A DNA stretch of 64,000 bases from Alistipes sp. (GTDB taxonomy: Bacteria; Bacteroidota; Bacteroidia; Bacteroidales; Rikenellaceae), in contig JAGBIC010000029.1 of assembly GCA_017935185.1 (NCBI GenBank), forward strand, positions 34,702 through 98,701, written 5' to 3'. The notes beneath the pieces are model-generated. The model worked only from the letters and a program-made list of their open reading frames with translations. It did no database searches and was not told where the DNA came from. Shown here in pieces: positions 1 to 64,000 of this stretch. Both the position numbers and the translations under genes were made by a program. Each line of letters starts with the position of its first letter. The first letter of the stretch is position 1.

Positions 1-451
1 TACCATGAAACCCGAAAATGTGGAGGCTTTTACCGAGCGTTTTAACGACTATGTCGAGAGGAATATCGATCCCCAGATTCTGGTGCCGCAGGTTGAAATC
101 GATAGCGAGTTGCTCTTCTCGGATATCACTCCGATGTTTCACCGTCAGCTCAACAGCTTTCAGCCCTTTGGCCCGGGTAATGCAGCCCCTGTGTTTGTTA
201 CCTATGGTGCAAGTGCCCACGGTGAGCCGAAGTTGGTAGGTGCCGACATGGAGCATTTGAGGATGGATCTGGCGCAGCGTCAGAAGCCGAATACTTCGAT
301 TCAGACCATAGCATTCCAGCAGCCAACGCATTATGAGTGGGTGCGTTCGGGTCGTCCTGTTGATGTGTGTTATCAGATTGTCGAGAACCACTACCGTGGC
401 TCGGTTACTACGCAATTGCGTATAAAGGATATAAAGCGAGTTGTCAAATAA
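1..451 (+). CDS. recJ: RecJ single-stranded-DNA-specific exonuclease, C-terminal part (5' end outside window)
   Basis: This is the C-terminal end of a RecJ-type 5'-3' single-strand DNA exonuclease, used in recombination and mismatch repair in the cytosol. The frame is open from the window edge, so the gene begins upstream; the first ATG at position 5 is internal. The visible 148 residues hold the RecJ OB-domain signature FGPGNAAPVF (fragment residues 55-64), and the stop is TAA at 449-451. The DHH/DHHA1 catalytic core is not visible. The gene ends about 30 bases before the RNase P RNA on the same strand. Assignment rests on the FGPGN block and the overall match to the RecJ C-terminus. Confidence 0.88.
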   Translation, partial: TMKPENVEAFTERFNDYVERNIDPQILVPQVEIDSELLFSDITPMFHRQLNSFQPFGPGNAAPVFVTYGASAHGEPKLVGADMEHLRMDLAQRQKPNTSIQTIAFQQPTHYEWVRSGRPVDVCYQIVENHYRGSVTTQLRIKDIKRVVK

Positions 452-480
452 CCCCTTGTGGGTCGACAGCCGTCGCAGAT

Positions 481-840
481 TTTTGCAAGTACGCTCTATC
501 GCTGCCCGAAAGGGGAGAGGAAAGTCCGAGCAACACAGAGCGCCGCACGAGTTAACGGCTCGATGCTTGTGAGGGTGTAGTAGCGTAACAGAGAATAACC
601 GCCGATGTCGCTTTCGGGTGGCAGGTAAGGGTGAAAAGGTGGGGTAAGAGCCCACCGCAGCGGCAGCAATGTCGTCTGGCTGTACGCCTTGCGGGTTGCA
701 AGACCATGTATACCGACAATTAAGGGTTGCTCGTCCAATGTCGGGGGGTAGGTTGCTAGAGGCTGTGGGTGACCACAGTCGTAGATAAATGATAGAGGCT
801 CTTTCGGGAGTACAGAACTCGGCTTATAGTATTTGCAAAT
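481..840 (+). ncRNA. rnpB: RNase P RNA component (bacterial type A)
   Basis: This is the catalytic RNA of RNase P, which removes 5' leaders from pre-tRNAs. Hallmark conserved blocks are present in order: GAGGAAAGTCCGAGC near 515-530, AGGGTGAAAAGGTGGGGTAAGAGCCCACCGC near 628-658, and GATAAATGATAGAGGCT...ACAGAACTCGGCTTATAG near 784-829. The ends are set by a P1 helix pairing 482-491 (TTTGCAAGTA) with 830-839 (TATTTGCAAA). A terminator hairpin follows at once. The protein partner rnpA is in this window at 17.2 kb. No convincing separate promoter was seen, so the RNA may be made from the recJ transcript or from a promoter inside recJ. Confidence 0.95.
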
Positions 841-845
841 GTTTG

Positions 846-879
846 AAGGTTGTGCCATTTGGGGCGCAACCTTTTTTTG
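846..879 (+). terminator. Rho-independent terminator after rnpB
   Basis: The arms AAGGTTGTGCC (846-856) and GGGCGCAACCTT (862-873) form a hairpin with a short loop, followed by a run of T. It sits directly after the RNase P RNA. Confidence 0.8.
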
Positions 880-912
880 TAATTTTTTCTTGCGGCTTTG
901 ACGATTGCCGCT

Positions 913-1557
913 CTATTCAAAGACCAAAAACTCTTCGCTCGAGGTCATGCAGTGGGGGCAGAAGTAGGGGAGTAACGACTCCTCGCTGACAGCTCCGCAG
1001 GTGGGACATACCATATATATAGACACCGTCTGGGTGTCGGTTGCGAGCTCGCGTTGCAGAATCATTATCTGCCTCACCTCGCTGGCATCACACCATGTGA
1101 GCATGCGGGCCACATAGCGGTTGCCATCCTTGAGCGCCTGCTCTATACCGTTGTGGGTGGTGGAGTTGTGGTGTAACAGTTTGTGCTGTATGGCGTGCGA
1201 TAGCAGTGAATCGCTATCCTCGTAACCCTTGTCGGGCATTATGGGTATCTGAAAAACTCCGCCTAATGAGTTGATGGCTTTGCGGCAATTTTCATATTGC
1301 ACCTCGGAGGCTGCCGACATGGTGTGTAGCAGTGTGGCGAGCCGGTGTAGCGAATCCTGCTCGGCCTGTCGGGCGTGGGCTGCATAGTTGCGATATTCGC
1401 TATGTTTCAGGCGGCAGATATGTTTTAATTGTTGCAGCGACTCCTGCCAGAGTTGCTCTGTGTGCCGACTCTCCCTTTGGCCGTGCAGATATGCGGTGGC
1501 GAGGGCAATGAGGCCTGTGAAAAAGGCTATTACGAAGAGTGTTCTGAGATATTTCAT
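913..1557 (-). CDS. Membrane-anchored rubrerythrin-like protein with rubredoxin-type zinc/iron knuckle
   Basis: The 214-residue protein starts with a hydrophobic segment (residues 5-24) that should be a membrane anchor or uncleaved signal. Residues about 40-97 align by eye with the first helix pair of rubrerythrin, and about 120-172 with the second. The C-terminus (184-212) has CPTCG and CPHC pairs (C184, C187, C200, C203), like the rubredoxin tail of rubrerythrin. The ligand positions look changed: the first-helix Glu is replaced around KHSE (51-54), and the two ExxH motifs read ExxY (E85-Y88) and ExxQ (E160-Q163). A di-iron peroxidase activity is therefore doubtful. It is a single gene facing rnpB. 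Family assignment is by pattern, not by search. Confidence 0.55.
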   Translation of the reverse strand: MKYLRTLFVIAFFTGLIALATAYLHGQRESRHTEQLWQESLQQLKHICRLKHSEYRNYAAHARQAEQDSLHRLATLLHTMSAASEVQYENCRKAINSLGGVFQIPIMPDKGYEDSDSLLSHAIQHKLLHHNSTTHNGIEQALKDGNRYVARMLTWCDASEVRQIMILQRELATDTQTVSIYMVCPTCGAVSEESLLPYFCPHCMTSSEEFLVFE

Positions 1558-1624
1558 GCTGAATCAACAGCATAAATTATGCCCCGTTACGCAAAGGGTG
1601 TCGTCGCGATAAAAACATAATATA

Positions 1625-1658
1625 AAAAACAAGAGGGAACCGCGTCCGGCTCCCTCTT
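1625..1658 (-). terminator. Terminator of rpmH
   Basis: On the minus strand the arms AAGAGGGAGCC and GGTTCCCTCTT pair around a short loop and are followed by a T run (A run on the plus strand at 1625-1630). It lies just past the rpmH stop codon. Confidence 0.75.
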
Positions 1659-1683
1659 ATTTTCCTGATTGAAAATCAGAAAA

Positions 1684-1845
1684 TTAAGCATACTTGAATG
1701 TTGACTCATCTGATACGGTCAACTTCTTACGTCCCTTAGCGCGACGTGCTGCCAAAACCTTACGGCCGTTAGCAGTAGCCATTCTCTGACGGAATCCATG
1801 CTTGTTGATTCTCTTGCGGCGAGAAGGCTGATAAGTTCTTTTCAT
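1684..1845 (-). CDS. rpmH: 50S ribosomal protein bL34
   Basis: This is a 53-residue ribosomal protein of the large subunit. It begins [18 protein letters not shown] and continues with the typical [20 protein letters not shown] block, then a short Bacteroidetes-style tail ending FKYA. The start is the ATG whose complement is at 1843-1845; an in-frame ATG two codons upstream (1849-1851) would add Met-Ala but does not fit the family. The gene has its own promoter (about 1939-1970) and terminator. It is not next to rnpA, which lies 15 kb away, unlike the rpmH-rnpA arrangement of many bacteria. Confidence 0.96.
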
Positions 1846-1938
1846 TGCCATAACGATATCGTTTTTATGTTTGTTCCTAAAATTATGGTTTTAGCTCATT
1901 TTGCGCAGATTACGCTGTAACATAATCTTTGCGGAGTG

Positions 1939-1970
1939 CAAAGGTAAAACGATTTTTCCGATTTCGCAAA
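1939..1970 (-). promoter_or_regulatory. Bacteroidetes-type promoter for rpmH
   Basis: On the minus strand a -7 element TACCTTTG (complement of 1939-1946) follows a TTTG (complement of 1967-1970) with a 20-base spacer. This matches the TTTG/TAnnTTTG consensus of the phylum and lies about 95 bases before the rpmH start. Confidence 0.65.
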
Positions 1971-2051
1971 ATATTTGCAAATAAAATATACTTCACAAGG
2001 CTATTTCTGCTCTATAAAGCGCTGTGACGCCATATTTTTTGACCTCAAATA

Positions 2052-2609
2052 TTACATTTCGTCGAATAGATCCACCTCGCCACGCTCGACTTTTCCATAC
2101 ATTGCAGCCAGCTCGGCCACCACAGGCGATACCAATTCGATGGTGTCTTTTATTGCGTCGCCATGTGTTTTATCGCCTTTGATGCGATATAACATGGCGG
2201 CATATAGTGCGCGGAATGATAGTTCGGTGTCGCTTACATCCTCCTTTTTCACCAGCGTGCGTAACATCGGGAGCTGTGGAGCCAGTCGTGCAAAGGTCTT
2301 GCGGTAATGCTCGCCTATGGGGTTCTGCATGAGTTGCAGATGAAGGTTGTGCATGTCGGCAATAAGGTGCAGGGTGTGCTCCAGATGACCACTCTGCTCC
2401 TTGCCCTCCTTGCGCAGCAGATTCACAATATCCATATACCATAGCAGAAAGATATGTTTCTGCTCCTCATCTACCTCTCGTGGTGCTACCAGCTGCGAGT
2501 AGATAGCCTCGGGGCTGAACTGTAAGGCTCGTAACAAATCCTCCAACTGCCAAAGATAGAGTATATACTCGGCAATGTTCTCTTTTCGTTTTGCTTGTGC
2601 TATATCCAT
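2052..2609 (-). CDS. DUF4924 family protein
   Basis: A 185-residue, mostly helical, soluble protein with no signal peptide or membrane segment. It begins MDIAQAKRKENIAEYILYLWQ and resembles the Bacteroidetes-specific DUF4924 family, whose function is not known to me. It is the last gene of the minus-strand operon cdd - pseudouridine synthase - dtd - nuclease - DUF4924, 39 bases after the nuclease stop. The operon partners act on nucleosides, tRNA and nucleic acids, but that is not enough to assign a role. Length and composition match neighbouring host genes. Confidence 0.75.
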   Translation of the reverse strand: MDIAQAKRKENIAEYILYLWQLEDLLRALQFSPEAIYSQLVAPREVDEEQKHIFLLWYMDIVNLLRKEGKEQSGHLEHTLHLIADMHNLHLQLMQNPIGEHYRKTFARLAPQLPMLRTLVKKEDVSDTELSFRALYAAMLYRIKGDKTHGDAIKDTIELVSPVVAELAAMYGKVERGEVDLFDEM

Positions 2610-2648
2610 AGGGTTCTGTAACTTTTATTCAAATTCTTATGGGTTGTA

Positions 2649-3674
2649 TTATAATCCCCACTCTTCGGCTACGGCCTGACTCTTTGGGGCGTTTTTTACT
2701 CCTGCGAAAAAGTTGAGCCCCGTCAGGCGCTCCAGCTCCTTTACGCTCATCATATCGCTCTTTGCCGTGCGGCGTGAAGCCGAATAGTGCCCCACGATAA
2801 ATGCGGCGCACTTAAGCTCCGAGGCCGAACATTCGTAAACGCTCTTGCCCGATGACCCACTCTTGGTGCGTAGCAGAACCTTATAGAATGCTGTCGGCAC
2901 GGCGACGCTCTTGCCATCGTTCTTGTTGATGGTGGTTGAGGCCTTAACCTCGCGACCCGAGTGGTCGGTATAGTCGTCAAAAATAGCTCCTGTCACAACA
3001 TAAAGAGTGTCGCGGCAGATATGGCGATCGGTAAACGACTCGAGGTTGTTCCACACACCGCCACGGGCATTAAACCCTTCACGCAGCTGGGGTGCAATGT
3101 TTGTGACGTAAAAAACCTGATCGTTCAGCTCTTGAGTGGCGGTGCGTTCTGCCGAGCCGAGGATGTGCCCTCGGGTGTATTCGCCATAGGAGCGTTTCAG
3201 CAATGGTTGTATCTCAACAGGTAATTTTGGGTCGAAGGCGTAGTTGTCGCTACGTTTGATAGAGCCTTTGTAGCTGCGATGCATGGGAGCTGCCACCCAG
3301 ACGGGGCAACGGTGCTTGCGGCTGAAACATACCGAGTAGTTGCGCCGGCCATTGCTGGTGTGGTAGGCGGTGTAGTGGTCTTTGTTTTTGGTGGCAGAAG
3401 GAAGCTCTGCCCAGCCGCTGCGATAGGGCTTTGCGGCGGGGGCGCTGTTCGGAGCAGAGTTCTCGGAAGAGATTCCTGATGTTGCGATGTCGGGGGCTGA
3501 ACTGTCGGGGAACGGAACTCCGTTGCCGGCAACAGCCTCGACCACAGCCGAGATTTTGTCTTGGTGCGGAGCGATGTAGTTGTCGTATAGATAATGACCT
3601 GCAAGCAGTATGACTATTACCACTATATATATCAGCTGACGTTTGCCGCCCAAACGTTGTGTGCGCCTTCTCAT
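2649..3674 (-). CDS. Membrane-anchored DNA/RNA non-specific endonuclease (NUC1/EndA type)
   Basis: A 341-residue protein with a hydrophobic N-terminal segment (14-27), a Ser/Pro/Ala-rich linker (about 50-85) and a beta-beta-alpha-metal nuclease domain (about 105-320). The active-site block reads TRGH (167-170, His170 the expected general base). Downstream Asn192, Asn202, Trp208 and Glu212 match the metal-binding asparagine region of this superfamily. The domain would sit outside the inner membrane. The stop is two bases from the upstream dtd gene's end, so it is co-transcribed with cdd and dtd. Substrate preference cannot be read from sequence; scavenging of extracellular nucleic acids is one possibility. 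Confidence 0.85.
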   Translation of the reverse strand: MRRRTQRLGGKRQLIYIVVIVILLAGHYLYDNYIAPHQDKISAVVEAVAGNGVPFPDSSAPDIATSGISSENSAPNSAPAAKPYRSGWAELPSATKNKDHYTAYHTSNGRRNYSVCFSRKHRCPVWVAAPMHRSYKGSIKRSDNYAFDPKLPVEIQPLLKRSYGEYTRGHILGSAERTATQELNDQVFYVTNIAPQLREGFNARGGVWNNLESFTDRHICRDTLYVVTGAIFDDYTDHSGREVKASTTINKNDGKSVAVPTAFYKVLLRTKSGSSGKSVYECSASELKCAAFIVGHYSASRRTAKSDMMSVKELERLTGLNFFAGVKNAPKSQAVAEEWGL

Positions 3675-3676
3675 TG

Positions 3677-4129
3677 TTATTCTCTGTTGCGTGAATCAAT
3701 CCAAATCGTTACAGGGCCATCGTTTACCAACTTGACCTTCATATCTGCGCTGAACACTCCTGTGGCCACTTTGTTGCCTGATGCCTGCTCGACGGTCTCT
3801 ACAAAACGCTCGTACATGGGGCGTGAGATAGCTTCGGGTGCGGCGCGGAAGTAGGAGGGGCGATTGCCCTTCTTTGTAGAGGCGTGGAGGGTAAATTGGC
3901 TTACAACCATTATCTGACCATCTATCTGATTGACATCAAGGTTCATAACCCCCTGCTCATCATCGAAGATGCGCAGACGTAGCAACTTCCCTGTAAGCCA
4001 GTCGATATCCTCTTGGGTGTCGGCCTCCTCTATGCCGACCAATACCAACAGGCCTTTGCCTATCTCTGAATATGTTTTATTGTCGATGTTGACCGATGCT
4101 CGGCTAACGCGTTGTATAAGTAATCTCAT
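3677..4129 (-). CDS. dtd: D-aminoacyl-tRNA deacylase
   Basis: A 150-residue cytosolic enzyme that hydrolyses D-amino acids (and glycine mischarged on tRNA-Ala) from tRNA. Both family signatures are present: SQFTLHA (77-83) and NDGPVT (136-141, the Gly-cisPro motif), with GVFSADM at 124-130. The length is standard. It sits two bases after the pseudouridine synthase and two bases before the nuclease, so it belongs to the cdd operon. Two neighbours act on RNA or nucleosides, which fits a quality-control operon. Confidence 0.95.
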   Translation of the reverse strand: MRLLIQRVSRASVNIDNKTYSEIGKGLLVLVGIEEADTQEDIDWLTGKLLRLRIFDDEQGVMNLDVNQIDGQIMVVSQFTLHASTKKGNRPSYFRAAPEAISRPMYERFVETVEQASGNKVATGVFSADMKVKLVNDGPVTIWIDSRNRE

Positions 4130-4131
4130 AG

Positions 4132-4815
4132 CTACATATTTTCAAAAAACTCCCACAAATTATCCTTTGGCGTGGGGGCTGTAATGCTTATGGGCTCCTT
4201 GCGCACGGGGTGTATGAACTCCACTCGGCGAGAGTGGAGTGAAATGCCTCCATCGGGGTTTGAGCGTTTTGCGCCATACTTCAAATCGCCCTTTATGGGG
4301 CAGCCTATCTTCGAGAGTTGGGCTCTGATTTGATGATGACGGCCGGTGAGCAGTTCAACCTCGATGAGTGTGTATCGTGTTGAGCAGCCCAGCATTTTGT
4401 AGTTCAGCTGCGCCTTTTTACCATCGGCCTTTGGCTTGTCGTAGGCTCGGCTGCGGTTGGTACGACCATCACGCACGATGTAGTGGGTAAGCGAACCCTC
4501 CTCGGGGTTGGGGGCAGATTCCGTTATTGCCCAATAGCTTTTGTGTATCTCGCCACTACGAATCATCTCGTTCAGACGGATGAGCGCCTTCGAAGTCTTG
4601 GCAAAGAGAACTGCGCCGCTTACGGGACGGTCTATGCGATGCACCACGCCCAGAAAAACATCCCCGGGCTTGTGGTCGCGAACCTGTATCATGGCCTTTA
4701 TCTCGGCCTCCAGCGCATCGTCGCTTTCGCGGTCGGGCTGAACCAAATCGCCGCAGCGCTTGTTTACCACGATGATGTGGTTGTCTTCATACAATATATC
4801 TTCGGGACGAAACAT
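4132..4815 (-). CDS. RluA-family 23S rRNA/tRNA pseudouridine synthase, short form without S4 domain
   Basis: A 227-residue pseudouridine synthase that isomerises uridine in structured RNA. The catalytic loop HRIDRPVSG places the nucleophilic Asp at residue 62; the LLTGRHHQIRAQL block, also typical of RluA enzymes, lies near 155-168. It has no N-terminal S4 RNA-binding domain, unlike the second family member at 57.7 kb. It is separated by four bases from cdd upstream and two from dtd downstream. The target base is unknown; RluC/TruC-like roles are possible. Confidence 0.88.
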   Translation of the reverse strand: MFRPEDILYEDNHIIVVNKRCGDLVQPDRESDDALEAEIKAMIQVRDHKPGDVFLGVVHRIDRPVSGAVLFAKTSKALIRLNEMIRSGEIHKSYWAITESAPNPEEGSLTHYIVRDGRTNRSRAYDKPKADGKKAQLNYKMLGCSTRYTLIEVELLTGRHHQIRAQLSKIGCPIKGDLKYGAKRSNPDGGISLHSRRVEFIHPVRKEPISITAPTPKDNLWEFFENM

Positions 4816-4819
4816 AATC

Positions 4820-5275
4820 TTAAAGTTTAAAGGTGAATGGGAGTAAAACCTGTGCCGAGTCCACCACCGTTGCCGTGTCGCCGCCCGACATTATTATGCG
4901 TATGGGGCTCTGCTGGCGATTCTCGACATCGAGCAATGTCTGACGGCATCCTCCGCAGGGATAACACTCGTGTGTCGATGGGTCGGAGGCAATGGCAAAG
5001 ACTACTATTTTATCATCGGAATGATTGCTCTGGTAGTTGTAGAGCAGAACCCGCTCAGCGCACATGCCCGAGGGAAATACCTCGCTCTCGCTGTTGGCGG
5101 CCGAGATAATTGCACCACTCTCCAGCAGTGCCGCAGCACCCACCTTGAAATTGGAATATGGCGCATATGCCTTTCGGGTGGCCATCTGTGCTGCCTCCAC
5201 CAATATTTTATCGTCGTCAGGCAACTCCTCCAAAGATGAGTAGTGACGATAGCTGATTTGTAATTGCTTTTGCAT
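4820..5275 (-). CDS. cdd: Cytidine deaminase
   Basis: A 151-residue zinc enzyme that deaminates cytidine and deoxycytidine to the uridine forms in pyrimidine salvage. The zinc and catalytic residues are visible: C72-A-E74 in MCAERVLLY (Glu74 the proton shuttle), and C107/C110 in PCGGCRQ. The length fits the short homotetrameric type. It is the first gene of a five-gene operon. A well-formed divergent promoter lies just upstream. Confidence 0.95.
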   Translation of the reverse strand: MQKQLQISYRHYSSLEELPDDDKILVEAAQMATRKAYAPYSNFKVGAAALLESGAIISAANSESEVFPSGMCAERVLLYNYQSNHSDDKIVVFAIASDPSTHECYPCGGCRQTLLDVENRQQSPIRIIMSGGDTATVVDSAQVLLPFTFKL

Positions 5276-5291
5276 CGAACAATCTTTTTTG

Positions 5292-5322
5292 CAAATATAC
5301 TACAACCGCAGTCCACAACAAA
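5292..5322 (-). promoter_or_regulatory. Promoter of the cdd operon
   Basis: On the minus strand TATATTTG (complement of 5292-5299) is preceded by TTTG (complement of 5319-5322) at exactly 19 bases, the consensus spacing for the phylum. It lies 17 bases upstream of the cdd start codon. Confidence 0.75.
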
Positions 5323-5328
5323 ATTTAT

Positions 5329-5360
5329 TTTGCATAGCACAAACACTTTTTTTATCTTTG
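5329..5360 (+). promoter_or_regulatory. Promoter of the peptide deformylase-lnt-folC operon
   Basis: TTTG at 5329-5332 and TATCTTTG at 5353-5360 are separated by 20 bases. The promoter points away from the cdd promoter; the two -33 elements are only seven bases apart, so occupancy of one may affect the other. Confidence 0.7.
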
Positions 5361-5465
5361 TGATGTCAAAAAAAGCATTGAGTAAAGAACGGTTTGTCGT
5401 TCGACTTTAATGTGTGCGGGAGAGAGTGCCGTATATAAAATGTTTTGGTGCTTTGCGGAATGATT

Positions 5466-6047
5466 ATGAAACAATTATTGTCAGCATTGATGTTTATCTC
5501 ATTTTTTTCGGGATGTGGTCGGGGCTTCTCTGCGTTGGAGCATAAGCTTATTCGTAAGGGTGGTGGCGATATTATGCGCGTGTTGGAGATTACCAACGAG
5601 CAGGATTCGTTGCTCTTGCGTCGGAAGAGCCTGCCGCTTGACGAACACATGGTGCGCAAAGGTGATTTTAAACTTTTGTGCCAACGTATGCTGGCCACCG
5701 TGCAGAACCCCGAAAACGAAGGGGTGGGTATTGCAGCCCCGCAGGTTGGTATGTTGCGCCGTTTGGTGGCTGTGCAGCGGTTTGATAAGGATGGAGAGCC
5801 TTTCGAGTTTTTTGTCAATCCCGAAATTGTTGAATATGGCGAGCCGAAAAAATCGGGCGGTGAAGGATGCTTGTCGGTGCCTGACCGCAGGGGCGATGTT
5901 GTACGCTCGCAGAGGATAAAGTTGCGTTATAGAGATGCTGATTTTGTTCTGCGCGAAGAGTATATCGAAGGCTTTACTGCTGTAATATGCCAGCATGAAA
6001 TAGACCATCTTGATGGAATATTATATATTGATAGAGAAGAGAAATAA
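5466..6047 (+). CDS. Peptide deformylase homologue with an apparent lipoprotein signal peptide
   Basis: Peptide deformylases remove N-formyl groups from nascent proteins with a metal ion. All three motifs are intact: GIAAPQVG (about 88-95), EGCLSVP (133-139) and HEIDH (177-181, metal-binding His and catalytic Glu). From the ATG at 5466 the protein starts MKQLLSALMFISFFSGC, a lipoprotein-type signal with Cys17. That would place the enzyme outside the cytosol. An internal ATG at 5574 (MRVLEITN) would give a standard-sized cytosolic enzyme, so the start decides location. It precedes lnt by 15 bases. Confidence 0.8.
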   Translation: MKQLLSALMFISFFSGCGRGFSALEHKLIRKGGGDIMRVLEITNEQDSLLLRRKSLPLDEHMVRKGDFKLLCQRMLATVQNPENEGVGIAAPQVGMLRRLVAVQRFDKDGEPFEFFVNPEIVEYGEPKKSGGEGCLSVPDRRGDVVRSQRIKLRYRDADFVLREEYIEGFTAVICQHEIDHLDGILYIDREEK

Positions 6048-6062
6048 AACAATAAATATGTT

Positions 6063-7616
6063 ATGAAACAGAAACTTATTTGTGTCGCCATATCAGTTGT
6101 GCTGCTTTCGTTGGGGTGGCTTGGTATTAGTGGTTTTACAACGCTTGTAGGACTGATTCCGTTATTGTATATCAGTGCCTCGTATGGCTCATCGGCGCGC
6201 GATTGGTGGCGTATGGCGGGATGGGCGGCCTTAACATTCGCTTTGTGGAATATTGCCACTGTGTGGTGGGTTTGGATTGCTACGCCTATCGGCCCGATTG
6301 CGGCAACGGCGTTTTCGACATTCTGGAATTTAGTGGCATTTATGACCTTCCACTATGTTTCAAAGCGAGCTCCAAAGGTTATCGCATATATACTCATGGT
6401 GGCTGTATGGATAGCTACCGAGTATCTCTATACCTATGCCGAGGTTCTTTCGTTCCCGTGGCTTACGCTCGGCAATGCCTTCTCGGGCGATGTGTGGGCT
6501 GTGCAGTGGTATGAGTATACAGGCGTTATGGGCGGCTCATTGTGGGTGCTGCTCTCTAATATTGCCATCTACGAAGCTCTGCAATCGAAACGCAAAGGTT
6601 CTGTCGTGTGTGCTATGGCGGTTGTTGCTGTGCCGATAGTGCTGTCGTTGGCTCTGTATATGACCTACAAACCTTCGGGCGAGAGTGTCAAGGTGTCGGT
6701 GGTGCAGCCTAATGTCGATTGTTACGAAGAGAAATTTGTCGATAGTGCGCAGAAGCAGATGGATAACCTGCTCTCTCTTATCTCCGAGGCACCTACCGAT
6801 AGCGAGATAGTCGCTTTGCCTGAAACGGCTATTCCGGTGCAACTCGATGCCGATAATCCCAATGCATCACCAGTTATTGTGATGTTGCATAGGCATCTTG
6901 ATGAAATTAAGTCGCAGTCGATTCTCGTTACGGGTGCTTCTACCTACAAAATCTATCGAGAGGGTGAGAAGCCCTCTGTTACAGCGCGTCGCTCGGTGGA
7001 GTTCTATTACGATAACTTTAATTCGGCGATAGCTCTTCGCACTCGTGATGAGAGTGTCATCCACCACAAGATGCGTCTGGTTATTGGTGTTGAGGCTATG
7101 CCTTTCCCGGGCTTGATTAAAAAGTTTTTCAATTTGGGAGGCATTGCCGGACAGCTGGGCCGTAACGATAAAGCCACGGTCTTCACAAGCGGAGATTTGA
7201 CTGCTGGAGCTGCAATTTGCTATGAGGGTCTGTATGGTGAGTGGTTTGCCCGCTTTGTAAGAGAAGGAGCACAGGTAATGACTGTTTTGTCAAACGATGG
7301 CTGGTGGGGCAATACCCCGGGCCATAAGCGATTGTTCGACTTCTGTCGTCTGCGTGCCATCGAGAGCCGTCGAGCCATAGGTCGTAGTGCCAATACGGGT
7401 ATTTCTGGCTTTATCACCCCTCGTGGTGATGTTGTTCAGAGCCTTGGATGGGATAAGCGGGGTGTGCTTACATCCGAGCTGGAGAAACGTCACGATACTA
7501 CAATGTATGTGCGCTATGGCGATTGGGTAGGTCGTTTGTCGCTCTTGGTTGCAGTGCTGGGTTTGCTTTATTATTCGGCTTATCGTGTGCGTCGCAAGAA
7601 CCATCTTGTAGAGTAA
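6063..7616 (+). CDS. lnt: Apolipoprotein N-acyltransferase
   Basis: A 517-residue inner-membrane enzyme that transfers the third acyl chain to the N-terminal cysteine of lipoproteins. Several hydrophobic segments fill about the first 200 residues, followed by a nitrilase-fold domain. The catalytic triad is visible: Glu254 in LPETAIP, Lys336 in HHKMRLV and Cys386 in AAICYEG. A final membrane segment lies near 490-510. It sits between the deformylase homologue and folC. The many lipoproteins in this window are likely substrates. Confidence 0.94.
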   Translation: MKQKLICVAISVVLLSLGWLGISGFTTLVGLIPLLYISASYGSSARDWWRMAGWAALTFALWNIATVWWVWIATPIGPIAATAFSTFWNLVAFMTFHYVSKRAPKVIAYILMVAVWIATEYLYTYAEVLSFPWLTLGNAFSGDVWAVQWYEYTGVMGGSLWVLLSNIAIYEALQSKRKGSVVCAMAVVAVPIVLSLALYMTYKPSGESVKVSVVQPNVDCYEEKFVDSAQKQMDNLLSLISEAPTDSEIVALPETAIPVQLDADNPNASPVIVMLHRHLDEIKSQSILVTGASTYKIYREGEKPSVTARRSVEFYYDNFNSAIALRTRDESVIHHKMRLVIGVEAMPFPGLIKKFFNLGGIAGQLGRNDKATVFTSGDLTAGAAICYEGLYGEWFARFVREGAQVMTVLSNDGWWGNTPGHKRLFDFCRLRAIESRRAIGRSANTGISGFITPRGDVVQSLGWDKRGVLTSELEKRHDTTMYVRYGDWVGRLSLLVAVLGLLYYSAYRVRRKNHLVE

Positions 7617-7625
7617 TTTGCAGTG

Positions 7626-8921
7626 ATGAATTACGCCCAAACAATAGATTTTCTGTTTAACTCTGTCACCTCATTCCAGCAGGTTGGCGCCGACGCCTAT
7701 AAGCCCGGGCTGGAACGTGTTGAGGAGTTCTGTCGCAGGATTGGCAATCCGCAAAATAGCTTCTGCACAATCCATGTTGCAGGAACCAATGGCAAAGGCT
7801 CGGTGTCGAGCATGCTTGCGTCGGTACTGCGTCAGGCGGGTTATAAGGTGGGGCTCTACACCTCGCCGCATCTGGTTGATTTTCGTGAGCGTATACGTGT
7901 TGATGGCCGGATGATTCCGCAGCAGGATGTGGTGGATTTTGTGGGGTGTAATTACGGCAGTATCAAGGAGTTGCAACTCTCGTTTTTTGAGATAACCACA
8001 GCTATGGCCTTCAGCCATTTCGCTTTGAGCGGCGTTGAGGTGGCTGTGATTGAAACGGGTTTGGGTGGCCGACTCGATGCAACCAATATTATTCGTCCGC
8101 TAGTGAGTGTGGTAACCAATATCGGGCTCGACCATACAGCGCTCTTGGGCGATACCTTGCAGGCTGTGGCAGCTGAGAAGGCGGGTATCATAAAATCGGG
8201 TGTGGGCATTATACTTGGTGAGGGTAGCGAAAGTTACAACAACGTCTTTGAGGCCCGTTCGGCCGCATGTGGCTCGCAATTGATTTATGCCGAGCAGTGT
8301 TATAGCCATGTCGGTCATAGGCTATGTGGCGGTATGCAGACCATCGAACTTCAGAACCGTATGAATGGTAAGCCGTTGTCGATAGAGATTGATTTGTTGG
8401 GCGAGTGCCAGTATCATAATGTGATAACCGCTGCAACGGTTGTCGATTATTTGAATCAAAATAGCCCACTGACAATATCTTGTCAGGCATTCCGTGAGGG
8501 CATGTCGTCTGTTGTCGCCAACTCGTCGTTGCAAGGCAGATGGCAGGTTGTGGGGCAAAATCCTTTGACGGTCTACGATACAGGTCATAATGCGCATGGA
8601 ATCAGATATGTTGCCGAGCAGATAAGCCGTTTTATCGAAGGTGGCGGCAGGGCCTATTGCGTGATTGGTTTTGCCCGCGATAAATCCCTCGATGAGGTGC
8701 TGGAGCTGTTGCCGCGGAGTGCATATTATCTATTTACTGCGGCCGATTCCCCTCGCTCTTTGCCGGCTGCGCAGCTCTGCGATATGGCTGCTGCGGCGGG
8801 ACTCTCGGGAGAGTGTGCTGAGAGCGTCAAGGCGGCGTTGCAGAGGGCCCGTGAGATGGCAACTGCGAACGATATGATTTTTGTCGGGGGCAGTAATTTC
8901 GTTGTGGCCGAGGTGTTGTAA
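7626..8921 (+). CDS. folC: Bifunctional dihydrofolate/folylpolyglutamate synthase
   Basis: A 431-residue ATP-dependent ligase of the Mur-ligase fold that adds glutamate to dihydropteroate or folates in the cytosol. The P-loop GTNGKGS (53-59) and the following SPHLVDFRERI block are the FolC/FPGS signatures. The ATG at 7626 is chosen over the GTG immediately before it. The gene follows lnt by nine bases and ends the operon. Single folC copies in bacteria usually carry both activities; I infer the same here. Confidence 0.93.
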   Translation: MNYAQTIDFLFNSVTSFQQVGADAYKPGLERVEEFCRRIGNPQNSFCTIHVAGTNGKGSVSSMLASVLRQAGYKVGLYTSPHLVDFRERIRVDGRMIPQQDVVDFVGCNYGSIKELQLSFFEITTAMAFSHFALSGVEVAVIETGLGGRLDATNIIRPLVSVVTNIGLDHTALLGDTLQAVAAEKAGIIKSGVGIILGEGSESYNNVFEARSAACGSQLIYAEQCYSHVGHRLCGGMQTIELQNRMNGKPLSIEIDLLGECQYHNVITAATVVDYLNQNSPLTISCQAFREGMSSVVANSSLQGRWQVVGQNPLTVYDTGHNAHGIRYVAEQISRFIEGGGRAYCVIGFARDKSLDEVLELLPRSAYYLFTAADSPRSLPAAQLCDMAAAAGLSGECAESVKAALQRAREMATANDMIFVGGSNFVVAEVL

Positions 8922-8961
8922 TAGGTTGTTGTTGAGTTGTTATATTTTAAGAAAAATATTC

Positions 8962-8993
8962 GGGCCCGAAACCGCATGGTCTCGAGCCCTTCT
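8962..8993. terminator. Hairpin between convergent folC and the DUF3467 gene
   Basis: Arms at 8962-8973 and 8978-8989 (GGGCCCGAAACC with GGTCTCGAGCCC) pair with two wobble or mismatch positions. The flanking T runs are weak in both directions, so this is a probable rather than a strong bidirectional terminator. Confidence 0.5.
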
Positions 8994-9042
8994 TCATAAT
9001 CACAACATCAACAACTATTGTTCTTATTTGATTTTCAGTGTA

Positions 9043-9360
9043 TTATGCATTTCCCATCGGCCCCATGTTTATTATGGGATCATCGGTGGCGACGTGCGAC
9101 TTGGGAATCTCGATTTTGGCAATATCGCTCTCGTAGCGGGTGATATTTTCCTGAAGCGACAAAAGCACTCGCTTGGCATGCTCCGGAGTGAGAATTACTC
9201 GGCTCTTAACCTTTGCCTTCTTTAGGCCCGGAAGGATGGTTGCGAAGTCGATTATAAACTCTGATGTAGAGTGTGAAATAATAGCCAAATTCGAGTAGTT
9301 GCCTTGGGCTACATCTTCGGTGAGTTCAATGTCTATTCCCTGCTTTTGAAATTCTGCCAT
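9043..9360 (-). CDS. DUF3467 family protein
   Basis: A 105-residue soluble protein resembling DUF3467, a small family common in Bacteroidetes, whose function is not known to me. Visible parts are an N-terminal beta-rich region with the phrase NLAIISHSTSEFIIDFA and a helix around VILTPEHAKRVLLSLQENI, a pattern typical of the family. The C-terminus is short and Pro/Gly/Met-rich. It is a single gene with a candidate promoter TATTTTTG (complement of 9384-9391) just upstream, and it faces folC. Confidence 0.85.
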   Translation of the reverse strand: MAEFQKQGIDIELTEDVAQGNYSNLAIISHSTSEFIIDFATILPGLKKAKVKSRVILTPEHAKRVLLSLQENITRYESDIAKIEIPKSHVATDDPIINMGPMGNA

Positions 9361-9383
9361 GGTGTAATACTTTTTAGACTCTG

Positions 9384-9391
9384 CAAAAATA
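9384..9391 (-). promoter_or_regulatory. Candidate -7 element for the DUF3467 gene
   Basis: TATTTTTG on the minus strand fits TAnnTTTG and lies 23 bases before the start codon. No clear TTTG is seen at the expected -33 distance. Confidence 0.4.
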
Positions 9392-9602
9392 AAAAATGAT
9401 GTTTGTTGATGTCGGCGCAGTTGGTTAAAGTTTTCGATAACTTATTAACATTTTGGATATGTTGTGCGGCGTGTGGCCATGTTGCTGTCACTTTGTACCA
9501 AAATAGTAATAAATTGATTGAAATTTGTGGCGCTGCAGACAATAATCACACCAATAATCGCCATATCCTGCTTCGGGGCTTTAATATTTCATATTAAATT
9601 CC

Positions 9603-9610
9603 TAACTTTG
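9603..9610 (+). promoter_or_regulatory. Candidate -7 element for the long lysE-to-yidD gene run
   Basis: TAACTTTG fits the TAnnTTTG consensus and is 21 bases before the ATG at 9632. Upstream, TTTA rather than TTTG lies near the -33 position. The 240 bases before it (9361-9602) hold no gene I can support. Confidence 0.5.
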
Positions 9611-9631
9611 CATCCAAATTATTGGTTGTAG

Positions 9632-10294
9632 ATGTTAGTAGATATTATCGATATATTTTTGCGTGGTCTGTGCGTGGGCCTGGCCTCGTCAATTACCGTA
9701 GGCCCTGTGGCAGTACTCTGCATACAACGCACCTTGAGCAAAGACCGTCGCTCGGGATTGGCTTCGGGCATGGGAGTGGCAAGTGCCGATATGCTTATGG
9801 CTATCATTGCCTTCTTTTTCTATGCCATGTTGCAGTCGCGTATCGAAGAGTATAGTGCGATTCTTCAGGTTATCGGAGGTTTGTTTGTGATTATCGTCGG
9901 AGTATATATCTTCTTCCAGAATCCCGTACCCCAAATTCGCAAAAATCGAGCCGGCAAGAGCAATCTGTGGCAGGACTACTCATCGATGTTTGTCTTTACA
10001 TTGGCTAACTTTGTGCTTGTCATCCCCTATCTGCTGGCCTTCTTCGCTATGTTTAATGTAGGCTTGCAGGAGCATGACGATATGGCTTCCTTGTTGCGCA
10101 GTGCCATCACCATCCTCGGCTTCTTTGTCGGCGCAGCAACATGGTGGATTGCGCTCACATTTACTATAGACTATTTCCGTCGCCGTTTCCGTCCCCGCCA
10201 TATGTTAACCATCAACCATGTGGCAGGAGTGGTGATTGCGGTGCTTGGTATATATACCATCCTTTCAACGTTTTTTAATATTCTTCCCCAATAA
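9632..10294 (+). CDS. LysE/RhtB-family amino-acid exporter
   Basis: A 220-residue inner-membrane protein with about six hydrophobic segments and the family's N-terminal signature GLASSITVGPVAVLCIQRTL, followed by a glycine-rich SGLASGMGVASAD stretch. Members export amino acids or related small molecules; the substrate cannot be told from sequence. Its stop codon overlaps the cmk start by one base (TAATG), so translation is probably coupled. It is the first gene of a run that continues to yidD. Confidence 0.85.
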   Translation: MLVDIIDIFLRGLCVGLASSITVGPVAVLCIQRTLSKDRRSGLASGMGVASADMLMAIIAFFFYAMLQSRIEEYSAILQVIGGLFVIIVGVYIFFQNPVPQIRKNRAGKSNLWQDYSSMFVFTLANFVLVIPYLLAFFAMFNVGLQEHDDMASLLRSAITILGFFVGAATWWIALTFTIDYFRRRFRPRHMLTINHVAGVVIAVLGIYTILSTFFNILPQ

Positions 10295-10992
10295 TGAGCA
10301 ATAATTCCAAAAAAATAATAGTGGCTGTCGATGGCTACTCGTCGTGCGGTAAAAGTACCTTTGCAAAGGCTATTGCGGCACGTCTGGGCTATATCTTTAT
10401 CGATACGGGAGCTATGTATCGCGCCGTTACACTCTATGCTATCGAGCAGGGCGCAATTGTCGATGGCGTGGTTGATGAGGCGGCTGTGGTGGCACTACTG
10501 CCAAAAATCGATATCGGTTTTAAGTTTAACAGCGAGCGAGGTGCAAGCGATATATATGTCAATGGCGAATGTGTCGAGAGCAAGATTCGCAGTATCGAGG
10601 TGAGCAATTGTGTGAGTAAAGTCAGCTCCATAGCGCAGGTGCGCAGTAAGCTCGTGGCCATGCAGCAGGCTATGGGTCGCGAGAGGGGTGTTGTTATGGA
10701 TGGTAGAGATATCGGAACGGTGGTTTTCCCCGATGCCGAGATGAAAATTTTCATGACTGCCGATGCCAAGGTGCGTGCCGAGCGTCGTTATGCCGAACTT
10801 ACAGCCAAAGGTGATAAGGTCACCATGCAGGAGATTCTGGAGAATGTCATATCGCGTGACCGTGCCGACGAGAATCGTGCCATCTCACCTTTGCGCCGTG
10901 CCGACGATGCCGAGTTGCTCGATAATAGCCACATGAGTGTCGAGGAGCAGATGGCGTGGTTTATGGAGCGTTACGAGCAGTGTATTAAATAG
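10294..10992 (+). CDS. cmk: (d)CMP kinase
   Basis: A 232-residue cytosolic kinase that phosphorylates CMP and dCMP using ATP. The P-loop reads GYSSCGKST (14-22), followed by the nucleotide-binding DTGAMYRA block (37-44) and DGRDIGT (136-142), all typical of Cmk. It overlaps the exporter gene by one base and is followed by ispH after eight bases. The cmk-ispH adjacency is common across bacteria. Confidence 0.95.
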   Translation: MSNNSKKIIVAVDGYSSCGKSTFAKAIAARLGYIFIDTGAMYRAVTLYAIEQGAIVDGVVDEAAVVALLPKIDIGFKFNSERGASDIYVNGECVESKIRSIEVSNCVSKVSSIAQVRSKLVAMQQAMGRERGVVMDGRDIGTVVFPDAEMKIFMTADAKVRAERRYAELTAKGDKVTMQEILENVISRDRADENRAISPLRRADDAELLDNSHMSVEEQMAWFMERYEQCIK

Positions 10993-11000
10993 CGTTGGCG

Positions 11001-11873
11001 ATGTATATCGAGATAGATAAAAATTCCGGATTCTGTTTCGGTGTGGTGCGAGCTATATCAAAGGCCGAGGTCGCATTGGATGAGGCGAATGGCGTGGTAT
11101 ATTCGCTGGGCGATATCGTGCATAACCGCATGGAGGTGCAGCGTTTGGAGTCGAAGGGCTTGCGTACCGTCACTCATGCCGATATGGCGGAGTTGCAAGG
11201 GTGTAATCTCTTTATCCGTGCCCATGGTGAGCCTCCTGCAACCTATCGCCTTGCCGAGGAGCTGGGTATTAGGGTGATTGATGCCACGTGCCCTGTGGTG
11301 GCGCAGTTGCAGCGTAAAGTTGTGGCGGCACATGAGCAGATGCGTTTGGTCAATGGTCAGGTTGTGATTCTGGGCAAACGAGGTCATGCCGAGGTTGTGG
11401 GGCTTACGGGTCAGGTGGCCGACCATGCGATTGTTATCGAGGGTGAGGTCGATTTGGAGTTGATAGATTATTCACGACATATATTCTTTCTCTCGCAAAC
11501 AACCCAAAGTGTGGATCTCTTTTGGCAGCTTGCCGAGCAGATGCGAAAGCGTGTGGCCGAAGAGAGTATGCTAACTGTGGATGATACCATTTGCCGTCGT
11601 GTCTCCAATCGTGAGAAGGCTCTGAAGGAGTTTGCCGAGCGTTTCGATGTGATAATATTTGTCTGCGGCAAGAAGTCGAGCAACGGCAAGGTGCTCTTTG
11701 ATGTGTGCCATCGGGCAAATCCTCGTTCGTATAATATCGAGGAGGAGAGCGAGCTCTCGGCCGAGTGGTTCGAGGGGTGCGCTAGTGTGGGAATATGCGG
11801 AGCGACCTCTACTCCAGCGTGGCTCATGAGCCGTGTGGCCGAGGCTATCGCCAACCAGTATGTAAAGTTGTAG
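11001..11873 (+). CDS. ispH: 4-hydroxy-3-methylbut-2-enyl diphosphate reductase
   Basis: The last enzyme of the methylerythritol-phosphate route, a [4Fe-4S] protein that makes IPP and DMAPP. Three cluster cysteines are visible: Cys12 in GFCFGV, Cys97 in DATCPVV and Cys198 in DDTICRR, along with the RAHGEPP block. The ATG at 11001 is preferred over an upstream TTG at 10995 because the protein then begins MYIEIDKNSGFCFG as in the family. It lies between cmk and a small membrane protein gene. Confidence 0.95.
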   Translation: MYIEIDKNSGFCFGVVRAISKAEVALDEANGVVYSLGDIVHNRMEVQRLESKGLRTVTHADMAELQGCNLFIRAHGEPPATYRLAEELGIRVIDATCPVVAQLQRKVVAAHEQMRLVNGQVVILGKRGHAEVVGLTGQVADHAIVIEGEVDLELIDYSRHIFFLSQTTQSVDLFWQLAEQMRKRVAEESMLTVDDTICRRVSNREKALKEFAERFDVIIFVCGKKSSNGKVLFDVCHRANPRSYNIEEESELSAEWFEGCASVGICGATSTPAWLMSRVAEAIANQYVKL

Positions 11874-11893
11874 AATGAATTAAATTATTGATT

Positions 11894-12373
11894 ATGAGAT
11901 ATTTTGTCAGAGCAGTAAAATATTTTGCAGCCTTCTGCGTTTTGTATGTGGGTATAGTATGGTTGAGCATGGCCACCGGTGGCGATATGGGTGTGAGCGT
12001 GTGGGAGCAGATTGCCGCCACATTTCAGACCACCCGCGGGCAACTGCTGGGGTTGGCCGTTGTGCTACTCTCGGCTGTATATCCCCGCTGGGGCTTTATC
12101 TCACGCCGTGTAGAGTGCTTTTTGGATGAGGATCGTGAGCAGGTGTTCAATGCTTTCACTCTTTCGGGATATAAACTATGCTCCGAGGAGGATGGTCGTA
12201 TGGTATTTCGTGCCACAAGTATAATCGATAAAGTAATCATGCTCTTTGAGGATGAGATTACCATCGAGCAATATGGTCAATGGGTCGAGGTGAAGGGTAT
12301 TCGTCGCGGCGTGGCGCGAGTATATTATCGTCTTGAGAGCTATATGCAGAACAAGCGTAGAGCGAATGAATAA
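11894..12373 (+). CDS. Conserved membrane protein of unknown function
   Basis: A 159-residue protein with two hydrophobic segments (about 8-27 and 50-65) and a soluble C-terminal half rich in charged residues (IIDKVIMLFEDEITIEQYGQWVEVKG). I do not recognise the family. The ATG at 11894 is used; the open frame also contains a TTG two codons earlier. It lies 20 bases after ispH and overlaps or abuts the protease gene, depending on that gene's start. Its place in the run suggests an envelope role, but there is no direct evidence. Confidence 0.7.
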   Translation: MRYFVRAVKYFAAFCVLYVGIVWLSMATGGDMGVSVWEQIAATFQTTRGQLLGLAVVLLSAVYPRWGFISRRVECFLDEDREQVFNAFTLSGYKLCSEEDGRMVFRATSIIDKVIMLFEDEITIEQYGQWVEVKGIRRGVARVYYRLESYMQNKRRANE

Positions 12374-12404
12374 AGGGTGGCCGTCAGGCTTTTTTTGGAT
12401 AGTT

Positions 12405-14090
12405 ATGAATAGAGGCAAATCAAATATCTCTCGTCTGGGAGTATTGCTGCTGCTGCTGGTGGTTGTGGTGGCCACGGGCTTGTGGGCAACGAAAGATGAT
12501 TTCGGCTTGGGACGCAACATGGAGATTATGGTAAACATGATGCGTGAGCTGAATTTGCAGTATGTAGATGAGGTCAATCCCGATAAACTTATGAGCGATG
12601 GTGCTGCCGGTATGGTACGCAATCTCGATCCCTATACGGCTTATATGTCGGAGGACGAGATGACCGAGTTCGAGTTCCTTGCCACAGGAAAATATGGCGG
12701 CATCGGAGCTGCAATACGTATGAAGCGGGATAGTAGCGGAGTATATATCGCGCAGCCTTATAAGGGCTCTCCTTCAGATTTGGCAGGGTTGAAGATTGGC
12801 GATATGTTTGTCAGTATTGATGGCGAGGATGTCACCAAGTGCAATAGCGAGCAGATATCTGCCAAACTCAAGGGCACACCAGGCACAAAAGTGAAACTTG
12901 AGGTTAAGCGCCTGATGACAGGTCAGGTGGAGGCTCTGGAGATTGAACGTGCCCGAATTGCCATCCCGGGAGTCCCCTATGCGGGTTATGTGGCCGATGG
13001 TGTAGGATATATATGTCATAAGGATTTTACCGATGGTTGTTACGACGAGATGCGTTCGGCTGTTGAGCGCCTGCGCAGTCAGGGCGAGTTGAAGGCCCTC
13101 ATCCTCGACTATCGTGACAATGGTGGTGGCAGTGTTCAGGAGGCGGTGAAGATTTTGTCGATGTTTCTGCCCAAAGGCTCGGAGGTGCTTACCATGAAGG
13201 GCCGCACCGAGCGCTCGAAGCGTACCTATATCACCGAGTCAAACCCTGTATTGGCCGATGTGCCTGTTGTAGCACTTGTGAATAACAATTCGGCATCGGC
13301 TGCAGAGATTGTTTGTGGTGCTTTGCAGGATTTGGATCGTGGAGTGCTGATGGGTCAGCGTACCTATGGTAAGGGCCTTGTGCAGTCGGTAGTGCCGGTG
13401 GGGTATAACGCCTACCTGAAACTGACAACAGCCAAATATTACATCCCATCGGGAAGATGTGTGCAGCGCATTAACTATACTCACAGCAGCAGTTCGAAGG
13501 ACGTCGATGTCCCCGATTCGCTGATTAACGAGTTTAAGACCGTTAATGGCCGTAAGGTCTACGACGGCAAGGGTCTGATGCCCGATGTGAAGGTTGAGCC
13601 CGAGTACATCAGCAGTTTTGCAGTTATGCTCTATAATTTAGGATATATTGAGGACTTCCTTGACGGCTATGTGCGTCGTAACCCTTCGTTGAAGGTTAAA
13701 AATGGTGAGTTTACCATCAGCGATGCCGACTATAAGGATTTTGTCGCATTTATGACCGACAAAGATGTACCCTATGAGTCGCAAACCCGTATGGCTCTTG
13801 AGGTTTTGAAGCGTACATCGAAGGAGGAGCGTTACGACAGCGACTTCGCTGAAGATTTGCAACAGATCGAGTCGAAACTCAAGGATCAGAAGATGGATAA
13901 CCTCGAAAACTATCGTGCCGAGATAACCGAATTGATAAATAACGATGTGGTCTTGCGTCACAACTATCACGAAGGGGTCGTTGAGCATAACCTTGCAGCC
14001 GACAGTACCGTAATCAAAGCAGTTGAGTTGTTGCTCGATGGCGAGCGTTATAGCAAAATACTGAAGGAGCAGGATACCGAGCGTAACTAA
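12405..14090 (+). CDS. S41 family carboxyl-terminal processing peptidase with PDZ domain
   Basis: A 561-residue periplasmic protease anchored by an N-terminal hydrophobic segment (about 11-26). Next come a short helical region, a PDZ domain (about 95-170) and the S41 catalytic domain. The catalytic Ser lies in SASAAE (296-301) and the Lys in TYGKGLVQ (Lys323); the LDYRDNGGG strand is also present. The C-terminal 150 residues are helical and charged. An alternative ATG at 12366 would overlap the upstream gene by eight bases; the ATG at 12405 gives a cleaner signal anchor. Substrates of such Ctp proteases are C-terminal tails of envelope proteins. Confidence 0.9.
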   Translation: MNRGKSNISRLGVLLLLLVVVVATGLWATKDDFGLGRNMEIMVNMMRELNLQYVDEVNPDKLMSDGAAGMVRNLDPYTAYMSEDEMTEFEFLATGKYGGIGAAIRMKRDSSGVYIAQPYKGSPSDLAGLKIGDMFVSIDGEDVTKCNSEQISAKLKGTPGTKVKLEVKRLMTGQVEALEIERARIAIPGVPYAGYVADGVGYICHKDFTDGCYDEMRSAVERLRSQGELKALILDYRDNGGGSVQEAVKILSMFLPKGSEVLTMKGRTERSKRTYITESNPVLADVPVVALVNNNSASAAEIVCGALQDLDRGVLMGQRTYGKGLVQSVVPVGYNAYLKLTTAKYYIPSGRCVQRINYTHSSSSKDVDVPDSLINEFKTVNGRKVYDGKGLMPDVKVEPEYISSFAVMLYNLGYIEDFLDGYVRRNPSLKVKNGEFTISDADYKDFVAFMTDKDVPYESQTRMALEVLKRTSKEERYDSDFAEDLQQIESKLKDQKMDNLENYRAEITELINNDVVLRHNYHEGVVEHNLAADSTVIKAVELLLDGERYSKILKEQDTERN

Positions 14091-14115
14091 TTTGCTTTAA
14101 AATATAGAGTTTAAG

Positions 14116-15291
14116 ATGAAATTCCCGGGCAACATAAAGATGTCTTTTCGCAGTCGTATGTTTATACTTCTGGGAGGAATGTTGTTGGCCGTAATGTCGC
14201 TTTTGTATACCAATAAACTCGCTGATGTGTTGCGCCAGAAGGAGCAGCATGATGTCGAGCTGTGGGTGGCGGCTATGGAGCGTGTCAGTCGCGAGGCGTT
14301 TGGCAATTATCTTGTCGATCCGCTAATCTCGCACATTTTGAGCAATCAGAACAATATCCCCTTCATCATCACCGACGAGAATCTGAATCTGATTATGAGC
14401 AACCGTATTGATGAGCAGGTGCTGAAAGATCCCGAAAGATTCAAGCGCAAGATTGATGAACTTGTCGAGGAGAACACCCCGCGAACGGTGCGTCTTACGT
14501 GGAGTGGCCACAGCCATATAATATTTTACGGCAAGTCGGAGCTGCTTACTGCGCTCTACTATTTTCCTTATGTGCAGTGGCTCATCATCTTTATATTTAT
14601 ACTCTTTACTTATATCGCCCTGCAATCCACCAAGCAGGATGAGCAGAATCGTGTGTGGATAGGCCTCGCCAAAGAGACTGCCCATCAGTTGGGTACTCCA
14701 ACCTCGTCGTTGTTGGGGTGGATTGAGTATCTGCGTACTCAGGAGGTAGATCCTTCGGTTGTTGACGAGATGAACAAAGATTTGCTGCATCTGATGAAGA
14801 TTGTGGATCGTTTCTCGAAAATCGGCTCCGAGACCGTGCTCACTCCTATGAGCGTAAACGAGGTTGTGGGCGAGACGGTAATGTATTTCCGTAATCGTGT
14901 GCCCCGTAATGTCACGCTATCATATAACGGTCTGGCAATGGCACCTGTAAAGGCAAATCTCAATGTTGCACTCTTTGAGTGGGTTGTCGAGAACCTGTTG
15001 AAGAATGCGCTGGATGCCATGCAGGGTCACGGCGAGATAGATGTCAATCTCTCGTCTAACGACAAATCGGTAATTATCGAGGTGCGTGATACCGGAAAGG
15101 GTATCGCCAAAGGTAATTGGAATCGCATCTTCGATCCCGGATTTACCACCAAGACCCGTGGTTGGGGTCTGGGCTTGTCGCTTTCGCGCCGTATTGTCGA
15201 GGATTACCACCATGGAAAAATTGTTGTAGCCAAATCGGAAATTGGGCGTGGCACAACATTCCGCATAACCCTTAAACGTCTTGAAGAGTAG
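14116..15291 (+). CDS. Sensor histidine kinase (orphan)
   Basis: A 391-residue two-pass membrane kinase: hydrophobic segments at about 14-31 and 154-169 enclose a roughly 120-residue extracytoplasmic sensor. The phosphoacceptor His190 is in AKETAHQLGTP, the N-box in ENLLKNALDAM (Asn297), and the ATP lid glycines in DTGKGI (325-330) and GWGLGL (349-354). No response regulator lies next to it. Its TAG stop shares one base with the GTG start of the DUF4271 gene, so the two are probably translationally coupled. Confidence 0.9.
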   Translation: MKFPGNIKMSFRSRMFILLGGMLLAVMSLLYTNKLADVLRQKEQHDVELWVAAMERVSREAFGNYLVDPLISHILSNQNNIPFIITDENLNLIMSNRIDEQVLKDPERFKRKIDELVEENTPRTVRLTWSGHSHIIFYGKSELLTALYYFPYVQWLIIFIFILFTYIALQSTKQDEQNRVWIGLAKETAHQLGTPTSSLLGWIEYLRTQEVDPSVVDEMNKDLLHLMKIVDRFSKIGSETVLTPMSVNEVVGETVMYFRNRVPRNVTLSYNGLAMAPVKANLNVALFEWVVENLLKNALDAMQGHGEIDVNLSSNDKSVIIEVRDTGKGIAKGNWNRIFDPGFTTKTRGWGLGLSLSRRIVEDYHHGKIVVAKSEIGRGTTFRITLKRLEE

Positions 15292-16268
15292 TGAATAGCG
15301 CTGTTGCAGAAATATTGCCTTCGGGGCTGGATACTCTCTCTGAAAGAGCGCTGTTGCGTGCGACAGAGCGTTGGACGGGCAACTTGTTGCCTGCCGATTC
15401 TCTGCCTGTGGGCAGTGGCGAAGCTGTTACTCCGCAGGTGGCCGAGTCGATTGTCGCTGCATGGCGAGATGCCCGCAACCCTTTCACCAATGCCGATTTG
15501 AGTCAAGTGCTTGGTGATAATGCGTCGCTTGCCGATGGAGTCACTCTGTTGCCCGACCACGATAGCGTTGCAACCGATATCTTGCAGGAGGTCATGCTGT
15601 CGGGCGAGGGTTTGGTAGGCGATGTCTATTATAATGTGCTGGTACTGCTTATCTCGTTCCTCTATCTCTTCTGCTTTTATCGCTATTTTGACGATGTCGT
15701 GGCGCTGTTCCGTTCAGCTTTCAATCGCCATGTGGTATCATCAGACAGAGCCGAGGAGCGCCGTCATACCGATATTTTTTATGGCTCGTTGGGTAAACTA
15801 TTCATGTTGGGAGCCGGCTTTGTCGGTCTGTTGACAGCCTTTGTGGTATTGCGCGAGAATATCTATTCGGTCAAGATGTCGCTGCTGATGCCGTTTATTG
15901 CCATAGGACTCTTTGTGCTGATTATTCTTGTGCAGACTATATTTTTGGCGCTTGTGGGCGTTATTACCCGTTCTTCGGCCGATGTGGCCATGTTGCAGCG
16001 TATACGTCTGATATATTTTGTGTTGAGTGCCGTGTTGGTTGCTCCATCATTGCTCATATCTCAAATTACGTCGGGCGATGCGTCACAAGTGTGGTTGCGT
16101 ATTGGGTTTGTGACAGTTGTTGTGACGCTTATTTTGTTCATTCGTGAAAGTATTGAGTTCTTTCTATCTAAAAAAGTTTCTATTTTGCATTGGATTTTGT
16201 ACCTTTGCACCGTCGAAATAGTACCGTTCAGTCTGTTGTGGCAGGCGGCTGTACGATTGGGAAGTTAA
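15291..16268 (+). CDS. DUF4271 membrane protein
   Basis: A 325-residue protein with a roughly 115-residue soluble N-terminus and then about seven hydrophobic segments (from about 118 to 315). It matches the Bacteroidetes family DUF4271, which typically precedes hemD. The start is GTG at 15291, overlapping the kinase stop by one base. An in-frame ATG is not available near the N-terminus. The function is not known; the conserved order DUF4271-hemD-rnpA-yidD suggests housekeeping. Confidence 0.8.
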   Translation: MNSAVAEILPSGLDTLSERALLRATERWTGNLLPADSLPVGSGEAVTPQVAESIVAAWRDARNPFTNADLSQVLGDNASLADGVTLLPDHDSVATDILQEVMLSGEGLVGDVYYNVLVLLISFLYLFCFYRYFDDVVALFRSAFNRHVVSSDRAEERRHTDIFYGSLGKLFMLGAGFVGLLTAFVVLRENIYSVKMSLLMPFIAIGLFVLIILVQTIFLALVGVITRSSADVAMLQRIRLIYFVLSAVLVAPSLLISQITSGDASQVWLRIGFVTVVVTLILFIRESIEFFLSKKVSILHWILYLCTVEIVPFSLLWQAAVRLGS

Positions 16269-16279
16269 ATAAAGAAGTA

Positions 16280-17134
16280 ATGTTGAAAAAAGTTTTGGTA
16301 TCACAGCCGCGTCCTGCGGTGATTGAGAAATCTCCATTTTACGAATTATCAACCAAGCATAAAGTAGAGGTCGACTATAAGCCCTTAATAAAAGTAGTCG
16401 GCGTAACATTAAAAGAGTTCCGTGCGCAGAGGATCGAGATTCTGGATCATACTGCCGTGATATTTACATCGCGTACCACAGTCGATAGCTTTTTTAAGAT
16501 CTGTGAGGAGGCGCGCATCACTGTCCCCGAGAGCATGAAATATATCTGCAACACCGAGGCTGTGGCGCTCTATTTGCAGAAATATATAGTCTATCGTAAG
16601 CGTAAGATATCATTTGCCGACGGTACTTTCACCAATCTTCTTGAACTTATTATCAAACATAAGAGCGAGAATTTCTTGTTGGCACTCAGCGAGCCTCATA
16701 AGCCCGAGTTGCCCGATACTCTTACCAAGTTGAAGATATCTTTCGACCCTGTTATTTTGGCTCGAAGTGTGGCCGCCGACATGAGCGACGTGAAGATGTC
16801 GGATTATGATATGGTAGCTCTTTATTCGCCCTCGGATGTTAAAAGTATCATTGGTACTTTTGCTGTCGAGCAACTTCCCGTTGTTGCCACTTTTGGCGAG
16901 TCTACCTTGCGTGCTGCCATCGAGGCGGGCATGAAGGTTAAGGCTTCGGCTCCATCGCCCGAGGCTCCGTCAATGGCCAAGGCTCTCGATTTGTATATCG
17001 CAAAAGTGCGCCGTGGTGAGGATGTTGCTGAGGTGGAGATTAAGGTCGATGATGCCAAAGAGGAGTTTATCCGCACCCAGCAGACCAAGCTTGCCAAGCG
17101 TAGCCGTAGCCGTAGCGTAGCCGAAAAGAAATAG
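16280..17134 (+). CDS. hemD: Uroporphyrinogen-III synthase
   Basis: A 284-residue cytosolic enzyme of tetrapyrrole synthesis that closes and inverts ring D of hydroxymethylbilane. The sequence is of the divergent Bacteroidetes HemD type: MLKKVLVSQPRP at the N-terminus, IFTSRTTVDSFF in the first half and ALYSPSDVKSI plus VATFGESTLRAAIEAG in the second. The C-terminus is basic (AKRSRSRSVAEKK), probably disordered. The ATG at 16280 is preferred over an upstream in-frame codon inside the DUF4271 gene. Other heme genes are not in the window. Confidence 0.85.
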   Translation: MLKKVLVSQPRPAVIEKSPFYELSTKHKVEVDYKPLIKVVGVTLKEFRAQRIEILDHTAVIFTSRTTVDSFFKICEEARITVPESMKYICNTEAVALYLQKYIVYRKRKISFADGTFTNLLELIIKHKSENFLLALSEPHKPELPDTLTKLKISFDPVILARSVAADMSDVKMSDYDMVALYSPSDVKSIIGTFAVEQLPVVATFGESTLRAAIEAGMKVKASAPSPEAPSMAKALDLYIAKVRRGEDVAEVEIKVDDAKEEFIRTQQTKLAKRSRSRSVAEKK

Positions 17135-17151
17135 TTTTCAAATCCAACATA

Positions 17152-17568
17152 ATGACCGACTATACCCTTCCTCGTACCGAGCGACTGCGTTCGCTCAAGG
17201 CCATACGTCGTATCTTCGGCGAGGGGCAGGGAGGGTTTGTATATCCTATACGATATGTGTGGCTGGCCGATAATGGTGTTGAGGCGACTCAAGAACATCC
17301 TGTGGAGGCGGAAACGAATGAGAGAGATATCAAAGTGATGTTCTCTGTGCCGAAGAAGTTTCATAAACGAGCCAATAAACGTAATCTTCTCAAACGTCGT
17401 ATGCGAGAGGTCTATCGTCTGCAACGGGCCGAATTGTGTGGATGTCTTGCGGGTGGTGGCCGCAAAATAGGAATAGCTTTTATCTACTCGGCAAAAGAGT
17501 GTCATGATTATAAAACCATCGAACATGCCATACGACGGATTTTGGCGCAAATTGTTGCACGTCTGTAA
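17152..17568 (+). CDS. rnpA: RNase P protein component
   Basis: A 138-residue basic protein that binds rnpB RNA and pre-tRNA leaders. The RNR signature reads [18 protein letters not shown] (72-89), with the preceding VPKKFHKR strand. An acidic insert (about 42-59) separates the N-terminal strands. It follows hemD by 17 bases and overlaps yidD by 44 bases. The RNA subunit gene is also in this window, at 481-840. Confidence 0.95.
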
Positions 17569-17785
17569 ACGTGCCTGCGCATTGCCCTTCATTGTATTGG
17601 TGAAGTTCTACCAATACTGTATATCGCCATTCACGCCGCCATCATGCCGTTTTGTTCCCACCTGTTCGCAATATGCTGTTGAGGCGCTTAAGAAATATGG
17701 CCCGCTAAAAGGTGGATGGCTCACATTGAAAAGGCTTGCCAGATGTCATCCGTGGGGTGGCAGTGGTTATGACCCTGTACCATAG
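17525..17785 (+). CDS. yidD: Membrane protein insertion efficiency factor YidD
   Basis: An 86-residue protein, peripheral on the inner membrane, that helps YidC-dependent insertion. The family core is clear: [28 protein letters not shown] and the ending [14 protein letters not shown]. The ATG at 17525 lies inside rnpA; an ATG at 17504 would add seven residues. The rnpA-yidD overlap is typical. A strong terminator follows 15 bases downstream. Confidence 0.92.
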
Positions 17786-17800
17786 TCGAGATATTAAAGT

Positions 17801-17845
17801 AAAAGAAGAAGCCACAAGATTTTCTCCTGTGGCTTCTTCTTTTAT
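17801..17845. terminator. Bidirectional terminator between yidD and the GH106 gene
   Basis: An almost perfect hairpin: AAAAGAAGAAGCCACAAG (17801-17818) pairs with CCTGTGGCTTCTTCTTTT (17826-17843). A and T runs on each side let it serve both converging genes. Confidence 0.85.
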
Positions 17846-17853
17846 GTGTTATT

Positions 17854-20800
17854 TTAGTATTGCTCGATGTTCACATCACCGATAATTCCCGATGCGGGGA
17901 TTGCAGATGTTGCGGTGTAGGGGTTGGCCGTGAGCGAAATCTTGCGCTCGTTAGCCGGCAGGCGCATGTCACCAACAATACGGTTCACCCATTTGTTCAC
18001 AACCTCGACACGAATCTGGTTCTCGCCTTTGGTGATATGGTCGGTAATATCCACCTTGAACGGCTCGCACCATGTACCTCCGGCATACTCACCGTTTACA
18101 TATACCTTTGCCATGCACTCCACTTTATTGAAATCCACTACTGTGCGGGCTTTGGTGTCGGTAATATCAAACTTTGAGGTGTAGTTGATTGTGCCTGAGA
18201 AATATTTTACATCCTCGTTCTCGCTTTGTGATAAATCGGTCAGTCTATCAAGGGTTATGCCCTTTGGTGACGATAGCTTGCCATCAAATGTGAGCGACCA
18301 CGGAGCTGTTATTGGAGTTATGCTCTTTGCTGCTGCAAAATTCTTCTCCTCGTCGGTGTGAGCTGCATCGTTGCGGAAGACGATGAAATAGCTGCCCAAA
18401 GCATCGAACTCGAGCGGGAGTTGTGTGCCATGTGCTGTGATCTCATATTCGGGCAGAGCCTTAACAGATCCGTCAACGGCGTTCCACAACTCGGGACGCA
18501 TATTCTCGTCAATGCGGAATGTGAGTGTTGCCGATACGGGAGCATTCGACTGATTCGATACAAAATATATCTCAGCTCCCATAGTTGAACGGTGGTTGTA
18601 GAGCAGCGGTGCTTCGGCGGGAATATTGCAATCGGGCACAAGGTTTATCTCGGCGAAGAGCTCCTCGAGAGAATAGCCGTTGAATACGCGCCCCTTGCCA
18701 TATTTCACCATACCCTTCTTGTCGTAGCACTCGCCCCATAATTCACGGGCCATCTGGTCAACAGCCTTGTCGGCTGCAGGGAAGTTCGCGAGGCTAGGAG
18801 AGTGTGTGGGAGGTGTTCCGAGAATTGTGGCGCCGTCGTTTACCATACGTTTGATCTTCTCAAGTAATTCGGGGCGCATATTGTCTATCGGTGGTAATAC
18901 CAGCACTCGGTATGATGTACCATGTTGCAGCATAATATTTCCGCGCACCACATTTGTATCCAGCATAAGCACCTCGGCATTTATATAATCGAACTGATAT
19001 CCCTTTGGCAGCGTGGGGTGCTGCAAGCCTGTCATCTTGGGCGCGTCCTCTCCTATGAGATATGCCACGTCGGCGATGTTGAGGCCCTGCTGCAACATAT
19101 AGTTGCATCGTTTGAGATATGCCGTAAATAGATCGATATGGCTGTACCATGTGTTGTGTGCGTCAAACTCGTTGCCGAACCATGCATTTATGCCCGGGTA
19201 ACGATCTTTATCGGCTTGTTCTATATATAGGTGTAGCAGCGTTGCGTTGATGCCTTCGGTGAAGAATCGGTCGGTGCGCTGTTTCATGTCGATAGGTGAG
19301 CGAGAGTAGGCCGGTCCGCCGGAGGTGTTTGATTCGGCCCAAATCTTACGCTTGCCATATATGTGGCCGCACGATGAGGCTGCGCGGTTCTCGATGTCGC
19401 CCAAATCACCGACACTCCAGAACTCGCCGCCAATCTCATCAGACTGACCTCCATATTGCAGGAATTCGCCCGGGAAGCCCCAGTGGCCGTAGCACTCAAG
19501 CCATGTGGTCAGACCATGGGCATTGCTGACCTTTTTCAAACCTCCCACATAATCATATGCAATGCGGTTGGCGATCATGCGGCGCAAGTCCCACAGGAAA
19601 CGGTCACTGTGGTCGGGAGAGTTTACCACCTCGCCATAGAGTGTGGGCAGATAGGGAATCATCGAGTAGCCGTAGGTCTGCTCAAACTGCTCGATCATAT
19701 CATCGGTGAAGTTCTGACCACCTGTCTCGTAGCTGTCCTGAACAACAACCTTGAATGTAGAGCGGTCTTTCTCGGGTATGCGGCGCAAAATTTCGCCTAT
19801 GTATGCGTTGAAATGGCTCTCAACGTGTTGCGCACTCATTTTGTCAATCTCAAGGCCTGTCGCCTCGGGAGTGGCAGGTGAGTTGGTTACCCCTGTTGGG
19901 GTCATACCCATGTGGCGAATCATCCATTTGCCTTCGGGAACGCTCCATGTGAGGGTGCCGTCGGCCGCCACGTGGCTTGTTATGTCTATGACTTTTTCGG
20001 GGTTAACGGCCAGCGATTTGTCATCAAGCTCAGGCATTGGCTGCCACATGTAGTGATCCCAATAGGGCAGAGGTGTTTGGCACATCTTTGCCAGGCTCTT
20101 CTCGGCGTATGATGCCACACGTGGCATAGGCGAAAGTTCGATTTTCTCGATACCGCCGGCTTGTGATGTGGGGTCGAGGATGATGCGGAAGCGTGAGGCG
20201 CTTGTTGCGGGAATTGCAATCGTAGCGGGAGCGTAAGGGGTAAATCCTACGTTCAAGCCACTATTCGAGCGGTCGATTTTTGCATCGGCTACTTTAATCC
20301 ATTTGCCGTCCTGCTCGGCCTCGATGTGGGCTGTAGTGAGCATGGGGCGGTGTGCGGGGTATATTGTTATAGAGCGCATGGTGGCCTTCTGCTCCAACTG
20401 CAACTCTATTACGTTTGCGCGATTAGCCTCCAGCTGTGTTAAGTCTTTGATATTGTTGGGAACAATTTTTGTTTTGACCTCATCTATTTCAGGGACGGGG
20501 TATGCGATTGTGCGAACATGCTGGAAATATTCGGCGGGGATGTCGAGTTTGACATTTGCCTGCATGGGACCCACTAATTGGGTCTGTGAGGATGCCAGAT
20601 AGCGCATAGCCTCCTCGGGCTTAACCCATGGGCCGCCCGATTGACTCCATCCCGGAGAGTTGAAGATACCTATTTCGATATCAAGCTCGGCGGCGGTCTT
20701 CAATGCTGTGTGAAGCACCTCCCACCACTCGTCGCTGAACATCTTAACATTGCGCTCGGTGTAGAGCCCATCCTGACCAATGTCGCCTATAAATGCTCTG

Positions 20801-21000
20801 TTGATTCCTGCACGCTTCATTGCATGGAGGTCATCAATGACACCCTCTTTTGAGATGTTGCCCGATATCCAATACCAATAAACTGCGGTTTGCACCTCCT
20901 TTGGTGGGTTCTTGAAGTTTTTCTCAAGTTCTGATGATGTGCATGCTGCTAATGCAACGATGGCAGTGATGCATGCTAGTAGTGAAATAAATCGCTTCAT
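17854..21000 (-). CDS. GH106-like alpha-L-rhamnosidase lipoprotein
   Basis: A 1048-residue lipoprotein with signal peptide ending at Cys20 (ALAAC). The body resembles GH106: a WYWISGNISKEGVIDDLHAMKRAG opening, a long TIM-barrel region including AESNTSGGPAYSR, and a C-terminal beta-sandwich resembling the GH2 sugar-binding fold (about 900-1048). GH106 enzymes release terminal alpha-L-rhamnose from pectic rhamnogalacturonan and similar glycans. The catalytic acids cannot be fixed by eye. The gene stands alone between terminators with its own promoter and no SusC/D pair. Confidence 0.8.
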   Translation of the reverse strand: MKRFISLLACITAIVALAACTSSELEKNFKNPPKEVQTAVYWYWISGNISKEGVIDDLHAMKRAGINRAFIGDIGQDGLYTERNVKMFSDEWWEVLHTALKTAAELDIEIGIFNSPGWSQSGGPWVKPEEAMRYLASSQTQLVGPMQANVKLDIPAEYFQHVRTIAYPVPEIDEVKTKIVPNNIKDLTQLEANRANVIELQLEQKATMRSITIYPAHRPMLTTAHIEAEQDGKWIKVADAKIDRSNSGLNVGFTPYAPATIAIPATSASRFRIILDPTSQAGGIEKIELSPMPRVASYAEKSLAKMCQTPLPYWDHYMWQPMPELDDKSLAVNPEKVIDITSHVAADGTLTWSVPEGKWMIRHMGMTPTGVTNSPATPEATGLEIDKMSAQHVESHFNAYIGEILRRIPEKDRSTFKVVVQDSYETGGQNFTDDMIEQFEQTYGYSMIPYLPTLYGEVVNSPDHSDRFLWDLRRMIANRIAYDYVGGLKKVSNAHGLTTWLECYGHWGFPGEFLQYGGQSDEIGGEFWSVGDLGDIENRAASSCGHIYGKRKIWAESNTSGGPAYSRSPIDMKQRTDRFFTEGINATLLHLYIEQADKDRYPGINAWFGNEFDAHNTWYSHIDLFTAYLKRCNYMLQQGLNIADVAYLIGEDAPKMTGLQHPTLPKGYQFDYINAEVLMLDTNVVRGNIMLQHGTSYRVLVLPPIDNMRPELLEKIKRMVNDGATILGTPPTHSPSLANFPAADKAVDQMARELWGECYDKKGMVKYGKGRVFNGYSLEELFAEINLVPDCNIPAEAPLLYNHRSTMGAEIYFVSNQSNAPVSATLTFRIDENMRPELWNAVDGSVKALPEYEITAHGTQLPLEFDALGSYFIVFRNDAAHTDEEKNFAAAKSITPITAPWSLTFDGKLSSPKGITLDRLTDLSQSENEDVKYFSGTINYTSKFDITDTKARTVVDFNKVECMAKVYVNGEYAGGTWCEPFKVDITDHITKGENQIRVEVVNKWVNRIVGDMRLPANERKISLTANPYTATSAIPASGIIGDVNIEQY

Positions 21001-21016
21001 AACAATAGTGTTTTCA

Positions 21017-21048
21017 CAAATTTATATATTTTGACCCTATTTTGCAAT
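21017..21048 (-). promoter_or_regulatory. Promoter of the GH106 gene
   Basis: TAAATTTG on the minus strand (complement of 21017-21024) with ATTG (complement of 21045-21048) 20 bases upstream. It lies 17 bases before the start codon. Confidence 0.6.
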
Positions 21049-21118
21049 TACGGGCAGACACATTTGGTGTTTTATGTTAAAATCATAAGAATTTAAATCA
21101 AAATTATAACTGTCAAAC

Positions 21119-21150
21119 AAAAAAGGTTGCCGACAATTGCCGACAACCTT
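21119..21150 (-). terminator. Terminator of rny
   Basis: On the minus strand AAGGTTG and CAACCTT (21123-21129 and 21144-21150) pair around a loop with an inner repeat, followed by a T run. It lies 25 bases past the rny stop. Confidence 0.75.
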
Positions 21151-21174
21151 TGTGATAGTTTCTTTTTAAAATAT

Positions 21175-22722
21175 TTATTTTGCGTAGCTTACAGAACGAG
21201 TCTCGCGAATAACGGTAATCTTCACCTGACCCGGATAGGTCATCTCGTCCTGAATCTTTTTTGCTATGTCGTGTGACAATGACTCCGACTCTTGGTCTGA
21301 AAGTTTGTCGGCACCTACAATTACGCGCAACTCGCGACCAGCCTGAATAGCGTAGGTCTTGACCACTCCGGGATATGACAACGCGATGTCCTCCATCTCC
21401 TTGAGTCGCTTGATGTATGACTCCACTACCTCGCGGCGTGCGCCCGGGCGTGCACCAGAGATGGCGTCACATACCTGAATAATAGGCGCAATCATAGATG
21501 TCATCTCAACCTCGTCGTGGTGAGCTCCTACGGCATTGCAAATGTCGGCCTTCTCCTTGAATTTTTCGGCCAACTTCATACCTATAATTGCGTGTGGCAA
21601 TTCGGGCTCGTCATCGGGTACCTTGCCTATATCGTGCAGAAGACCGGCGCGGCGGGCAGCCTTTACGGGAAGACCCAGCTCCGAAGCCATGATACCAGCC
21701 AGATTGGCTGTCTCGCGAGCGTGCTGCAAGAGGTTCTGACCGTATGATGAACGATATTTCATCTTACCTATAAGGCGGATGAGCTCGGGGTGTAAGCCAT
21801 GTATTCCCAAATCGATTGCGGTACGCTTACCAACCTCGACAATCTCCTCCTCGATCTGCTTCTTGACCTTGGCAACAACCTCCTCGATGCGGGCGGGGTG
21901 GATGCGGCCGTCGGTAACAAGCTGGTGCAGTGCCAAACGCGCAATCTCACGACGAACAGGGTCGAAACCACTCAGGATAATAGCCTCGGGAGTGTCATCA
22001 ACTATAATCTCAATACCTGTGGCGGCCTCCAAAGCGCGGATGTTACGACCCTCGCGGCCGATGATGCGACCCTTGACCTCGTCACTGTCGATGTTGAATA
22101 CTGTTACAGCATTTTCAATGGCAGTCTCGGTAGCAACACGCTGAATCGAGGTTACGATAATACGCTTTGCCTCTTTTGTAGCTGTGAGTTTTGCCTCTTC
22201 AATAGTTTCGTTGATATATGAGTCGGCTTCGGCCTTTGCCTCAGCTTTCATATTCTCAATAAGGATGTTCTTGGCATCCTCGGCGCTCATGCCTGAAATC
22301 TGCTCAAGGCGGGTATTCTGTTCCTTGATTACCTGCGCAAGCTCCTCCTTCTTGGTGTTGAGGCTCTGCAACTGATTGTTCATCTGCTCCTTCAGGCGGT
22401 CATTCTCCTTGATTTTGTTGTCAAGGTCGCGCTGCTGGTTTTGAAGATTGTTCTCAATCTGCTTTGCACGCTGTTCCATCTTTGCAATCTCCTGATTGCG
22501 ACGGTTTGTCTCGCGGTCATGCTCGCTCTTAAGCTGGATGAACTTCTCCTTGGCTTGAAGAATCTTCTCTTTCTTTATCATCTCGCCCTCGGCCTCTGCC
22601 TCCTTGAGAGCATTTTCTCGTTGCTTTTTTATCGTGTTTTTGGTGATGTGCGTTGTCACAAGATTGTAGGCAACAACACTTACCACCGCCGACAAAAGGG
22701 CTGTTAATACTATTGTCATCAT
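21175..22722 (-). CDS. rny: Ribonuclease Y
   Basis: A 515-residue membrane-anchored endoribonuclease that starts mRNA decay. The order is an N-terminal hydrophobic anchor (about 3-20), a long charged coiled coil (about 35-190), a KH domain ([17 protein letters not shown] near 220-236) and an HD domain (LLHDIGK near 360-366, with HAIIG and GAHHDEVE following). The length is standard. The gene lies just downstream of the 6S-like RNA and has its own terminator. Confidence 0.95.
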
Positions 22723-22781
22723 TTGTATTTTTTGTATTAAAGTGGTTAATATTATGTTGTTAGTGTAACTTTATTTATGTA

Positions 22782-22980
22782 AAAACCGCATAGAAGTTCC
22801 TTTTCTTGTTTGACGAATCTGCCGATAAGTCAAGGTGTGGGGCTCCGGAGTTCGCAATCGTCCAACGGTGCGCGCGGCACACCCCTTGCGGGGTTAAGGC
22901 CTGATTTTGAGAAACCGAGAGTTGACCCAATGTAATAAGTGTTCAGTTTCGCAAAGCTATAAGGAAATCTATGCGGGTAG
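22782..22980 (-). ncRNA. ssrS: Candidate 6S RNA
   Basis: The 336-base gap between zapA and rny encodes, on the minus strand, a rod-like RNA of about 195 nt. The closing helix pairs CCGCATAGA...CCTT (22961-22976 complement) with AAGG...TCTATGCGG (22786-22804 complement), and a T run follows at once. Inner pairs GTCAA/TTGAC and GGGGTGTG/CCCACACC flank an open central region; an apical CCCC-GCAA-GGGG hairpin competes with the latter. 6S RNA mimics an open promoter and binds RNA polymerase. The location beside zapA matches ssrS in other bacteria. The assignment is from shape and context. Confidence 0.65.
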
Positions 22981-23008
22981 ATTTTTTATGTAAAGAACTC
23001 GTTTTAGC

Positions 23009-23029
23009 TTGAGCAATAATTGTGCTCAA
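23009..23029. repeat. Perfect 7-bp inverted repeat upstream of the 6S-like RNA
   Basis: TTGAGCA and TGCTCAA flank a seven-base AT-rich spacer. It has no T run, so it is not a usual terminator. It sits between the zapA stop and the 6S-like RNA start and could be an operator or a weak end signal for zapA mRNA. Confidence 0.4.
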
Positions 23030-23058
23030 TACTGTGACAGGCCTGCGCCGTGTCGGAT

Positions 23059-23382
23059 TTATTTCTTTGTTTTGGTGCGACGAGGAATGCGGTTTAGGTG
23101 CTTGTCAAGACGCTGTGAAAGCGCATCCAGAGCCTTCATATCCTCATCTTCCATCTGGTTTTGACGGGCTGTTGTTATGTTGTTTATGCTGAACAACAAT
23201 GCCGTTGTAGCCAGACAATCCTGCGTTGAAAAATTATCACCAAATGCTTTCTTCCAGCGATTTACACTGGTGTTTACCTCTCGCTCGGCCAAGCGGTATA
23301 CCTCCTCCTTGTCGCTCTCTATGTTCATCTGGTAGGGCTTGCCTGCCAACTTGAGGCTTATTCTCTGTTTTGGTTTCTCCAT
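23059..23382 (-). CDS. zapA: Cell division protein ZapA
   Basis: A 107-residue cytosolic protein that bundles FtsZ filaments. The N-terminal ISLKLAGKPYQMNIESDKEEVYRLAEREVN part matches the ZapA globular domain, followed by a helix with the usual LATTALLFSINNITTA stretch and a C-terminal coiled coil with a basic end. It lies 12 bases after the small coiled-coil gene and before the 6S-like RNA. Confidence 0.9.
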   Translation of the reverse strand: MEKPKQRISLKLAGKPYQMNIESDKEEVYRLAEREVNTSVNRWKKAFGDNFSTQDCLATTALLFSINNITTARQNQMEDEDMKALDALSQRLDKHLNRIPRRTKTKK

Positions 23383-23394
23383 AACTCAAAGGAA

Positions 23395-23694
23395 TCAGTT
23401 TTGCTGTGCTTTGGTCAGCAGCGCTATGCACTTGTCAACCTCCCGCAATAACAGGTTGATGCGTGCGCGCGATTTATTTTTATCGGTGGCGTTACCTGCC
23501 AACCCTTCGGCAAGGCGCAATCTTTGAAGTTCGGCATTAAGAGCCTGAATGGCCTCCTGTTGCTCACGAACCTGCACGCGTAACTCGTCACGCTCTTGGC
23601 ATACAGCGTCATAATCGGCCTCGAGTCGTTCATGCTGCGAGATGACTCTGTCGATTTGAGCTTCAATATGCGTTATAATACTTTTGCAAGCCAT
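23395..23694 (-). CDS. Small coiled-coil protein upstream of zapA (ZapB-like)
   Basis: A 99-residue protein, mostly one long heptad-patterned helix (IEAQIDRVISQHERLEADYDAVCQERDELR). The last third is basic, ending in ALLTKAQQN. The start is the ATG at 23694 (MACKSIITH); the open frame extends further up but has no family support. Small coiled-coil genes directly before zapA are usual in Bacteroidetes, and a division-associated scaffold role like ZapB is an inference from place and shape only. Confidence 0.65.
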   Translation of the reverse strand: MACKSIITHIEAQIDRVISQHERLEADYDAVCQERDELRVQVREQQEAIQALNAELQRLRLAEGLAGNATDKNKSRARINLLLREVDKCIALLTKAQQN

Positions 23695-23808
23695 GGGTTG
23701 TGGTATAGCTATATTCCAATTCAAAGGTATGAAAAAAATATGGTTTTCACAAATTTTTCACCCTTACATGGGTGGATTTATATTTATTTTAATAAAATCA
23801 AAATATTT

Positions 23809-26226
23809 TTAGTTGGCATTTATGGTGTATGTTGTATTTTTCTCTGTGGGGAAAATGGTCTCATAGAGGGTTTCGCCATTTTGGGTAATAGCTTGCGATT
23901 TGGCAATCTCCTCGCCTTTGTATGTGATGATTATGGGGAGCGAGGTGAGGATTTTGCAATCGTTGCCCGAAAGTGAAGTTATAGTTCCCGTATGTAGTTT
24001 GTTTGCTGCCCACGAGCATGAGAACTCAAAGTTGCCTCGTGCCTTCAATCCCTTAAAAGATCCTGTTTGCCAAGCCTTTGGAAGAGCCGGAAGCAGTTTG
24101 ATATATTCTGTGTGGCTTTGAATCAGCATCTCGGCAATGCCGGCTGTGCCGCCGAAGTTTCCGTCGATTTGGAATGGCGGGTGGTTGTCGAACAGGTTGC
24201 CGAGGGTAGATTTTTTCAGCAACAGGTCAATGTGGTGCAGGGCATTGTCGCCATCGAGTAGACGGGCGTAGAAATTGATTATCCACGCTCTGCTCCAGCC
24301 GGTGTGTCCGCCGCCCGATGAAAGGCGGAGCGAGATGGTTCTTTGTGCTGCAGCGAAAAGTTCGGGTGTGGATTGTGATATTTGGCGACCCGGGTGTAGA
24401 CCTAATAGGTGAGAGATGTGGCGGTGACCCGGCTCGGCCTCCTTGTAATCCTCAATCCACTCCTGGATACCTCCCAACGATGGTGATACCTTTACGGGTG
24501 GCAGCTCTTTAAGAACTTGTTGCAGTGAGTCTGCAAACTCCTTGTCCCTATCCAAAATCTCAGATGTTGCGATGCAGTTGTTGAATAGCTCGGTAATAAT
24601 CTGAATATCCATCGTAGCCCCATAGGTGATATCCATCGCTTTGTTGCTTATGGGGTCGATGTAGCTATTTTCGGGAGAGTTGGATGGCGCGGTAACCCAT
24701 TGGCCTCTCTTGTCGCGAACCAAAAAGTCGAGAACAAATTGCGCCGAAGATTTCATAATAGGGTATGCCGTATTCTCCAGAAAATCTTTATCCTGTGTGA
24801 AAGCATAATGCTCGAATATGGGGAAGGTCATCCATGGACCACCCATCGGGAAACATCCCCATATTCCATCCATTACGGCTGTACGTCCAAATGGGTCGGT
24901 GAGGTGGTGCAGAGTCCAACCACGTGCGTTATACATCTCTTTGGCTGTTACACTTCCGGGCTTTTGGAGCTTGTCCATCAAGTCGATAAGTGGCAGAGCT
25001 GTTTCCGATAGATTGCAGACCTCCGCCGGCCAATAGTTCATCTGAAGATTGATATTGGTGTGGAAATCAGAGTTCCATGGAGCTTTGTACTCTTTATTCC
25101 AAATACCTTGCAGATTGGCGGGCAGCACGCCGGGTGTGCGGGAGCTGTTCATCAGCAGGTATCGTCCGTATTGGAAGTAGAGACTGATAAGGCTTGGGTC
25201 GTTGGCTCCCTCCTTGAAGGCTTGCAGGCGAATGTCGGTAGGCAGAGCGTCTTGTGCAGTCTTGCCCAAATCCAATGACACTCGGTTGAAAATCGCCGAG
25301 TGGTCGGCAATATGCCTCTCTTGCAGTTTCTTGTAGCTATATTCTGCGGCCTGTGCAATCTTTTGTCCGCACTTTTCCAGAGGGTTGATGCTCCTGTCGA
25401 AATTGAGTATTGCAAGGTTGTAGTCGGTAGCTGCGCTCCACAAAAGGGTTACCCAGCGGGCATTGCTGATATATATACCACCATCTTTTTCCTCAATTTT
25501 ACCCCCTTTGTGTAGCACGCGCAGTTTGGCGGCAAACTTCATGTGCGCTCCTCCTTCACCTGTGCGGGGGTCGTCTTCATCGATTATTTGCCCCTCCATT
25601 ATAATTTCGTTGCCCTCGACTCTTGTCGTTACGTCTTTCTCTCTTTGCAGGCGTACATGGAGATTCAGAGCGCCTTGCTGCGATGAGTGAATGAGGGTTG
25701 TAATTACATCGTCAACGGCCGAAGCGAATGAGGTCTGCTCGTAGTCAATACCCTGCGATGTGAAGGTTGTTGAATATATACCTCGACTCAAATCCAGCGA
25801 GCGGCGATAGTTTGTGGTGTCTTTGATGTCGTAGTCCAACAAAATGTCACCAAAGGTCTGGTATGAACGTATCCTGGGCGGAGTGCCGACCATAACTTCT
25901 GCGGCAAGGCTTTTTGCCTCGGCATATTTGTGGTTCAGAATAAGCTCGCGTATTTTCCCTAAATTCTCGGCAGCCTTGGGGTTGTTGCCGTTTATTTGAG
26001 AACCCGCCCATAGGCTCTCTTCGTTTACTTGGATGGTCTCGTGGAACGGATTGCCAAAAATCATGGCTCCCAATCGCCCGTTTCCTATCGGAAGAGCCTC
26101 CTCCCACACCTTTGCAGGGGTTTTGTACCATATCAGGTAGTCTGAATTTTGCTCTTTATTTTGTTTGCATGCAATGAGCAGAACTGCCATGCAGATAGTT
26201 AGCAGAAGTGATATGTTTTTTCTCAT
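23809..26226 (-). CDS. GH95 family glycoside hydrolase (alpha-L-fucosidase type) lipoprotein
   Basis: An 805-residue lipoprotein; the signal peptide ends at Cys20 (LLIAC). The N-terminal domain opens with WYKTPAKVWEEALPIGNGRL, a hallmark of GH95, followed by NEESLWAG. The catalytic barrel contains TAPSNSPENSY and the later GGGHTGWSRAW and QIDGNFGGTAG blocks. GH95 enzymes remove alpha-1,2-fucose, or alpha-L-galactose, by inversion. The true start is at 26226; the open frame continues upstream into rimO but without signal or homology. It lies 67 bases after rimO on the same strand and may share its transcript. Confidence 0.9.
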   Translation of the reverse strand: MRKNISLLLTICMAVLLIACKQNKEQNSDYLIWYKTPAKVWEEALPIGNGRLGAMIFGNPFHETIQVNEESLWAGSQINGNNPKAAENLGKIRELILNHKYAEAKSLAAEVMVGTPPRIRSYQTFGDILLDYDIKDTTNYRRSLDLSRGIYSTTFTSQGIDYEQTSFASAVDDVITTLIHSSQQGALNLHVRLQREKDVTTRVEGNEIIMEGQIIDEDDPRTGEGGAHMKFAAKLRVLHKGGKIEEKDGGIYISNARWVTLLWSAATDYNLAILNFDRSINPLEKCGQKIAQAAEYSYKKLQERHIADHSAIFNRVSLDLGKTAQDALPTDIRLQAFKEGANDPSLISLYFQYGRYLLMNSSRTPGVLPANLQGIWNKEYKAPWNSDFHTNINLQMNYWPAEVCNLSETALPLIDLMDKLQKPGSVTAKEMYNARGWTLHHLTDPFGRTAVMDGIWGCFPMGGPWMTFPIFEHYAFTQDKDFLENTAYPIMKSSAQFVLDFLVRDKRGQWVTAPSNSPENSYIDPISNKAMDITYGATMDIQIITELFNNCIATSEILDRDKEFADSLQQVLKELPPVKVSPSLGGIQEWIEDYKEAEPGHRHISHLLGLHPGRQISQSTPELFAAAQRTISLRLSSGGGHTGWSRAWIINFYARLLDGDNALHHIDLLLKKSTLGNLFDNHPPFQIDGNFGGTAGIAEMLIQSHTEYIKLLPALPKAWQTGSFKGLKARGNFEFSCSWAANKLHTGTITSLSGNDCKILTSLPIIITYKGEEIAKSQAITQNGETLYETIFPTEKNTTYTINAN

Positions 26227-26293
26227 ATTAGCAGTCTTGTATATTACAGTGTCTAAAAGAATCCGTACACCAAAATATATTAGTTGCACGCTA

Positions 26294-27613
26294 CTATTTT
26301 CGGCCTTTCTTGCTCCAGGCTCCGATGACCTCTCCGTACAAATCATACCCTTCGGCATCGGTGATAAGAACCTCGTAGAAGCAGCCACGGCGCAATTGTC
26401 GCTTCTCGACAGGAATGAGAATCTCTTGATCCACCTCGGGAGAGTCGTACTGCGAGCGAGCAACGTAGAAATCACCTTCGCGGCGGTCAACAATAGCCTG
26501 CATGGTGCGACCCACGCGAGAGAGGTTATTCTCCAAAGCAATCTGTTCTTGAATGAGCATGATGCGCTCGGCGCGACGTTGTTTCTCCTCCTCGGGGACA
26601 TCATCCGTAAGCATTGTTGCCGAGTGGGTGCCCTCCTCCTCCGAATAGGGGAATACGCCCAAACGTTCGAAGCGAACCTCCTTCACAAAAGCCTCCAATT
26701 CAGCCATATCCTCGGCACTCTCGTTGGGGTAACCCACCAAAAGCGTTGTTCGCAGGGCAATGTCGGGAATCTGCTTGCGCAGGCGTGAGATAAGCTCTAT
26801 TGCCTCGGCTTTGGTGTGGCGGCGTTTCATTGCCGAGAGCATATTGTCGGAGATGTGTTGGAATGGGATGTCGAGATATTTGCAAATTTTGGGCTCCCTG
26901 GCCATAACCTCAATCACATCTTCGGGGAATGCGGCAGGGTAGGCGTAGTGCAGACGTATCCACTCGATACCCTCTATTCTACATAGTTTTTGCAATAGCT
27001 CGGCTAAACAACGGCGACCATAAAGGTCTATGCCATAGTAGGTGGTGTCTTGTGCAATGACCATCAACTCCTTCACTCCCTGCTCGGCAAGTTTCTGTGC
27101 CTCGTCGAGAATCTGCTCCATAGGAACCGATATGTGCTTACCGCGAATGAGTGGGATGGCGCAGTAGCCGCAGAGCCAGTTGCACCCCTCCGAAATTTTC
27201 AGATAGGCGTAGTGTAATGGGGTGGTAAGCACTCGCTCGGTTTCGAGTGCGGTACTGTATTTGCCGCCGAGTGTGGCAACGATGTCAGCCCAATCTTTTA
27301 CGCCAAAATATTGGTCTACCTCAGGTATCTCCTCGCGAAGTTCATCGGCGTAGCGCTCGCTCAAACAGCCAATAACGAAGAGTTGCTCAATCAGCCCCTC
27401 TTGTTTGGCGGCAACGGCCTCCAGAATAGTGTTGATGCTCTCCTGCTTGGCGTCGCCGATAAATCCGCAGGTGTTTATTACCACCACCTTCGCATCGGTG
27501 CTATCGCTGTTAAATGAGAGTGTGTAACCCGCAGCGGCAAGTTGCGCCATCAGGTGTTCGCTGTCGACGATATTTTTTGAGCAGCCGAGGGTTATGACGT
27601 TGATTTTCTTCAT
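26294..27613 (-). CDS. rimO: Ribosomal protein uS12 methylthiotransferase
   Basis: A 439-residue radical-SAM enzyme with two [4Fe-4S] clusters that adds a methylthio group to an Asp of uS12. The N-terminal domain cysteines are Cys11, Cys49 and Cys83; the radical-SAM triad is Cys144, Cys148 and Cys151 in EGCNWLCGYCAIP. A TRAM domain covers the end (about 370-430). It follows ftsY by nine bases. Confidence 0.94.
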   Translation of the reverse strand: MKKINVITLGCSKNIVDSEHLMAQLAAAGYTLSFNSDSTDAKVVVINTCGFIGDAKQESINTILEAVAAKQEGLIEQLFVIGCLSERYADELREEIPEVDQYFGVKDWADIVATLGGKYSTALETERVLTTPLHYAYLKISEGCNWLCGYCAIPLIRGKHISVPMEQILDEAQKLAEQGVKELMVIAQDTTYYGIDLYGRRCLAELLQKLCRIEGIEWIRLHYAYPAAFPEDVIEVMAREPKICKYLDIPFQHISDNMLSAMKRRHTKAEAIELISRLRKQIPDIALRTTLLVGYPNESAEDMAELEAFVKEVRFERLGVFPYSEEEGTHSATMLTDDVPEEEKQRRAERIMLIQEQIALENNLSRVGRTMQAIVDRREGDFYVARSQYDSPEVDQEILIPVEKRQLRRGCFYEVLITDAEGYDLYGEVIGAWSKKGRK

Positions 27614-27622
27614 CCTTAAGGG

Positions 27623-28657
27623 TTATTTATGTTCGCCAAACAGAGCGTCTACAAATTGATGGCGGTTGAAGATCTTCAATTGGTCGATGCCCTCGCCGAT
27701 ACCGATATAACGCACGGGGATATGGAATTGGTCGCTGATGCCGATTACCACGCCGCCCTTGGCTGTGCCATCGAGCTTGGTGATTGTGAGCGAGGTGACC
27801 TGTGTTGCCTGTGTGAATTGACGAGCCTGCTCAAAGGCGTTCTGGCCTGTCGAGCCGTCAAGCACAAGCATCACTTCGTGAGGTGCGTCGGGAATTACTT
27901 TCGACATTACGTTGCGAATCTTTGTAAGCTCGTTCATCAGGCCAACCTTGTTGTGCAAACGCCCTGCTGTGTCGATAAGTACCACGTCGGCATTGTTAGC
28001 CACAGCCGATTTCAAGGTGTCGAATGCTACCGAGGCGGGGTCAGAACCCATCTCCTGACGAATCATCGTTGCTCCGGCGCGCTCGGCCCACACGGCCAGC
28101 TGGTCGATAGCGGCGGCGCGGAGTGTGTCGGCGGCGCCGATATAAACTTTACGACCTGCTTTAGTGAGCTGTGCTGCGAGCTTGCCGATGGTGGTGGTCT
28201 TGCCTGCTCCGTTTACACCCACAACCATCATCACATAGGGCATGCCCTCTTTTACTTCAAGACCGAAATCCTGCTGCGATGAGTGTGACTCCTCCATCAG
28301 TTGGGCAATCTCGTCACGCAGGATGGCGTTCAGCTCCGAGGTGTTCATATATTTGTCGCGGGCGATGCGCTCCTCGATATGGTTGATAATCTTTACGGTG
28401 GTCTCAACTCCCACATCCGAAGTGATAAGCACCTCTTCCAAATCATCCAGCACGTCGGCATCTACTGTCGAGCGACCGGCCACGGCACGCGCCAACTTCG
28501 AGAAGAAGCCCGCTTTGGTCTTCTGTAAACCCTCTGAAAGCTCCTCTTTTTGCTGCTGCTCGGTTTGAATGCTCTCCTGCGCCTCTGACTGCTGCTGAGG
28601 GGCGGATTCAGGAGTATTGCTATCTGTTTTTTTCTTAAAAAGGTCAAAAAATCCCAT
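27623..28657 (-). CDS. ftsY: Signal recognition particle receptor FtsY
   Basis: A 344-residue SRP GTPase that docks ribosome-SRP complexes at the inner membrane. The N-terminal region (about 1-45) is polar with Gln/Glu repeats in place of the long acidic domain of E. coli. The G1 loop is GVNGAGKTTT (147-156), followed by the DTLRAAA and DTAGR blocks and TKLDGTAKGG. It is the first gene of ftsY-rimO, probably extending to GH95. In this family of genomes it normally follows DUF4295; here two extra elements lie between. Confidence 0.95.
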   Translation of the reverse strand: MGFFDLFKKKTDSNTPESAPQQQSEAQESIQTEQQQKEELSEGLQKTKAGFFSKLARAVAGRSTVDADVLDDLEEVLITSDVGVETTVKIINHIEERIARDKYMNTSELNAILRDEIAQLMEESHSSQQDFGLEVKEGMPYVMMVVGVNGAGKTTTIGKLAAQLTKAGRKVYIGAADTLRAAAIDQLAVWAERAGATMIRQEMGSDPASVAFDTLKSAVANNADVVLIDTAGRLHNKVGLMNELTKIRNVMSKVIPDAPHEVMLVLDGSTGQNAFEQARQFTQATQVTSLTITKLDGTAKGGVVIGISDQFHIPVRYIGIGEGIDQLKIFNRHQFVDALFGEHK

Positions 28658-28707
28658 AATCTATTTTGTTTTTACGCCTGACGGTATTCGACAAGCAAAT
28701 AATTATA

Positions 28708-28739
28708 CAAAGTTACGGATTTTTCAGGATAATACCAAA
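28708..28739 (-). promoter_or_regulatory. Promoter of ftsY
   Basis: TAACTTTG on the minus strand (complement of 28708-28715) and TTTG (complement of 28736-28739) with a 20-base spacer, about 50 bases before the start codon. Confidence 0.65.
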
Positions 28740-28776
28740 TATTAAATTGTGGTGCAATTCCCCACCGAGAGTGTTG

Positions 28777-28805
28777 TTTGTTTTGCGGAAAAATTTATAC
28801 CTTTG
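28777..28805 (+). promoter_or_regulatory. Promoter of structured RNA copy 1
   Basis: TTTG (28777-28780) and TACCTTTG (28798-28805), spacer 17 bases. The start of transcription is expected near 28811, in front of a small ACCGAG/CTCGGT hairpin. Confidence 0.6.
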
Positions 28806-28810
28806 TAAAA

Positions 28811-29070
28811 CCGAGGTCGTGTTCTCGGTAGACATATTTTATAGAAAGTGTTTTCGCGCACTCCTTGTTAGAAAATGTGGAAGTTTTCATTAGTTGGAGG
28901 TCGAACGAACAACACTCATTTCTTGTTTAGCATATGGTGTGGGCGCAATTATTGCGTTCGTAATCTCCATATCTATTCAGGTGTGGGGTATTGCATCGTT
29001 TATTCCAACTGGGGTCTTTCCACAACCTTCTAACAGATAAACGAAATCAACTCCACACTTTCTGTTTTTA
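28811..29070 (+). ncRNA. Structured RNA of unknown role, copy 1
   Basis: The gap between ftsY and the YkvA-like gene holds an RNA-like element with nested helices: AGAAAGTGT/ACACTTTCT (28843-28851 with 29055-29063), TTGTTAGAA/TTCTAACAG (28865-28873 with 29028-29036), TGTGGAAG/CTTTCCACA (28876-28883 with 29016-29024), AGTTGGA/TCCAACT (28892-28898 with 29004-29010), and an inner hairpin around 28943-28957. A T-rich end follows (29061-29069). A second copy at 31.99 kb keeps these pairings with different bases. It may belong to a known Rfam class such as Bacteroidales-1; I cannot test this. It ends 70 bases before the YkvA-like ATG. Confidence 0.7.
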
Positions 29071-29140
29071 TATAATCATCATTTTAGGGGTTGGGACGAG
29101 GTAAGAAATAGAATTATATTAACCTAAACATTTAACTTGT

Positions 29141-29485
29141 ATGGAGAAAAAAGTACCAAAGGATGTTACTTCTTATGAGAAGTATTATTCAGAATCAGGA
29201 TTTTGGAAGAAGGCCAAGTCGCTTGGTAAGAAGGTGTTGAAGCCCGCCTTGTTGCTTTTTTATGTAATGAAGTCACCAAGTACACCACTTGCTATTAAGA
29301 CTGCAATAGCAGGAGCATTGGGGTATTTGATTTTGCCATTGGATTTAGTTCCCGATATTATACCTGTGGCAGGATATGCAGATGATGCATCAGCTTTGGC
29401 TGCAACCGTGAAAATGTGTCAAGCACATATAACGCCCCAAATTGAGCAACAAGCGAATGCCAAGTTGAACGACCTTCTTGGATAA
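29141..29485 (+). CDS. YkvA/DUF1232 family membrane protein
   Basis: A 114-residue protein with the DUF1232 core: hydrophobic AIKTAIAGALGYLILPLDLVPDIIPVAGYADDASALA, centred on the LPLDLVPD motif (about 67-74). The N-terminal 35 residues are basic. The function of the family is not established. The gene stands alone, after structured RNA copy 1 and before a terminator, inserted where ftsY would normally meet DUF4295. Its third-position use is somewhat more AT-rich than that of the ribosomal genes beside it. Confidence 0.85.
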   Translation: MEKKVPKDVTSYEKYYSESGFWKKAKSLGKKVLKPALLLFYVMKSPSTPLAIKTAIAGALGYLILPLDLVPDIIPVAGYADDASALAATVKMCQAHITPQIEQQANAKLNDLLG

Positions 29486-29506
29486 AAATTGCTTCAACGC
29501 CCACAC

Positions 29507-29541
29507 AAAAAAAGGCGCACCCTATTGGATGCGCCTTTTTT
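29507..29541. terminator. Bidirectional terminator between the YkvA-like gene and DUF4295
   Basis: AAAAAGGCGCA and TGCGCCTTTTTT pair around a short loop with A/T runs on both sides, placed between converging genes. Confidence 0.8.
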
Positions 29542-29570
29542 GTATTAAACCTTAAGGTCTAATGCAAAAA

Positions 29571-29729
29571 TTATTTCTCAGCGAAGTAAGCCTTGATGTC
29601 AGCCTCCTCAAGAATGTTCTGAGTCTTGAAGATGTAAGCACCGGTCTTCTCTGATTTCACCATCTTGATGCACTTGGTGTACTTCTTGTTGGTACCCGTC
29701 TTAAGGGTTGCAACTACTTTCTTTGCCAT
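29571..29729 (-). CDS. DUF4295 small basic protein
   Basis: A 52-residue Lys-rich protein, MAKKVVATLKTGTNKKYTK at the N-terminus and ending DIKAYFAEK. It belongs to the Bacteroidetes family DUF4295, which is nearly always encoded with bL33 and bL28. Its size, charge and place suggest a ribosome-associated protein, but that is inference. It follows rpmG by 13 bases in the operon rpmB-rpmG-DUF4295. Confidence 0.88.
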   Translation of the reverse strand: MAKKVVATLKTGTNKKYTKCIKMVKSEKTGAYIFKTQNILEEADIKAYFAEK

Positions 29730-29742
29730 AACTTACAAAAAA

Positions 29743-29925
29743 TTACTTAATTTCACGATGTACTGTAACCTTCTTCAAGTAAGGATTGTACTTCTTACGC
29801 TCCAAACGATCGGGTGTGTTCTTCTTGTTCTTGGTGGTGATGTAGCGTGACATACCTGCAACGCCAGACTCCTTCTGCTCGGTGCACTCAAGGATCACCT
29901 GAACTCTGTTACCTTTCTTTGCCAT
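29743..29925 (-). CDS. rpmG: 50S ribosomal protein bL33
   Basis: A 60-residue large-subunit protein: [20 protein letters not shown] at the start, then [21 protein letters not shown], which is the bL33 signature. Only one Cys is present (Cys14), so this is the non-zinc form. It follows rpmB by 16 bases. Confidence 0.95.
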
Positions 29926-29941
29926 TTCTCCTTAATAAATT

Positions 29942-30175
29942 TTAGTAAACCTTCTTGGGAGCAGCGGCCTCCTTAAGAGCGGCAGCCAAGCCCTTCTTGT
30001 TAATAGTTTTCATACCGGCAGCGGTTACTCTCAAAGTAAACCAGCGGCCCTCCTCCTCTGACCAGAAGCGCTTTGTCTTCAAGTTAGTGTTGAACTTACG
30101 CTTGGTCTTGCGGTTTGAGTGAGAAACATTGTTACCCACTACTGCGGTTTTACCCGTAATTTCGCAAACTCTCAT
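29942..30175 (-). CDS. rpmB: 50S ribosomal protein bL28
   Basis: A 77-residue large-subunit protein with the family opening [20 protein letters not shown] and the block RRFW-like [22 protein letters not shown]. It is the first gene of rpmB-rpmG-DUF4295. A promoter partly built from short AATTC repeats lies upstream. Confidence 0.95.
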
Positions 30176-30219
30176 CTGTTTTTAATTTTTAGTTCTTAAT
30201 CCCTCACAATAAGGGTGCG

Positions 30220-30251
30220 CAAAGATACGTAAAATAAATTCAAAATTCAAA
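30220..30251 (-). promoter_or_regulatory. Promoter of the rpmB operon
   Basis: TATCTTTG on the minus strand (complement of 30220-30227) and TTTG (complement of 30248-30251), spacer 20 bases. The -33 element falls within the short tandem repeat at 30236-30269. Confidence 0.6.
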
Positions 30252-30269
30252 ATTCACAATTCAAAATTG
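30236..30269. repeat. Short tandem AAAATTC repeat
   Basis: About five copies of a seven-base unit, AAAATTC with one variant (ACAATTC), lie between the divergent rpmB and GH30 genes. Such units often vary in copy number; here one unit supplies the -33 element of the rpmB promoter. Confidence 0.6.
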
Positions 30270-30340
30270 TTGGTTTTTGGCAAAAAAAGTTGCGAGAGTG
30301 GATGGTGTGGGCGGTTTGATATGGGAGATAAGCAACTTTT

Positions 30341-30372
30341 TTTGTCTTCAACGAGATAAATCGCTATATTTG
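30341..30372 (+). promoter_or_regulatory. Promoter of the GH30 gene
   Basis: TTTG (30341-30344) and TATATTTG (30365-30372) are 20 bases apart, 25 bases before the ATG. Confidence 0.7.
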
Positions 30373-30397
30373 TAACAAATCAAAAATATATAATGCT

Positions 30398-31837
30398 ATG
30401 AAGAAGATAATCGCGTTGATGGTTTCAACCTTGCTGTTGGCAGGTTCTGTGATGGCGCAGGAGCAGGTTGCTGTAAAAATCGATAAGCAGCAGCGTTGGC
30501 AGACCATCGAGGGGTGGGGTAGCTCGCTATGCTGGTGGGCACACATGTGTGGTCGCTGGGACGAGAAGACCATCGACGAGCTGCTTGACCTGATTACATC
30601 GAAAGATGGTCTGAATATGAACGTCTTCCGTTACAATATAGGCGGTGGCGATGACCCCTCGCATGCCGATGGCCATATGGTAAAAGGCAAGGGCAAGCGT
30701 GCCGAGATGGAGGGTTTCAAGGCTTCGGCCGATGCTCCCTACGATTGGAGCGCCGACGAGGGGCAACGTAAAATTATGCTTAAAATCAAGAAGTTGCGCC
30801 CCGATGCTGTTTTTGAGGCATTTTCAAATTCGGCTCCCTACTGGATGACATACAGCGGTTGCTCGGCAGGCCATCAAGACCCCATGAAGGATAACCTGAA
30901 GCCCGAGTATTACGAGATGTTCTGTGACTATCTTATAGATGTCTGCAAACACTATAAAGAGGAGTACGGCATCGAGTTCAAGACCCTTGAGCCTTTCAAC
31001 GAATCAACGAGCAATTATTGGTATAATCAGGGCTCGCAGGAGGGTTGCCATTTCGATGCAGAGAGTCAGGTGAAGCTTCTGCGTGTGCTATACCCCAAGT
31101 TGCAGGCCTCGGGGCTGAAGACCGTTATTGCCGCCTCTGACGAAACCAATCTGCGTTCGGCAATCAAGGTCTGGAAAGTCTATTCGCAGTATCCCGATAT
31201 TATGGATATGGTTAAGCAGTTTAACACCCACACCTATTCGGGAACAAACAGCGAGCGTATGGAACTCAATAAATTGGTGTCAAGCACCGATATGGAGTTT
31301 TGGCAGTCGGAGTCTGGCCCGCAGTGGGATAACGAGTTGCGCCCCAAAGGGCCGAGCGTATTCGAGAATAACCTCTATTTGGCCAAAAAACTCTTCCGCG
31401 ATATGCGCATCATGCGTCCGCAGGCGTGGCTCGATTGGCAGCTGGTTGAGGAGATGAGTGAGACATGGAGTCAGATTAAGGGTAACTTCGCAACGGGCAA
31501 GTATACTATTCTTAAAAACTATTATGTCAGAATGAATGTTACCCGCTTTATCAAGCAGGGCTACACACTGCTCGTTACCGAGAATGAGAATACTTTGGCG
31601 GCCATTTCGCCCGACGGCAGGGAGTTTGTCATTGTTTTGTTGAATGTCGAGCAGGAGGCTTATGATGCCAATATAAATCTGTCTACTTTCGGCAAGGTTG
31701 CATCAAAGGCGAAGGTTTATCGCACTTCAGAGAAGGAGAATTGTCAGGAGCTGGCTGCGGTGTCAATCAGCGACAAGCAGTTGAGTTATCGTGCCGAGCC
31801 GATGAGTATCACTACCATCGTGGCAAAGGTGAAATAG
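30398..31837 (+). CDS. GH30-like glycoside hydrolase (beta-1,6-galactanase type)
   Basis: A 479-residue secreted enzyme with signal peptide (cleavage after about AQ, residue 20-21). It shows the GH30 fold: QTIEGWGSSLCWWAHM at the start of the barrel, the acid/base Glu202 in LEPFNEST and the nucleophile Glu305 in FWQSESGPQ, then a C-terminal beta-sandwich (about 390-479). The overall pattern is closest to endo-beta-1,6-galactanase-like GH30 members acting on arabinogalactan side chains; other beta-glycosides are possible. It has its own promoter and terminator and no transport partner nearby. Confidence 0.82.
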   Translation: MKKIIALMVSTLLLAGSVMAQEQVAVKIDKQQRWQTIEGWGSSLCWWAHMCGRWDEKTIDELLDLITSKDGLNMNVFRYNIGGGDDPSHADGHMVKGKGKRAEMEGFKASADAPYDWSADEGQRKIMLKIKKLRPDAVFEAFSNSAPYWMTYSGCSAGHQDPMKDNLKPEYYEMFCDYLIDVCKHYKEEYGIEFKTLEPFNESTSNYWYNQGSQEGCHFDAESQVKLLRVLYPKLQASGLKTVIAASDETNLRSAIKVWKVYSQYPDIMDMVKQFNTHTYSGTNSERMELNKLVSSTDMEFWQSESGPQWDNELRPKGPSVFENNLYLAKKLFRDMRIMRPQAWLDWQLVEEMSETWSQIKGNFATGKYTILKNYYVRMNVTRFIKQGYTLLVTENENTLAAISPDGREFVIVLLNVEQEAYDANINLSTFGKVASKAKVYRTSEKENCQELAAVSISDKQLSYRAEPMSITTIVAKVK

Positions 31838-31853
31838 AAAAAATATACTACAA

Positions 31854-31891
31854 TACACAAAAACCTATTCGCAAGGATAGGTTTTTGTGTA
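31854..31891 (+). terminator. Terminator after the GH30 gene
   Basis: ACACAAAAACCTAT pairs perfectly with ATAGGTTTTTGTGT around an eight-base loop, just past the stop codon. Confidence 0.75.
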
Positions 31892-31956
31892 TAATACCCA
31901 TTTCAACAATCGTTAAAATAAATTTATCATATTTCTGACGCGATACCCTAATTGTG

Positions 31957-31987
31957 TTGTTCATATGAATTTTTTTTTGTAAATTTG
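31957..31987 (+). promoter_or_regulatory. Promoter of structured RNA copy 2
   Basis: TTG (31957-31959) and TAAATTTG (31980-31987) with a 20-base spacer. The same arrangement precedes copy 1. Confidence 0.55.
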
Positions 31988-31993
31988 TGACGC

Positions 31994-32250
31994 TATTGTA
32001 CCGCATAGGCGCATAGTAGAACATTTTTACGAAAGTGTTTTCGTATTGTCCAAAGTAGGAAATGTGGAAGTTTTCGATAACAACAGGACTGCGAACAACA
32101 CTCTTCCTTGTATAGTTATGTGACAACGCATTCTGCGAATATCTCATACTATTCAAGTGTGGGGTATCGCGTCGTTTATTGTTGTTATAGGTCTTTCCAC
32201 AACCTCCTACTTGATAAACGAGAGTCAGCTCCACACTTTCTTTTTTTATA
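31994..32250 (+). ncRNA. Structured RNA of unknown role, copy 2
   Basis: This is a diverged copy of the element at 28811-29070. Helices in order: GAAAGTGT/ACACTTTC (32031-32038 with 32233-32240), CAAAGTAGGA/TCCTACTTG (32051-32060 with 32205-32213), TGTGGAAG/CTTTCCACA (32063-32070 with 32193-32201), ATAACAACA/TGTTGTTAT (32077-32085 with 32180-32188), and inner CGCA-TTC-TGCG near 32127-32137. The second, fourth and inner helices differ in sequence from copy 1 but still pair. Conserved loops include ATTCAAGTGTGGGGTA and TCGTTTATT (32151-32180). A T run ends it (32241-32247). It lies 130 bases before the AT-rich gene trio. Confidence 0.7.
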
Positions 32251-32378
32251 CGTTATTAACAACCATCTTAAGGAGCTTAAGAGGCACAACTTCCGTGTTA
32301 TTTATTGTCATAATATGAAATAAATGGAGGAAGCCGAAAATCCGTTAAGAGTAGGCACGTATTAAAAAAAGTAATTTT

Positions 32379-32693
32379 ATGGAAAAACAAAACGTACAAA
32401 TGGGTTGGTGCAAAGCTTCAATGACTTTGGGTGTTATTGCAACTATTCTTTCTCTTCTGCCTTTGCTTAGCGCATGGTTTATGTTCTTAACAACCATCAA
32501 TTATTTATTAGCTCCAATTGGTATCATATGTGGAGTTGTAGCTATCGTAAAATCTCAAAATCTAACAAAATCAATTATTGGATTAGTTCTTTGTGTTTTA
32601 GCTCTTTGCATCCCTTTCCTTCTCTCTGATTATTATCTAGAGAGTGCAGCAGACTCTGTTGATAATATGTTGGATCTAATGGATAATTTTTAA
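32379..32693 (+). CDS. Small membrane protein of unknown function (AT-rich cassette, gene 1)
   Basis: A 104-residue protein with three hydrophobic stretches (about 15-35, 39-58, 64-82) and a polar, acidic C-terminus (SAADSVDNMLDLMDNF). It vaguely recalls small DUF4190-type membrane proteins, but I do not assign a family. Base composition is clearly more AT-rich than its neighbours, with TCA/TCT serines instead of the host's TCG. It is followed by the second cassette gene after 11 bases. It lies downstream of structured RNA copy 2. Confidence 0.65.
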   Translation: MEKQNVQMGWCKASMTLGVIATILSLLPLLSAWFMFLTTINYLLAPIGIICGVVAIVKSQNLTKSIIGLVLCVLALCIPFLLSDYYLESAADSVDNMLDLMDNF

Positions 32694-32704
32694 TCACTAC
32701 AGCT

Positions 32705-33412
32705 ATGAGTAACAAGAAAAAACTCATCTTGATTGGAGTAGGCGTTATAATTTTAATATCCTTGCTGTCGAATATTGGCGGAAACAGTGATTCAACGCCA
32801 CAAGAACCAAGAGAGGAGTTGATTTTAAAGGCGGCTCAAACCGAAATTAAAGGAGATTTAAAAGGCTGTTATGAAATAGTTGATAAAAATTACAAAGTTA
32901 AGTTCGGTCAGAAAAGCTATGAAAATGATGTCGTTACGATAGAACTAAAGCGCATATCTAAGGATTTACCATACGATAGGAAAAATGTTGTTATTTTCCC
33001 TGAAGCTGAAGAATCATTAGCCGAGAATTGCGCAGGTTTTGGTATTGAAATACTAAACATCGATGGAGATGTTATTGATAAAAAAAGTGCCAATTCAACC
33101 CCATATTCTTGGGATGAAATGACAGCAGCGCTACAACTTCTTCCAGATGAAACGACGACTATCGCATTTCATTTCGACGATTTGTCAGAAGCTTCAAGTT
33201 TTAGAATTACATCATTGATTCAGCCAAATGAAAAAATCAAAACAACTATTGAGAAAGAGGCTGAAACATTGATTGATATTGCAAAAGAAGCTTCAAAACT
33301 GAGTAGTGACATAGAAACTGAAGAAGCTCTAGAGGATGCAAAAGAGGCGTTAGAACTGCTCGATGAAACTATGGAACTTACAGGGAAAATGCTAAACATA
33401 TTAGAACATTAA
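32705..33412 (+). CDS. Membrane-anchored protein of unknown function (AT-rich cassette, gene 2)
   Basis: A 235-residue protein with one N-terminal hydrophobic segment (about 6-22), so the rest is probably outside the cytoplasm. The middle (about 40-175) looks like a mixed alpha/beta domain with no motif I recognise; the last 55 residues are a Glu/Lys/Leu-rich helix likely to form a coiled coil. Codon use is AT-rich. It is cotranscribed with the genes on both sides (gaps of 11 and 14 bases). Confidence 0.65.
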   Translation: MSNKKKLILIGVGVIILISLLSNIGGNSDSTPQEPREELILKAAQTEIKGDLKGCYEIVDKNYKVKFGQKSYENDVVTIELKRISKDLPYDRKNVVIFPEAEESLAENCAGFGIEILNIDGDVIDKKSANSTPYSWDEMTAALQLLPDETTTIAFHFDDLSEASSFRITSLIQPNEKIKTTIEKEAETLIDIAKEASKLSSDIETEEALEDAKEALELLDETMELTGKMLNILEH

Positions 33413-33426
33413 ACGTTATTTAATCT

Positions 33427-34188
33427 ATGAAACGTATTCCTATTATTCTACTTTTGTTTACATTGGTGGCTTGTTCTTCTCCTGTCGAAAAATATATCGA
33501 AAATGATTTTGCGAGAGTCGTTAGAGAGAATGCTTTGGATGAAGAAGTCCAAAATGAGATAAATCGAGTTGTAAATGAATTAGAAAATATGGCAGATGTA
33601 GCTAATCCAGAAGCGAAGGAGGCGAAGGAATTGGCTGCCAAAGCTAATAAATTGAATCAAGAAATTACATCAAGATTATCCTCTTATAAAAGGACTGGCA
33701 GCTATAGCTATATAATCAATATAGGTCACGATGTAGAGAATTTTGAAGCCATGAGTGCTAAGGCAAGGAAATTAGAGAAAAAAGCTAAACCTTACACTGA
33801 TCATAAAAACAAACAAATTAAGAGTTTGGTTGACGCATTCCATAATGTTGATACAAAGGCCTTGATGAATTCTCAAGATTTGGTTAAAAACGAGAGTGTT
33901 ACAGTTGAAAACATCTTCAATCAAGCATTTGGTGATCCTGCTAATATGGTTAGTCTGTCAGAAGAAGAGCTATCAAATCTTGCTTCTGCTTATATGACAA
34001 ACTACTTTGTTGATAATCCTACAAAGAGTGTTTTGGCTTATAAGTTCCAGAAAAATAGTGACAGATGGTATATTAAATTGTCAGACGAAACTCAATATTT
34101 CTTATCGGCAATCGAATGTGGAAACGGAGAATATTCTTATCAGTATATTCAAACAAACGATCCATTTCAGGGTGCTGCAACAAATTAG
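33427..34188 (+). CDS. Lipoprotein of unknown function (AT-rich cassette, gene 3)
   Basis: A 253-residue protein with a lipoprotein signal (MKRIPIILLLFTLVAC, Cys16). Residues about 20-125 are helical and rich in Glu, Lys and Ala, a likely coiled coil (EAKELAAKANKLNQEI). The C-terminal part (about 130-253) is a separate mixed domain with Trp and several Tyr. I do not recognise the family. It ends the AT-rich trio, and a terminator follows. Together the three proteins would form an inner-membrane/periplasmic/lipid-anchored set. Confidence 0.65.
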   Translation: MKRIPIILLLFTLVACSSPVEKYIENDFARVVRENALDEEVQNEINRVVNELENMADVANPEAKEAKELAAKANKLNQEITSRLSSYKRTGSYSYIINIGHDVENFEAMSAKARKLEKKAKPYTDHKNKQIKSLVDAFHNVDTKALMNSQDLVKNESVTVENIFNQAFGDPANMVSLSEEELSNLASAYMTNYFVDNPTKSVLAYKFQKNSDRWYIKLSDETQYFLSAIECGNGEYSYQYIQTNDPFQGAATN

Positions 34189-34270
34189 CGGAAGTGTAGC
34201 AAATTTACAGAAGAACTTGTCTAACAAATTTTTTATTAGATAGTTTTTGCTATGCAACTTATGGGAAAAA

Positions 34271-34307
34271 GAGAGGCTGCTAACAACTCGTTAGACAGCC
34301 TCTTTTT
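34271..34307. terminator. Terminator shared by the cassette and cinA
   Basis: AGAGGCTG-CTAAC and GTTAG-A-CAGCCTCT pair around a five-base loop and end in T6. The right arm contains the stop codon of the converging cinA gene (34291-34293). Confidence 0.8.
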
Positions 34308-35547
34308 TCAGCTCCTTATATAACATTTCGATGGCATAAGCCGATGCCCGATTAACTATCTGTCCTCGGTCGGTGCCGCATTGGCGTAGCCGAGTAATAG
34401 TTTTGTTGGGGGTGGCAATAGCCATCCACACCGTTCCTACTGGCTTCTCGGCAGAGCCTCCCGATGGGCCGGCAATGCCTGTGGTAGCTATGGCGTAGTC
34501 GGCTCCCGATATGCGGCGCGCGCCCTCGGCCATTTGGCGTGCCACCTGCTCGCTCACAGCCCCATATTGTTTGATATCATCGAAATTTACTCCCAAGATA
34601 TCTCTCTTCGCTTCGTTGGCGTAGGCCACTATGCCGGCCAAAAAGTAGGCCGAGGAGCCTGCCATGGCTGTGAATCGTGAGGCGATAGTGCCACCCGTGC
34701 AACTCTCGGCAACGGCAAGGGTTTTGCCACTTTGTACGAGAATCTCGTGTATGAGCGCCTGCACCGAGGCATCTTCGAAGCCCACAATATATTCGGGGAT
34801 GATTTTGTAGAGCTGCTCAAAAAGGGTGTCGATCTTCTCGCGCGCCACCTCGCCACTCGCGGCATCGTATGTTGATAGGCGGAGGCGTACAATGTTGGGC
34901 GCAGGCAAATATGCGAGTTTTATGTCGGATGGCAGAGAGTCTTCCCACTCGGCAATGGCCTCGGCAAGCATCGACTCCGGCAGGCCCGAAGTTATCATTG
35001 TGCGATGGATATTTGCGTGCAATTCGAAATGGCTCTTCAGGCGGGGCATAACCTCATCTTCCATTAAGTGCTCCATCTCGAAAGGAACGCCCGGTAGCGA
35101 TACCACCACATTGCCTTGCGTATCCTCGAACCACATTCCCGGGGCTGTGCCGTGGGCATTGAAAAGTACTTTGCAGCAGTCGGGTACCATGGCCTGTGAA
35201 CGATTTAGCTCGTTGAAGACGATTCCTCGTTTCTCAAGCATGCTCCGCACATGTTCTGCTACGGTTTTGTCTTCATGCATGGCCGATGAGAAGAAGTGGG
35301 CCAATGTGTGTTTTGTGATGTCATCTTTGGTAGGGCCGAGGCCGCCTGTAATAATCACTATCTGAGATTGTTGGAGGGCATGGCGCAGGGTGCGCTCTAT
35401 TTGGTCGGCGGTGTCGCCAATCGAAATTTTCTCCTCTACGGTGATTCCTGCACGGTTCAGGTGTTTGGCAATACTCACCGAATTGGTGTCTACAATCTGA
35501 CCGATGAGTATCTCGTCACCGATGGTTATAATTGTTGCTTTAATCAT
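34291..35547 (-). CDS. cinA: CinA family protein (molybdopterin-binding domain plus nicotinamide-nucleotide amidase domain)
   Basis: A 418-residue cytosolic protein. The N-terminal half is a MoaB/MogA-like domain (IGDEILIGQIVDTNS, and TGGLGPTKDDIT near 68-79). The C-terminal half is the PncC amidase domain that deamidates NMN, with ESCTGG near residue 282 and ATTGIAGPSGG near 354-364. It recycles pyridine nucleotides; the competence link of the name comes from other bacteria. It follows the pyrD homologue by five bases. Confidence 0.93.
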   Translation of the reverse strand: MIKATIITIGDEILIGQIVDTNSVSIAKHLNRAGITVEEKISIGDTADQIERTLRHALQQSQIVIITGGLGPTKDDITKHTLAHFFSSAMHEDKTVAEHVRSMLEKRGIVFNELNRSQAMVPDCCKVLFNAHGTAPGMWFEDTQGNVVVSLPGVPFEMEHLMEDEVMPRLKSHFELHANIHRTMITSGLPESMLAEAIAEWEDSLPSDIKLAYLPAPNIVRLRLSTYDAASGEVAREKIDTLFEQLYKIIPEYIVGFEDASVQALIHEILVQSGKTLAVAESCTGGTIASRFTAMAGSSAYFLAGIVAYANEAKRDILGVNFDDIKQYGAVSEQVARQMAEGARRISGADYAIATTGIAGPSGGSAEKPVGTVWMAIATPNKTITRLRQCGTDRGQIVNRASAYAIEMLYKELKKEAV

Positions 35548-35552
35548 CTTGT

Positions 35553-36689
35553 TTAGTTTTGAGTAGCCTTTTCCTCCGATGATGGTTCGGCGTGGGCCTC
35601 CTCATGTTGTGGCTCGGGTTGCTGTTTGGCGGTTGTTTGCTGGGCTTTGCGCAGACGCTCGTTTACACCCAGACGGATGTTGCGCATTGACTTGTTGCCG
35701 CCATAGTAATATTCAGAGTAAAGCTCCACGAGCGTAGCTCCGGCATCAAGCATCTCCATAACATCGTCGGCCGTGGTGATTCCTCCGCAGGCAATAATTG
35801 GGTAGGTGCCTTTTGAGCGGGCGTGAATCTGTCGTATGATTTGTAGTGTGCGCTCTTTGAGCGGAGTGCCCGATAGCGCACCCGGGATACGTCCCAGCGA
35901 ATGCATCTCTTTCTTTGAATTTTCGAGCCCGTGACGGCCGATTGTTCCTCCTGCGGCTACAACGCCATCGAGGGGAGTGTCGAGCATAATGTCGGTCATC
36001 AAATCTACCTGCTCATCGCTCAGGTCGGGCGAGATTTTGAGTAGTATCGGACGATATTGATTCTGGCCACGGCGAAACTCAAACAAAGGTGTGAGAATGG
36101 CCATTATCTCGTCGCGCTCGGCAGGAACATAAATGTCATCTGTCGAGTTGCAGCAAAGATTCACTGTGAAAAAGTCGGCATATTGATATAGCGGACGGAA
36201 TAGCCGCAAATACTCCTTGGGTGCATCCTCGGCTGGGGTGTTTGCATTTTTTGCAATATTGCAACCCACTACAATGCGGCTGTGGCGGGCCTTGATATTT
36301 TCGATAACCTTCTCTACTCCTGCACTCTCGATAGGTGAGCTGTTGAGCAGGGCATGGTTGCCCTTAAATTCGTAGAACGATGTAGAATGTTTGCTGTGTT
36401 GGGGCTTGGGTGTGATTGAGCCCACTTCAATAAAGCCAAAGCCCAACGCATCGAACGTGTCAATCATCTCACCGTTGCAGTCGAAACCTGCCGCCAAACC
36501 TATCGGCGACGAAAAGCGCATTCCGAAAGTCTCTTGTTCGAGGTAGTTGGCTTCGGGGGTATAGCGGTAGCGCAGGTAGCTCAAACCCAATGGCATGCGT
36601 GACAGCATGCGTAGCCACCATTTTTTGCGGCGTAGTCTGAAATCCCCGCTGCCGAGATATTTTATTGGTTTTAAAATCCTGTTAATCAT
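35553..36689 (-). CDS. pyrD: Dihydroorotate dehydrogenase homologue with a divergent active-site loop
   Basis: A 378-residue FMN-dependent barrel. Class-2-like features include SPIGLAAGFDCNG (61-73), the GFGFIEVGSIT strand and ACGGITTADDVMEM near the FMN phosphate. The catalytic loop reads VNLCCNSTDD (176-185) where class 2 enzymes have a NxSSPNTPGLR-type loop, so Cys replaces the usual Ser base. The segment after GSITPKPQ also deviates. The last 25 residues (from TTAKQQ) are Gln/Glu/His-rich and probably disordered. The enzyme would oxidise dihydroorotate in pyrimidine synthesis, but a different substrate is possible. Confidence 0.75.
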   Translation of the reverse strand: MINRILKPIKYLGSGDFRLRRKKWWLRMLSRMPLGLSYLRYRYTPEANYLEQETFGMRFSSPIGLAAGFDCNGEMIDTFDALGFGFIEVGSITPKPQHSKHSTSFYEFKGNHALLNSSPIESAGVEKVIENIKARHSRIVVGCNIAKNANTPAEDAPKEYLRLFRPLYQYADFFTVNLCCNSTDDIYVPAERDEIMAILTPLFEFRRGQNQYRPILLKISPDLSDEQVDLMTDIMLDTPLDGVVAAGGTIGRHGLENSKKEMHSLGRIPGALSGTPLKERTLQIIRQIHARSKGTYPIIACGGITTADDVMEMLDAGATLVELYSEYYYGGNKSMRNIRLGVNERLRKAQQTTAKQQPEPQHEEAHAEPSSEEKATQN

Positions 36690-36693
36690 AACA

Positions 36694-36723
36694 CAAAGTT
36701 ATAAAAAATGCGGAAAAGACAAA
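36694..36723 (-). promoter_or_regulatory. Promoter of the pyrD-cinA pair
   Basis: TAACTTTG on the minus strand (complement of 36694-36701) with TTTG (complement of 36720-36723), spacer 18 bases, very close to the start codon. Confidence 0.5.
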
Positions 36724-36736
36724 AGCGTACTGCCAA

Positions 36737-37732
36737 TTAAAAATACTCCTCGCGATAGTTGTAGCTGTTTCGCAAAGATTCAAACGTGTCGGGATTCTCC
36801 TTTAGCTCCCGACTTTGGGCGGCGATGTCGCATACACCGTCAATCGACTCACACATCTGCTGCCAGCCAATATTTTGACGAACTGCCGGTTGAACATCTT
36901 CGGGATACCAATCTAATAACGGCAGAGAGAATCGTTTGGCTGCAGCTCTTACCACGGCTGCGGTGGCGTTTGCTTTTCCTTGTTTCGAGTAACCTGCGAT
37001 GTGGGGTGTCGATAAGAGTGCCTTTGCAAGCAGCGCCCTGTCTATCGATGGCTCGTTTTCCCATACGTCAAGAATCAGCTTCTGTGGGGCAGCGAGTAGG
37101 GCTTGAGTGTCGGCTACTTCGCCGCGTGAAGCGTTTATAAGGGTGGCATCGGGTCGCATAAGGGCGAGTGTCTCGGGGCGTATCATGTGGCGTGTTGCAG
37201 CATCTAAAGGGGTGTGCATGGTCACTATATCGGAACGCGAGAGCAGTTCTTCAAATGAGATAAAATCGCCCCCTTCTTTTGCTTGTCGGGGTGGGTCGCA
37301 GCATAGAATGTTGAATCCCCATGAGCGTGCGTACTGTTCAACGAGTGAGCCCACATTTCCCACACCAACAACTCCCAATGTGCGCTCGTGTGGCTGCCAA
37401 TTCTCCTCTTTGCAGAGCGTTGCAAGTGCTGCCGCTACCCATTGGAGTACCCCTGCGGCATTACATCCTTGTGCGGTAACCACCTCAATACCTCGTTGGG
37501 TGCAATAGCCTAAATCAATATGGTCAAAGCCTATCGTGGCGGTGGCAATGAGCTTGACGCTTGAGCCTTCCAATAAATCGGAATTGCATTTTGTGCGGGT
37601 GCGTATGATCAGCATATCGGCATCGGCGACATCCTCTTTCGAGAAACTCTCGCCCGAGCGATAAATCACCTCGGCGTAAGGCTCCAATATGCCCTTGATG
37701 TAGGGTATTGCGCTGTCAATTATAAACTTCAT
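36737..37732 (-). CDS. pdxB: Erythronate-4-phosphate dehydrogenase
   Basis: A 331-residue NAD-dependent dehydrogenase of the pyridoxal-phosphate (DXP-dependent) route. The family opening MKFIIDSAIPYIKG, the TATIGFDHID block, the Rossmann motif VGVGNVGS (about 124-131) and the substrate loop with MHTPL are present, followed by the PdxB-specific C-terminal dimerisation region. It is a single gene with a promoter overlapping that of the divergent FKBP gene. Confidence 0.92.
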   Translation of the reverse strand: MKFIIDSAIPYIKGILEPYAEVIYRSGESFSKEDVADADMLIIRTRTKCNSDLLEGSSVKLIATATIGFDHIDLGYCTQRGIEVVTAQGCNAAGVLQWVAAALATLCKEENWQPHERTLGVVGVGNVGSLVEQYARSWGFNILCCDPPRQAKEGGDFISFEELLSRSDIVTMHTPLDAATRHMIRPETLALMRPDATLINASRGEVADTQALLAAPQKLILDVWENEPSIDRALLAKALLSTPHIAGYSKQGKANATAAVVRAAAKRFSLPLLDWYPEDVQPAVRQNIGWQQMCESIDGVCDIAAQSRELKENPDTFESLRNSYNYREEYF

Positions 37733-37758
37733 GAGGGTAAAACGTTTATTTTACGTCG

Positions 37759-37766
37759 CAAATATA
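37759..37766 (-). promoter_or_regulatory. Candidate -7 element of pdxB
   Basis: TATATTTG on the minus strand, 26 bases before the pdxB start. No clear TTTG lies at the expected distance. It sits back to back with the FKBP promoter. Confidence 0.45.
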
Positions 37767-37786
37767 TGTAAAAATTGAAATTTTCG

Positions 37787-37794
37787 TATCTTTG
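37787..37794 (+). promoter_or_regulatory. Candidate -7 element of the FKBP gene pair
   Basis: TATCTTTG fits the consensus; the -33 element is not obvious. The FKBP start codon is about 86 bases downstream. Confidence 0.45.
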
Positions 37795-37879
37795 CCCAAA
37801 TAAATCGGTCGGTAGGATATTTTTTTGATTGGAAAATGTGTGATGTCCCGCTTTTTGCATGCCGCCCAACCATTGTAAG

Positions 37880-38593
37880 ATGATGACAAGAGAGAGAATT
37901 TTGACAATTGTGGCAGTTGTGTCCATAGCCTTCATGAGTGTAGCCTGTGGCGGCGGCAGCTCTTCGGCCGGCAAGATGAAGAGTGCAGCCGACTCGTTGT
38001 CGTATGTTGTAGGAATGAATATTGCTTATAACATCATGCAGATGGACTCCACTTTGGTTCCTGATGTTGTTGTGGAGGGTATCTCCGATGCACTTCATAA
38101 CCGTAGCAAACTTTCATTTGAAGATGCCCGCAACTATTTCCTCGCCTACATGAATTACGATGTGTATGACCGAGTGCGTAAATATGAGGAGCAGTACCTT
38201 AAAGATTTGGTTGCTTCAGATAAGGATGTCGTTCGAGCCGAGAGTCGTGTGGCTTATAAGGTCGAGTCGTTGGGCGATATGAACAATACCGCATCGATGG
38301 ATCGCGATACCGTGGCATTCCGCTATCGTGTAACCGATCTCTCGGGCAAAGAGGTGGATCCCGCATCGGAGCGTGAAGATGTGTTGCGAGGTTCGTTGGG
38401 TGTGTTAGCGCACGACATGGAGGGCCTGAGCGAAGGCTTGAAGATTGTAGGCCCGGGAGGAAAGCTCACCTTGTGGGTGCCGTCAGATTTGGCGTATGGC
38501 TCGGCCGGTGATAGCGAGAAGGGTATTGCCCCCAATGCCATGTTGCGCTACGAGATTGAGATTGTTGATGTTGTAAAGTACCGTCGTAGGTAG
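37880..38593 (+). CDS. FKBP-type peptidyl-prolyl isomerase lipoprotein, degenerate copy
   Basis: A 237-residue lipoprotein (Cys23 in SVAC, then GGGSSS). An N-terminal FKBP_N/Mip-like helical domain (about 35-125) with the phrase ADSLSYVVGMNIAYN precedes an FKBP domain (about 140-235). In the latter the usual VFDSS reads VDPAS and the VIPGW Trp is replaced (LAHDMEGLSEG), so prolyl isomerase activity is doubtful. The LWVPSDLAYG strand is kept. The ATG at 37880 gives a proper signal peptide. It lies 33 bases before a more canonical paralogue. Confidence 0.82.
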   Translation: MMTRERILTIVAVVSIAFMSVACGGGSSSAGKMKSAADSLSYVVGMNIAYNIMQMDSTLVPDVVVEGISDALHNRSKLSFEDARNYFLAYMNYDVYDRVRKYEEQYLKDLVASDKDVVRAESRVAYKVESLGDMNNTASMDRDTVAFRYRVTDLSGKEVDPASEREDVLRGSLGVLAHDMEGLSEGLKIVGPGGKLTLWVPSDLAYGSAGDSEKGIAPNAMLRYEIEIVDVVKYRRR

Positions 38594-38626
38594 AACAATA
38601 TGTGTTAAACAAAATAAATTTAAAGA

Positions 38627-39655
38627 ATGAAAAAGATTGTTTATGTAGTAGCCGTAGCGGTTTTTGCGGCGCTTATGGTAGCTTGCTCCGGCAACGGCGT
38701 TAAGTCTACTATTACAAAGGGCAATAGTTCAAAGATGGACTCGTTGTCTTATGCTTTTGGTGTGAACATCGCCAACGATATGCAGCAGCAGATGGTAGGC
38801 GTTAAGTTCGATTGGGACGCCATGGTTAAGTCTATGGAGGAGGCAATGATGAAGGATGTTGAAGCGACCGAGGATAAGGCTCACGAGGAGGCTTTGGCTG
38901 TATTGCAGACTTTCTTCACCAACACAGGCCGTGAGCGTATGATGGAGTTCCAGCAGAAGCAGATTGAGGCCGATTCATTGGGCCAGACTGTTCCCGATAT
39001 TAAGGATTTCGATATCTTTGTTGATGACGAGGAGCGTGCGACTATATCAGAGGCGTTCGGTTGCGATGTTGGTAGCAACTTGCGTGCATCTCGTCTTCCT
39101 TTGCAGACATATTGGTTCTCGAAGGCTATCAAGGATGTTATTGCCGAGACTCCGCAGATACCCGTCGAGCAGGTTAGCGTAATCATCGAGCAGTACTATT
39201 CAGTAGTTCTTCCCAAGCAGAATGCCGAGGCTTCAGAGAAGTGGTTGGCTCAGATTGAGAAGAAGAGTGGCGTGAAGAAGACCGATAGCGGCTTGCTCTA
39301 CCGTATCGACCGCGCGGGCGACGAGAGCCTTAAGCCTCGTGCCGAGGATATCGTTAAGGTTGATTATGAGGGTAAGTTGCGTAGCGGTCAGGTGTTCGAC
39401 TCTTCATATGAGCGTGGCGAGCCCACCGAGTTCCCCTTGAATGCAGTTATCCCCGGATGGACTGAGGGTGTGCAGCTTATAGGCAAGGGCGGTCAGATTA
39501 CCTTGTGGATTCCTGCCAACCTGGCTTATGGCCCTATGGGTGCCGGTGGTCTTATCGGCCCCAATGAGGCTCTTGAGTTTAAGGTTGAGTTGCATGAGAT
39601 TAAGAGCTCTGCCGAGGCAGCAGCTCCCGCAGCTTCAGAGACTCCTGCCGAGTAA
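38627..39655 (+). CDS. FKBP-type peptidyl-prolyl isomerase lipoprotein
   Basis: A 342-residue lipoprotein (Cys20 in MVAC) probably facing the periplasm, which speeds proline isomerisation in folding envelope proteins. The N-terminal FKBP_N helices (about 35-215) open with MDSLSYAFGVNIANDM. The FKBP domain (about 235-325) is canonical: VDYEGKLRSGQVFDSSYERG, VIPGWTEGVQL and IPANLAYG. A low-complexity Ala/Pro/Glu tail ends it. It is a tandem paralogue of the upstream gene; a terminator follows. Confidence 0.92.
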   Translation: MKKIVYVVAVAVFAALMVACSGNGVKSTITKGNSSKMDSLSYAFGVNIANDMQQQMVGVKFDWDAMVKSMEEAMMKDVEATEDKAHEEALAVLQTFFTNTGRERMMEFQQKQIEADSLGQTVPDIKDFDIFVDDEERATISEAFGCDVGSNLRASRLPLQTYWFSKAIKDVIAETPQIPVEQVSVIIEQYYSVVLPKQNAEASEKWLAQIEKKSGVKKTDSGLLYRIDRAGDESLKPRAEDIVKVDYEGKLRSGQVFDSSYERGEPTEFPLNAVIPGWTEGVQLIGKGGQITLWIPANLAYGPMGAGGLIGPNEALEFKVELHEIKSSAEAAAPAASETPAE

Positions 39656-39668
39656 GAATCAGGTGAAT

Positions 39669-39709
39669 AAAAAAATACGGTCGGAAAACTTCCGGCCGTA
39701 TTTTTTTGT
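39669..39709. terminator. Bidirectional terminator between the FKBP and galM genes
   Basis: AAAATACGGTCGGAA and TTCCGGCCGTATTTT pair around AAC, with A and T runs on each side. Confidence 0.82.
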
Positions 39710-39722
39710 TGTTCGAATCCGA

Positions 39723-40820
39723 TTACTTCACGCCAAAGCGATAGATGCAGGTGTGAGTATAGGGTTTGTCGGGACGTACGATAATCGAGGGGAAATTCTC
39801 ATGGTGCATAGCATCGGGGAATTTCTGTGTCTCGAGTGCAAGACTTGCATACTTGCCCAAAGCGTTGCCATACTTGCCGATGCTCTTGCCGGTCCATGAG
39901 CCTGCCGAGTAGATCTGAATGCCGGGCTGGTCGGTAAGAACCTCCATTGTACGACCTGTTACGGGATCATAAACAGTAACAGCCGACTTTACCGAGCCGT
40001 CATAGTTGTCGATAACAAAGTTGTTGTCGTAGCCTCCTGCTGCCTCGATGTTGTCACCAATGGCGTGGGCTGTGCGGAAATCATAGGGCGTGCCCTCCAC
40101 CGGTGCAATTTCGCCTGTGGGCAGGGTGTTCTCGTCAACAGGGGTGTAGTGTGATGCATTTGCCGACATGATGTAGCCACACACACTGCTGCCCTCCTCG
40201 CCGAGGTTGAAGAATGAGTGGTTGGTCATATTTACGGGTGTAGCAGCGTCGGTAGTGAGCTTGTAGCTTATTGCCAACTCGTTCTCGGGGGTGAGGGTGT
40301 AGATCATCTCCACCTTGCGGTTGCCGGGGAAACCAAACTCGCCGTCGGGTGACTCATAAACGAACTTAATGCTGTTAGCCGACTGCTCGGCAACCTTCCA
40401 TACCACTTGGTCGAAACCCTTTGGTCCGCTATGGATGGTGTTGCCGTTGTTGTTGAGTTCGAGGGTGTATTTCTTGCCGTCAATCTCAAACTCGCCACGA
40501 CCAATACGGTTGGCTACGGGGCCTACGGCAGCTCCCACAACGCGCGATACGGGGGCGTTGATATAGTCGCCAATGGTGGCGTGTCCAACAGCCACATCAC
40601 CCATCTTGCCATCTTTGTCGGGAGTCCACAAACTAACAATGCGGCCACCAAAATCTGTCACCTGCATTACGAGGTCGCCACCGCGCAGGGTGTATAACGA
40701 GGTGGTGGCATCGCCCACCTTCTGCTCGAATGCACTTTTGTCGAGTAGAGGAATCTCCTGTTTGGGCTCTCCGGCGCATGAAGCACATAGCAGAGCCACT
40801 GCAATAAAAAGTTTTCTCAT
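39723..40820 (-). CDS. galM: Aldose 1-epimerase (mutarotase), lipoprotein form
   Basis: A 365-residue enzyme of the galactose-mutarotase fold. The start MRKLFIAVALLCASC is a lipoprotein signal (Cys15), so the protein should sit outside the cytoplasm. Family blocks are visible: DFGGRIVSLWTPD, VGPVANRIGRGEF, NNGNTIHSGPKGFD and TNHSFFNLG (catalytic His). The C-terminal PYTHTCIYRFG is typical, and the catalytic Glu lies near LALETQKFPDA. It converts alpha and beta forms of galactose or glucose. It follows the DUF3127 gene by 27 bases. Confidence 0.9.
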   Translation of the reverse strand: MRKLFIAVALLCASCAGEPKQEIPLLDKSAFEQKVGDATTSLYTLRGGDLVMQVTDFGGRIVSLWTPDKDGKMGDVAVGHATIGDYINAPVSRVVGAAVGPVANRIGRGEFEIDGKKYTLELNNNGNTIHSGPKGFDQVVWKVAEQSANSIKFVYESPDGEFGFPGNRKVEMIYTLTPENELAISYKLTTDAATPVNMTNHSFFNLGEEGSSVCGYIMSANASHYTPVDENTLPTGEIAPVEGTPYDFRTAHAIGDNIEAAGGYDNNFVIDNYDGSVKSAVTVYDPVTGRTMEVLTDQPGIQIYSAGSWTGKSIGKYGNALGKYASLALETQKFPDAMHHENFPSIIVRPDKPYTHTCIYRFGVK

Positions 40821-40847
40821 GTTATAGTAGTTTAATTAAGTTGCTCT

Positions 40848-41210
40848 TTAGAATGGCAGGTCGTCAACTTCGGCTGCCGATGCAGGTGCAGCAGGCTCCT
40901 CCATAAATGGAGGCATGTCGGGCATAGGATTTGCAGCGGGAGCCTCCTGCTTGGGCTGCACGCGCCATGCTCTTACGTCGGTATACCAGCGGCCGTTGTA
41001 TTCGCGCGATTCGATGTTGAACGATACGACGTATTGCGCACCCACCTGCATGCGAGCCACCTCCGACTGCTTGTTGAAAAATACGACACACACCTTACGA
41101 GAGAACTCGCTCGGAATCTCAAAAATAACCTCCTGCTTGTGCCACTCGCCGCGGGCCGATGTGCCGCTGGTGGCGGGGAGTATTTGAATTACTTTTCCTT
41201 CAAATTCCAT
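40848..41210 (-). CDS. DUF3127 protein with an SSB-like acidic tip
   Basis: A 120-residue protein. Residues 1-85 match DUF3127 (start MEFEGKVIQILP, WHKQEVIFEIP, CVVFFNKQSE, NIESREYNGRWYTDVRAWRV), a small beta-rich domain that looks OB-like. The rest is a Pro/Ala/Met linker ending in DDLPF (116-120), which resembles the partner-binding acidic tip of single-strand DNA-binding proteins. A nucleic-acid role is therefore plausible but unproven. It is the first gene before galM. Confidence 0.85.
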   Translation of the reverse strand: MEFEGKVIQILPATSGTSARGEWHKQEVIFEIPSEFSRKVCVVFFNKQSEVARMQVGAQYVVSFNIESREYNGRWYTDVRAWRVQPKQEAPAANPMPDMPPFMEEPAAPASAAEVDDLPF

Positions 41211-41268
41211 GATAGTATTTTTTTATTGTTTATTTTGGATGTAAAGATAACGAATCAAAATTTAATTT

Positions 41269-42750
41269 CTACTCCTCGGCAAATATTATTGTGGGATTTT
41301 CTTCATTAAATAGGTGTTTCAAGATGCCAGCGGTCGAATCGTCGAAATTGTAAGTTGCAACCTCGTAACCCATCGAACCTGCTTTGGCGTTGCGATGCTG
41401 GATATAGATGTTGTTGTTCAACGTGGGAAGCCACTGCTTCTGTGCGGCTGTAATATTGAGCAGGTCATGTGTGCTGCGATCGATGATGTTGTTTGCGATA
41501 AGGAAGTTAGTCGCGTGATTGATATGGTGACTCCACGACTTGATGTGTGCAGGAGTCTGCTTGTCGGGGCGTTGCTTGCCCCAGCCATAGCCTGCGCGAC
41601 GCATTATGTTGTTGCTGATGAGGATATTCTCCATGTAATGTGTTTGAGGGGTATCCTTGCGACCAAGGAAATATTCAATCGAGTATACGCAATCCTCGAT
41701 AAGGTTGTTTGAGTATAGAATGTTTTTCATCACCAACTGCTGTTCAACATCTCCCTGATGCTGGTGGGTGATGGCGGCATCGTAAACCTGATAGATGTAG
41801 CAGCCCGTAACGATAAAGTTGTCGCAACCACCATAAATCTCGATGGCATTGCCGTAGCGGGTGGGGTGGTTGCGCCCAAATATATCCTCGGCTTGAATGG
41901 AGCCGCCAATCCAACCCATCTCGCAGTTGGTTACCGAGAGGTTTGAGGCCGTGCCGCTTCCAATGCCGTGCGAGCCGCAGTATTTTATGCAAAGGTTGTC
42001 GATGTGTACATTACTGCACGCACTTATTATGTGCCCTTTGGTCAGTAACTCGATTGACTCGAATCGCTCGGCAGGGTTGCCTTTTGCAGAGTAGAGATAT
42101 ATTCGCTTGGCATCTTTGTAGTCGTGGTAGAAATCCAAATCGCGCTTTAAGTCTTTGTAGCTTGCGAAAGGCTCTTTGGTTTCGATGTGTAACGACGGGC
42201 CATTCTCCTGTCGTATTATCATCACCTTGAAGGCGCACTCCTGGCCGTGGTTGAATACCATAGTGCCAATGTCATGGGGTAGCTCTCGGTCGTAAACATA
42301 TACATTCTCCACCTCGGTCTTTGTCCACGTACCCTCTTTTGCGGCATCGCAAGGTGAACCAAAGATGTTGGGCTTGGCACCCTTGCCATAGGCCGAGTAG
42401 GTAACACCCTCTCGGGCCTTGATATTACCGCGCCATGTGTCGCCACGGCGGAACAGAATACAGTCGCCACTTTGTAAATCTAGCGAGTTGATTTTGTTGA
42501 TACTCTTAATGGGTTTTTCGGCCGAAAGGCCGTCATTGGCATCGTTGCCGTCTGATGCGACATAGTAGATGTTGTGCATCTTGCTTAGATCGATGTCCGA
42601 TGGCGAGTTTAATATCTCTACGCGCATTTTATCGGCAAGTCGGTCGAGCGATGTGGGCGAAAAGTCGGGATTTGAGATTGTGCCACACGATAGCATAAGG
42701 GTCGATAGCGCCAAGATGAAAAGAGTGGTGAGGTTTGAGTGTTTCTGCAT
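41269..42750 (-). CDS. Right-handed beta-helix lipoprotein (possible polysaccharide lyase/hydrolase)
   Basis: A 493-residue lipoprotein (Cys22 in MLSC). After a short linker it opens with YYVASDGNDANDGLSAEKPIKSI, the usual start of pectate-lyase-superfamily beta-helices, and continues with repeated strand patterns such as CSNVHIDNLCIKYCG and NLSVTNCEMGWIGG. No catalytic set is recognised. Many such proteins act on pectin, alginate or other uronate polymers, and the uxaC-kduI locus begins 170 bases away on the other strand. Function is inferred from fold and place. Confidence 0.75.
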   Translation of the reverse strand: MQKHSNLTTLFILALSTLMLSCGTISNPDFSPTSLDRLADKMRVEILNSPSDIDLSKMHNIYYVASDGNDANDGLSAEKPIKSINKINSLDLQSGDCILFRRGDTWRGNIKAREGVTYSAYGKGAKPNIFGSPCDAAKEGTWTKTEVENVYVYDRELPHDIGTMVFNHGQECAFKVMIIRQENGPSLHIETKEPFASYKDLKRDLDFYHDYKDAKRIYLYSAKGNPAERFESIELLTKGHIISACSNVHIDNLCIKYCGSHGIGSGTASNLSVTNCEMGWIGGSIQAEDIFGRNHPTRYGNAIEIYGGCDNFIVTGCYIYQVYDAAITHQHQGDVEQQLVMKNILYSNNLIEDCVYSIEYFLGRKDTPQTHYMENILISNNIMRRAGYGWGKQRPDKQTPAHIKSWSHHINHATNFLIANNIIDRSTHDLLNITAAQKQWLPTLNNNIYIQHRNAKAGSMGYEVATYNFDDSTAGILKHLFNEENPTIIFAEE

Positions 42751-42776
42751 GATTGTAACAACTTTGTAAGGTTACA

Positions 42777-42784
42777 CAAATATA
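42777..42784 (-). promoter_or_regulatory. Candidate -7 element of the beta-helix gene
   Basis: TATATTTG on the minus strand, 26 bases before the start codon. The upstream -33 element is unclear in an A-rich stretch. Confidence 0.45.
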
Positions 42785-42844
42785 AACATTAAAACCATAA
42801 AATAAAAATAGCTTTCTGTGAGTTAAATAAAATGGTCGTAAAAA

Positions 42845-42875
42845 TTGATATTGCAATGATAAATCACTATATTTG
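42845..42875 (+). promoter_or_regulatory. Promoter of the uxaC-kduI-kduD operon
   Basis: TTG (42845-42847) and TATATTTG (42868-42875), spacer 20 bases, about 47 bases before uxaC. Confidence 0.6.
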
Positions 42876-42922
42876 CAGATATTACCTGAAATATTGATTA
42901 AAATTAAATACCTGAATTAACT

Positions 42923-44326
42923 ATGAAAGCTTTTAATGATGCCAATTTCCTGTTGCAGAGCGAGACTGCACAGCGTCTTTATCATGAGCATGCGGCCAAA
43001 ATGCCCATCATCGATTACCATTGCCACCTGAATCCCGAGTATGTAGCGTCGGATCACAAGTTCCGCAACCTGTGGGAGATTTGGCTCGATGGTGACCACT
43101 ACAAGTGGCGTGCTATGCGTACCAACGGTGTTGCCGAGCGTTTCTGCACAGGCGATGCTTCTGATTGGGAGAAGTTTGAGAAGTGGGCCGAGACAGTTCC
43201 TTATACAATGCGTAACCCGCTTTACCATTGGACTCACCTTGAGCTTAAAACCGCTTTCGGTGTTGAGAAGTTGCTCAATCCTTCAACTGCGCGCGAGATT
43301 TACGACCATTGTACCGCTATGTTGCAGCAGCCCGACTACACTGCTCGTGGCTTGATGCGTCACTATAATGTTGAGGCAGTTTGCACAACCGATGATCCCG
43401 TCGACTCTTTGGAGCACCACATCAAGTGCAAGGAGGATGGTTTCGAGTGCAAGGTTCTTCCCACATGGCGTCCCGATAAGGCGATGGCTGTTGAGAGCCC
43501 TGCGGCGTTCAAGGCTTATATTGACCGTTTGGCTGAGGTGTCAGGCGTTGAGATTAAGTCATTTGCAACTCTGCTCGATGCATTGCGCGAGCGTCACCGT
43601 TTCTTCGAGAGCGTAGGTTGCCGTTTGAGCGACCACGGTATCGAGGAGTTCTATGCCGAGGACTACACTACAGCCGAGATTGAGGCAATCTTTGCCAAGG
43701 TTTATGGCGGAGCAGAGCTTACTTTGGAGGAGATTCACAAGTATAAGAGCGCTATGCTTGTTGAGTTTGCCATCATGGATTGGGAGACCGGTTGGACTCA
43801 GCAGTTCCACTTCGGTGTTATCCGTAACAACAATACCCGCAAGTTCCAGACTATCGGTGTGGATACAGGCTTCGACTCAATCGGTGACTTTACTTTGGCA
43901 AAGAATATGGCCAAGTATCTCGACCGTCTGGATCAGCAGGGCAAACTCACCAAGACCATTCTTTACAACCTCAATCCTCGCGACAACGAGATGGTAGCTA
44001 CCATGATCGGTAATTTCCAGGATGGTGAGATTGCAGGCAAGATTCAGTTTGGTTCCGGCTGGTGGTTCCTCGATCAGAAGGATGGTATGGAGAAGCAGAT
44101 GAATGCTCTCTCTTTGCTCGGTCTGTTGAGCCGTTTTGTAGGTATGCTCACCGACTCACGCAGTTTCTTGAGCTATCCTCGTCACGAGTATTTCCGCCGT
44201 ACGTTGTGTAATCTTATCGGTCAGGATGTTGAGCAGGGCCTGTTGCCCGCCAGCGAGCTTGACTTCATCGGCAAGATGGTTGAGAATATCAGCTACTACA
44301 ACGCAAAGAATTACTTCAATTTCTAA
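42923..44326 (+). CDS. uxaC: Glucuronate (uronate) isomerase
   Basis: A 467-residue cytosolic enzyme of the amidohydrolase fold that isomerises D-glucuronate to D-fructuronate and D-galacturonate to D-tagaturonate. The metal-binding HCHLNP motif is at 33-38, and the body (VHRFFESVGCRLSDHGIEEFY-like region near 225-250, HFGVIRNNN) matches UxaC. Length is standard. It is the first gene of the uronate operon. The follow-up enzymes UxaB/UxaA or UxuB/UxuA are not in the window. Confidence 0.94.
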   Translation: MKAFNDANFLLQSETAQRLYHEHAAKMPIIDYHCHLNPEYVASDHKFRNLWEIWLDGDHYKWRAMRTNGVAERFCTGDASDWEKFEKWAETVPYTMRNPLYHWTHLELKTAFGVEKLLNPSTAREIYDHCTAMLQQPDYTARGLMRHYNVEAVCTTDDPVDSLEHHIKCKEDGFECKVLPTWRPDKAMAVESPAAFKAYIDRLAEVSGVEIKSFATLLDALRERHRFFESVGCRLSDHGIEEFYAEDYTTAEIEAIFAKVYGGAELTLEEIHKYKSAMLVEFAIMDWETGWTQQFHFGVIRNNNTRKFQTIGVDTGFDSIGDFTLAKNMAKYLDRLDQQGKLTKTILYNLNPRDNEMVATMIGNFQDGEIAGKIQFGSGWWFLDQKDGMEKQMNALSLLGLLSRFVGMLTDSRSFLSYPRHEYFRRTLCNLIGQDVEQGLLPASELDFIGKMVENISYYNAKNYFNF

Positions 44327-44353
44327 ATAAGGGGTCACTACCTTAAAATAATT

Positions 44354-44390
44354 CGCCGAGGGCTCGCCATTATGGTCGGGCTCATCGGCG
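44354..44390 (+). other. Intra-operon hairpin between uxaC and kduI
   Basis: CGCCGA (44354-44359) pairs with TCGGCG (44385-44390). There is no T run, so it could be an mRNA-stabilising or processing hairpin rather than a terminator. Confidence 0.35.
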
Positions 44391-44421
44391 ATGTTGTAAA
44401 TAAAAAACTAAATCAAATATT

Positions 44422-45264
44422 ATGAAGACAAATTACGAAATTCGATATGCCGCGCATCCTGTTGATGCCAAGAGCTACGACACATCCCGTATGCGCAAGG
44501 ATTTTCTTATCGAGCGAGTCTTTGCTGCCGACGAAGTGAATATGGTATATTCGATGTATGACCGTATGGTTGTGGGTGGAGCAATGCCTGTTGCAGAGAG
44601 TCTTAAGCTGGAGGCTATTGATCCGCTGAAAGCACCCTGCTTCCTGCATCGCCGTGAGTTGGGCATCTTCAATGTGGGCGGTAAAGGTGTTGTTCGTGTT
44701 GGCGAGCAGGCCTTTGAACTCGATTATAAGGAGGCGCTCTATTTGGGTGCCGGTGACCGTGAGGTTGTATTTGAGAGTTGCGACGCTGCTGCACCTGCGA
44801 AGTTCTATTTCAACTCGGCCACTGCCCACCACACCTATCCCGACCGTAAGGTTACAAAACAGGATGCCATTGTTGCCCACTTGGGTTCGCTGGAGGGCTC
44901 GAATGATCGTAACATCAACAAGATGTTGGTGCGCGAGGTGCTGCCCACATGCCAGTTACAGATGGGTATGACCGAGCTTATGCCCGGCAGCGTGTGGAAT
45001 ACCATGCCGGCCCATGTCCACTCACGCCGTATGGAGGCATATTTCTATTTTGAAGTACCCGAGGAGCATGCCGTATGCCATTTTATGGGCGAGGTAGATG
45101 AAACACGTCATATTTGGATGCGTGGCGATCAGGCTGTGCTTTCGCCCGAGTGGTCAATCCATAGCGCGGCGGCAACCCATAACTACACCTTCATCTGGGG
45201 TATGTGTGGCGAGAACCTCGACTATGGTGATCAGGATTTTTCAGCAATAACCGATTTGAAATAG
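44422..45264 (+). CDS. kduI: 5-dehydro-4-deoxy-D-glucuronate isomerase
   Basis: A 280-residue cupin enzyme that converts DKI (5-keto-4-deoxyuronate), formed from unsaturated uronates, to DKII. The zinc ligands are visible in PAHVHSRRMEAYFYF (HxH and Glu) and the later WSIHSAAATHNYTFIWGM. It precedes kduD by four bases, as expected for successive steps. Confidence 0.95.
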   Translation: MKTNYEIRYAAHPVDAKSYDTSRMRKDFLIERVFAADEVNMVYSMYDRMVVGGAMPVAESLKLEAIDPLKAPCFLHRRELGIFNVGGKGVVRVGEQAFELDYKEALYLGAGDREVVFESCDAAAPAKFYFNSATAHHTYPDRKVTKQDAIVAHLGSLEGSNDRNINKMLVREVLPTCQLQMGMTELMPGSVWNTMPAHVHSRRMEAYFYFEVPEEHAVCHFMGEVDETRHIWMRGDQAVLSPEWSIHSAAATHNYTFIWGMCGENLDYGDQDFSAITDLK

Positions 45265-45268
45265 CGCT

Positions 45269-46060
45269 ATGGTGAATTTTTCGTTGGAAGGAAAGGTCGC
45301 TCTCGTAACGGGAGCTGCCTACGGAATCGGATTTGCCATGGCCGAGGCTTTGGCGGCGGCAGGAGCAAAGATAGCCTTCAATTGCCGTGGCGAGAAGCAT
45401 ATGCAGGATGCGCTGGCGGCATATAAGGCCAAAGGTATCGAGGCTCGTGGTTATATATGCGATGTTACCGATGAAGAGGGTGTTAAGAAGATGGTAGCTT
45501 CGATTACAGAGGAGCTGGGTGCGATAGATATTTTGGTAAACAATGCCGGAATCATAAAGCGTATCCCTATGCATGAGATGTCGGTTGAGGAGTTTCGCGA
45601 GGTGATCGATATCGACCTCACAGCCGCATTTATCATGGCGAAGGCTGTTGTACCTTCGATGATAGAGCGTGGCGGAGGAAAGATTATCAACATCTGCTCG
45701 ATGATGTCGGAGCTGGGTCGTGAGACCGTGTCGGCCTACGCATCGGCAAAGGGCGGATTGAAGATGCTCACACGCAATATCGCTTCGGAGTATGGTGCGT
45801 ATAATATACAATGTAACGGTATCGGCCCGGGCTATATTGCAACACCCCAAACAGCGCCGTTGCGTGAGCGTGATGCCGAGGGTAATCGTCATCCGTTCGA
45901 TTCGTTCATCGTTGCCAAGACCCCCGCAGCACGTTGGGGTACGCCCGAGGATTTGATGGGCCCTGTGGTATTTTTGGCATCTTCGGCATCCGACTTTGTG
46001 AATGGCCATATTCTTTATGTCGATGGCGGAATCTTGGCCTATATAGGTAAGCAGCCATAA
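45269..46060 (+). CDS. kduD: 2-deoxy-D-gluconate 3-dehydrogenase / gluconate 5-dehydrogenase (SDR)
   Basis: A 263-residue short-chain dehydrogenase. The NAD(P) motif is TGAAYGIG (14-21), with NNAG near 91-94 and the catalytic YASAK in SAYASAKGG. Placed directly after kduI, it most likely reduces DKII to 2-keto-3-deoxygluconate (KDG), the substrate of KdgK encoded 5 kb away. SDR sequence alone cannot exclude gluconate 5-dehydrogenase. Confidence 0.9.
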   Translation: MVNFSLEGKVALVTGAAYGIGFAMAEALAAAGAKIAFNCRGEKHMQDALAAYKAKGIEARGYICDVTDEEGVKKMVASITEELGAIDILVNNAGIIKRIPMHEMSVEEFREVIDIDLTAAFIMAKAVVPSMIERGGGKIINICSMMSELGRETVSAYASAKGGLKMLTRNIASEYGAYNIQCNGIGPGYIATPQTAPLRERDAEGNRHPFDSFIVAKTPAARWGTPEDLMGPVVFLASSASDFVNGHILYVDGGILAYIGKQP

Positions 46061-46083
46061 GAACACCCTAAAACTTATTAAGA

Positions 46084-47205
46084 ATGAAGAGATTGTTTAT
46101 TATTCTGGCAGCCATTATGTTGTGCTCGTGCGCAGTTGTGGGTGGCGATGTGGTTTTGGAGGTCGCAAATCCTCTGGCTCAGGAGCGTAATGGCGAGGTT
46201 GTAGAGGTGGAGTGGTCTACTCTGCGTAATGCGGCAGTCACCCCCGAGCAGGTGGTTGTGCGTGGCGAAGATGGCTCGCAAGTTCCCTCGCAGGTGATTT
46301 TCGATGAGACCGGTAAGGCAAAATCTCTGCTTTTTCAGGTGAATGTGCCTGCAAATGGCAAGGTAAAGTACAGTGTGTCAAGAGAGTACCCCGAGGAGTA
46401 TGAGTCAAAAGTGTTTGGCCGTTATGTTCCCGAGCGTATGGATGACTATGCGTGGGAGAATAATCTCACAACATACCGTATCTACGGCCCTGCGCTGAAA
46501 GATCCTCAAACACAGGGTGTTGATGTGTGGGTGAAGAGTACCTCGAAATTGATTATCAACGAGTGGTTTGCACGTAACAATTACCATCATAACTATGGTG
46601 AGGGTATGGATTGCTACAAGGTGGGTAACACTCTGGGTGGCGGAGCTTTGGCTGTGGTAAATGATGGCAAGTTGGTGTTGAGTGGAAATTACACCAGCCA
46701 GCAGTGTCTTGCAAACGGCCCGTTACGCACCGAGGCGATGTTTGATTATGCCGAGGCCGAGGTCGGTGGCCGTAAGATCAAGATGCAGCGTCGTATTGCA
46801 CTCGATGCCGATAGCCGTTTCACTGTTCAGGAGTATCTGTTTGATGGTTTTGAGGGTGAGATTGAGGTTGCGGCAGGTATTGTGTTGCACGATGTAAAGG
46901 CACTCGACCAAGGCAATAATTGGGTGGCAATCACCGAGCCTGCATCCGATTCGAAAGATCCCGAGCGCGATGGAGATATTTCGTTGGCTGTGATTTTGCA
47001 GGGTGGCGAGCGTTGCACACAGATAGATTCTCACGCTGTTGTATTGCGTAAGGTGAAGGCGGGCGAGAAGGTTGTGATGCTGAGTGGCTCGGGGTGGAGT
47101 CATGCAGGTATCGAGAGCGCCGAGGCGTGGAAGAGCGTGGTGGAGCAGTATGCCGCGCGTTTGTCAAATCCTTTGCAGGTTAATCGTCTGCGCCGAAATA
47201 AGTAG
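46084..47205 (+). CDS. DUF4861 family lipoprotein
   Basis: A 373-residue secreted lipoprotein (Cys16 after LCSC). It belongs by eye to DUF4861, with features such as YWENNLTTYRIYGPAL-like DYAWENNLTTYRIYGP, the GEGMDCYKVGNTLGGGA block and SGSGWSHAGI near the end. Members are found in pectin and rhamnogalacturonan loci of Bacteroidetes, but I know of no settled activity. It follows kduD by 23 bases and is probably in the same operon. A terminator-like hairpin follows. Confidence 0.75.
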   Translation: MKRLFIILAAIMLCSCAVVGGDVVLEVANPLAQERNGEVVEVEWSTLRNAAVTPEQVVVRGEDGSQVPSQVIFDETGKAKSLLFQVNVPANGKVKYSVSREYPEEYESKVFGRYVPERMDDYAWENNLTTYRIYGPALKDPQTQGVDVWVKSTSKLIINEWFARNNYHHNYGEGMDCYKVGNTLGGGALAVVNDGKLVLSGNYTSQQCLANGPLRTEAMFDYAEAEVGGRKIKMQRRIALDADSRFTVQEYLFDGFEGEIEVAAGIVLHDVKALDQGNNWVAITEPASDSKDPERDGDISLAVILQGGERCTQIDSHAVVLRKVKAGEKVVMLSGSGWSHAGIESAEAWKSVVEQYAARLSNPLQVNRLRRNK

Positions 47206-47216
47206 GAAATAGGTCT

Positions 47217-47262
47217 GAAAGTCCCTGAGAGGTAAATAGGCTTTACTTTTTAGGGGCTTTCT
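47217..47262 (+). terminator. Terminator-like hairpin after the DUF4861 gene
   Basis: GAAAGTCCCT (47217-47226) pairs with AGGGGCTTTC (47252-47261) around a 25-base loop, followed by a short T-rich stretch. It lies before the SGNH gene and may attenuate read-through into it. Confidence 0.5.
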
Positions 47263-47297
47263 TGTCTCTATACATTAGCATAAACGATAATCTTACC

Positions 47298-47963
47298 ATG
47301 AAAAGAATTTTGTTATTGATAGCTTTGGTGCTAACCTTGTTCAGTGCTTATGCCGAAAATCCCTTGCAGGGGAAAGTTATGAATATCTTGGGCGATAGCT
47401 ATGTCGCCAACCACCGATGTCCAAAATCGGAGGCGTGGCATTGCAAGTTTGCCCAAAAGTATGGAATGACCTACAACAACTATGGCCGTAACGGAGGCTG
47501 TGTCGCCTTTGATAGGACAAAAGATGGTTTCGGGCCTTCGTTGTTGGTACGATACAAGCAGATGGATCGCAATGCCGATTTGGTTGTCATTGTCGCGGGG
47601 CACAACGATGCTAATTTTGTTAAGGAGGGTAAGGAGAACCTTGATATTTTTACCGAAAGTCTGGATTCGTTGCTCTCTCAAATCAAGGAGCATTGCCCCA
47701 AGGCAAAAATTGCTTATGTTACACCTTGGTATGTTGATAGGGCGGGGTTTAAGGAGGTTGTTCAGATTATTCGCAAAGTGTGCAAAAGACACGATGTCCC
47801 CGTGCTGAATAACTATCGCAAGAGTTCTGTAATTAAAGTCAGAGATGACAATTTTCGTAAGCAATATTTTCAGGGAGCAAATGATACCGCGCACCTGAAT
47901 GATGCGGGGCACGATCTATATATGACGATAGGTGAGGATTTCTTGTTGAAGGCGATGAGATAA
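47298..47963 (+). CDS. SGNH/GDSL-type hydrolase, secreted
   Basis: A 221-residue protein with a signal peptide (residues 1-19, SAYA). The block NILGDSY gives the nucleophile Ser34, GHNDAN fits block III, and DAGH (202-205) supplies the Asp/His pair near the C-terminus. Such enzymes are usually carbohydrate or lipid esterases; removal of acetyl groups from pectic sugars would suit the neighbouring uronate genes. The ATG at 47298 is chosen for its signal peptide. Confidence 0.8.
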   Translation: MKRILLLIALVLTLFSAYAENPLQGKVMNILGDSYVANHRCPKSEAWHCKFAQKYGMTYNNYGRNGGCVAFDRTKDGFGPSLLVRYKQMDRNADLVVIVAGHNDANFVKEGKENLDIFTESLDSLLSQIKEHCPKAKIAYVTPWYVDRAGFKEVVQIIRKVCKRHDVPVLNNYRKSSVIKVRDDNFRKQYFQGANDTAHLNDAGHDLYMTIGEDFLLKAMR

Positions 47964-47973
47964 AATATTGATA

Positions 47974-48013
47974 AAAAAAGAAAGCCGTCGGGAAATCGAC
48001 GGCTTTCTTTTTT
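47974..48013. terminator. Bidirectional terminator between the SGNH gene and exuT
   Basis: AAAGAAAGCCGTCG and CGACGGCTTTCTTT pair around GGAAAT, flanked by A and T runs. It separates the two converging uronate operons. Confidence 0.85.
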
Positions 48014-48024
48014 ATAGAGTGATA

Positions 48025-49467
48025 TTACAACTCGATAGGCTTGTACTTGGGTACAAACGACTTGATGGCAATCCAGCTAATCAAGTAAGCTACAGCACAG
48101 AATGAGAAGGCAATCATGTAACCGGCCTCGATTCCTGTGTAACCCAAGAATGTCATGTTGGTCTGCTCGGTGTAGTCGAAGAGCTTACCGGCACCTGTCT
48201 GGATGAGGAATGAACCTGCACCACCGGCCATACCGCCGATACCTACTACGGTAGCAATCATTGATTTGGGGAACATATCACCAACAGTAGAGAAGATGTT
48301 AGCCGACCATGACTGGTGAGCAGCACCTGCGATACCTACGATGATAACGGGGAACCAGTATGAGATGTGAGCCAAGGGCTGTGCCATGAGCGCCAACAGC
48401 GGGAAGAACGCAAAGATAAGCATAGCACGCATACGACCTGCATAGGGATCCATCTTATACTTGTCGATGAAGATAGTGGGAAGATAACCACCAACCAACG
48501 AAATCATCACGATTAGGTAGAGGATACCCAATGCCAACTGGAACTCGAAGCTTGTAGATGACATGCCGCAAGCGTTCTTCAGGTAAGAAGGCATCCAGAA
48601 GAGGTAGAACCACCAAACACCGTCAACGAGAATCTTACCAGAGAGGAATGCCCATGTCTGACGATAGCTGAAGCACTTCCAGATTGATACTGAAGGCGCG
48701 GGAGCTGCATTCTCGGTAGTCTCGGCTGCGGGCTCGTCGTTATCAGAGTTGATGTATGCCAACTCGGCAGCATTTACCTTGGGGTGCTTGTCCGGCTTCT
48801 TATACATGAACTGCCAGAAGCCCATCCAAACGAAACCTAACGCACCAATGATGATGAAGGCAGCCTCCCAGCCGAACTGTGCAGCCAATACGGGAATGGT
48901 AAAGGGAGCCAACAATGCACCGATGGTAGAACCGGCGTTAAAGATACTTGTTGCATAAGCACGGTCCTTCTTGGGGAAGTACTCGGCGGTAGCCTTGATA
49001 GCGGCGGGGAAGTTACCAGCCTCACCAAATGCCAGCAAGCATCGTGCGATAATAAATAGTGTCAGTGATACATTTGCAATCTTGGCAATGAGGTCAACAT
49101 CATCTACCACAGCACGCAGTGCCTCGGCATTGGGAAGACCTACAACCCACTCGGTGATAACACCGCAAAGTGCGTGGGCACAAGCTGCTACTGACCATAC
49201 ACCAATACTCCACATGTAACCCTTCTTGGTGTCGAGGATATCAACGATACGACCGGCAAAGAGGTTTGCCAAAGCGTAAACGAGTGAGAAGATACCTGTT
49301 ACCAATCCGTAGTGGGTGTTGGTCCAATGGAATTCGGGACGGATGAAATCCTCCCAGGTGAGTGACAATACCTGACGGTCGAGGTAGTTAACTGTTGTCG
49401 CAAAGAAGAGCAACGAACAGATCACCCAACGGTAGGATGTCATCTTGCTTTGAGTTTGATTTGTCAT
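48025..49467 (-). CDS. exuT: MFS hexuronate transporter (ExuT-like)
   Basis: A 480-residue inner-membrane transporter of the anion:cation symporter group with about 12 hydrophobic segments. Telling parts are NYLDRQVLSLTWEDF near the first segment and LLAFGEAGNFPAAIKATAEYFPKKDRA, typical of the ACS hexuronate type. An extra hydrophilic loop with AETTENAAPAPSVS lies mid-protein. It should import glucuronate, galacturonate or unsaturated derivatives. It is the last gene of kdgK-kdgA-exuT. Confidence 0.85.
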   Translation of the reverse strand: MTNQTQSKMTSYRWVICSLLFFATTVNYLDRQVLSLTWEDFIRPEFHWTNTHYGLVTGIFSLVYALANLFAGRIVDILDTKKGYMWSIGVWSVAACAHALCGVITEWVVGLPNAEALRAVVDDVDLIAKIANVSLTLFIIARCLLAFGEAGNFPAAIKATAEYFPKKDRAYATSIFNAGSTIGALLAPFTIPVLAAQFGWEAAFIIIGALGFVWMGFWQFMYKKPDKHPKVNAAELAYINSDNDEPAAETTENAAPAPSVSIWKCFSYRQTWAFLSGKILVDGVWWFYLFWMPSYLKNACGMSSTSFEFQLALGILYLIVMISLVGGYLPTIFIDKYKMDPYAGRMRAMLIFAFFPLLALMAQPLAHISYWFPVIIVGIAGAAHQSWSANIFSTVGDMFPKSMIATVVGIGGMAGGAGSFLIQTGAGKLFDYTEQTNMTFLGYTGIEAGYMIAFSFCAVAYLISWIAIKSFVPKYKPIEL

Positions 49468-49502
49468 AATAAGAAATAATGGTTAGTTATTTTGGTTAAT
49501 TA

Positions 49503-50171
49503 TTAACGTGCTTTGGCGATAATATCGAGTGCATAGCGACACTTCTCGCTGATGGCAGCCCAATTACCTGCGGCGATATCCTCCTTGGGGAAGAGCTTTG
49601 AGCCCATGCCCACAACGGTAACGCCGGCCTTGAACCATGCAGTGAGATTCTCCTCGGTAGGCTCTACGGCGCCTGTGGCCATAATCATCGACCATGGCAT
49701 GGGAGCCTTCATGTTCTTTACGAACGAGGGGCCGCCCACATTACCTGCGGGGAATACTTTTGTGAGGTCACAACCGGCCTCCTGTGCAAAACCAATCTCC
49801 GATACAGAGCCGCATCCGGGGGTGTAGGGGACAAGGCGACGATTGCATACTTTTGCTACATCGGGATTGAACAGAGGGCCTACGATAAAGTTGGCGCCGA
49901 GCTGTAGGTAGAGTGATGCAGTGGGTGCATCAACGATACTGCCGACACCCAAAATCATCTCGGGGCACTCCTTGGCTGCCCATTTGTTGAGCTCGCCAAA
50001 AATCTCGTGAGCGAAGTCGCCACGGTTGGTGAACTCGAAGGCGCGAACACCGCCCTCGTAGCAAGCCTTTACAACCTGCTTTGCAATCTCGATGTTGGCA
50101 TTGTAGAATACGGGCACCATGCCGGTACGCTTCATGCTGTCGAGAACTTCTATTTTAGAAAATCTTGCCAT
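49503..50171 (-). CDS. kdgA: 2-keto-3-deoxy-6-phosphogluconate aldolase / 2-keto-4-hydroxyglutarate aldolase
   Basis: A 222-residue class I aldolase that splits KDPG into pyruvate and glyceraldehyde-3-phosphate. Recognisable are [43 protein letters not shown] and [22 protein letters not shown], with the Schiff-base Lys region. It follows kdgK by 12 bases and precedes exuT by 35. Confidence 0.92.
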
Positions 50172-50183
50172 AATTTTTATTTT

Positions 50184-51224
50184 TTATCTTGATACACGAC
50201 CTGAACCATCACCCTTCATAAGGTTCTCAACCTCCGCCACGGTAACCAAGTTGAAGTCGCCGTAAATGGTGTGCTTGAGGCATGAAGCTGCAACGGCGAA
50301 GTTGAGTGCGCGCTGGTCATCGCCCTTATACTCGCGCAAACCGAAGATAAGACCACCCATGAATGAGTCGCCGCCACCTACGCGGTCAACGATGTGGGTG
50401 ATGTCGTAGCGAGGTGACTCATAGAGTGTCTCACCATCGAACAATACGCCGCCCCAAGTGTTATGGTTGGCATTGATAGAACCACGCAAAGTGATGATAA
50501 CCTTCTTTGCACGGGGGAAACGCTGCATAAGCTGTGTGCAAACGCTCTTGAATGCTGTTGCGTCTACCTTACCGCCAGTGGCTGTAACGTCAAAGCCCTC
50601 GGGCTTGATGCCGAATACCTTCTCGGCGTCCTCCTCGTTGCCAAGGATTACGTCGCAACACTCAACGAGTGCGGGCATAATCTCTGAAGCGGTCTTGCCA
50701 TACTTCCACAGGTTCTTACGGTAGTTCAAATCGCAAGATACAGTCACGCCAAGACGGTTGGCAGCCTGACAAGCCTCAAGGCATACCTCAGCAGCAGATG
50801 CGCTGATGGCGGGGGTGATACCTGTCCAGTGGAACCAATCGGCACCCTCGAAAACCTTCTCCCAATCAATCATGCCTTTCTCGATGGTAGAGATTGAAGA
50901 GTGGGCGCGGTCGTAAACAACCTTGCTGGGGCGTGCTACGGCACCGGTCTCGAGGAAATAGATTCCGAGGCGCTCACCACCATAAACGATGTTGCCAACG
51001 CCAACGCCGTGCTTGCGCAACTCTGACATACATGCTGTGCCGATGTCGTTCTTGGGAAGACGGGTCACAAAATCAACATCTACACCATAGTTGGCAAGTG
51101 ATACGGCTACGTTAGCCTCACCGCCACCATATGTGGCAGTAAATGAATTAGCTTGAGAAAATCTCAGATAATCGGGAGTTGCAAGACGCAACATAATTTC
51201 ACCGAATGTAACAACTTTGCTCAT
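50184..51224 (-). CDS. kdgK: 2-keto-3-deoxygluconate kinase (PfkB family)
   Basis: A 346-residue cytosolic sugar kinase. The N-terminal GGGEANVAVSLANYGVDVDFVTRLPKND pattern and the C-terminal GGGDSFMGGLIFG anion-hole/base motif (Asp as catalytic base) define the PfkB family. The neighbourhood fixes the substrate as 2-keto-3-deoxygluconate, the product of KduD. It starts the kdgK-kdgA-exuT operon. Confidence 0.9.
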   Translation of the reverse strand: MSKVVTFGEIMLRLATPDYLRFSQANSFTATYGGGEANVAVSLANYGVDVDFVTRLPKNDIGTACMSELRKHGVGVGNIVYGGERLGIYFLETGAVARPSKVVYDRAHSSISTIEKGMIDWEKVFEGADWFHWTGITPAISASAAEVCLEACQAANRLGVTVSCDLNYRKNLWKYGKTASEIMPALVECCDVILGNEEDAEKVFGIKPEGFDVTATGGKVDATAFKSVCTQLMQRFPRAKKVIITLRGSINANHNTWGGVLFDGETLYESPRYDITHIVDRVGGGDSFMGGLIFGLREYKGDDQRALNFAVAASCLKHTIYGDFNLVTVAEVENLMKGDGSGRVSR

Positions 51225-51264
51225 AGTTTTATTGTGAAAAAATTAAATTTTAGCATATTAGTGA

Positions 51265-51272
51265 CAAAACTA
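51265..51272 (-). promoter_or_regulatory. Candidate -7 element of kdgK-kdgA-exuT
   Basis: TAGTTTTG on the minus strand, about 40 bases before the start codon. No good -33 element is seen in the A-rich stretch upstream. Confidence 0.4.
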
Positions 51273-51381
51273 CACAAAAAAAACGAAAAATGAAATATTT
51301 AACTGCTGATAATAACGATTGTCGGCAAAAAGAAAAGTGTTTTGATGTGTTTTTTTTGGGGAATATGAGCAGACCGAGGGC

Positions 51382-51960
51382 TTATTTTGGGATTTTACCC
51401 TCCTCCTCGCCATTGATGATGAGATTGCACATGCGCTCGCGAGCACGATGGATACGGGTCTTTACCGTACCCATGGGGAGTTGTAGTTTTTCGGCTATCT
51501 CCTCATAGGAATAATCCTCCAAAAAGCGCATGGTGAAGAGCTGTCGATATTGTGTAGGCAGGCATTTGATATACATCTCGATTTGTCGTCGTTGCTGCAT
51601 GCGTATCATACTCTCCTCGGGTGAGGGCGTGCTGGCAGCAGGTGCCGAAAATTTCTCGTCGATATGGATGTCCTCCTGACGGCGGCGTTCAAAGTCGATA
51701 TGGGTGTTGCGGGCAATGGTATATACCCATTGACCAAAGGTGTAGTCGGGGGAGTAACGGTGCAGATTTACATAGACTTTGATGAATGTCTCCTGCAACA
51801 AATCATCGGTATCCTCCACCGAGCTGGAGCGTTGAATGAAGAGCCTTCGGATGGCATCTCCATAACGGTTGAAAAGGTATTCAAACGCTATGTCATCACC
51901 ATCGAGGGCCAGCTCTACAAGGTGTTTGTCGTCGGAGATTATATAATCTGCTATTTCCAT
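51382..51960 (-). CDS. ECF-type RNA polymerase sigma factor
   Basis: A 192-residue sigma-70-family factor with region 2 (LFNRYGDAIRRLF ... DDLLQETFIKVYVNLHRY) and region 4 (LPTQYRQLFTMRFLEDYSYEEIAEKLQLPMGTVKTRIHRAR). The start is the ATG at 51960, which overlaps the end of the glycosyltransferase gene by ten bases, so translation is likely coupled. No anti-sigma gene follows; the regulator could be encoded elsewhere. Confidence 0.92.
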   Translation of the reverse strand: MEIADYIISDDKHLVELALDGDDIAFEYLFNRYGDAIRRLFIQRSSSVEDTDDLLQETFIKVYVNLHRYSPDYTFGQWVYTIARNTHIDFERRRQEDIHIDEKFSAPAASTPSPEESMIRMQQRRQIEMYIKCLPTQYRQLFTMRFLEDYSYEEIAEKLQLPMGTVKTRIHRARERMCNLIINGEEEGKIPK

Positions 51961-53108
51961 GCGGTGAGATCTTTGCGCAGGCTTACCATACGGAGGATAA
52001 GCATTAACCATGGGTTGAATAGGTCAAACATGAAATAGCGAAGTGCTACGCCCTTTTCGCCCACACGTTTCGCTATCGAATGCATGCGGCTGACAACGGC
52101 GATGTAGCGTATGAGAATAAGAATCAATACGCCAGCCTTGAACTCCAACGGCATGAATATCAATGCTATCAGCGATGTGAGGAAGAATAGTATTTGACTG
52201 CCCAGCTCCCACTCAACTGCATTGCGGGCACTGTGAGGGTAGAATCGGTAGGCCTCGCCATAGTGGCGCAGCTCGCTTATCCACCATTTAAGTCCTCCCC
52301 ATGGGTGTTCTATCATCGAGCCTTTGCCGATGAGGGCTATGCTGACGTTGTTTTTGGTGGCAATCTTCTGGATGAAAAGATCCTCCTCGCCAATATTCAT
52401 GTTCAGATGGGTAAAACCTTTTGCTCCGAAATAGAGCGATTTTGTGAACCCCAGATTGTGTCGAGAACCACGGTAGGTGTGGCCTCCGGCAGCTTGTGCA
52501 AGCCAATATGTAGAAAGCAGCAGGCGCGACATGCGCATAAGGTAATTCGTAACTCCTCCGGTCTGCTCTAATCCCGAATATCCCAATACAATATCGCCGC
52601 GCATGAATGCCTTGCCCATCATTGCCAGCCACTGCTCCGATGCGGGAACGGCGCTTGTGGTGGTGATAATCACATGTTCGTTACGCGCAGATTTTATACC
52701 CACGTTTATGGCCATCTTTGTAGAGATGGGGAAACGGGGATTATATTCGATTTTTGTTATTGCCAGATTGGGGTATAACAGTCGCTTGCGGGTTAGCTCC
52801 TCGTAAAAATCGCTGTCGCTTCCCACATATACCAAAACCACCTCGAAAGTGGCCGCATAGTTTTGCCCGAGCAGCAATGGCAGACGCTCGTCGATATAGG
52901 TGTAATCCTCTGAGAATATGGGAACTATGACAGAAATAGGGGGCTCGGTGTCGAGCTTTTTGCGGCGACGTGCATTACGGAAGCGGGCCACGCGACCATA
53001 GATGACAACATGGTAAAATATTTGTACCAAAAACAGTACAATAATAATGGCTGCCAGTGCTGTGCCTTGCCATCCGTAGTGTTGTAAAAAGAGATCGATA
53101 TATTGCAT
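51951..53108 (-). CDS. Membrane glycosyltransferase, family 2
   Basis: A 385-residue inner-membrane enzyme. An N-terminal hydrophobic segment (about 14-35) is followed by the GT-A domain (PPISVIVPIFSEDYTYIDERLP; GEEDLFIQK near 240) and two or three hydrophobic segments near the C-terminus (about 300-345). The ATG at 53108 is used; the frame stays open upstream without similarity. It would transfer a sugar from a nucleotide or lipid donor; acceptor unknown. It is cotranscribed with the ECF sigma gene. Confidence 0.85.
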   Translation of the reverse strand: MQYIDLFLQHYGWQGTALAAIIIVLFLVQIFYHVVIYGRVARFRNARRRKKLDTEPPISVIVPIFSEDYTYIDERLPLLLGQNYAATFEVVLVYVGSDSDFYEELTRKRLLYPNLAITKIEYNPRFPISTKMAINVGIKSARNEHVIITTTSAVPASEQWLAMMGKAFMRGDIVLGYSGLEQTGGVTNYLMRMSRLLLSTYWLAQAAGGHTYRGSRHNLGFTKSLYFGAKGFTHLNMNIGEEDLFIQKIATKNNVSIALIGKGSMIEHPWGGLKWWISELRHYGEAYRFYPHSARNAVEWELGSQILFFLTSLIALIFMPLEFKAGVLILILIRYIAVVSRMHSIAKRVGEKGVALRYFMFDLFNPWLMLILRMVSLRKDLTAWK

Positions 53109-53133
53109 AAAATTTTCCTTGCCAAATAATATG

Positions 53134-53141
53134 CAAATATA
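53134..53141 (-). promoter_or_regulatory. Candidate -7 element for the glycosyltransferase-sigma pair
   Basis: TATATTTG on the minus strand, 25 bases before the start at 53108; the -33 element is weak. Confidence 0.45.
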
Positions 53142-53279
53142 CTCGTTTCGTTGTAAATGGCATAGCAAAACGAAGAAAACTTTACTCTCTTTTTGGTCTT
53201 TGCACTCTCTTGTGGTCAATAGTTGTTGTTGAAACACTTTTTTTAACCGTTTTGTAAGGCGATATTCCATAAAAATGAG

Positions 53280-53287
53280 TAACTTTG
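53280..53287 (+). promoter_or_regulatory. Candidate -7 element of the tgt operon
   Basis: TAACTTTG, 51 bases before the tgt ATG. The nearest TTTG (53251-53254) is 25 bases upstream, longer than the usual spacing. Confidence 0.45.
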
Positions 53288-53338
53288 TCCGAATTATACG
53301 CTCGCGGGTGCGGGCGGGCGAATAACAAACCATAGAAT

Positions 53339-54469
53339 ATGAAGTTTACACTCCAACATACAGATTCGGCATCGAAGGCTCGTGCCGGCTTAATCGAGAC
53401 AGATCATGGCCCGATTCAGACCCCTATTTTTATGCCGGTGGGAACTGCCGCAGCCATGAAGGGAATATTTCATCGTGATGTGAAAGAGGATGCCCGTGCC
53501 CAGATAATTTTGGCCAACACCTATCACCTCTATATGCGTCCCGGTATGGATATCATCGAGAAGGCGGGTGGAGTACACCGTTTCTCAACATGGGATGGCC
53601 CTATGCTCACCGATAGTGGAGGTTTTCAGGTCTTTTCACTTGCCGATTGCCGCAAACTCAAGGAGGAGGGATGTCATTTCCGTTCTCATATCGATGGCTC
53701 GAAGCACCTGTTTACTCCCGAGAGTGTAATTGATACCGAGCGTACAATCGGAGCCGATATAATGATGGCTTTCGACGAGTGTCCGCCGGGAGATGCTCCG
53801 CGTGATTACGCGGCCAAGTCGCTGGCGCTAACAGAGCGATGGTTGGAGCGATGTTTCAATCGTTATCATCAGACATCTCCCAAATATGGTCATTATCAAT
53901 CGCTATTTCCGATTGTTCAAGGTTGTGCATATCCCGATCTGCGAGCAAAAGCTGCCGAGAATGTGCAGCAGTATGATGCCGACGGCTATGCCATAGGCGG
54001 TTTGGCCGTGGGTGAGCCTACCGAGGTGATGTATGCCATGATTGAGGTTGTGAATGCCGTGTTGCCTCAGGATAAACCCCGCTATCTGATGGGTGTGGGG
54101 ACTCCGATAAATATTTTGGAGGGAATAGACCGTGGCGTGGATATGTTTGATTGTGTTATGCCCACTCGCAACGGCCGCAACGGTCAGATCTTCACCAGCG
54201 AGGGTACGATCAATCTGCGCAACAAGAAGTGGGAGGATGATTTCTCGCCGCTTGATCCCAATGGCGCAAGTTTTGTCGATAAACTCTATACCAAGGCCTA
54301 TGTGCATCATTTGGTTGTCTGCAAGGAGATGCTGGCAGCCCAAATCGCTTCGTTGCATAATATAGCCTTCTATTTGTGGCTGGTTGGCGAGGCTCGCAAG
54401 CATATCCTGGCAGGTGATTGGTCGGAGTGGAAGATGATGATGGTAGAAAAACTGGGACGTCGTCTGTAA
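53339..54469 (+). CDS. tgt: tRNA-guanine transglycosylase, zinc-less form
   Basis: A 376-residue enzyme that swaps guanine-34 for preQ1 in queuosine tRNAs. The catalytic Asp in DSGGFQVFSL (about residue 92), the nucleophile in MFDCVMPTRNGRNG (about 270) and the KYLMGVG-like PRYLMGVGTP are present. The zinc site that normally reads CxCxxC after SPLDP is replaced by GASFVD (about 309-314); only the later HHL remains. The gene starts a long plus-strand run through GH16. Confidence 0.93.
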   Translation: MKFTLQHTDSASKARAGLIETDHGPIQTPIFMPVGTAAAMKGIFHRDVKEDARAQIILANTYHLYMRPGMDIIEKAGGVHRFSTWDGPMLTDSGGFQVFSLADCRKLKEEGCHFRSHIDGSKHLFTPESVIDTERTIGADIMMAFDECPPGDAPRDYAAKSLALTERWLERCFNRYHQTSPKYGHYQSLFPIVQGCAYPDLRAKAAENVQQYDADGYAIGGLAVGEPTEVMYAMIEVVNAVLPQDKPRYLMGVGTPINILEGIDRGVDMFDCVMPTRNGRNGQIFTSEGTINLRNKKWEDDFSPLDPNGASFVDKLYTKAYVHHLVVCKEMLAAQIASLHNIAFYLWLVGEARKHILAGDWSEWKMMMVEKLGRRL

Positions 54470-54511
54470 AGAGTTTTGCAAGCTAATTCAACATCTGTTT
54501 TTTTTGGAGAG

Positions 54512-55624
54512 ATGAAGCAAAGTATGAAAATATCATGGCCGGGGTTGAAGATTCTCGACCGTTATATATTGGGTAAGTTTTTGGGTACTTACCTCTTTGC
54601 CATTGCAATGATTATTGTCATTCTGGTGGTGTTTGATTATGCCGAGCGTGTGGATGATTTTACCGAGTCGCATGCTCCGTGGTCGGCCATAATTTTTGAT
54701 TACTACATCAATTTTATCCCCGATTTTATCAATCAGTTCAGTGGATTGTTTACTTTTATCTCGGTAATTTTCTTCACCTCGAAGATGGCATACCAGACCG
54801 AGATTATCGCCATGCTGTCGGGCGGTGTGAGTTTCCGCCGACTAATGTGGCCCTATTTCTTGGGTGCTTTGTTCATTGCTCTCTTCTCGCTTGCGTTGAA
54901 TCTGTGGATTATCCCGCAGTCGCAGGTGGCGTGTGTAGAGTTTCAGCAAAAATATTTCAAGAAGTACCGCAATCAGCAATACGACCGCCATATATATCGC
55001 CAAATCGAGCCGGGTGTCTTTGTCTATGTGCGTGACTACAACAACAGCAACCGAGCCTCGTATGTGGTTTTGGAGCGTTATCAGGATAATCGAATCGTGG
55101 CGGCGCTCGAGGCTTCCGATGTGTCGGTAGATCCGGCCACAGGTCGTTGGTCGGCCCAGCGTTATATCACCCGCAATATAACTGAAGATGGCAAAGAGAA
55201 CTTCTCTCAGTTGCGTGATTTGGATACTCTCATAAACCTCGATGTCAGGGAACTGGGTAAGGTTGAGCAGATTGTCACTACGATGAAGATTGGCGAACTC
55301 AACCGTTTTATAGTTCAGCAGCGTGCAAAAGGTGCCGATTCGATAAATATTATCGAGGTGGAGCGTCACTGTCGCTATGCCTATCCTATGGCTACATTTA
55401 TCCTCACCCTTATCGGCGTGTCGCTCTCGTCACGCAAGGTGCGAGGCGGAACGGGTCTGCATATCGGTATCGGTATTACACTGTGTTTCTCGTATATCAT
55501 GCTTAATCGCGTATTCGAGGAGTTTGCCAAAAGCGGTGCATTGCCGGTGATGTTGGCGGTGTGGATGCCGAACATAATATTTGCAATAATATCTGTTTAT
55601 CTATATCAAAAAGCTCCCAAATAA
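54512..55624 (+). CDS. LptF/LptG-family permease (YjgP/YjgQ)
   Basis: A 370-residue inner-membrane protein of the lipopolysaccharide export ABC system. The hydrophobic opening LDRYILGKFLGTYLFAIAMIIVILVVFDY and a second segment around FINQFSGLFTFISVIFFTSKM match LptF/G, and the SGGVSFRRLMWPY coupling region follows. A periplasmic jellyroll separates these from three C-terminal membrane segments. Whether it is LptF or LptG cannot be told. The ATG at 54512 is used; another at 54524 is possible. Confidence 0.88.
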   Translation: MKQSMKISWPGLKILDRYILGKFLGTYLFAIAMIIVILVVFDYAERVDDFTESHAPWSAIIFDYYINFIPDFINQFSGLFTFISVIFFTSKMAYQTEIIAMLSGGVSFRRLMWPYFLGALFIALFSLALNLWIIPQSQVACVEFQQKYFKKYRNQQYDRHIYRQIEPGVFVYVRDYNNSNRASYVVLERYQDNRIVAALEASDVSVDPATGRWSAQRYITRNITEDGKENFSQLRDLDTLINLDVRELGKVEQIVTTMKIGELNRFIVQQRAKGADSINIIEVERHCRYAYPMATFILTLIGVSLSSRKVRGGTGLHIGIGITLCFSYIMLNRVFEEFAKSGALPVMLAVWMPNIIFAIISVYLYQKAPK

Positions 55625-56709
55625 GGAAAAGTTGGCAGGAAATAGCAGCCGGCGTGGCTTCCGGCGAAAGGCTCTCGGCTTCGGATGCTCTGATATTGTG
55701 GGAGCAGGCTCCGCTGTGGCGGCTCGGTGAGCTGGCTGTGGCAAGGAAGCGAGCGGTGAGTGGTGACAAGGTTTTTTATAACAAGAATTTTCACATCGAG
55801 CCCACCAATTTGTGTGTGTTCAACTGTAAATTCTGCTCGTTCCGCCGTCCGAAGGGTAGCCCCGAGGCGTGGGATATGTCTATGGAGCAGGTTGAGGAGC
55901 TTGTACGCCGATATGTGGGAAGTGGCTCTACCGAGATGCATATTGTTGGCGGCGTTCATCCCGAACATGGTATTGAGTACTATTGTGATATGATTCGTCG
56001 TGTGAAGGCCATCTTGCCCGAGGCAGCAGTAAAGGCCTTCACCGCCATTGAACTTTCGTATATGATTCGCAAGGCGGGACTCACTACCGAGCAGGGTCTG
56101 CGCATGCTTATTGATGCCGGCATGGAGGCTATTCCGGGTGGCGGTGCCGAGATATTCGACGAGAAGATTCGTTTAAAGATATGTCCCGACAAAGGTTCTA
56201 CTGCCGAGTGGTTTGAGGTGCATGATACGGCACATAGGCTGGGGATTAAGACCAATGCTACAATGCTATATGGTCATATCGAGGGGGTGGAACACCGTAT
56301 TGACCATCTGTTGCGTCTGCGTGAGCAGCAGGATAAGACAGGGGGATTCAATGCTTTTATTCCTCTGAAGTATCGCAATTTTGGCAACTCGATGTCGGAG
56401 ATTGGCGAAGTGCCCATAGTGGATGATTTGCGTACTTTGGCAATGAGCCGACTCCTACTCGATAATGTGCCCCATATCAAAGCCTATTGGGTGATGTATG
56501 GCAAGCAGACTACCGAGATGGCTCTCGCTTTTGGTGCCGACGATATTGATGGAACTATTGATGACTCGACAAAAATCTACTCTATGGCCGGAGCCGATGA
56601 TAAGCGTCCCAAGATGAGTGTGGCCGAAATGAAAGAGATGGTCGCCCGTGCGGGATTCAGAGCCGTTGAGCGAGATACCCATTATAACGAAATAGAAGAA
56701 ACTTTATAA
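55561..56709 (+). CDS. mqnE: Aminodeoxyfutalosine synthase (radical SAM, MqnE type)
   Basis: A 382-residue radical-SAM enzyme of the futalosine route to menaquinone, or a close relative. The cluster cysteines are Cys85, Cys89 and Cys92 in CVFNCKFCSF, followed by HIVGGVHPEHG and EAIPGGGAEIFD. No ATG lies near the N-terminus; GTG at 55561 overlaps the permease gene by 64 bases, and the next GTG (55654) would cut into the conserved GERLS region. Overlap suggests translational coupling. The family is close to CofH and MqnC, so sub-function is likely rather than certain. Confidence 0.85.
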   Translation: MDAEHNICNNICLSISKSSQIRKSWQEIAAGVASGERLSASDALILWEQAPLWRLGELAVARKRAVSGDKVFYNKNFHIEPTNLCVFNCKFCSFRRPKGSPEAWDMSMEQVEELVRRYVGSGSTEMHIVGGVHPEHGIEYYCDMIRRVKAILPEAAVKAFTAIELSYMIRKAGLTTEQGLRMLIDAGMEAIPGGGAEIFDEKIRLKICPDKGSTAEWFEVHDTAHRLGIKTNATMLYGHIEGVEHRIDHLLRLREQQDKTGGFNAFIPLKYRNFGNSMSEIGEVPIVDDLRTLAMSRLLLDNVPHIKAYWVMYGKQTTEMALAFGADDIDGTIDDSTKIYSMAGADDKRPKMSVAEMKEMVARAGFRAVERDTHYNEIEETL

Positions 56710-56715
56710 CGAGAT

Positions 56716-57729
56716 ATGGAGAAAAGAAGAAGACGTGCCCCCAAAAAGGGTGGTACAATACAAACCCTTATAGCAAAACTGAAGCAGTCACCCATAGCTT
56801 ATCATGCAGTGCTTATAGCCTGTACGGTGGTGGGTATTATAGTTGTGTCGAGCATTGCCATGATGATAATCACGCGCCACGGCACGCATCGTACCGTGCC
56901 CGATTTTATGGGCGTCAAGATTGCGCAGGCCGAGCGTCTTGCCGATGATAGCGGTTTGGAGATTATTATCAACGACTCCCTCTTTGTGCCGGCTTATGAG
57001 GGCGGAGTTGTCCTTGACCAGCTGCCCAAAGGCGGTGTGCAGGTAAAGGCTGGGCGTAAGGTTTATGTTACCATCAACTCATTCCGCGAGAAGATGGTCA
57101 AGGTGCCATATGTCGCAGGGCGTTCGTTACGTCAGGCAAAAAATATGCTTGAGGTTGCCGGTCTGGGTATCGAGAAACTAATCTATGAGGAGGATATCGC
57201 CACCAACTATGTGTTGGCCGAATATGTAGGCTCGCAGGAGATTAAATCCGAGTCGGCAGTTGAGATTGAGATGGGTTCGGGTGTAATTCTCAAGGTGGGC
57301 GTCGAGCCCGAGAAGGGCGCTGTGATTGTGCCGAAGACCATCGGTCAGAGTTTGCAAACGGCAAAAAGCCGTCTGTGGGAGCAGGGCCTGAATGTGGGGA
57401 AGATAAACTTCGATGAGGGTATCAACCTTTTGAACCAGAAAGATGCAAGAGTATATCGCCAGTCGATAGGCCACAATGCCATGGCGCAGCTGGGTGATGC
57501 TGTCGATTTGTGGCTCACATTGGATGATGCGGTTGTCGAGAAGAATAGTGCCGCTTCCGATAAGGTGGCCTCTGATCTGGAGGAGCAGCGCTTGGAGGCT
57601 GAGCAGGCCAAGAAGGATTCGTTGGAGCAGGCCGAGACTGTAAATCGCAACGAGGTTATGAAGGCTTTACAGGAGAGTGCCAAACTCAATGAGAATATCA
57701 CTCAGACTGACGAAGACGAATTTTTCTAA
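56716..57729 (+). CDS. Single-pass membrane protein with PASTA domains
   Basis: A 337-residue protein: basic N-terminus (KRRRRAPKKGG), one hydrophobic segment (about 32-53), then three PASTA-like units outside the membrane (about 62-128, 129-200, 201-270) with typical VPDFMG, VPYVAGRSLRQAKNMLEVAGL and VPKTIGQSLQTAKSRLWEQGL openings. The end (from about 272) is a Glu/Lys/Gln-rich helix. No kinase or transpeptidase domain is attached. PASTA domains often contact peptidoglycan. It lies seven bases after mqnE and ten before rluD. Confidence 0.88.
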   Translation: MEKRRRRAPKKGGTIQTLIAKLKQSPIAYHAVLIACTVVGIIVVSSIAMMIITRHGTHRTVPDFMGVKIAQAERLADDSGLEIIINDSLFVPAYEGGVVLDQLPKGGVQVKAGRKVYVTINSFREKMVKVPYVAGRSLRQAKNMLEVAGLGIEKLIYEEDIATNYVLAEYVGSQEIKSESAVEIEMGSGVILKVGVEPEKGAVIVPKTIGQSLQTAKSRLWEQGLNVGKINFDEGINLLNQKDARVYRQSIGHNAMAQLGDAVDLWLTLDDAVVEKNSAASDKVASDLEEQRLEAEQAKKDSLEQAETVNRNEVMKALQESAKLNENITQTDEDEFF

Positions 57730-57739
57730 TTGATTACCG

Positions 57740-58816
57740 ATGAAGCAGGAGGAGATAGATAATATTGTTGCTGACGATGTCGATTTGGCCGAAGGCGAGG
57801 GTGCTGATGAACTTTACGAGCATTTTGCCATAACAGTCGATAAGGGTCAGAAGTTGTTGCGGTTGGATAAGTTTTTGGTCGATCGCATGGAGCATTGTTC
57901 CCGCAACCGTATCCAGACAGCTGCCGACAACGGTAATATTTTGGTCAATGGCGTGGCGGCCAAGTCGAGCTATAAGGTCAAACCGCTGGATCGTATAACC
58001 CTTGTTATGCCGTATCCCAAGCGAGAGATCGAGATAATTCCCGAAAATATTCCTTTGAATGTCGTTTACGAGGATGACGACCTCATAATTGTGAACAAGG
58101 CGGCAGGTATGGTTGTCCACCCCGGATGTGGCAATTATAGCGGTACGCTGGTAAATGCATTGACCTATCACCTGAAGGATTTGCCAATGTTTCAGGAGGG
58201 TGATATGCGCGCAGGATTGGTTCACCGCATTGATAAAGATACCTCGGGATTGCTTGTTGTGGCCAAGAACGAGAGAGCGCATGCCCGCCTTGCCAAGCAG
58301 TTCTTCGATCACACCATTCATCGCCGTTATGTGGCGTTGGTGTGGGGCAATCTTGAGCAGGATGAGGGAACTATCGTGGGAAATATTGGCCGCAGCCCTA
58401 AAGACAGGTTGCAGATGTATGTCTTTGCCGATGGCTCGGATGGTAAGCATGCCGTAACTCACTATACCGTGCTGAAGCGTTATGGCTATGTGACTCTTGT
58501 CGAGTGCCGTTTGGAGACGGGTCGCACGCATCAGATCCGTGTCCATATGTCATGGCAGGGCCACCCTTTGTTCAACGACCCTCGCTATGGTGGCGATAGG
58601 ATTTTGAAGGGTACAACCTTCTCGAAGTATAAGCAGTTTATCGAAAACTGCTTCTCGCTCCTGCCCCGTCAGGCACTGCATGCACGCTCGCTGGGGTTTG
58701 TGCATCCCACAACGGGTAAGGATATGATATTCGAGAGCGAACTACCCGATGATTTGCAGGCTGTAATAGCCAAGTGGGATGGTTATGTGGCCGCCCGCAA
58801 ATTGGACGAGGAGTAA
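57740..58816 (+). CDS. rluD: RluD-like 23S rRNA pseudouridine synthase
   Basis: A 358-residue enzyme with an N-terminal S4 domain (RLDKFLVDRMEHCSRNRIQTAADNG) and the pseudouridine-synthase core. The catalytic loop is HRIDKDTSG (162-170, Asp165), followed by LETGRTHQIRVHM. RluD modifies helix 69 of 23S rRNA in other bacteria. The N-terminal 25 residues are acidic and extra. It is cotranscribed with the PASTA gene. Confidence 0.92.
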   Translation: MKQEEIDNIVADDVDLAEGEGADELYEHFAITVDKGQKLLRLDKFLVDRMEHCSRNRIQTAADNGNILVNGVAAKSSYKVKPLDRITLVMPYPKREIEIIPENIPLNVVYEDDDLIIVNKAAGMVVHPGCGNYSGTLVNALTYHLKDLPMFQEGDMRAGLVHRIDKDTSGLLVVAKNERAHARLAKQFFDHTIHRRYVALVWGNLEQDEGTIVGNIGRSPKDRLQMYVFADGSDGKHAVTHYTVLKRYGYVTLVECRLETGRTHQIRVHMSWQGHPLFNDPRYGGDRILKGTTFSKYKQFIENCFSLLPRQALHARSLGFVHPTTGKDMIFESELPDDLQAVIAKWDGYVAARKLDEE

Positions 58817-58846
58817 AGATCTATTCGGATTATATCGTTATATAGA

Positions 58847-60637
58847 ATGTTTTTGCCAACAACCATAAAAGAGGTGCGAGCTTTGGGCTGGGATTATATC
58901 GACGTAATCCTCTTTACAGGTGATGCCTATATTGATCATCCGGCATTTGGCGCTGCTGTGGTCGGGCGGCTGTTACAGGCCGAAGGTTATCGTGTGGCTA
59001 TCGTGCCGCAGCCCAATTGGCGGGATGATCTGCGAGACTTCACCAAGCTGGGCGCGCCACGTCTTTTCTTTGGCGTGTCGGCAGGAGCGATGGACTCGAT
59101 GGTCAATCATTATACGGCAAACATCCGTCTGCGTAGTAATGATGCCTATACAGCAGGGGGCAAGGCGGGTTTTCGTCCCGATTATGCCGTTACAGTCTAT
59201 ACAAAGATTCTCAAAAAATTATATCCCCATGTGCCGGTGGTTGTAGGCGGTATCGAGGCCTCGTTGCGTCGCCTTACCCATTACGACTATTGGAGCGATA
59301 GTCTCAAACCCTCTGTTTTGGTTGATAGTGGTGCCGATTTGTTGATATACGGCATGGGTGAAGGTGTGGTGCAGCAGGTGGCGAAAGCTATGCGTAACGG
59401 TTTTAATGCCAAACTCCTTCGCAAAATACGTCAGGTGGCATTTGTGGCCGATAAAAGTTATGTCGAACGATTGGATGCGGCAACGACAACCCACCTCGCT
59501 TCATACGAAGAGTGTGTGGCTGATAAACGTGCATTTTCTCGCAATTTTGTGGTTGAGGAGCAGCTGAGTAATGTCAAAGAACCCGAAACAACCCTTGTCG
59601 AGAAGGTGGGTGATAGCTATGTGGTTGTAACACCTCCCATGACCACACTTACCACCGAGCAGCTCGACCATTCGTTTGATCTGCCCTATGAGCGTGCGCC
59701 CCATCCACGTTATCGGGGCAAGGGGGATATCCCTGCGTGGGAGATGATAAAACACTCAATAAATATTCATCGAGGTTGCTTTGGCGGCTGTTCGTTCTGC
59801 ACTATCTCGGCTCATCAGGGTAAGTTTATCAATTCGCGTAGCGAAAAATCTATCTTGGCCGAGGTTGAGAAGGTGGTAAATATGCCCGATTTCAAGGGCT
59901 ATATATCGGATATAGGTGCTCCCTCGGCAAATATGTATCGTATGGGAGGCCGTGATGGTGAACTATGCAGCAATTGTCGTCGTCCATCATGTCTGCATCC
60001 GAAGATTTGCCCCAATCTCGATAATGACCATCGCCCGTTGCTGGCTCTATACGAAAAGATAAGGGCGGTGAAAGGTGTGAAAAAGGCTTTTATCGGCAGT
60101 GGAATACGTTATGACCTATTTGATGATTCTCCATATCTCGAGACGGTTCTGCGATACCATACATCGGGTCGTTTGAAGGTTGCCCCAGAACACACCGAAG
60201 AGCATGTTTTACGTTTGATGCGTAAGTCGCCGTTTAGGATGTTTGAGCAATTGACGGTTGATTTTAAGGCAATCTGCTCTCGCCATGAGTTGCGCTATCA
60301 ACTCATTCCATATTTTATATCATCGCACCCGGGTTGCCGTGAGGCGGATATGAAGGCCCTCTCGGAAAAGGTGTTGGGTCGCATGCACTTTGAGTTGGAG
60401 CAGGTGCAGGATTTAACCCCCACGCCGATGACTCTCTCGTCGGTGATGTTCTATACCGGCGAGAATCCATACTCGGGCGAAAAGGTATATGTGGCTCGTT
60501 CGCAGGATGATAAACGCCGTCAAAAAAGTTATTTCTTCGAGAAGACCCCTATGCGTGGCAGGGGTGCAGGTCGTGGCGATAGAGTGAGTTTTGAAAAAAG
60601 AGATATAAAGCGAAAGAAGAGAACCGTAAAACACTAA
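58847..60637 (+). CDS. YgiQ-family radical SAM protein
   Basis: A 596-residue protein of the large UPF0313/YgiQ family. The N-terminal B12-like region opens FLPTTIKEVRALGWDYIDVILFTGDAY; the radical-SAM cysteines lie in RGCFGGCSFC (about 310-317) with the ISAHQGK stretch typical of the family, and a cluster of extra cysteines (CSNCRRPSCLHPKICPN, about 370-386) may hold a second cluster. The C-terminus is Arg/Lys-rich. The reaction is not known to me. It follows rluD by 30 bases. Confidence 0.9.
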   Translation: MFLPTTIKEVRALGWDYIDVILFTGDAYIDHPAFGAAVVGRLLQAEGYRVAIVPQPNWRDDLRDFTKLGAPRLFFGVSAGAMDSMVNHYTANIRLRSNDAYTAGGKAGFRPDYAVTVYTKILKKLYPHVPVVVGGIEASLRRLTHYDYWSDSLKPSVLVDSGADLLIYGMGEGVVQQVAKAMRNGFNAKLLRKIRQVAFVADKSYVERLDAATTTHLASYEECVADKRAFSRNFVVEEQLSNVKEPETTLVEKVGDSYVVVTPPMTTLTTEQLDHSFDLPYERAPHPRYRGKGDIPAWEMIKHSINIHRGCFGGCSFCTISAHQGKFINSRSEKSILAEVEKVVNMPDFKGYISDIGAPSANMYRMGGRDGELCSNCRRPSCLHPKICPNLDNDHRPLLALYEKIRAVKGVKKAFIGSGIRYDLFDDSPYLETVLRYHTSGRLKVAPEHTEEHVLRLMRKSPFRMFEQLTVDFKAICSRHELRYQLIPYFISSHPGCREADMKALSEKVLGRMHFELEQVQDLTPTPMTLSSVMFYTGENPYSGEKVYVARSQDDKRRQKSYFFEKTPMRGRGAGRGDRVSFEKRDIKRKKRTVKH

Positions 60638-60641
60638 TACC

Positions 60642-62072
60642 ATGAAGAGTCTTGTTTTATTTGTTGTTGTGGCTATGCAACTCGTAGCCATGTCGTGTAG
60701 TGTAGAAGCTCCTGCGCCCATGAGTGTAATCCCTGTGGAGCGACAATTACAATGGCATAAGATGGAGCAGTATGCTTTTGTGCATTTCACCATAAATACC
60801 TTTACCGATAAGGAGTGGGGATATGGCGATGAGTCGCCCGAGTTGTTCAACCCCACCGATTTTGATGCCGATGCGTTGGTGAAGGTTGTCAAGGATGCCA
60901 ATTTGAAAGGTCTTATTCTGACTGCCAAGCACCATGACGGATTCTGCTTGTGGCCGAGCGCATATACCGAACACTCGATAAAAAAATCTCCATATAAAGA
61001 TGGCAAGGGTGATATTGTTGGTGAGGTTGCCGAGGCATGCCGTAAGGCGGGCGTGAAGTTTGGAATATACCTCTCGCCGTGGGATAGAAACCATGCTGAC
61101 TATGGTAGCGAGGCCTATTTGGAGTATTATCGCAATCAGTTGCGAGAGTTGCTGACGAATTATGGTCCTGTTTTCGAGATGTGGTTCGATGGCGCAAATG
61201 GTGGCGATGGCTATTATGGCGGAGCGCGAGAGATGCGTCGTATGAAATCGGGATACCTCTATTATGATTGGCCGAAGATTGTTGAGATAATCCGCGAACT
61301 CTCGCCCGAAACAATCGTCTGGAGCAGCTCTCTGCCCGATGCTCGCTGGTGTGGCAACGAGCGTGGGGTGATAGCCGAGTCATGTTGGGCTATGATAACA
61401 CCCGAGAAGGTGTATCCCAACGGGGTGGAGGATGCCAAAGTTTTAACCTATGGTATGGAGGATGGCATTCGTTGGGCACCTGCCGAGGCTGATGTGTCGA
61501 TTCGTCCGGGATGGTTCTACCATGAAAACGAAAAGCCCAAAACTCCTGAGAAACTCTTTGATATCTATCTGACCTCTGTGGGTCGAGGTGGCACTTTACT
61601 CTTGAATCTTGCTCCCGACCGCCGTGGCCGTGTACCCGAGCAAGATGTCGAGTCGCTTATGGCGTGGCGCAAGATGGTGGAAGAGACCTTTGCCAACGAT
61701 GTGGCTGGGCAGGCGAGTGTGAAGGTGTCGTCAAAGCGAGGCACTGGATACGGCGCAAAGGGTTTGATTGGCGAGAATGAGCAGTATTGGGCTACTGCCG
61801 ACGATATTACAACGGGCTGCATCGAGCTTGCTTGGGATAAACCGCAAACGGTAAAATATGTGATGTTGCAGGAATATATTGCTTTGGGCCAGCGCGTGCG
61901 AGATTTTAATATCGAGGCTCTGTGCGGCGATAGCTGGCAGGAGGTAGCTTCGGGCACAACCATCGGATATAAGCGTATCATGCCGCTGAAGGAGGTTGAG
62001 GCAACGGCAATACGTGTGAACTTCCTTGATTCACGCGGGCCGCTTGCGATTGATAGGGTAGCAATATATTAG
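60642..62072 (+). CDS. GH29 alpha-L-fucosidase lipoprotein
   Basis: A 476-residue lipoprotein (Cys19 in VAMSC). The GH29 barrel is clear: FVHFTINTFTDKEWGYGDE, LTAKHHDGFCLWPS and the nucleophile Asp183 in FEMWFDGANG, then WFYHENE and LLLNLAPDRRGRV. The C-terminal 120 residues are a beta-sandwich. It removes terminal alpha-L-fucose by retention. It starts four bases after ygiQ, so it is tied to a housekeeping gene rather than to a Sus-type locus. Confidence 0.92.
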   Translation: MKSLVLFVVVAMQLVAMSCSVEAPAPMSVIPVERQLQWHKMEQYAFVHFTINTFTDKEWGYGDESPELFNPTDFDADALVKVVKDANLKGLILTAKHHDGFCLWPSAYTEHSIKKSPYKDGKGDIVGEVAEACRKAGVKFGIYLSPWDRNHADYGSEAYLEYYRNQLRELLTNYGPVFEMWFDGANGGDGYYGGAREMRRMKSGYLYYDWPKIVEIIRELSPETIVWSSSLPDARWCGNERGVIAESCWAMITPEKVYPNGVEDAKVLTYGMEDGIRWAPAEADVSIRPGWFYHENEKPKTPEKLFDIYLTSVGRGGTLLLNLAPDRRGRVPEQDVESLMAWRKMVEETFANDVAGQASVKVSSKRGTGYGAKGLIGENEQYWATADDITTGCIELAWDKPQTVKYVMLQEYIALGQRVRDFNIEALCGDSWQEVASGTTIGYKRIMPLKEVEATAIRVNFLDSRGPLAIDRVAIY

Positions 62073-62102
62073 TGAATGTTTTAATAAAATCCAATCTAAA
62101 TT

Positions 62103-62894
62103 ATGAAGAGAGTTTTATTTTTAATTGCCGTTGTGGTGTGTATGGCGGCATGTTCATCGTCAAAAAGCCCTTATGAGGGATATGAATTGGTGTGGGCAGA
62201 TGAATTTGATGTGGATGGTGCTCCCAATCCCGAAAATTGGAGTTATCAGTTGATGCGTAAGGGTCAGGTGAATAACGAGGAGCAGGAGTATATCGAGAGC
62301 CTCGACAATGCATGGGTCGAGGATGGAATCCTTCATGTGAAGGCCATCAAGGATGGTGAGCGTATCACTTCGGCGCGTCTTATAACACGCGGTAAGCAGG
62401 AGTGGCTGTATGGCCGCATTGAGGCACGTCTGAAGCTGCCCAAGGGTAAGGGCGTGTGGCCTGCATTCTGGATGATGCCTGCAAAAAGCAGTTATGGTGG
62501 TTGGCCCAAGAGTGGCGAGATTGACATTATGGAGTTTGTCGGTTATATGCCCGGTGTGGTGCATGGGACGGTGCATACAGGCTCATATAACCACATGATA
62601 AATACCCAGAAAGGCTCTAAAACCGAATTGCCCTCATGCAGTGATGAGTTTCATGTATACTCTGTAGAGTGGAGCGCAGACCAAATCAGGGTGGGCGTTG
62701 ATGATAACTTCTACTTTTCGTTCGAGAATGATGGAGCAGGCGATGTTGGAACATGGCCGTTTAATCACCCCTTCTATATCATACTGAATGTCGCCTTTGG
62801 TGGCGGCTGGGGAGGTGCCGAAGGTGTTGATTACTCGGTTTTGCCTTGCGATATGCAGGTTGATTGGGTGAGAGTATATCAGAAGTGCGAGTAG
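62103..62894 (+). CDS. GH16 beta-glucanase-type lipoprotein
   Basis: A 263-residue lipoprotein (Cys17 in MAAC). The GH16 jellyroll shows VWADEFDVDGAPNPENW, YGRIEARLKLPKGKGVWPAFWMMP and the catalytic GEIDIMEFVG (Glu139 nucleophile, Asp141, Glu144 acid/base). Sequence around these blocks is laminarinase-like (beta-1,3 or beta-1,3-1,4 glucan), though agarases and others share them. It follows the GH29 gene by 30 bases and ends the run at a terminator. Confidence 0.92.
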   Translation: MKRVLFLIAVVVCMAACSSSKSPYEGYELVWADEFDVDGAPNPENWSYQLMRKGQVNNEEQEYIESLDNAWVEDGILHVKAIKDGERITSARLITRGKQEWLYGRIEARLKLPKGKGVWPAFWMMPAKSSYGGWPKSGEIDIMEFVGYMPGVVHGTVHTGSYNHMINTQKGSKTELPSCSDEFHVYSVEWSADQIRVGVDDNFYFSFENDGAGDVGTWPFNHPFYIILNVAFGGGWGGAEGVDYSVLPCDMQVDWVRVYQKCE

Positions 62895-62920
62895 CGCGAG
62901 ATACTTTAAATGTTATATAA

Positions 62921-62955
62921 AGAAGGTTGCCATTTGAGTGTGGCAACCTTTTTCT
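62921..62955. terminator. Terminator between GH16 and rimM
   Basis: AAGGTTGCCA (62923-62932) pairs perfectly with TGGCAACCTT (62941-62950), followed by T's on the plus strand. It may also serve rimM on the minus strand. Confidence 0.8.
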
Positions 62956-63472
62956 ATAACTCCATCAAACCTTCGGGAAGCAGCATCTTTATCTTTTCAT
63001 TATCGAAGTCGATGTGCAGGATAAACTCCTCGGCGGCGGGCACGAGGCGCTCTCCCTGACCAAAGTCGATGCCCAGCAGGGGATTCATCTCGCTGTCGTA
63101 GTAGTCGACAATCTTGCCATGCAATTTGCCTGCTGTAACCTCAAAGCCGATAAGGTCTTCCATGTAGAACTCGTCATCATCCTCGTTGTCATTTTCTCCA
63201 AAGTCGAATAATAGCTCTTTGCCGATCAGCTCCTCGGCACGACGCTGTGTGTCAAAGTCGGCGAAGCAGATGTTGGCACCTGTCTTGCCACGTCGCTCGA
63301 AGCTGTCACAAAAGAGGGGTACGATCAGTGAGTCAATCACGACAAAGAGGTTCTCGCTATCGGCATCGAAGTCGTCGGGGAATGTTGTGTACAACGTAAC
63401 AGAGAGCCCACCCTTGTCGGTTTGCCCGAAGAGTTTGCCCACACGGGCTACGGCGATAAGGTTATTATCCAT
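62954..63472 (-). CDS. rimM: Ribosome maturation factor RimM
   Basis: A 172-residue 16S rRNA processing factor that binds uS19 during 30S assembly. The N-terminal barrel (VARVGKLFGQTDKGGLSVTLY) and the PRC-barrel part (LIGFEVTAGKLHGKIVDYYDSEMNPLLGID) match RimM; the middle has an acidic stretch NDNEDDDE. The ending FDNEKIKMLLPEGLMEL is typical. It follows rpsP on the minus strand, as in many bacteria. Confidence 0.93.
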   Translation of the reverse strand: MDNNLIAVARVGKLFGQTDKGGLSVTLYTTFPDDFDADSENLFVVIDSLIVPLFCDSFERRGKTGANICFADFDTQRRAEELIGKELLFDFGENDNEDDDEFYMEDLIGFEVTAGKLHGKIVDYYDSEMNPLLGIDFGQGERLVPAAEEFILHIDFDNEKIKMLLPEGLMEL

Positions 63473-63497
63473 GATGAAATATTTGTAAAAGCCTTAT

Positions 63498-63531
63498 AAA
63501 AAACAGAGTTGCCTGAATATCAAGCAACTCT
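63498..63531 (-). terminator. Terminator or attenuator between rpsP and rimM
   Basis: AGAGTTGC and GCAACTCT pair around an 11-base loop; on the minus strand a GTTTTTTAT run follows. It lies after the rpsP stop and before rimM, so it would set the ratio of the two products. Confidence 0.65.
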
Positions 63532-63556
63532 ATCTCTTTGCGAAAGAGCCTGCAAC

Positions 63557-64000
63557 TTATTCAGCTGCATTCTCCTCTGCAACCTCCTCGGTCTGCTCGG
63601 CAGCAGCCTCAGCAGCAGCGGCCTCAGCAGCAGCCTTCTTCTCGGCGATTGCTGCAGCACGCTCCTCCTTAACCTTAGTCTCGGCAGCAAGTGCAGCCTT
63701 CTCTGCGTTGCGAGCGTCAGTAGCGAGCTTGTTTACCTTAGCGGCAATCTTGCCCTCCTTCTCACCGAGCCACTTGTTGAACTTAGCCTCGGCATCGCTC
63801 TCTGAGAATGCGCCCTTGGCAACACCGCCCAAGAGGTGCTTCTTGTATAATACGCCCTTGTACGAGAGAATTGCTCGACAAGTATCGGTAGGTTGTGCGC
63901 CTTTGAGTAACCAACCCAGAGCCTTCTCGAAGTTCAGGTCGATCGTAGCAGGATTCGTGTTGGGGTTGTAGGTACCCAACTTCTCGATGAATTTACCATC
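63557..64000 (-). CDS. rpsP: 30S ribosomal protein bS16 with Ala/Glu-rich extension (5' end outside window)
   Basis: The frame is open to the window edge; the visible part begins [20 protein letters not shown], the middle of bS16, so the N-terminus lies outside. The core ends near [21 protein letters not shown] roughly 85-residue tail follows, a Lys/Ala/Glu-rich helix ending [10 protein letters not shown], longer than in E. coli bS16. Such tails occur in Bacteroidetes. It precedes rimM on the same strand. Confidence 0.93.

Follow-up and report, generated by a model that had tools for sequence, protein, structure and literature searches.

Leader RNAs of gut Bacteroidales with two loop strands complementary to a site in promoter DNA

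Background

Riboswitch and attenuator leaders are structured 5' leaders with mutually exclusive 3' helices, a terminator-like helix followed by a U tract, and strong covariation. The RNA family described here resembles them in these traits, its terminator-like helix being moderately supported, but it differs in matching no Rfam model, in being present many times in a genome upstream of unrelated genes, and in having loop strands complementary to promoter DNA. RNA strands that pair with promoter DNA and so steer transcription are known from exapted CRISPR or TnpB proteins (TldR, and Cas12f with a sigma factor). The action that we propose resembles theirs, although here the guide would be split around an arm and lie within an mRNA leader. 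The IS110 bridge RNA is a noncoding RNA that precedes a gene and has, in an internal loop, two strands complementary to opposite DNA strands; the present RNAs share the position before a gene and the two strands in an internal loop, but here both strands match the same DNA strand, for which reason we rejected a bridge RNA. The 25 of 61 downstream Pfam families listed include no recombinase. Bacteroidales-1 RNA is found in Bacteroidales and has a promoter and a terminator-like end, as the present RNAs do, but its model matches neither of our two elements at E ≤10. DUF805b RNA (RF02914), which the Rfam search places just after element 2 and after a divergent copy (L225), is a 35-nt cis-regulatory motif and a family separate from the leader RNA. 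LoaP-type antitermination leaders are reported to act with a NusG paralogue (PMC12691694), and the trait in common would be a leader RNA acting on termination.

Results and discussion

An RNA family unmatched in Rfam

The window, by which we mean the whole stretch of 64,000 nucleotides analysed, carries on its forward strand two elements that a preliminary description took for paralogous structured RNAs with a shared order and shared loops, in which three helix pairs differ in sequence and yet pair. The order and loops are indeed present in both elements, and all three helix pairs are found, at P2, at P4 and in the inner hairpin (GCGCAA/TTGCGT versus CGCA/TGCG), which is a variable apical arm. 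The two elements belong to one structured-RNA family with a size of about 250-300 nt. A covariance model built from 60 diverse copies scores the structured core of element 1 (28844..29062) at 195.6 bits and that of element 2 (32031..32240) at 188.5 bits, both elements being among the 60 model sequences. The scan of Bacteroidales genomes that had been suggested found homologues widely: covariance-model searches place the family in 27 of the 31 genomes of the window's genus, with up to 30 copies per genome, and relatives in 79 of 295 Bacteroidales genomes. The window's own genome yielded 5 copies beyond the window pair in the first search and 10 covariance-model matches overall. Genes at 29141 and 32379, P3, P5, P6, P9/P10, site D and the further copies had gone unnoticed in the preliminary description.

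Searched with all Rfam 15 covariance models at the gathering threshold, neither element is overlapped by any match, and relaxing the search to E ≤10 gives overlaps at chance level only (best 17.5 bits, E 3.3). The same models at E ≤0.01 find nothing that overlaps the RNA in the 20 of 25 divergent loci searched. Of the two suggestions, that the elements belong to a listed class such as Bacteroidales-1 or else are new, the first finds no support in these searches, as neither Bacteroidales-1 nor any other Rfam 15 family matches. It appears to be a large, many-copy class of leader RNAs of gut Bacteroidales that Rfam 15 does not catalogue. Among cultured carriers, Alistipes muris DSM 112343 (L088) has both the RNA and site D, and Bacteroides acidifaciens DSM 15896 (L117) has the RNA, with D absent by the criteria used and no open reading frame reaching 60 codons within 330 nt. 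A phage collection and a viral collection each hold a single record, too few to argue for phage-borne spread.

Parsing discarded 7 copies whose 5' strand could not be parsed and 1 empty mis-parse. Removal of 5 copies (missing GTGTGGGG, length, or fewer than 110 nt upstream) took the set from 135 to 130; seg1 went unrecognised in 4 copies at one step, and 7 copies were dropped in the analysis of D, which left 123. In the promoter count 2 of 126 copies had no promoter match and 2 more lay too close to an edge; for D spacing, 2 of 80 were too close to an edge, leaving 78. The divergent set (n = 42) excludes L199, in which most of the core is missing, and L154 is uncounted, since it has D but its contig ends after 180 nt.

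Core structure and covariation

Both elements fold better than 200 of 200 shuffled sequences (z -5.48 and -4.84). In element 1 a 5' hairpin (CCGAG..CTCGG, 28811..28828) precedes the core, and the longest 5' stem averages 5.05 against 4.18 in shuffled sequences (128 copies). Covariation defines P2 (28865-28873/29028-29036), P3 (TGTGGAA/TTCCACA, 28876-28882/29018-29024), the P7/P8 apical arm (28923..28980) and the pseudoknot P6 (TCGTTTAT, 28996-29003/29037-29044), and the pairing test defines P4 (28892-28898/29004-29010) as well as P2 (32052-32060/32205-32213) and P4 (32077-32085/32180-32188) of element 2. The covariation first seen between the two window copies holds in the larger alignment of 60 diverse copies, where 91.8% of cells in P2, P3, P6 and P7 form standard pairs against 77.2 ± 0.6 after shuffling, and sliding the partner by 1-3 columns lowers the pairing to 33-45%. 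The pseudoknot P5 (CTCC 28861-28864/GGAG 28896-28899, overlapping P4 by 3 nt) was recognised by eye; it pairs 4/4 in 95.5% of copies against 88.5% in the control, a weak test with 4-mers. Because they are pseudoknots, P5, P6, P9 and P10 cannot be displayed with the remaining helices in single-sequence folding. We regard P2, P3, P4, P6, P7 and P10 as established.

Two loop strands of this core concern us further. In element 1, seg1 (CGAACAACACTC, 28906..28917) is separated by the P7/P8 arm from GTGTGGGG, the 5' strand of P9, and seg2 (GGGGTATTGCATCG), which together occupy 28981..28998. The D-match analysis places their counterparts in element 2 at 32092..32103 (seg1) and 32157..32174 (GTGTGGGG and seg2 GGGGTATCGCGTCG).

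Complementarity between the RNA and promoter site D

The Bacteroidetes-type promoter attributed to each element is a general feature: 127 of 130 copies carry an exact TAnnTTTG box at a distance of 25-95 nt upstream of the core, against 8.6 expected from shuffled sequences. This -7 box is TACCTTTG in element 1 (P_down, 28798..28805) and TAAATTTG in element 2 (31980..31987). Upstream of it lies D, a bipartite promoter site that is the reverse complement of the two loop strands, its left half matching GTGTGGGG and seg2 and its right half seg1; of 78 copies, 65 keep it 39-44 nt from the -7 box. In element 1, site D (28754..28780) matches its own RNA at 20 of 22 positions by Watson-Crick pairing (21 of 22 counting wobble), and that of element 2 (GCGATACCC..GTGTTGTTC, 31940..31962) matches GGGGTATCGC in its own RNA at 18 of 22.

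A match of at least 18/22 to the own RNA occurs in 63 of 123 copies, against 16.1% with the RNAs of other copies and 0% with scrambled strands. The score with the own RNA averages 15.46/22 against 13.90 ± 0.21 for permuted partners (0 of 2000 permutations reach the own value), in a control that re-optimises place and gap for each pair, own or permuted, and leaves relatedness among copies in place. An earlier control, in which the place was fixed for permuted partners (1475 Watson-Crick cells versus 1269 ± 12), was biased toward the own match and is superseded. In the left half of D the complementarity is retained through compensatory changes, as in the types TCTTGT/ACAAGA, ATTGC/GCAAT, TATCGC/GCGATA and CATTGT/ACAATG. 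Among 42 distant relatives, in which the letters have changed, 7 reach at least 18/24 (1.0% of control pairings) and 4 reach at least 20/24 (0 of 493 control pairings). Seven D sites of the window's own genome were tested, and at every one the own RNA is the best match or tied. As judged from these comparisons, the RNA is complementary to D beyond chance and in a copy-specific manner. This specificity is partial, because any family RNA fits any D fairly well, with 53.6% of pairings between a family RNA and an arbitrary D reaching 15/22.

We propose, at a probability of roughly 0.42, that the leader RNAs recognise promoter DNA through a split guide formed by seg1 and seg2. The 43 of 123 copies in which D scores below 15/22 count against this proposal.

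Leader position and the proposed 3' switch

Of 134 copies, 126 are followed by an open reading frame of 60 codons or more, which in 83 of the 126 begins 40-69 nt beyond the conserved 3' strand; of the 8 copies without one, 7 run out of sequence after 18-890 nt. The elements thus combine a fixed same-strand position before a coding sequence with a covarying structure, as cis-regulatory leaders do, and this distance to the ATG, together with a hairpin past the U tract that pairs back into the RNA, identifies them as 5' leaders. Element 1 precedes a gene for a 114-aa DUF1232 protein (PF06803, 29141..29485), and element 2 one for a hydrophobic protein of 104 aa that has no match in Pfam (32379..32693). 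The 124 downstream proteins include LRR_5 (13), DUF4988 (12) and BACON (7), the remainder being mixed; DUF4988 lipoproteins, BspA-type leucine-rich-repeat proteins and fimbrillin-like proteins are among them, and the leader-borne messages mostly code for exported proteins.

At the 3' end, P9, which is followed by the U tract, and P10 are mutually exclusive, as both claim the conserved 3' strand. In element 1 this switch strand (TCAACTCCACACTTTC, 29047..29062) has parts claimed by P9, P1 and P10, the U tract spans 29059..29069, and the hairpin past it (29079..29099) offers the loop GGGGTTG (29087-29093) to CAACTCC in P10; in element 2 the switch strand CTCCACACTTTC and U tract lie at 32229..32247 and the P10 loop strand GGAGCTT at 32272..32278. 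P10 pairs at 7/8 or more in 102 of 134 copies (58% in the control) and at 7/7 in 20 of 42 divergent copies (7.9%). The T-rich end noted earlier is a property of the family, the 12 nt past the 3' strand averaging 9.07 T against 4.0-4.2 elsewhere.

It is possible, though less likely than not, that these leaders are riboswitch-like attenuators in which a metabolite or protein ligand sets the choice between P9 and P10, with D a minor promoter element, an explanation compatible with either reading of D. The size of the RNA, its pseudoknots, its conserved loop strands, the exclusive 3' helices and the U tract all fit, as does P9 pairing kept through base changes in L225, L224, L195 and L209. P9 support is nevertheless moderate (8/8 in 19 of 42 divergent copies against 26% in the control), the inner half of P1 pairs no better than its control (3.95 versus 3.92 ± 0.02), and the 124 downstream proteins have no common pathway.

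D sites without a leader

The pattern of D plus a -7 box occurs at 82 sites in 61 genomes, and its reversed control at 0. For 79 of these, all except G727, G733 and G738, we looked for an adjoining RNA, and 5 have none (L152, L269, L277, L282, L291). All five leaderless D sites match leader RNAs from other loci of their own genome, with top scores of 18-21/22. At L245 and L280, D precedes a divergent RNA that scores 11/22, against 17-19/22 for close-family RNAs of the same genome. The 30 nt before D are identical in L152, L245 and L280, so these three represent one old site. It also counts against the split guide that the five leaderless sites may have lost a leader that they once had: by eye, the gene at L277 resembles that at L074, and genes of the same kind carry a leader elsewhere.

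These sites bear on a rival to the split guide that places the role of D at the RNA level. A longer transcript, either starting at D or reading through from upstream, would have D at its 5' end; D would capture seg1 and seg2, block P9 and let the gene be read, and P_down would give a short transcript lacking D. Several observations favour it. A TAnnTTTG-like box that starts about 12 nt before D, and so lies 4-5 nt from it, is present in 33 of 78 copies against 0-9 in 15 shifted windows, and D is perhaps the start of a longer transcript, which speaks against a DNA guide. In its left half D has far more wobble pairs than mismatches, as in RNA:RNA pairing, which also tells against a DNA guide (of 800 cells, 731 are Watson-Crick pairs, 65 wobble pairs and 4 mismatches, in 80 of 123 copies selected for D of at least 15/22). 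Median energies in the 80 copies are -15.1 for D:seg2, -15.3 for D:seg1 and -13.1 kcal/mol for P9, and the best or tied own matches at the seven sites of the window's genome agree with this rival too. Against it, the box before D is missing in 45 of 78 copies, the upstream promoter shows hardly any enrichment of its -33 part (TTG in 24%, against 13% of windows), a terminator-like hairpin stands just before D in 28 of 78 copies versus 5 in the preceding 70 nt, and D occurs at five sites without a leader in cis and at two before a non-matching leader. The leaderless sites moved the odds from an RNA to a DNA role for D, and we consider the RNA role rather unlikely.

A mobile or recombining cassette of promoter and leader, with D as its left edge, is improbable. 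The same site and RNA do stand before different genes (L001/L009/L011, L088/L148, L106/L125, L014/L096), with homology ending between +5 and +62 downstream of the 3' strand, and among 11 compared pairs in which RNA and gene are shared but the site is not, homology begins at D (-91 to -129) in 6. In the remaining 5 it begins inside the unit or not as one block, and the right edges differ, coinciding with the stop codon for L062/L140 and L028/L091 and lying within the gene in four pairs and beyond it in L087/L147; neither a terminal sequence nor a recombinase came to notice. Transposon ends were rejected because the right edge is not common, and an invertible promoter because the P7/P8 arm splits the RNA copy of D. 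The independent RNAs of about 255 nt first envisaged, with the gene expressed separately, do have their own promoter and U tract, but the leader position given by the ATG distance and P10 reaching past the U tract led us to reject them as very improbable, although the predominant transcript may yet prove to be a short, terminated RNA of about 255 nt.

Proposed mechanism and implications

Returning to the split guide, the pseudoknotted core, in which P5 and P6 cross the P2-P3-P4 stack and which bears the P7/P8 arm, would present seg1 and seg2, which, interrupted by that arm, would pair with site D. The targets would be the leader's own promoter, as the best match, and other D promoters of the genome that have no leader. 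Pairing, probably with a protein partner, would tune transcription from D promoters; we infer the formation of this hybrid, DNA rather than RNA as its partner, the part of any protein and the direction of control. Separately, the 3' switch strand would pick either P9, with the U tract and probable termination, or P10, with the loop near the start codon, and so control the leader's own gene; the G-run employed by P9 is also the one to be captured by D. The leaders would in this way link, via D promoters, a set of genes mostly for exported proteins.

In the open-access journal papers searched, we found no case of a leader RNA complementary to promoter DNA in which the match is kept despite changes of letters and extends to leaderless promoters. 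We suggest tentatively that the family may form a regulon in which mRNA leaders double as guide RNAs. Each would bind the non-template strand of its own D promoter and of leaderless ones, which would give individually addressed feedback and cross-talk among genes for exported proteins.

Core structure of the paralogous leader RNAs

The preliminary description had recognized two structured RNAs in the window, at 28811-29070 (element 1) and 31994-32250 (element 2), and direct reading of the sequence bears out its P2, P4 and apical stem, which are present in both elements with different letters and the pairing kept. Each element is more stable in folding than 200 of 200 shuffles. Membership of a listed RNA class had also been considered; neither element has an Rfam 15 match at gathering, which leaves them without such a class, and at E up to 10 no credible match was found over 28700-32380.

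The helices also hold in a larger alignment: in 60 diverse copies, P2, P3, P6 and P7 show 91.8% standard pairs (77.2 ± 0.6 when shuffled) and 282 double changes (94 in shuffles), and pairing falls to 33-45% when the partner is slid. In an anchored parse of 134 copies, where the control substitutes the 5' half of a different copy and is optimised in the same way, P2 forms 8.44 of 9 pairs (control 6.33), P3 forms 7.51 of 8 (6.31), and P4 is complete at 6/6 in 97% of copies (37%). P6 (TCGTTTAT/ATAAACGA) crosses the P2-P3-P4 stack and contains compensatory changes; P5, a candidate pseudoknot on a weak test, likewise crosses this stack. Two copies, L098 and L128 (three-digit L numbers denote individual copies or loci), have 5' and 3' halves of different helix types in an alignment by eye, with pairing lost, and look like chimeras, as if paralogues had recombined.

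Alternative pairings of the 3' strand

Within the close family, comprising the copies found by letter pattern or BLAST, the invariance of GAAAGTGT, GTGTGGGG and CTCCACACTTTC is partly due to how copies were selected; GTGTGGGG is invariant also in the first 33 copies, where selection did not demand it. Among the 42 divergent relatives P9 covaries (GUGCAGAG/CUCUGCAC in L225, UCGUG/CACGA in L224, ACGUG/CACGU in L195 and GUGUGGAG/CUCCACAC in L209) and reaches 8/8 in 19 of them, against 26% of mismatched pairings, and the outer half of P1 covaries with the tail (3.86 versus 3.57 ± 0.04 of 4), while the inner half of P1 stays close to its control (3.95 versus 3.92 ± 0.02). P10, which joins the 3' strand to a hairpin loop past the U tract and overlaps P9 in bases, reaches 7/7 in 20 of the 42 (control 7.9%); in the 134 close copies it reaches at least 7/8 in 102 (control 58%), 98 of these inside a stem. 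The 12 nt past the 3' strand contain 9.07 T, against 4.0-4.2 downstream, in close and divergent groups alike, so that P9 resembles an intrinsic terminator, and we infer that it terminates transcription.

Downstream genes

In 126 of the 134 copies an ORF with 60 codons or more lies downstream, and in 83 of the 126 its ATG is found 40-69 nt past ACACTTTC. By simple tests, 92 of the 126 proteins have an N-terminal hydrophobic stretch and 46 a lipobox-like motif. Pfam searches of 124 downstream proteins, cut to at most 340 residues, gave LRR_5 (13), DUF4988 (12), BACON (7), Collagen (7), Mfa_like_1 (4) and a mixed remainder, counted from the best 25 of 61 families. The gene after element 1, at 29141, encodes DUF1232, and a Pfam search of the gene after element 2, at 32379, gave no match. 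The nearest ORF with 60 codons or more begins 187-255 nt past the RNA in 16 copies (L005, L034, L037, L039, L044, L047, L051, L066, L070, L098, L121, L131, L134, L139, L143 and L145), where a short uORF may intervene.

An Rfam match to DUF805b RNA (RF02914) at 32324-32357 lies between element 2 and its gene; this motif also follows the divergent L225 copy at a distance of 21 nt (47 bits), and L223 has a sub-threshold match 1 kb from its divergent copy. The window also carries a bacterial RNase P class A RNA at 483-842 (237.6 bits).

Distribution

BLAST with element 1 finds 7 places at E < 1e-4 in its own genome, both window elements included; among 41 related genomes, this one counted, 22 have a match. 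Searching GTDB genomes with a letter pattern based on the conserved 3' region gives at least 112 stretches; among the matches listed, record titles are mostly Alistipes, Tidjanibacter, Rikenella or Rikenellaceae, one record names Bacteroides acidifaciens, one Marseilla massiliensis, and some belong to other Bacteroidales. The close family has a narrow range, since this pattern matches 7 of 393 genomes in Bacteroidales and 1 of 296 across the phylum, the latter being the window's own. One copy lies in a phage-labelled 5.2-kb record (L037, MT838511.1) and one in a 29-kb viral contig (L038, IMGVR_UViG_2802429514), either of which may be a host fragment. Another close-family copy (L148) is in a record titled Clostridia, perhaps mislabelled or contaminated, and its surroundings are 87.7% identical across 1.4 kb to those of L088 from Alistipes muris.

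The covariance model R1 was built from 60 cores including both window copies, whose scores of 195.6 and 188.5 bits are hence no independent test. It matches 27 of 31 genomes of the window's genus, with up to 30 matches per genome, and a scan of Bacteroidales with it yields divergent homologues in 79 of 295 genomes and 55 of 184 genera. For 20 of the 25 divergent loci examined, an Rfam search at E up to 0.01 gives no match overlapping the RNA.

A promoter site complementary to the leader RNA

Upstream of the -7 box, the bipartite site D is the reverse complement of both loop strands with the P7/P8 arm skipped, its left half matching GGGG and the next six bases (seg2) and its right half CGAACARCACTC (seg1). 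The match reaches at least 15/22 in 80 of 123 copies; in these 80, the 800 cells of the left half divide into 731 Watson-Crick, 65 wobble and 4 mismatches, and the right half is looser (744, 92 and 124 of 960).

The mean score with a copy's own RNA is 15.46, against 13.90 ± 0.21 when permuted (0 of 2000, with each pairing re-optimised in place and gap), and at least 18/22 is reached with the own RNA in 63 of 123 copies, with other RNAs in 16.1% and with scrambled strands in 0%. The match thus has a family-wide and a copy-specific component. A test of seg2 only agrees, both in 130 copies (8.09 versus 7.26 ± 0.06) and in the 42 divergents (6.40 versus 5.98 ± 0.12), and each of 7 D sites tested in the window's genome scores highest, or ties, with its own RNA. 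In 7 of the 42 divergents a bipartite D reaches at least 18/24 (1.0% of control pairings), mostly in other letters (L209, L210, L213, L216, L229 and L190); L203 is close-family-like. An open-access literature search found nothing resembling this RNA/D system, and a 49-bp Alistipes motif before L20 (PMC8040213) differs from it.

Exchange of genes and leaders

Different genes can follow one RNA at one site, as at element 1's site in L001, L009 and L011. The slot between leader and ribosomal-protein cluster (29100-29505 in the window) varies among related species, and in these three loci the leader and both flanks remain homologous. The converse, one RNA and gene at different sites, is also seen; in 11 such pairs the left edge falls at D in 6 but not in the other 5. 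This turnover may be ordinary rearrangement.

A first D pattern found 9 sites in 25 genomes, with the RNA present at 7. A wider pattern that includes the -7 box found 82 sites, spread over 61 of the genus's genomes; its reversed control found none. An R1 match adjoins 74 of 79 sites checked, three of them cut by a contig end, and is absent beside D at five. At L152 and L269, from two species, the promoter runs directly into the same phospholipase D-like gene (named by eye), and at L277, L282 and L291 it directly precedes lipoprotein-like genes. Against leader RNAs of their own genomes, these leaderless sites score at best 18, 19, 21, 20 and 21 of 22 (L152, L269, L277, L282 and L291), and they may be relics. 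At L245 and L280, the divergent RNA behind D scores 11/22 and the close-family RNAs of those genomes 17-19. The 30 nt before D are common to L152, L245 and L280, indicating one site with different contents behind one D: in one species a phospholipase D-like gene that lacks a leader, and in the other two a different gene preceded by a divergent leader RNA.

D as DNA or as RNA

D may instead work as RNA; in favour of this reading, a -7-like box lies about 12 nt 5' of D in 33 of 78 copies (0-9 in shifted windows), wobble is tolerated in the match and the duplex energies are similar to those of P9. For action as DNA we count the D sites without a leader, D before a non-matching leader, the position of D, which in 65 of 78 copies is 39-44 nt from the -7 box and mostly overlaps the -33 region, and the presence in 28 of 78 of a terminator-like hairpin immediately 5' of D. 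We lean towards D acting as DNA.
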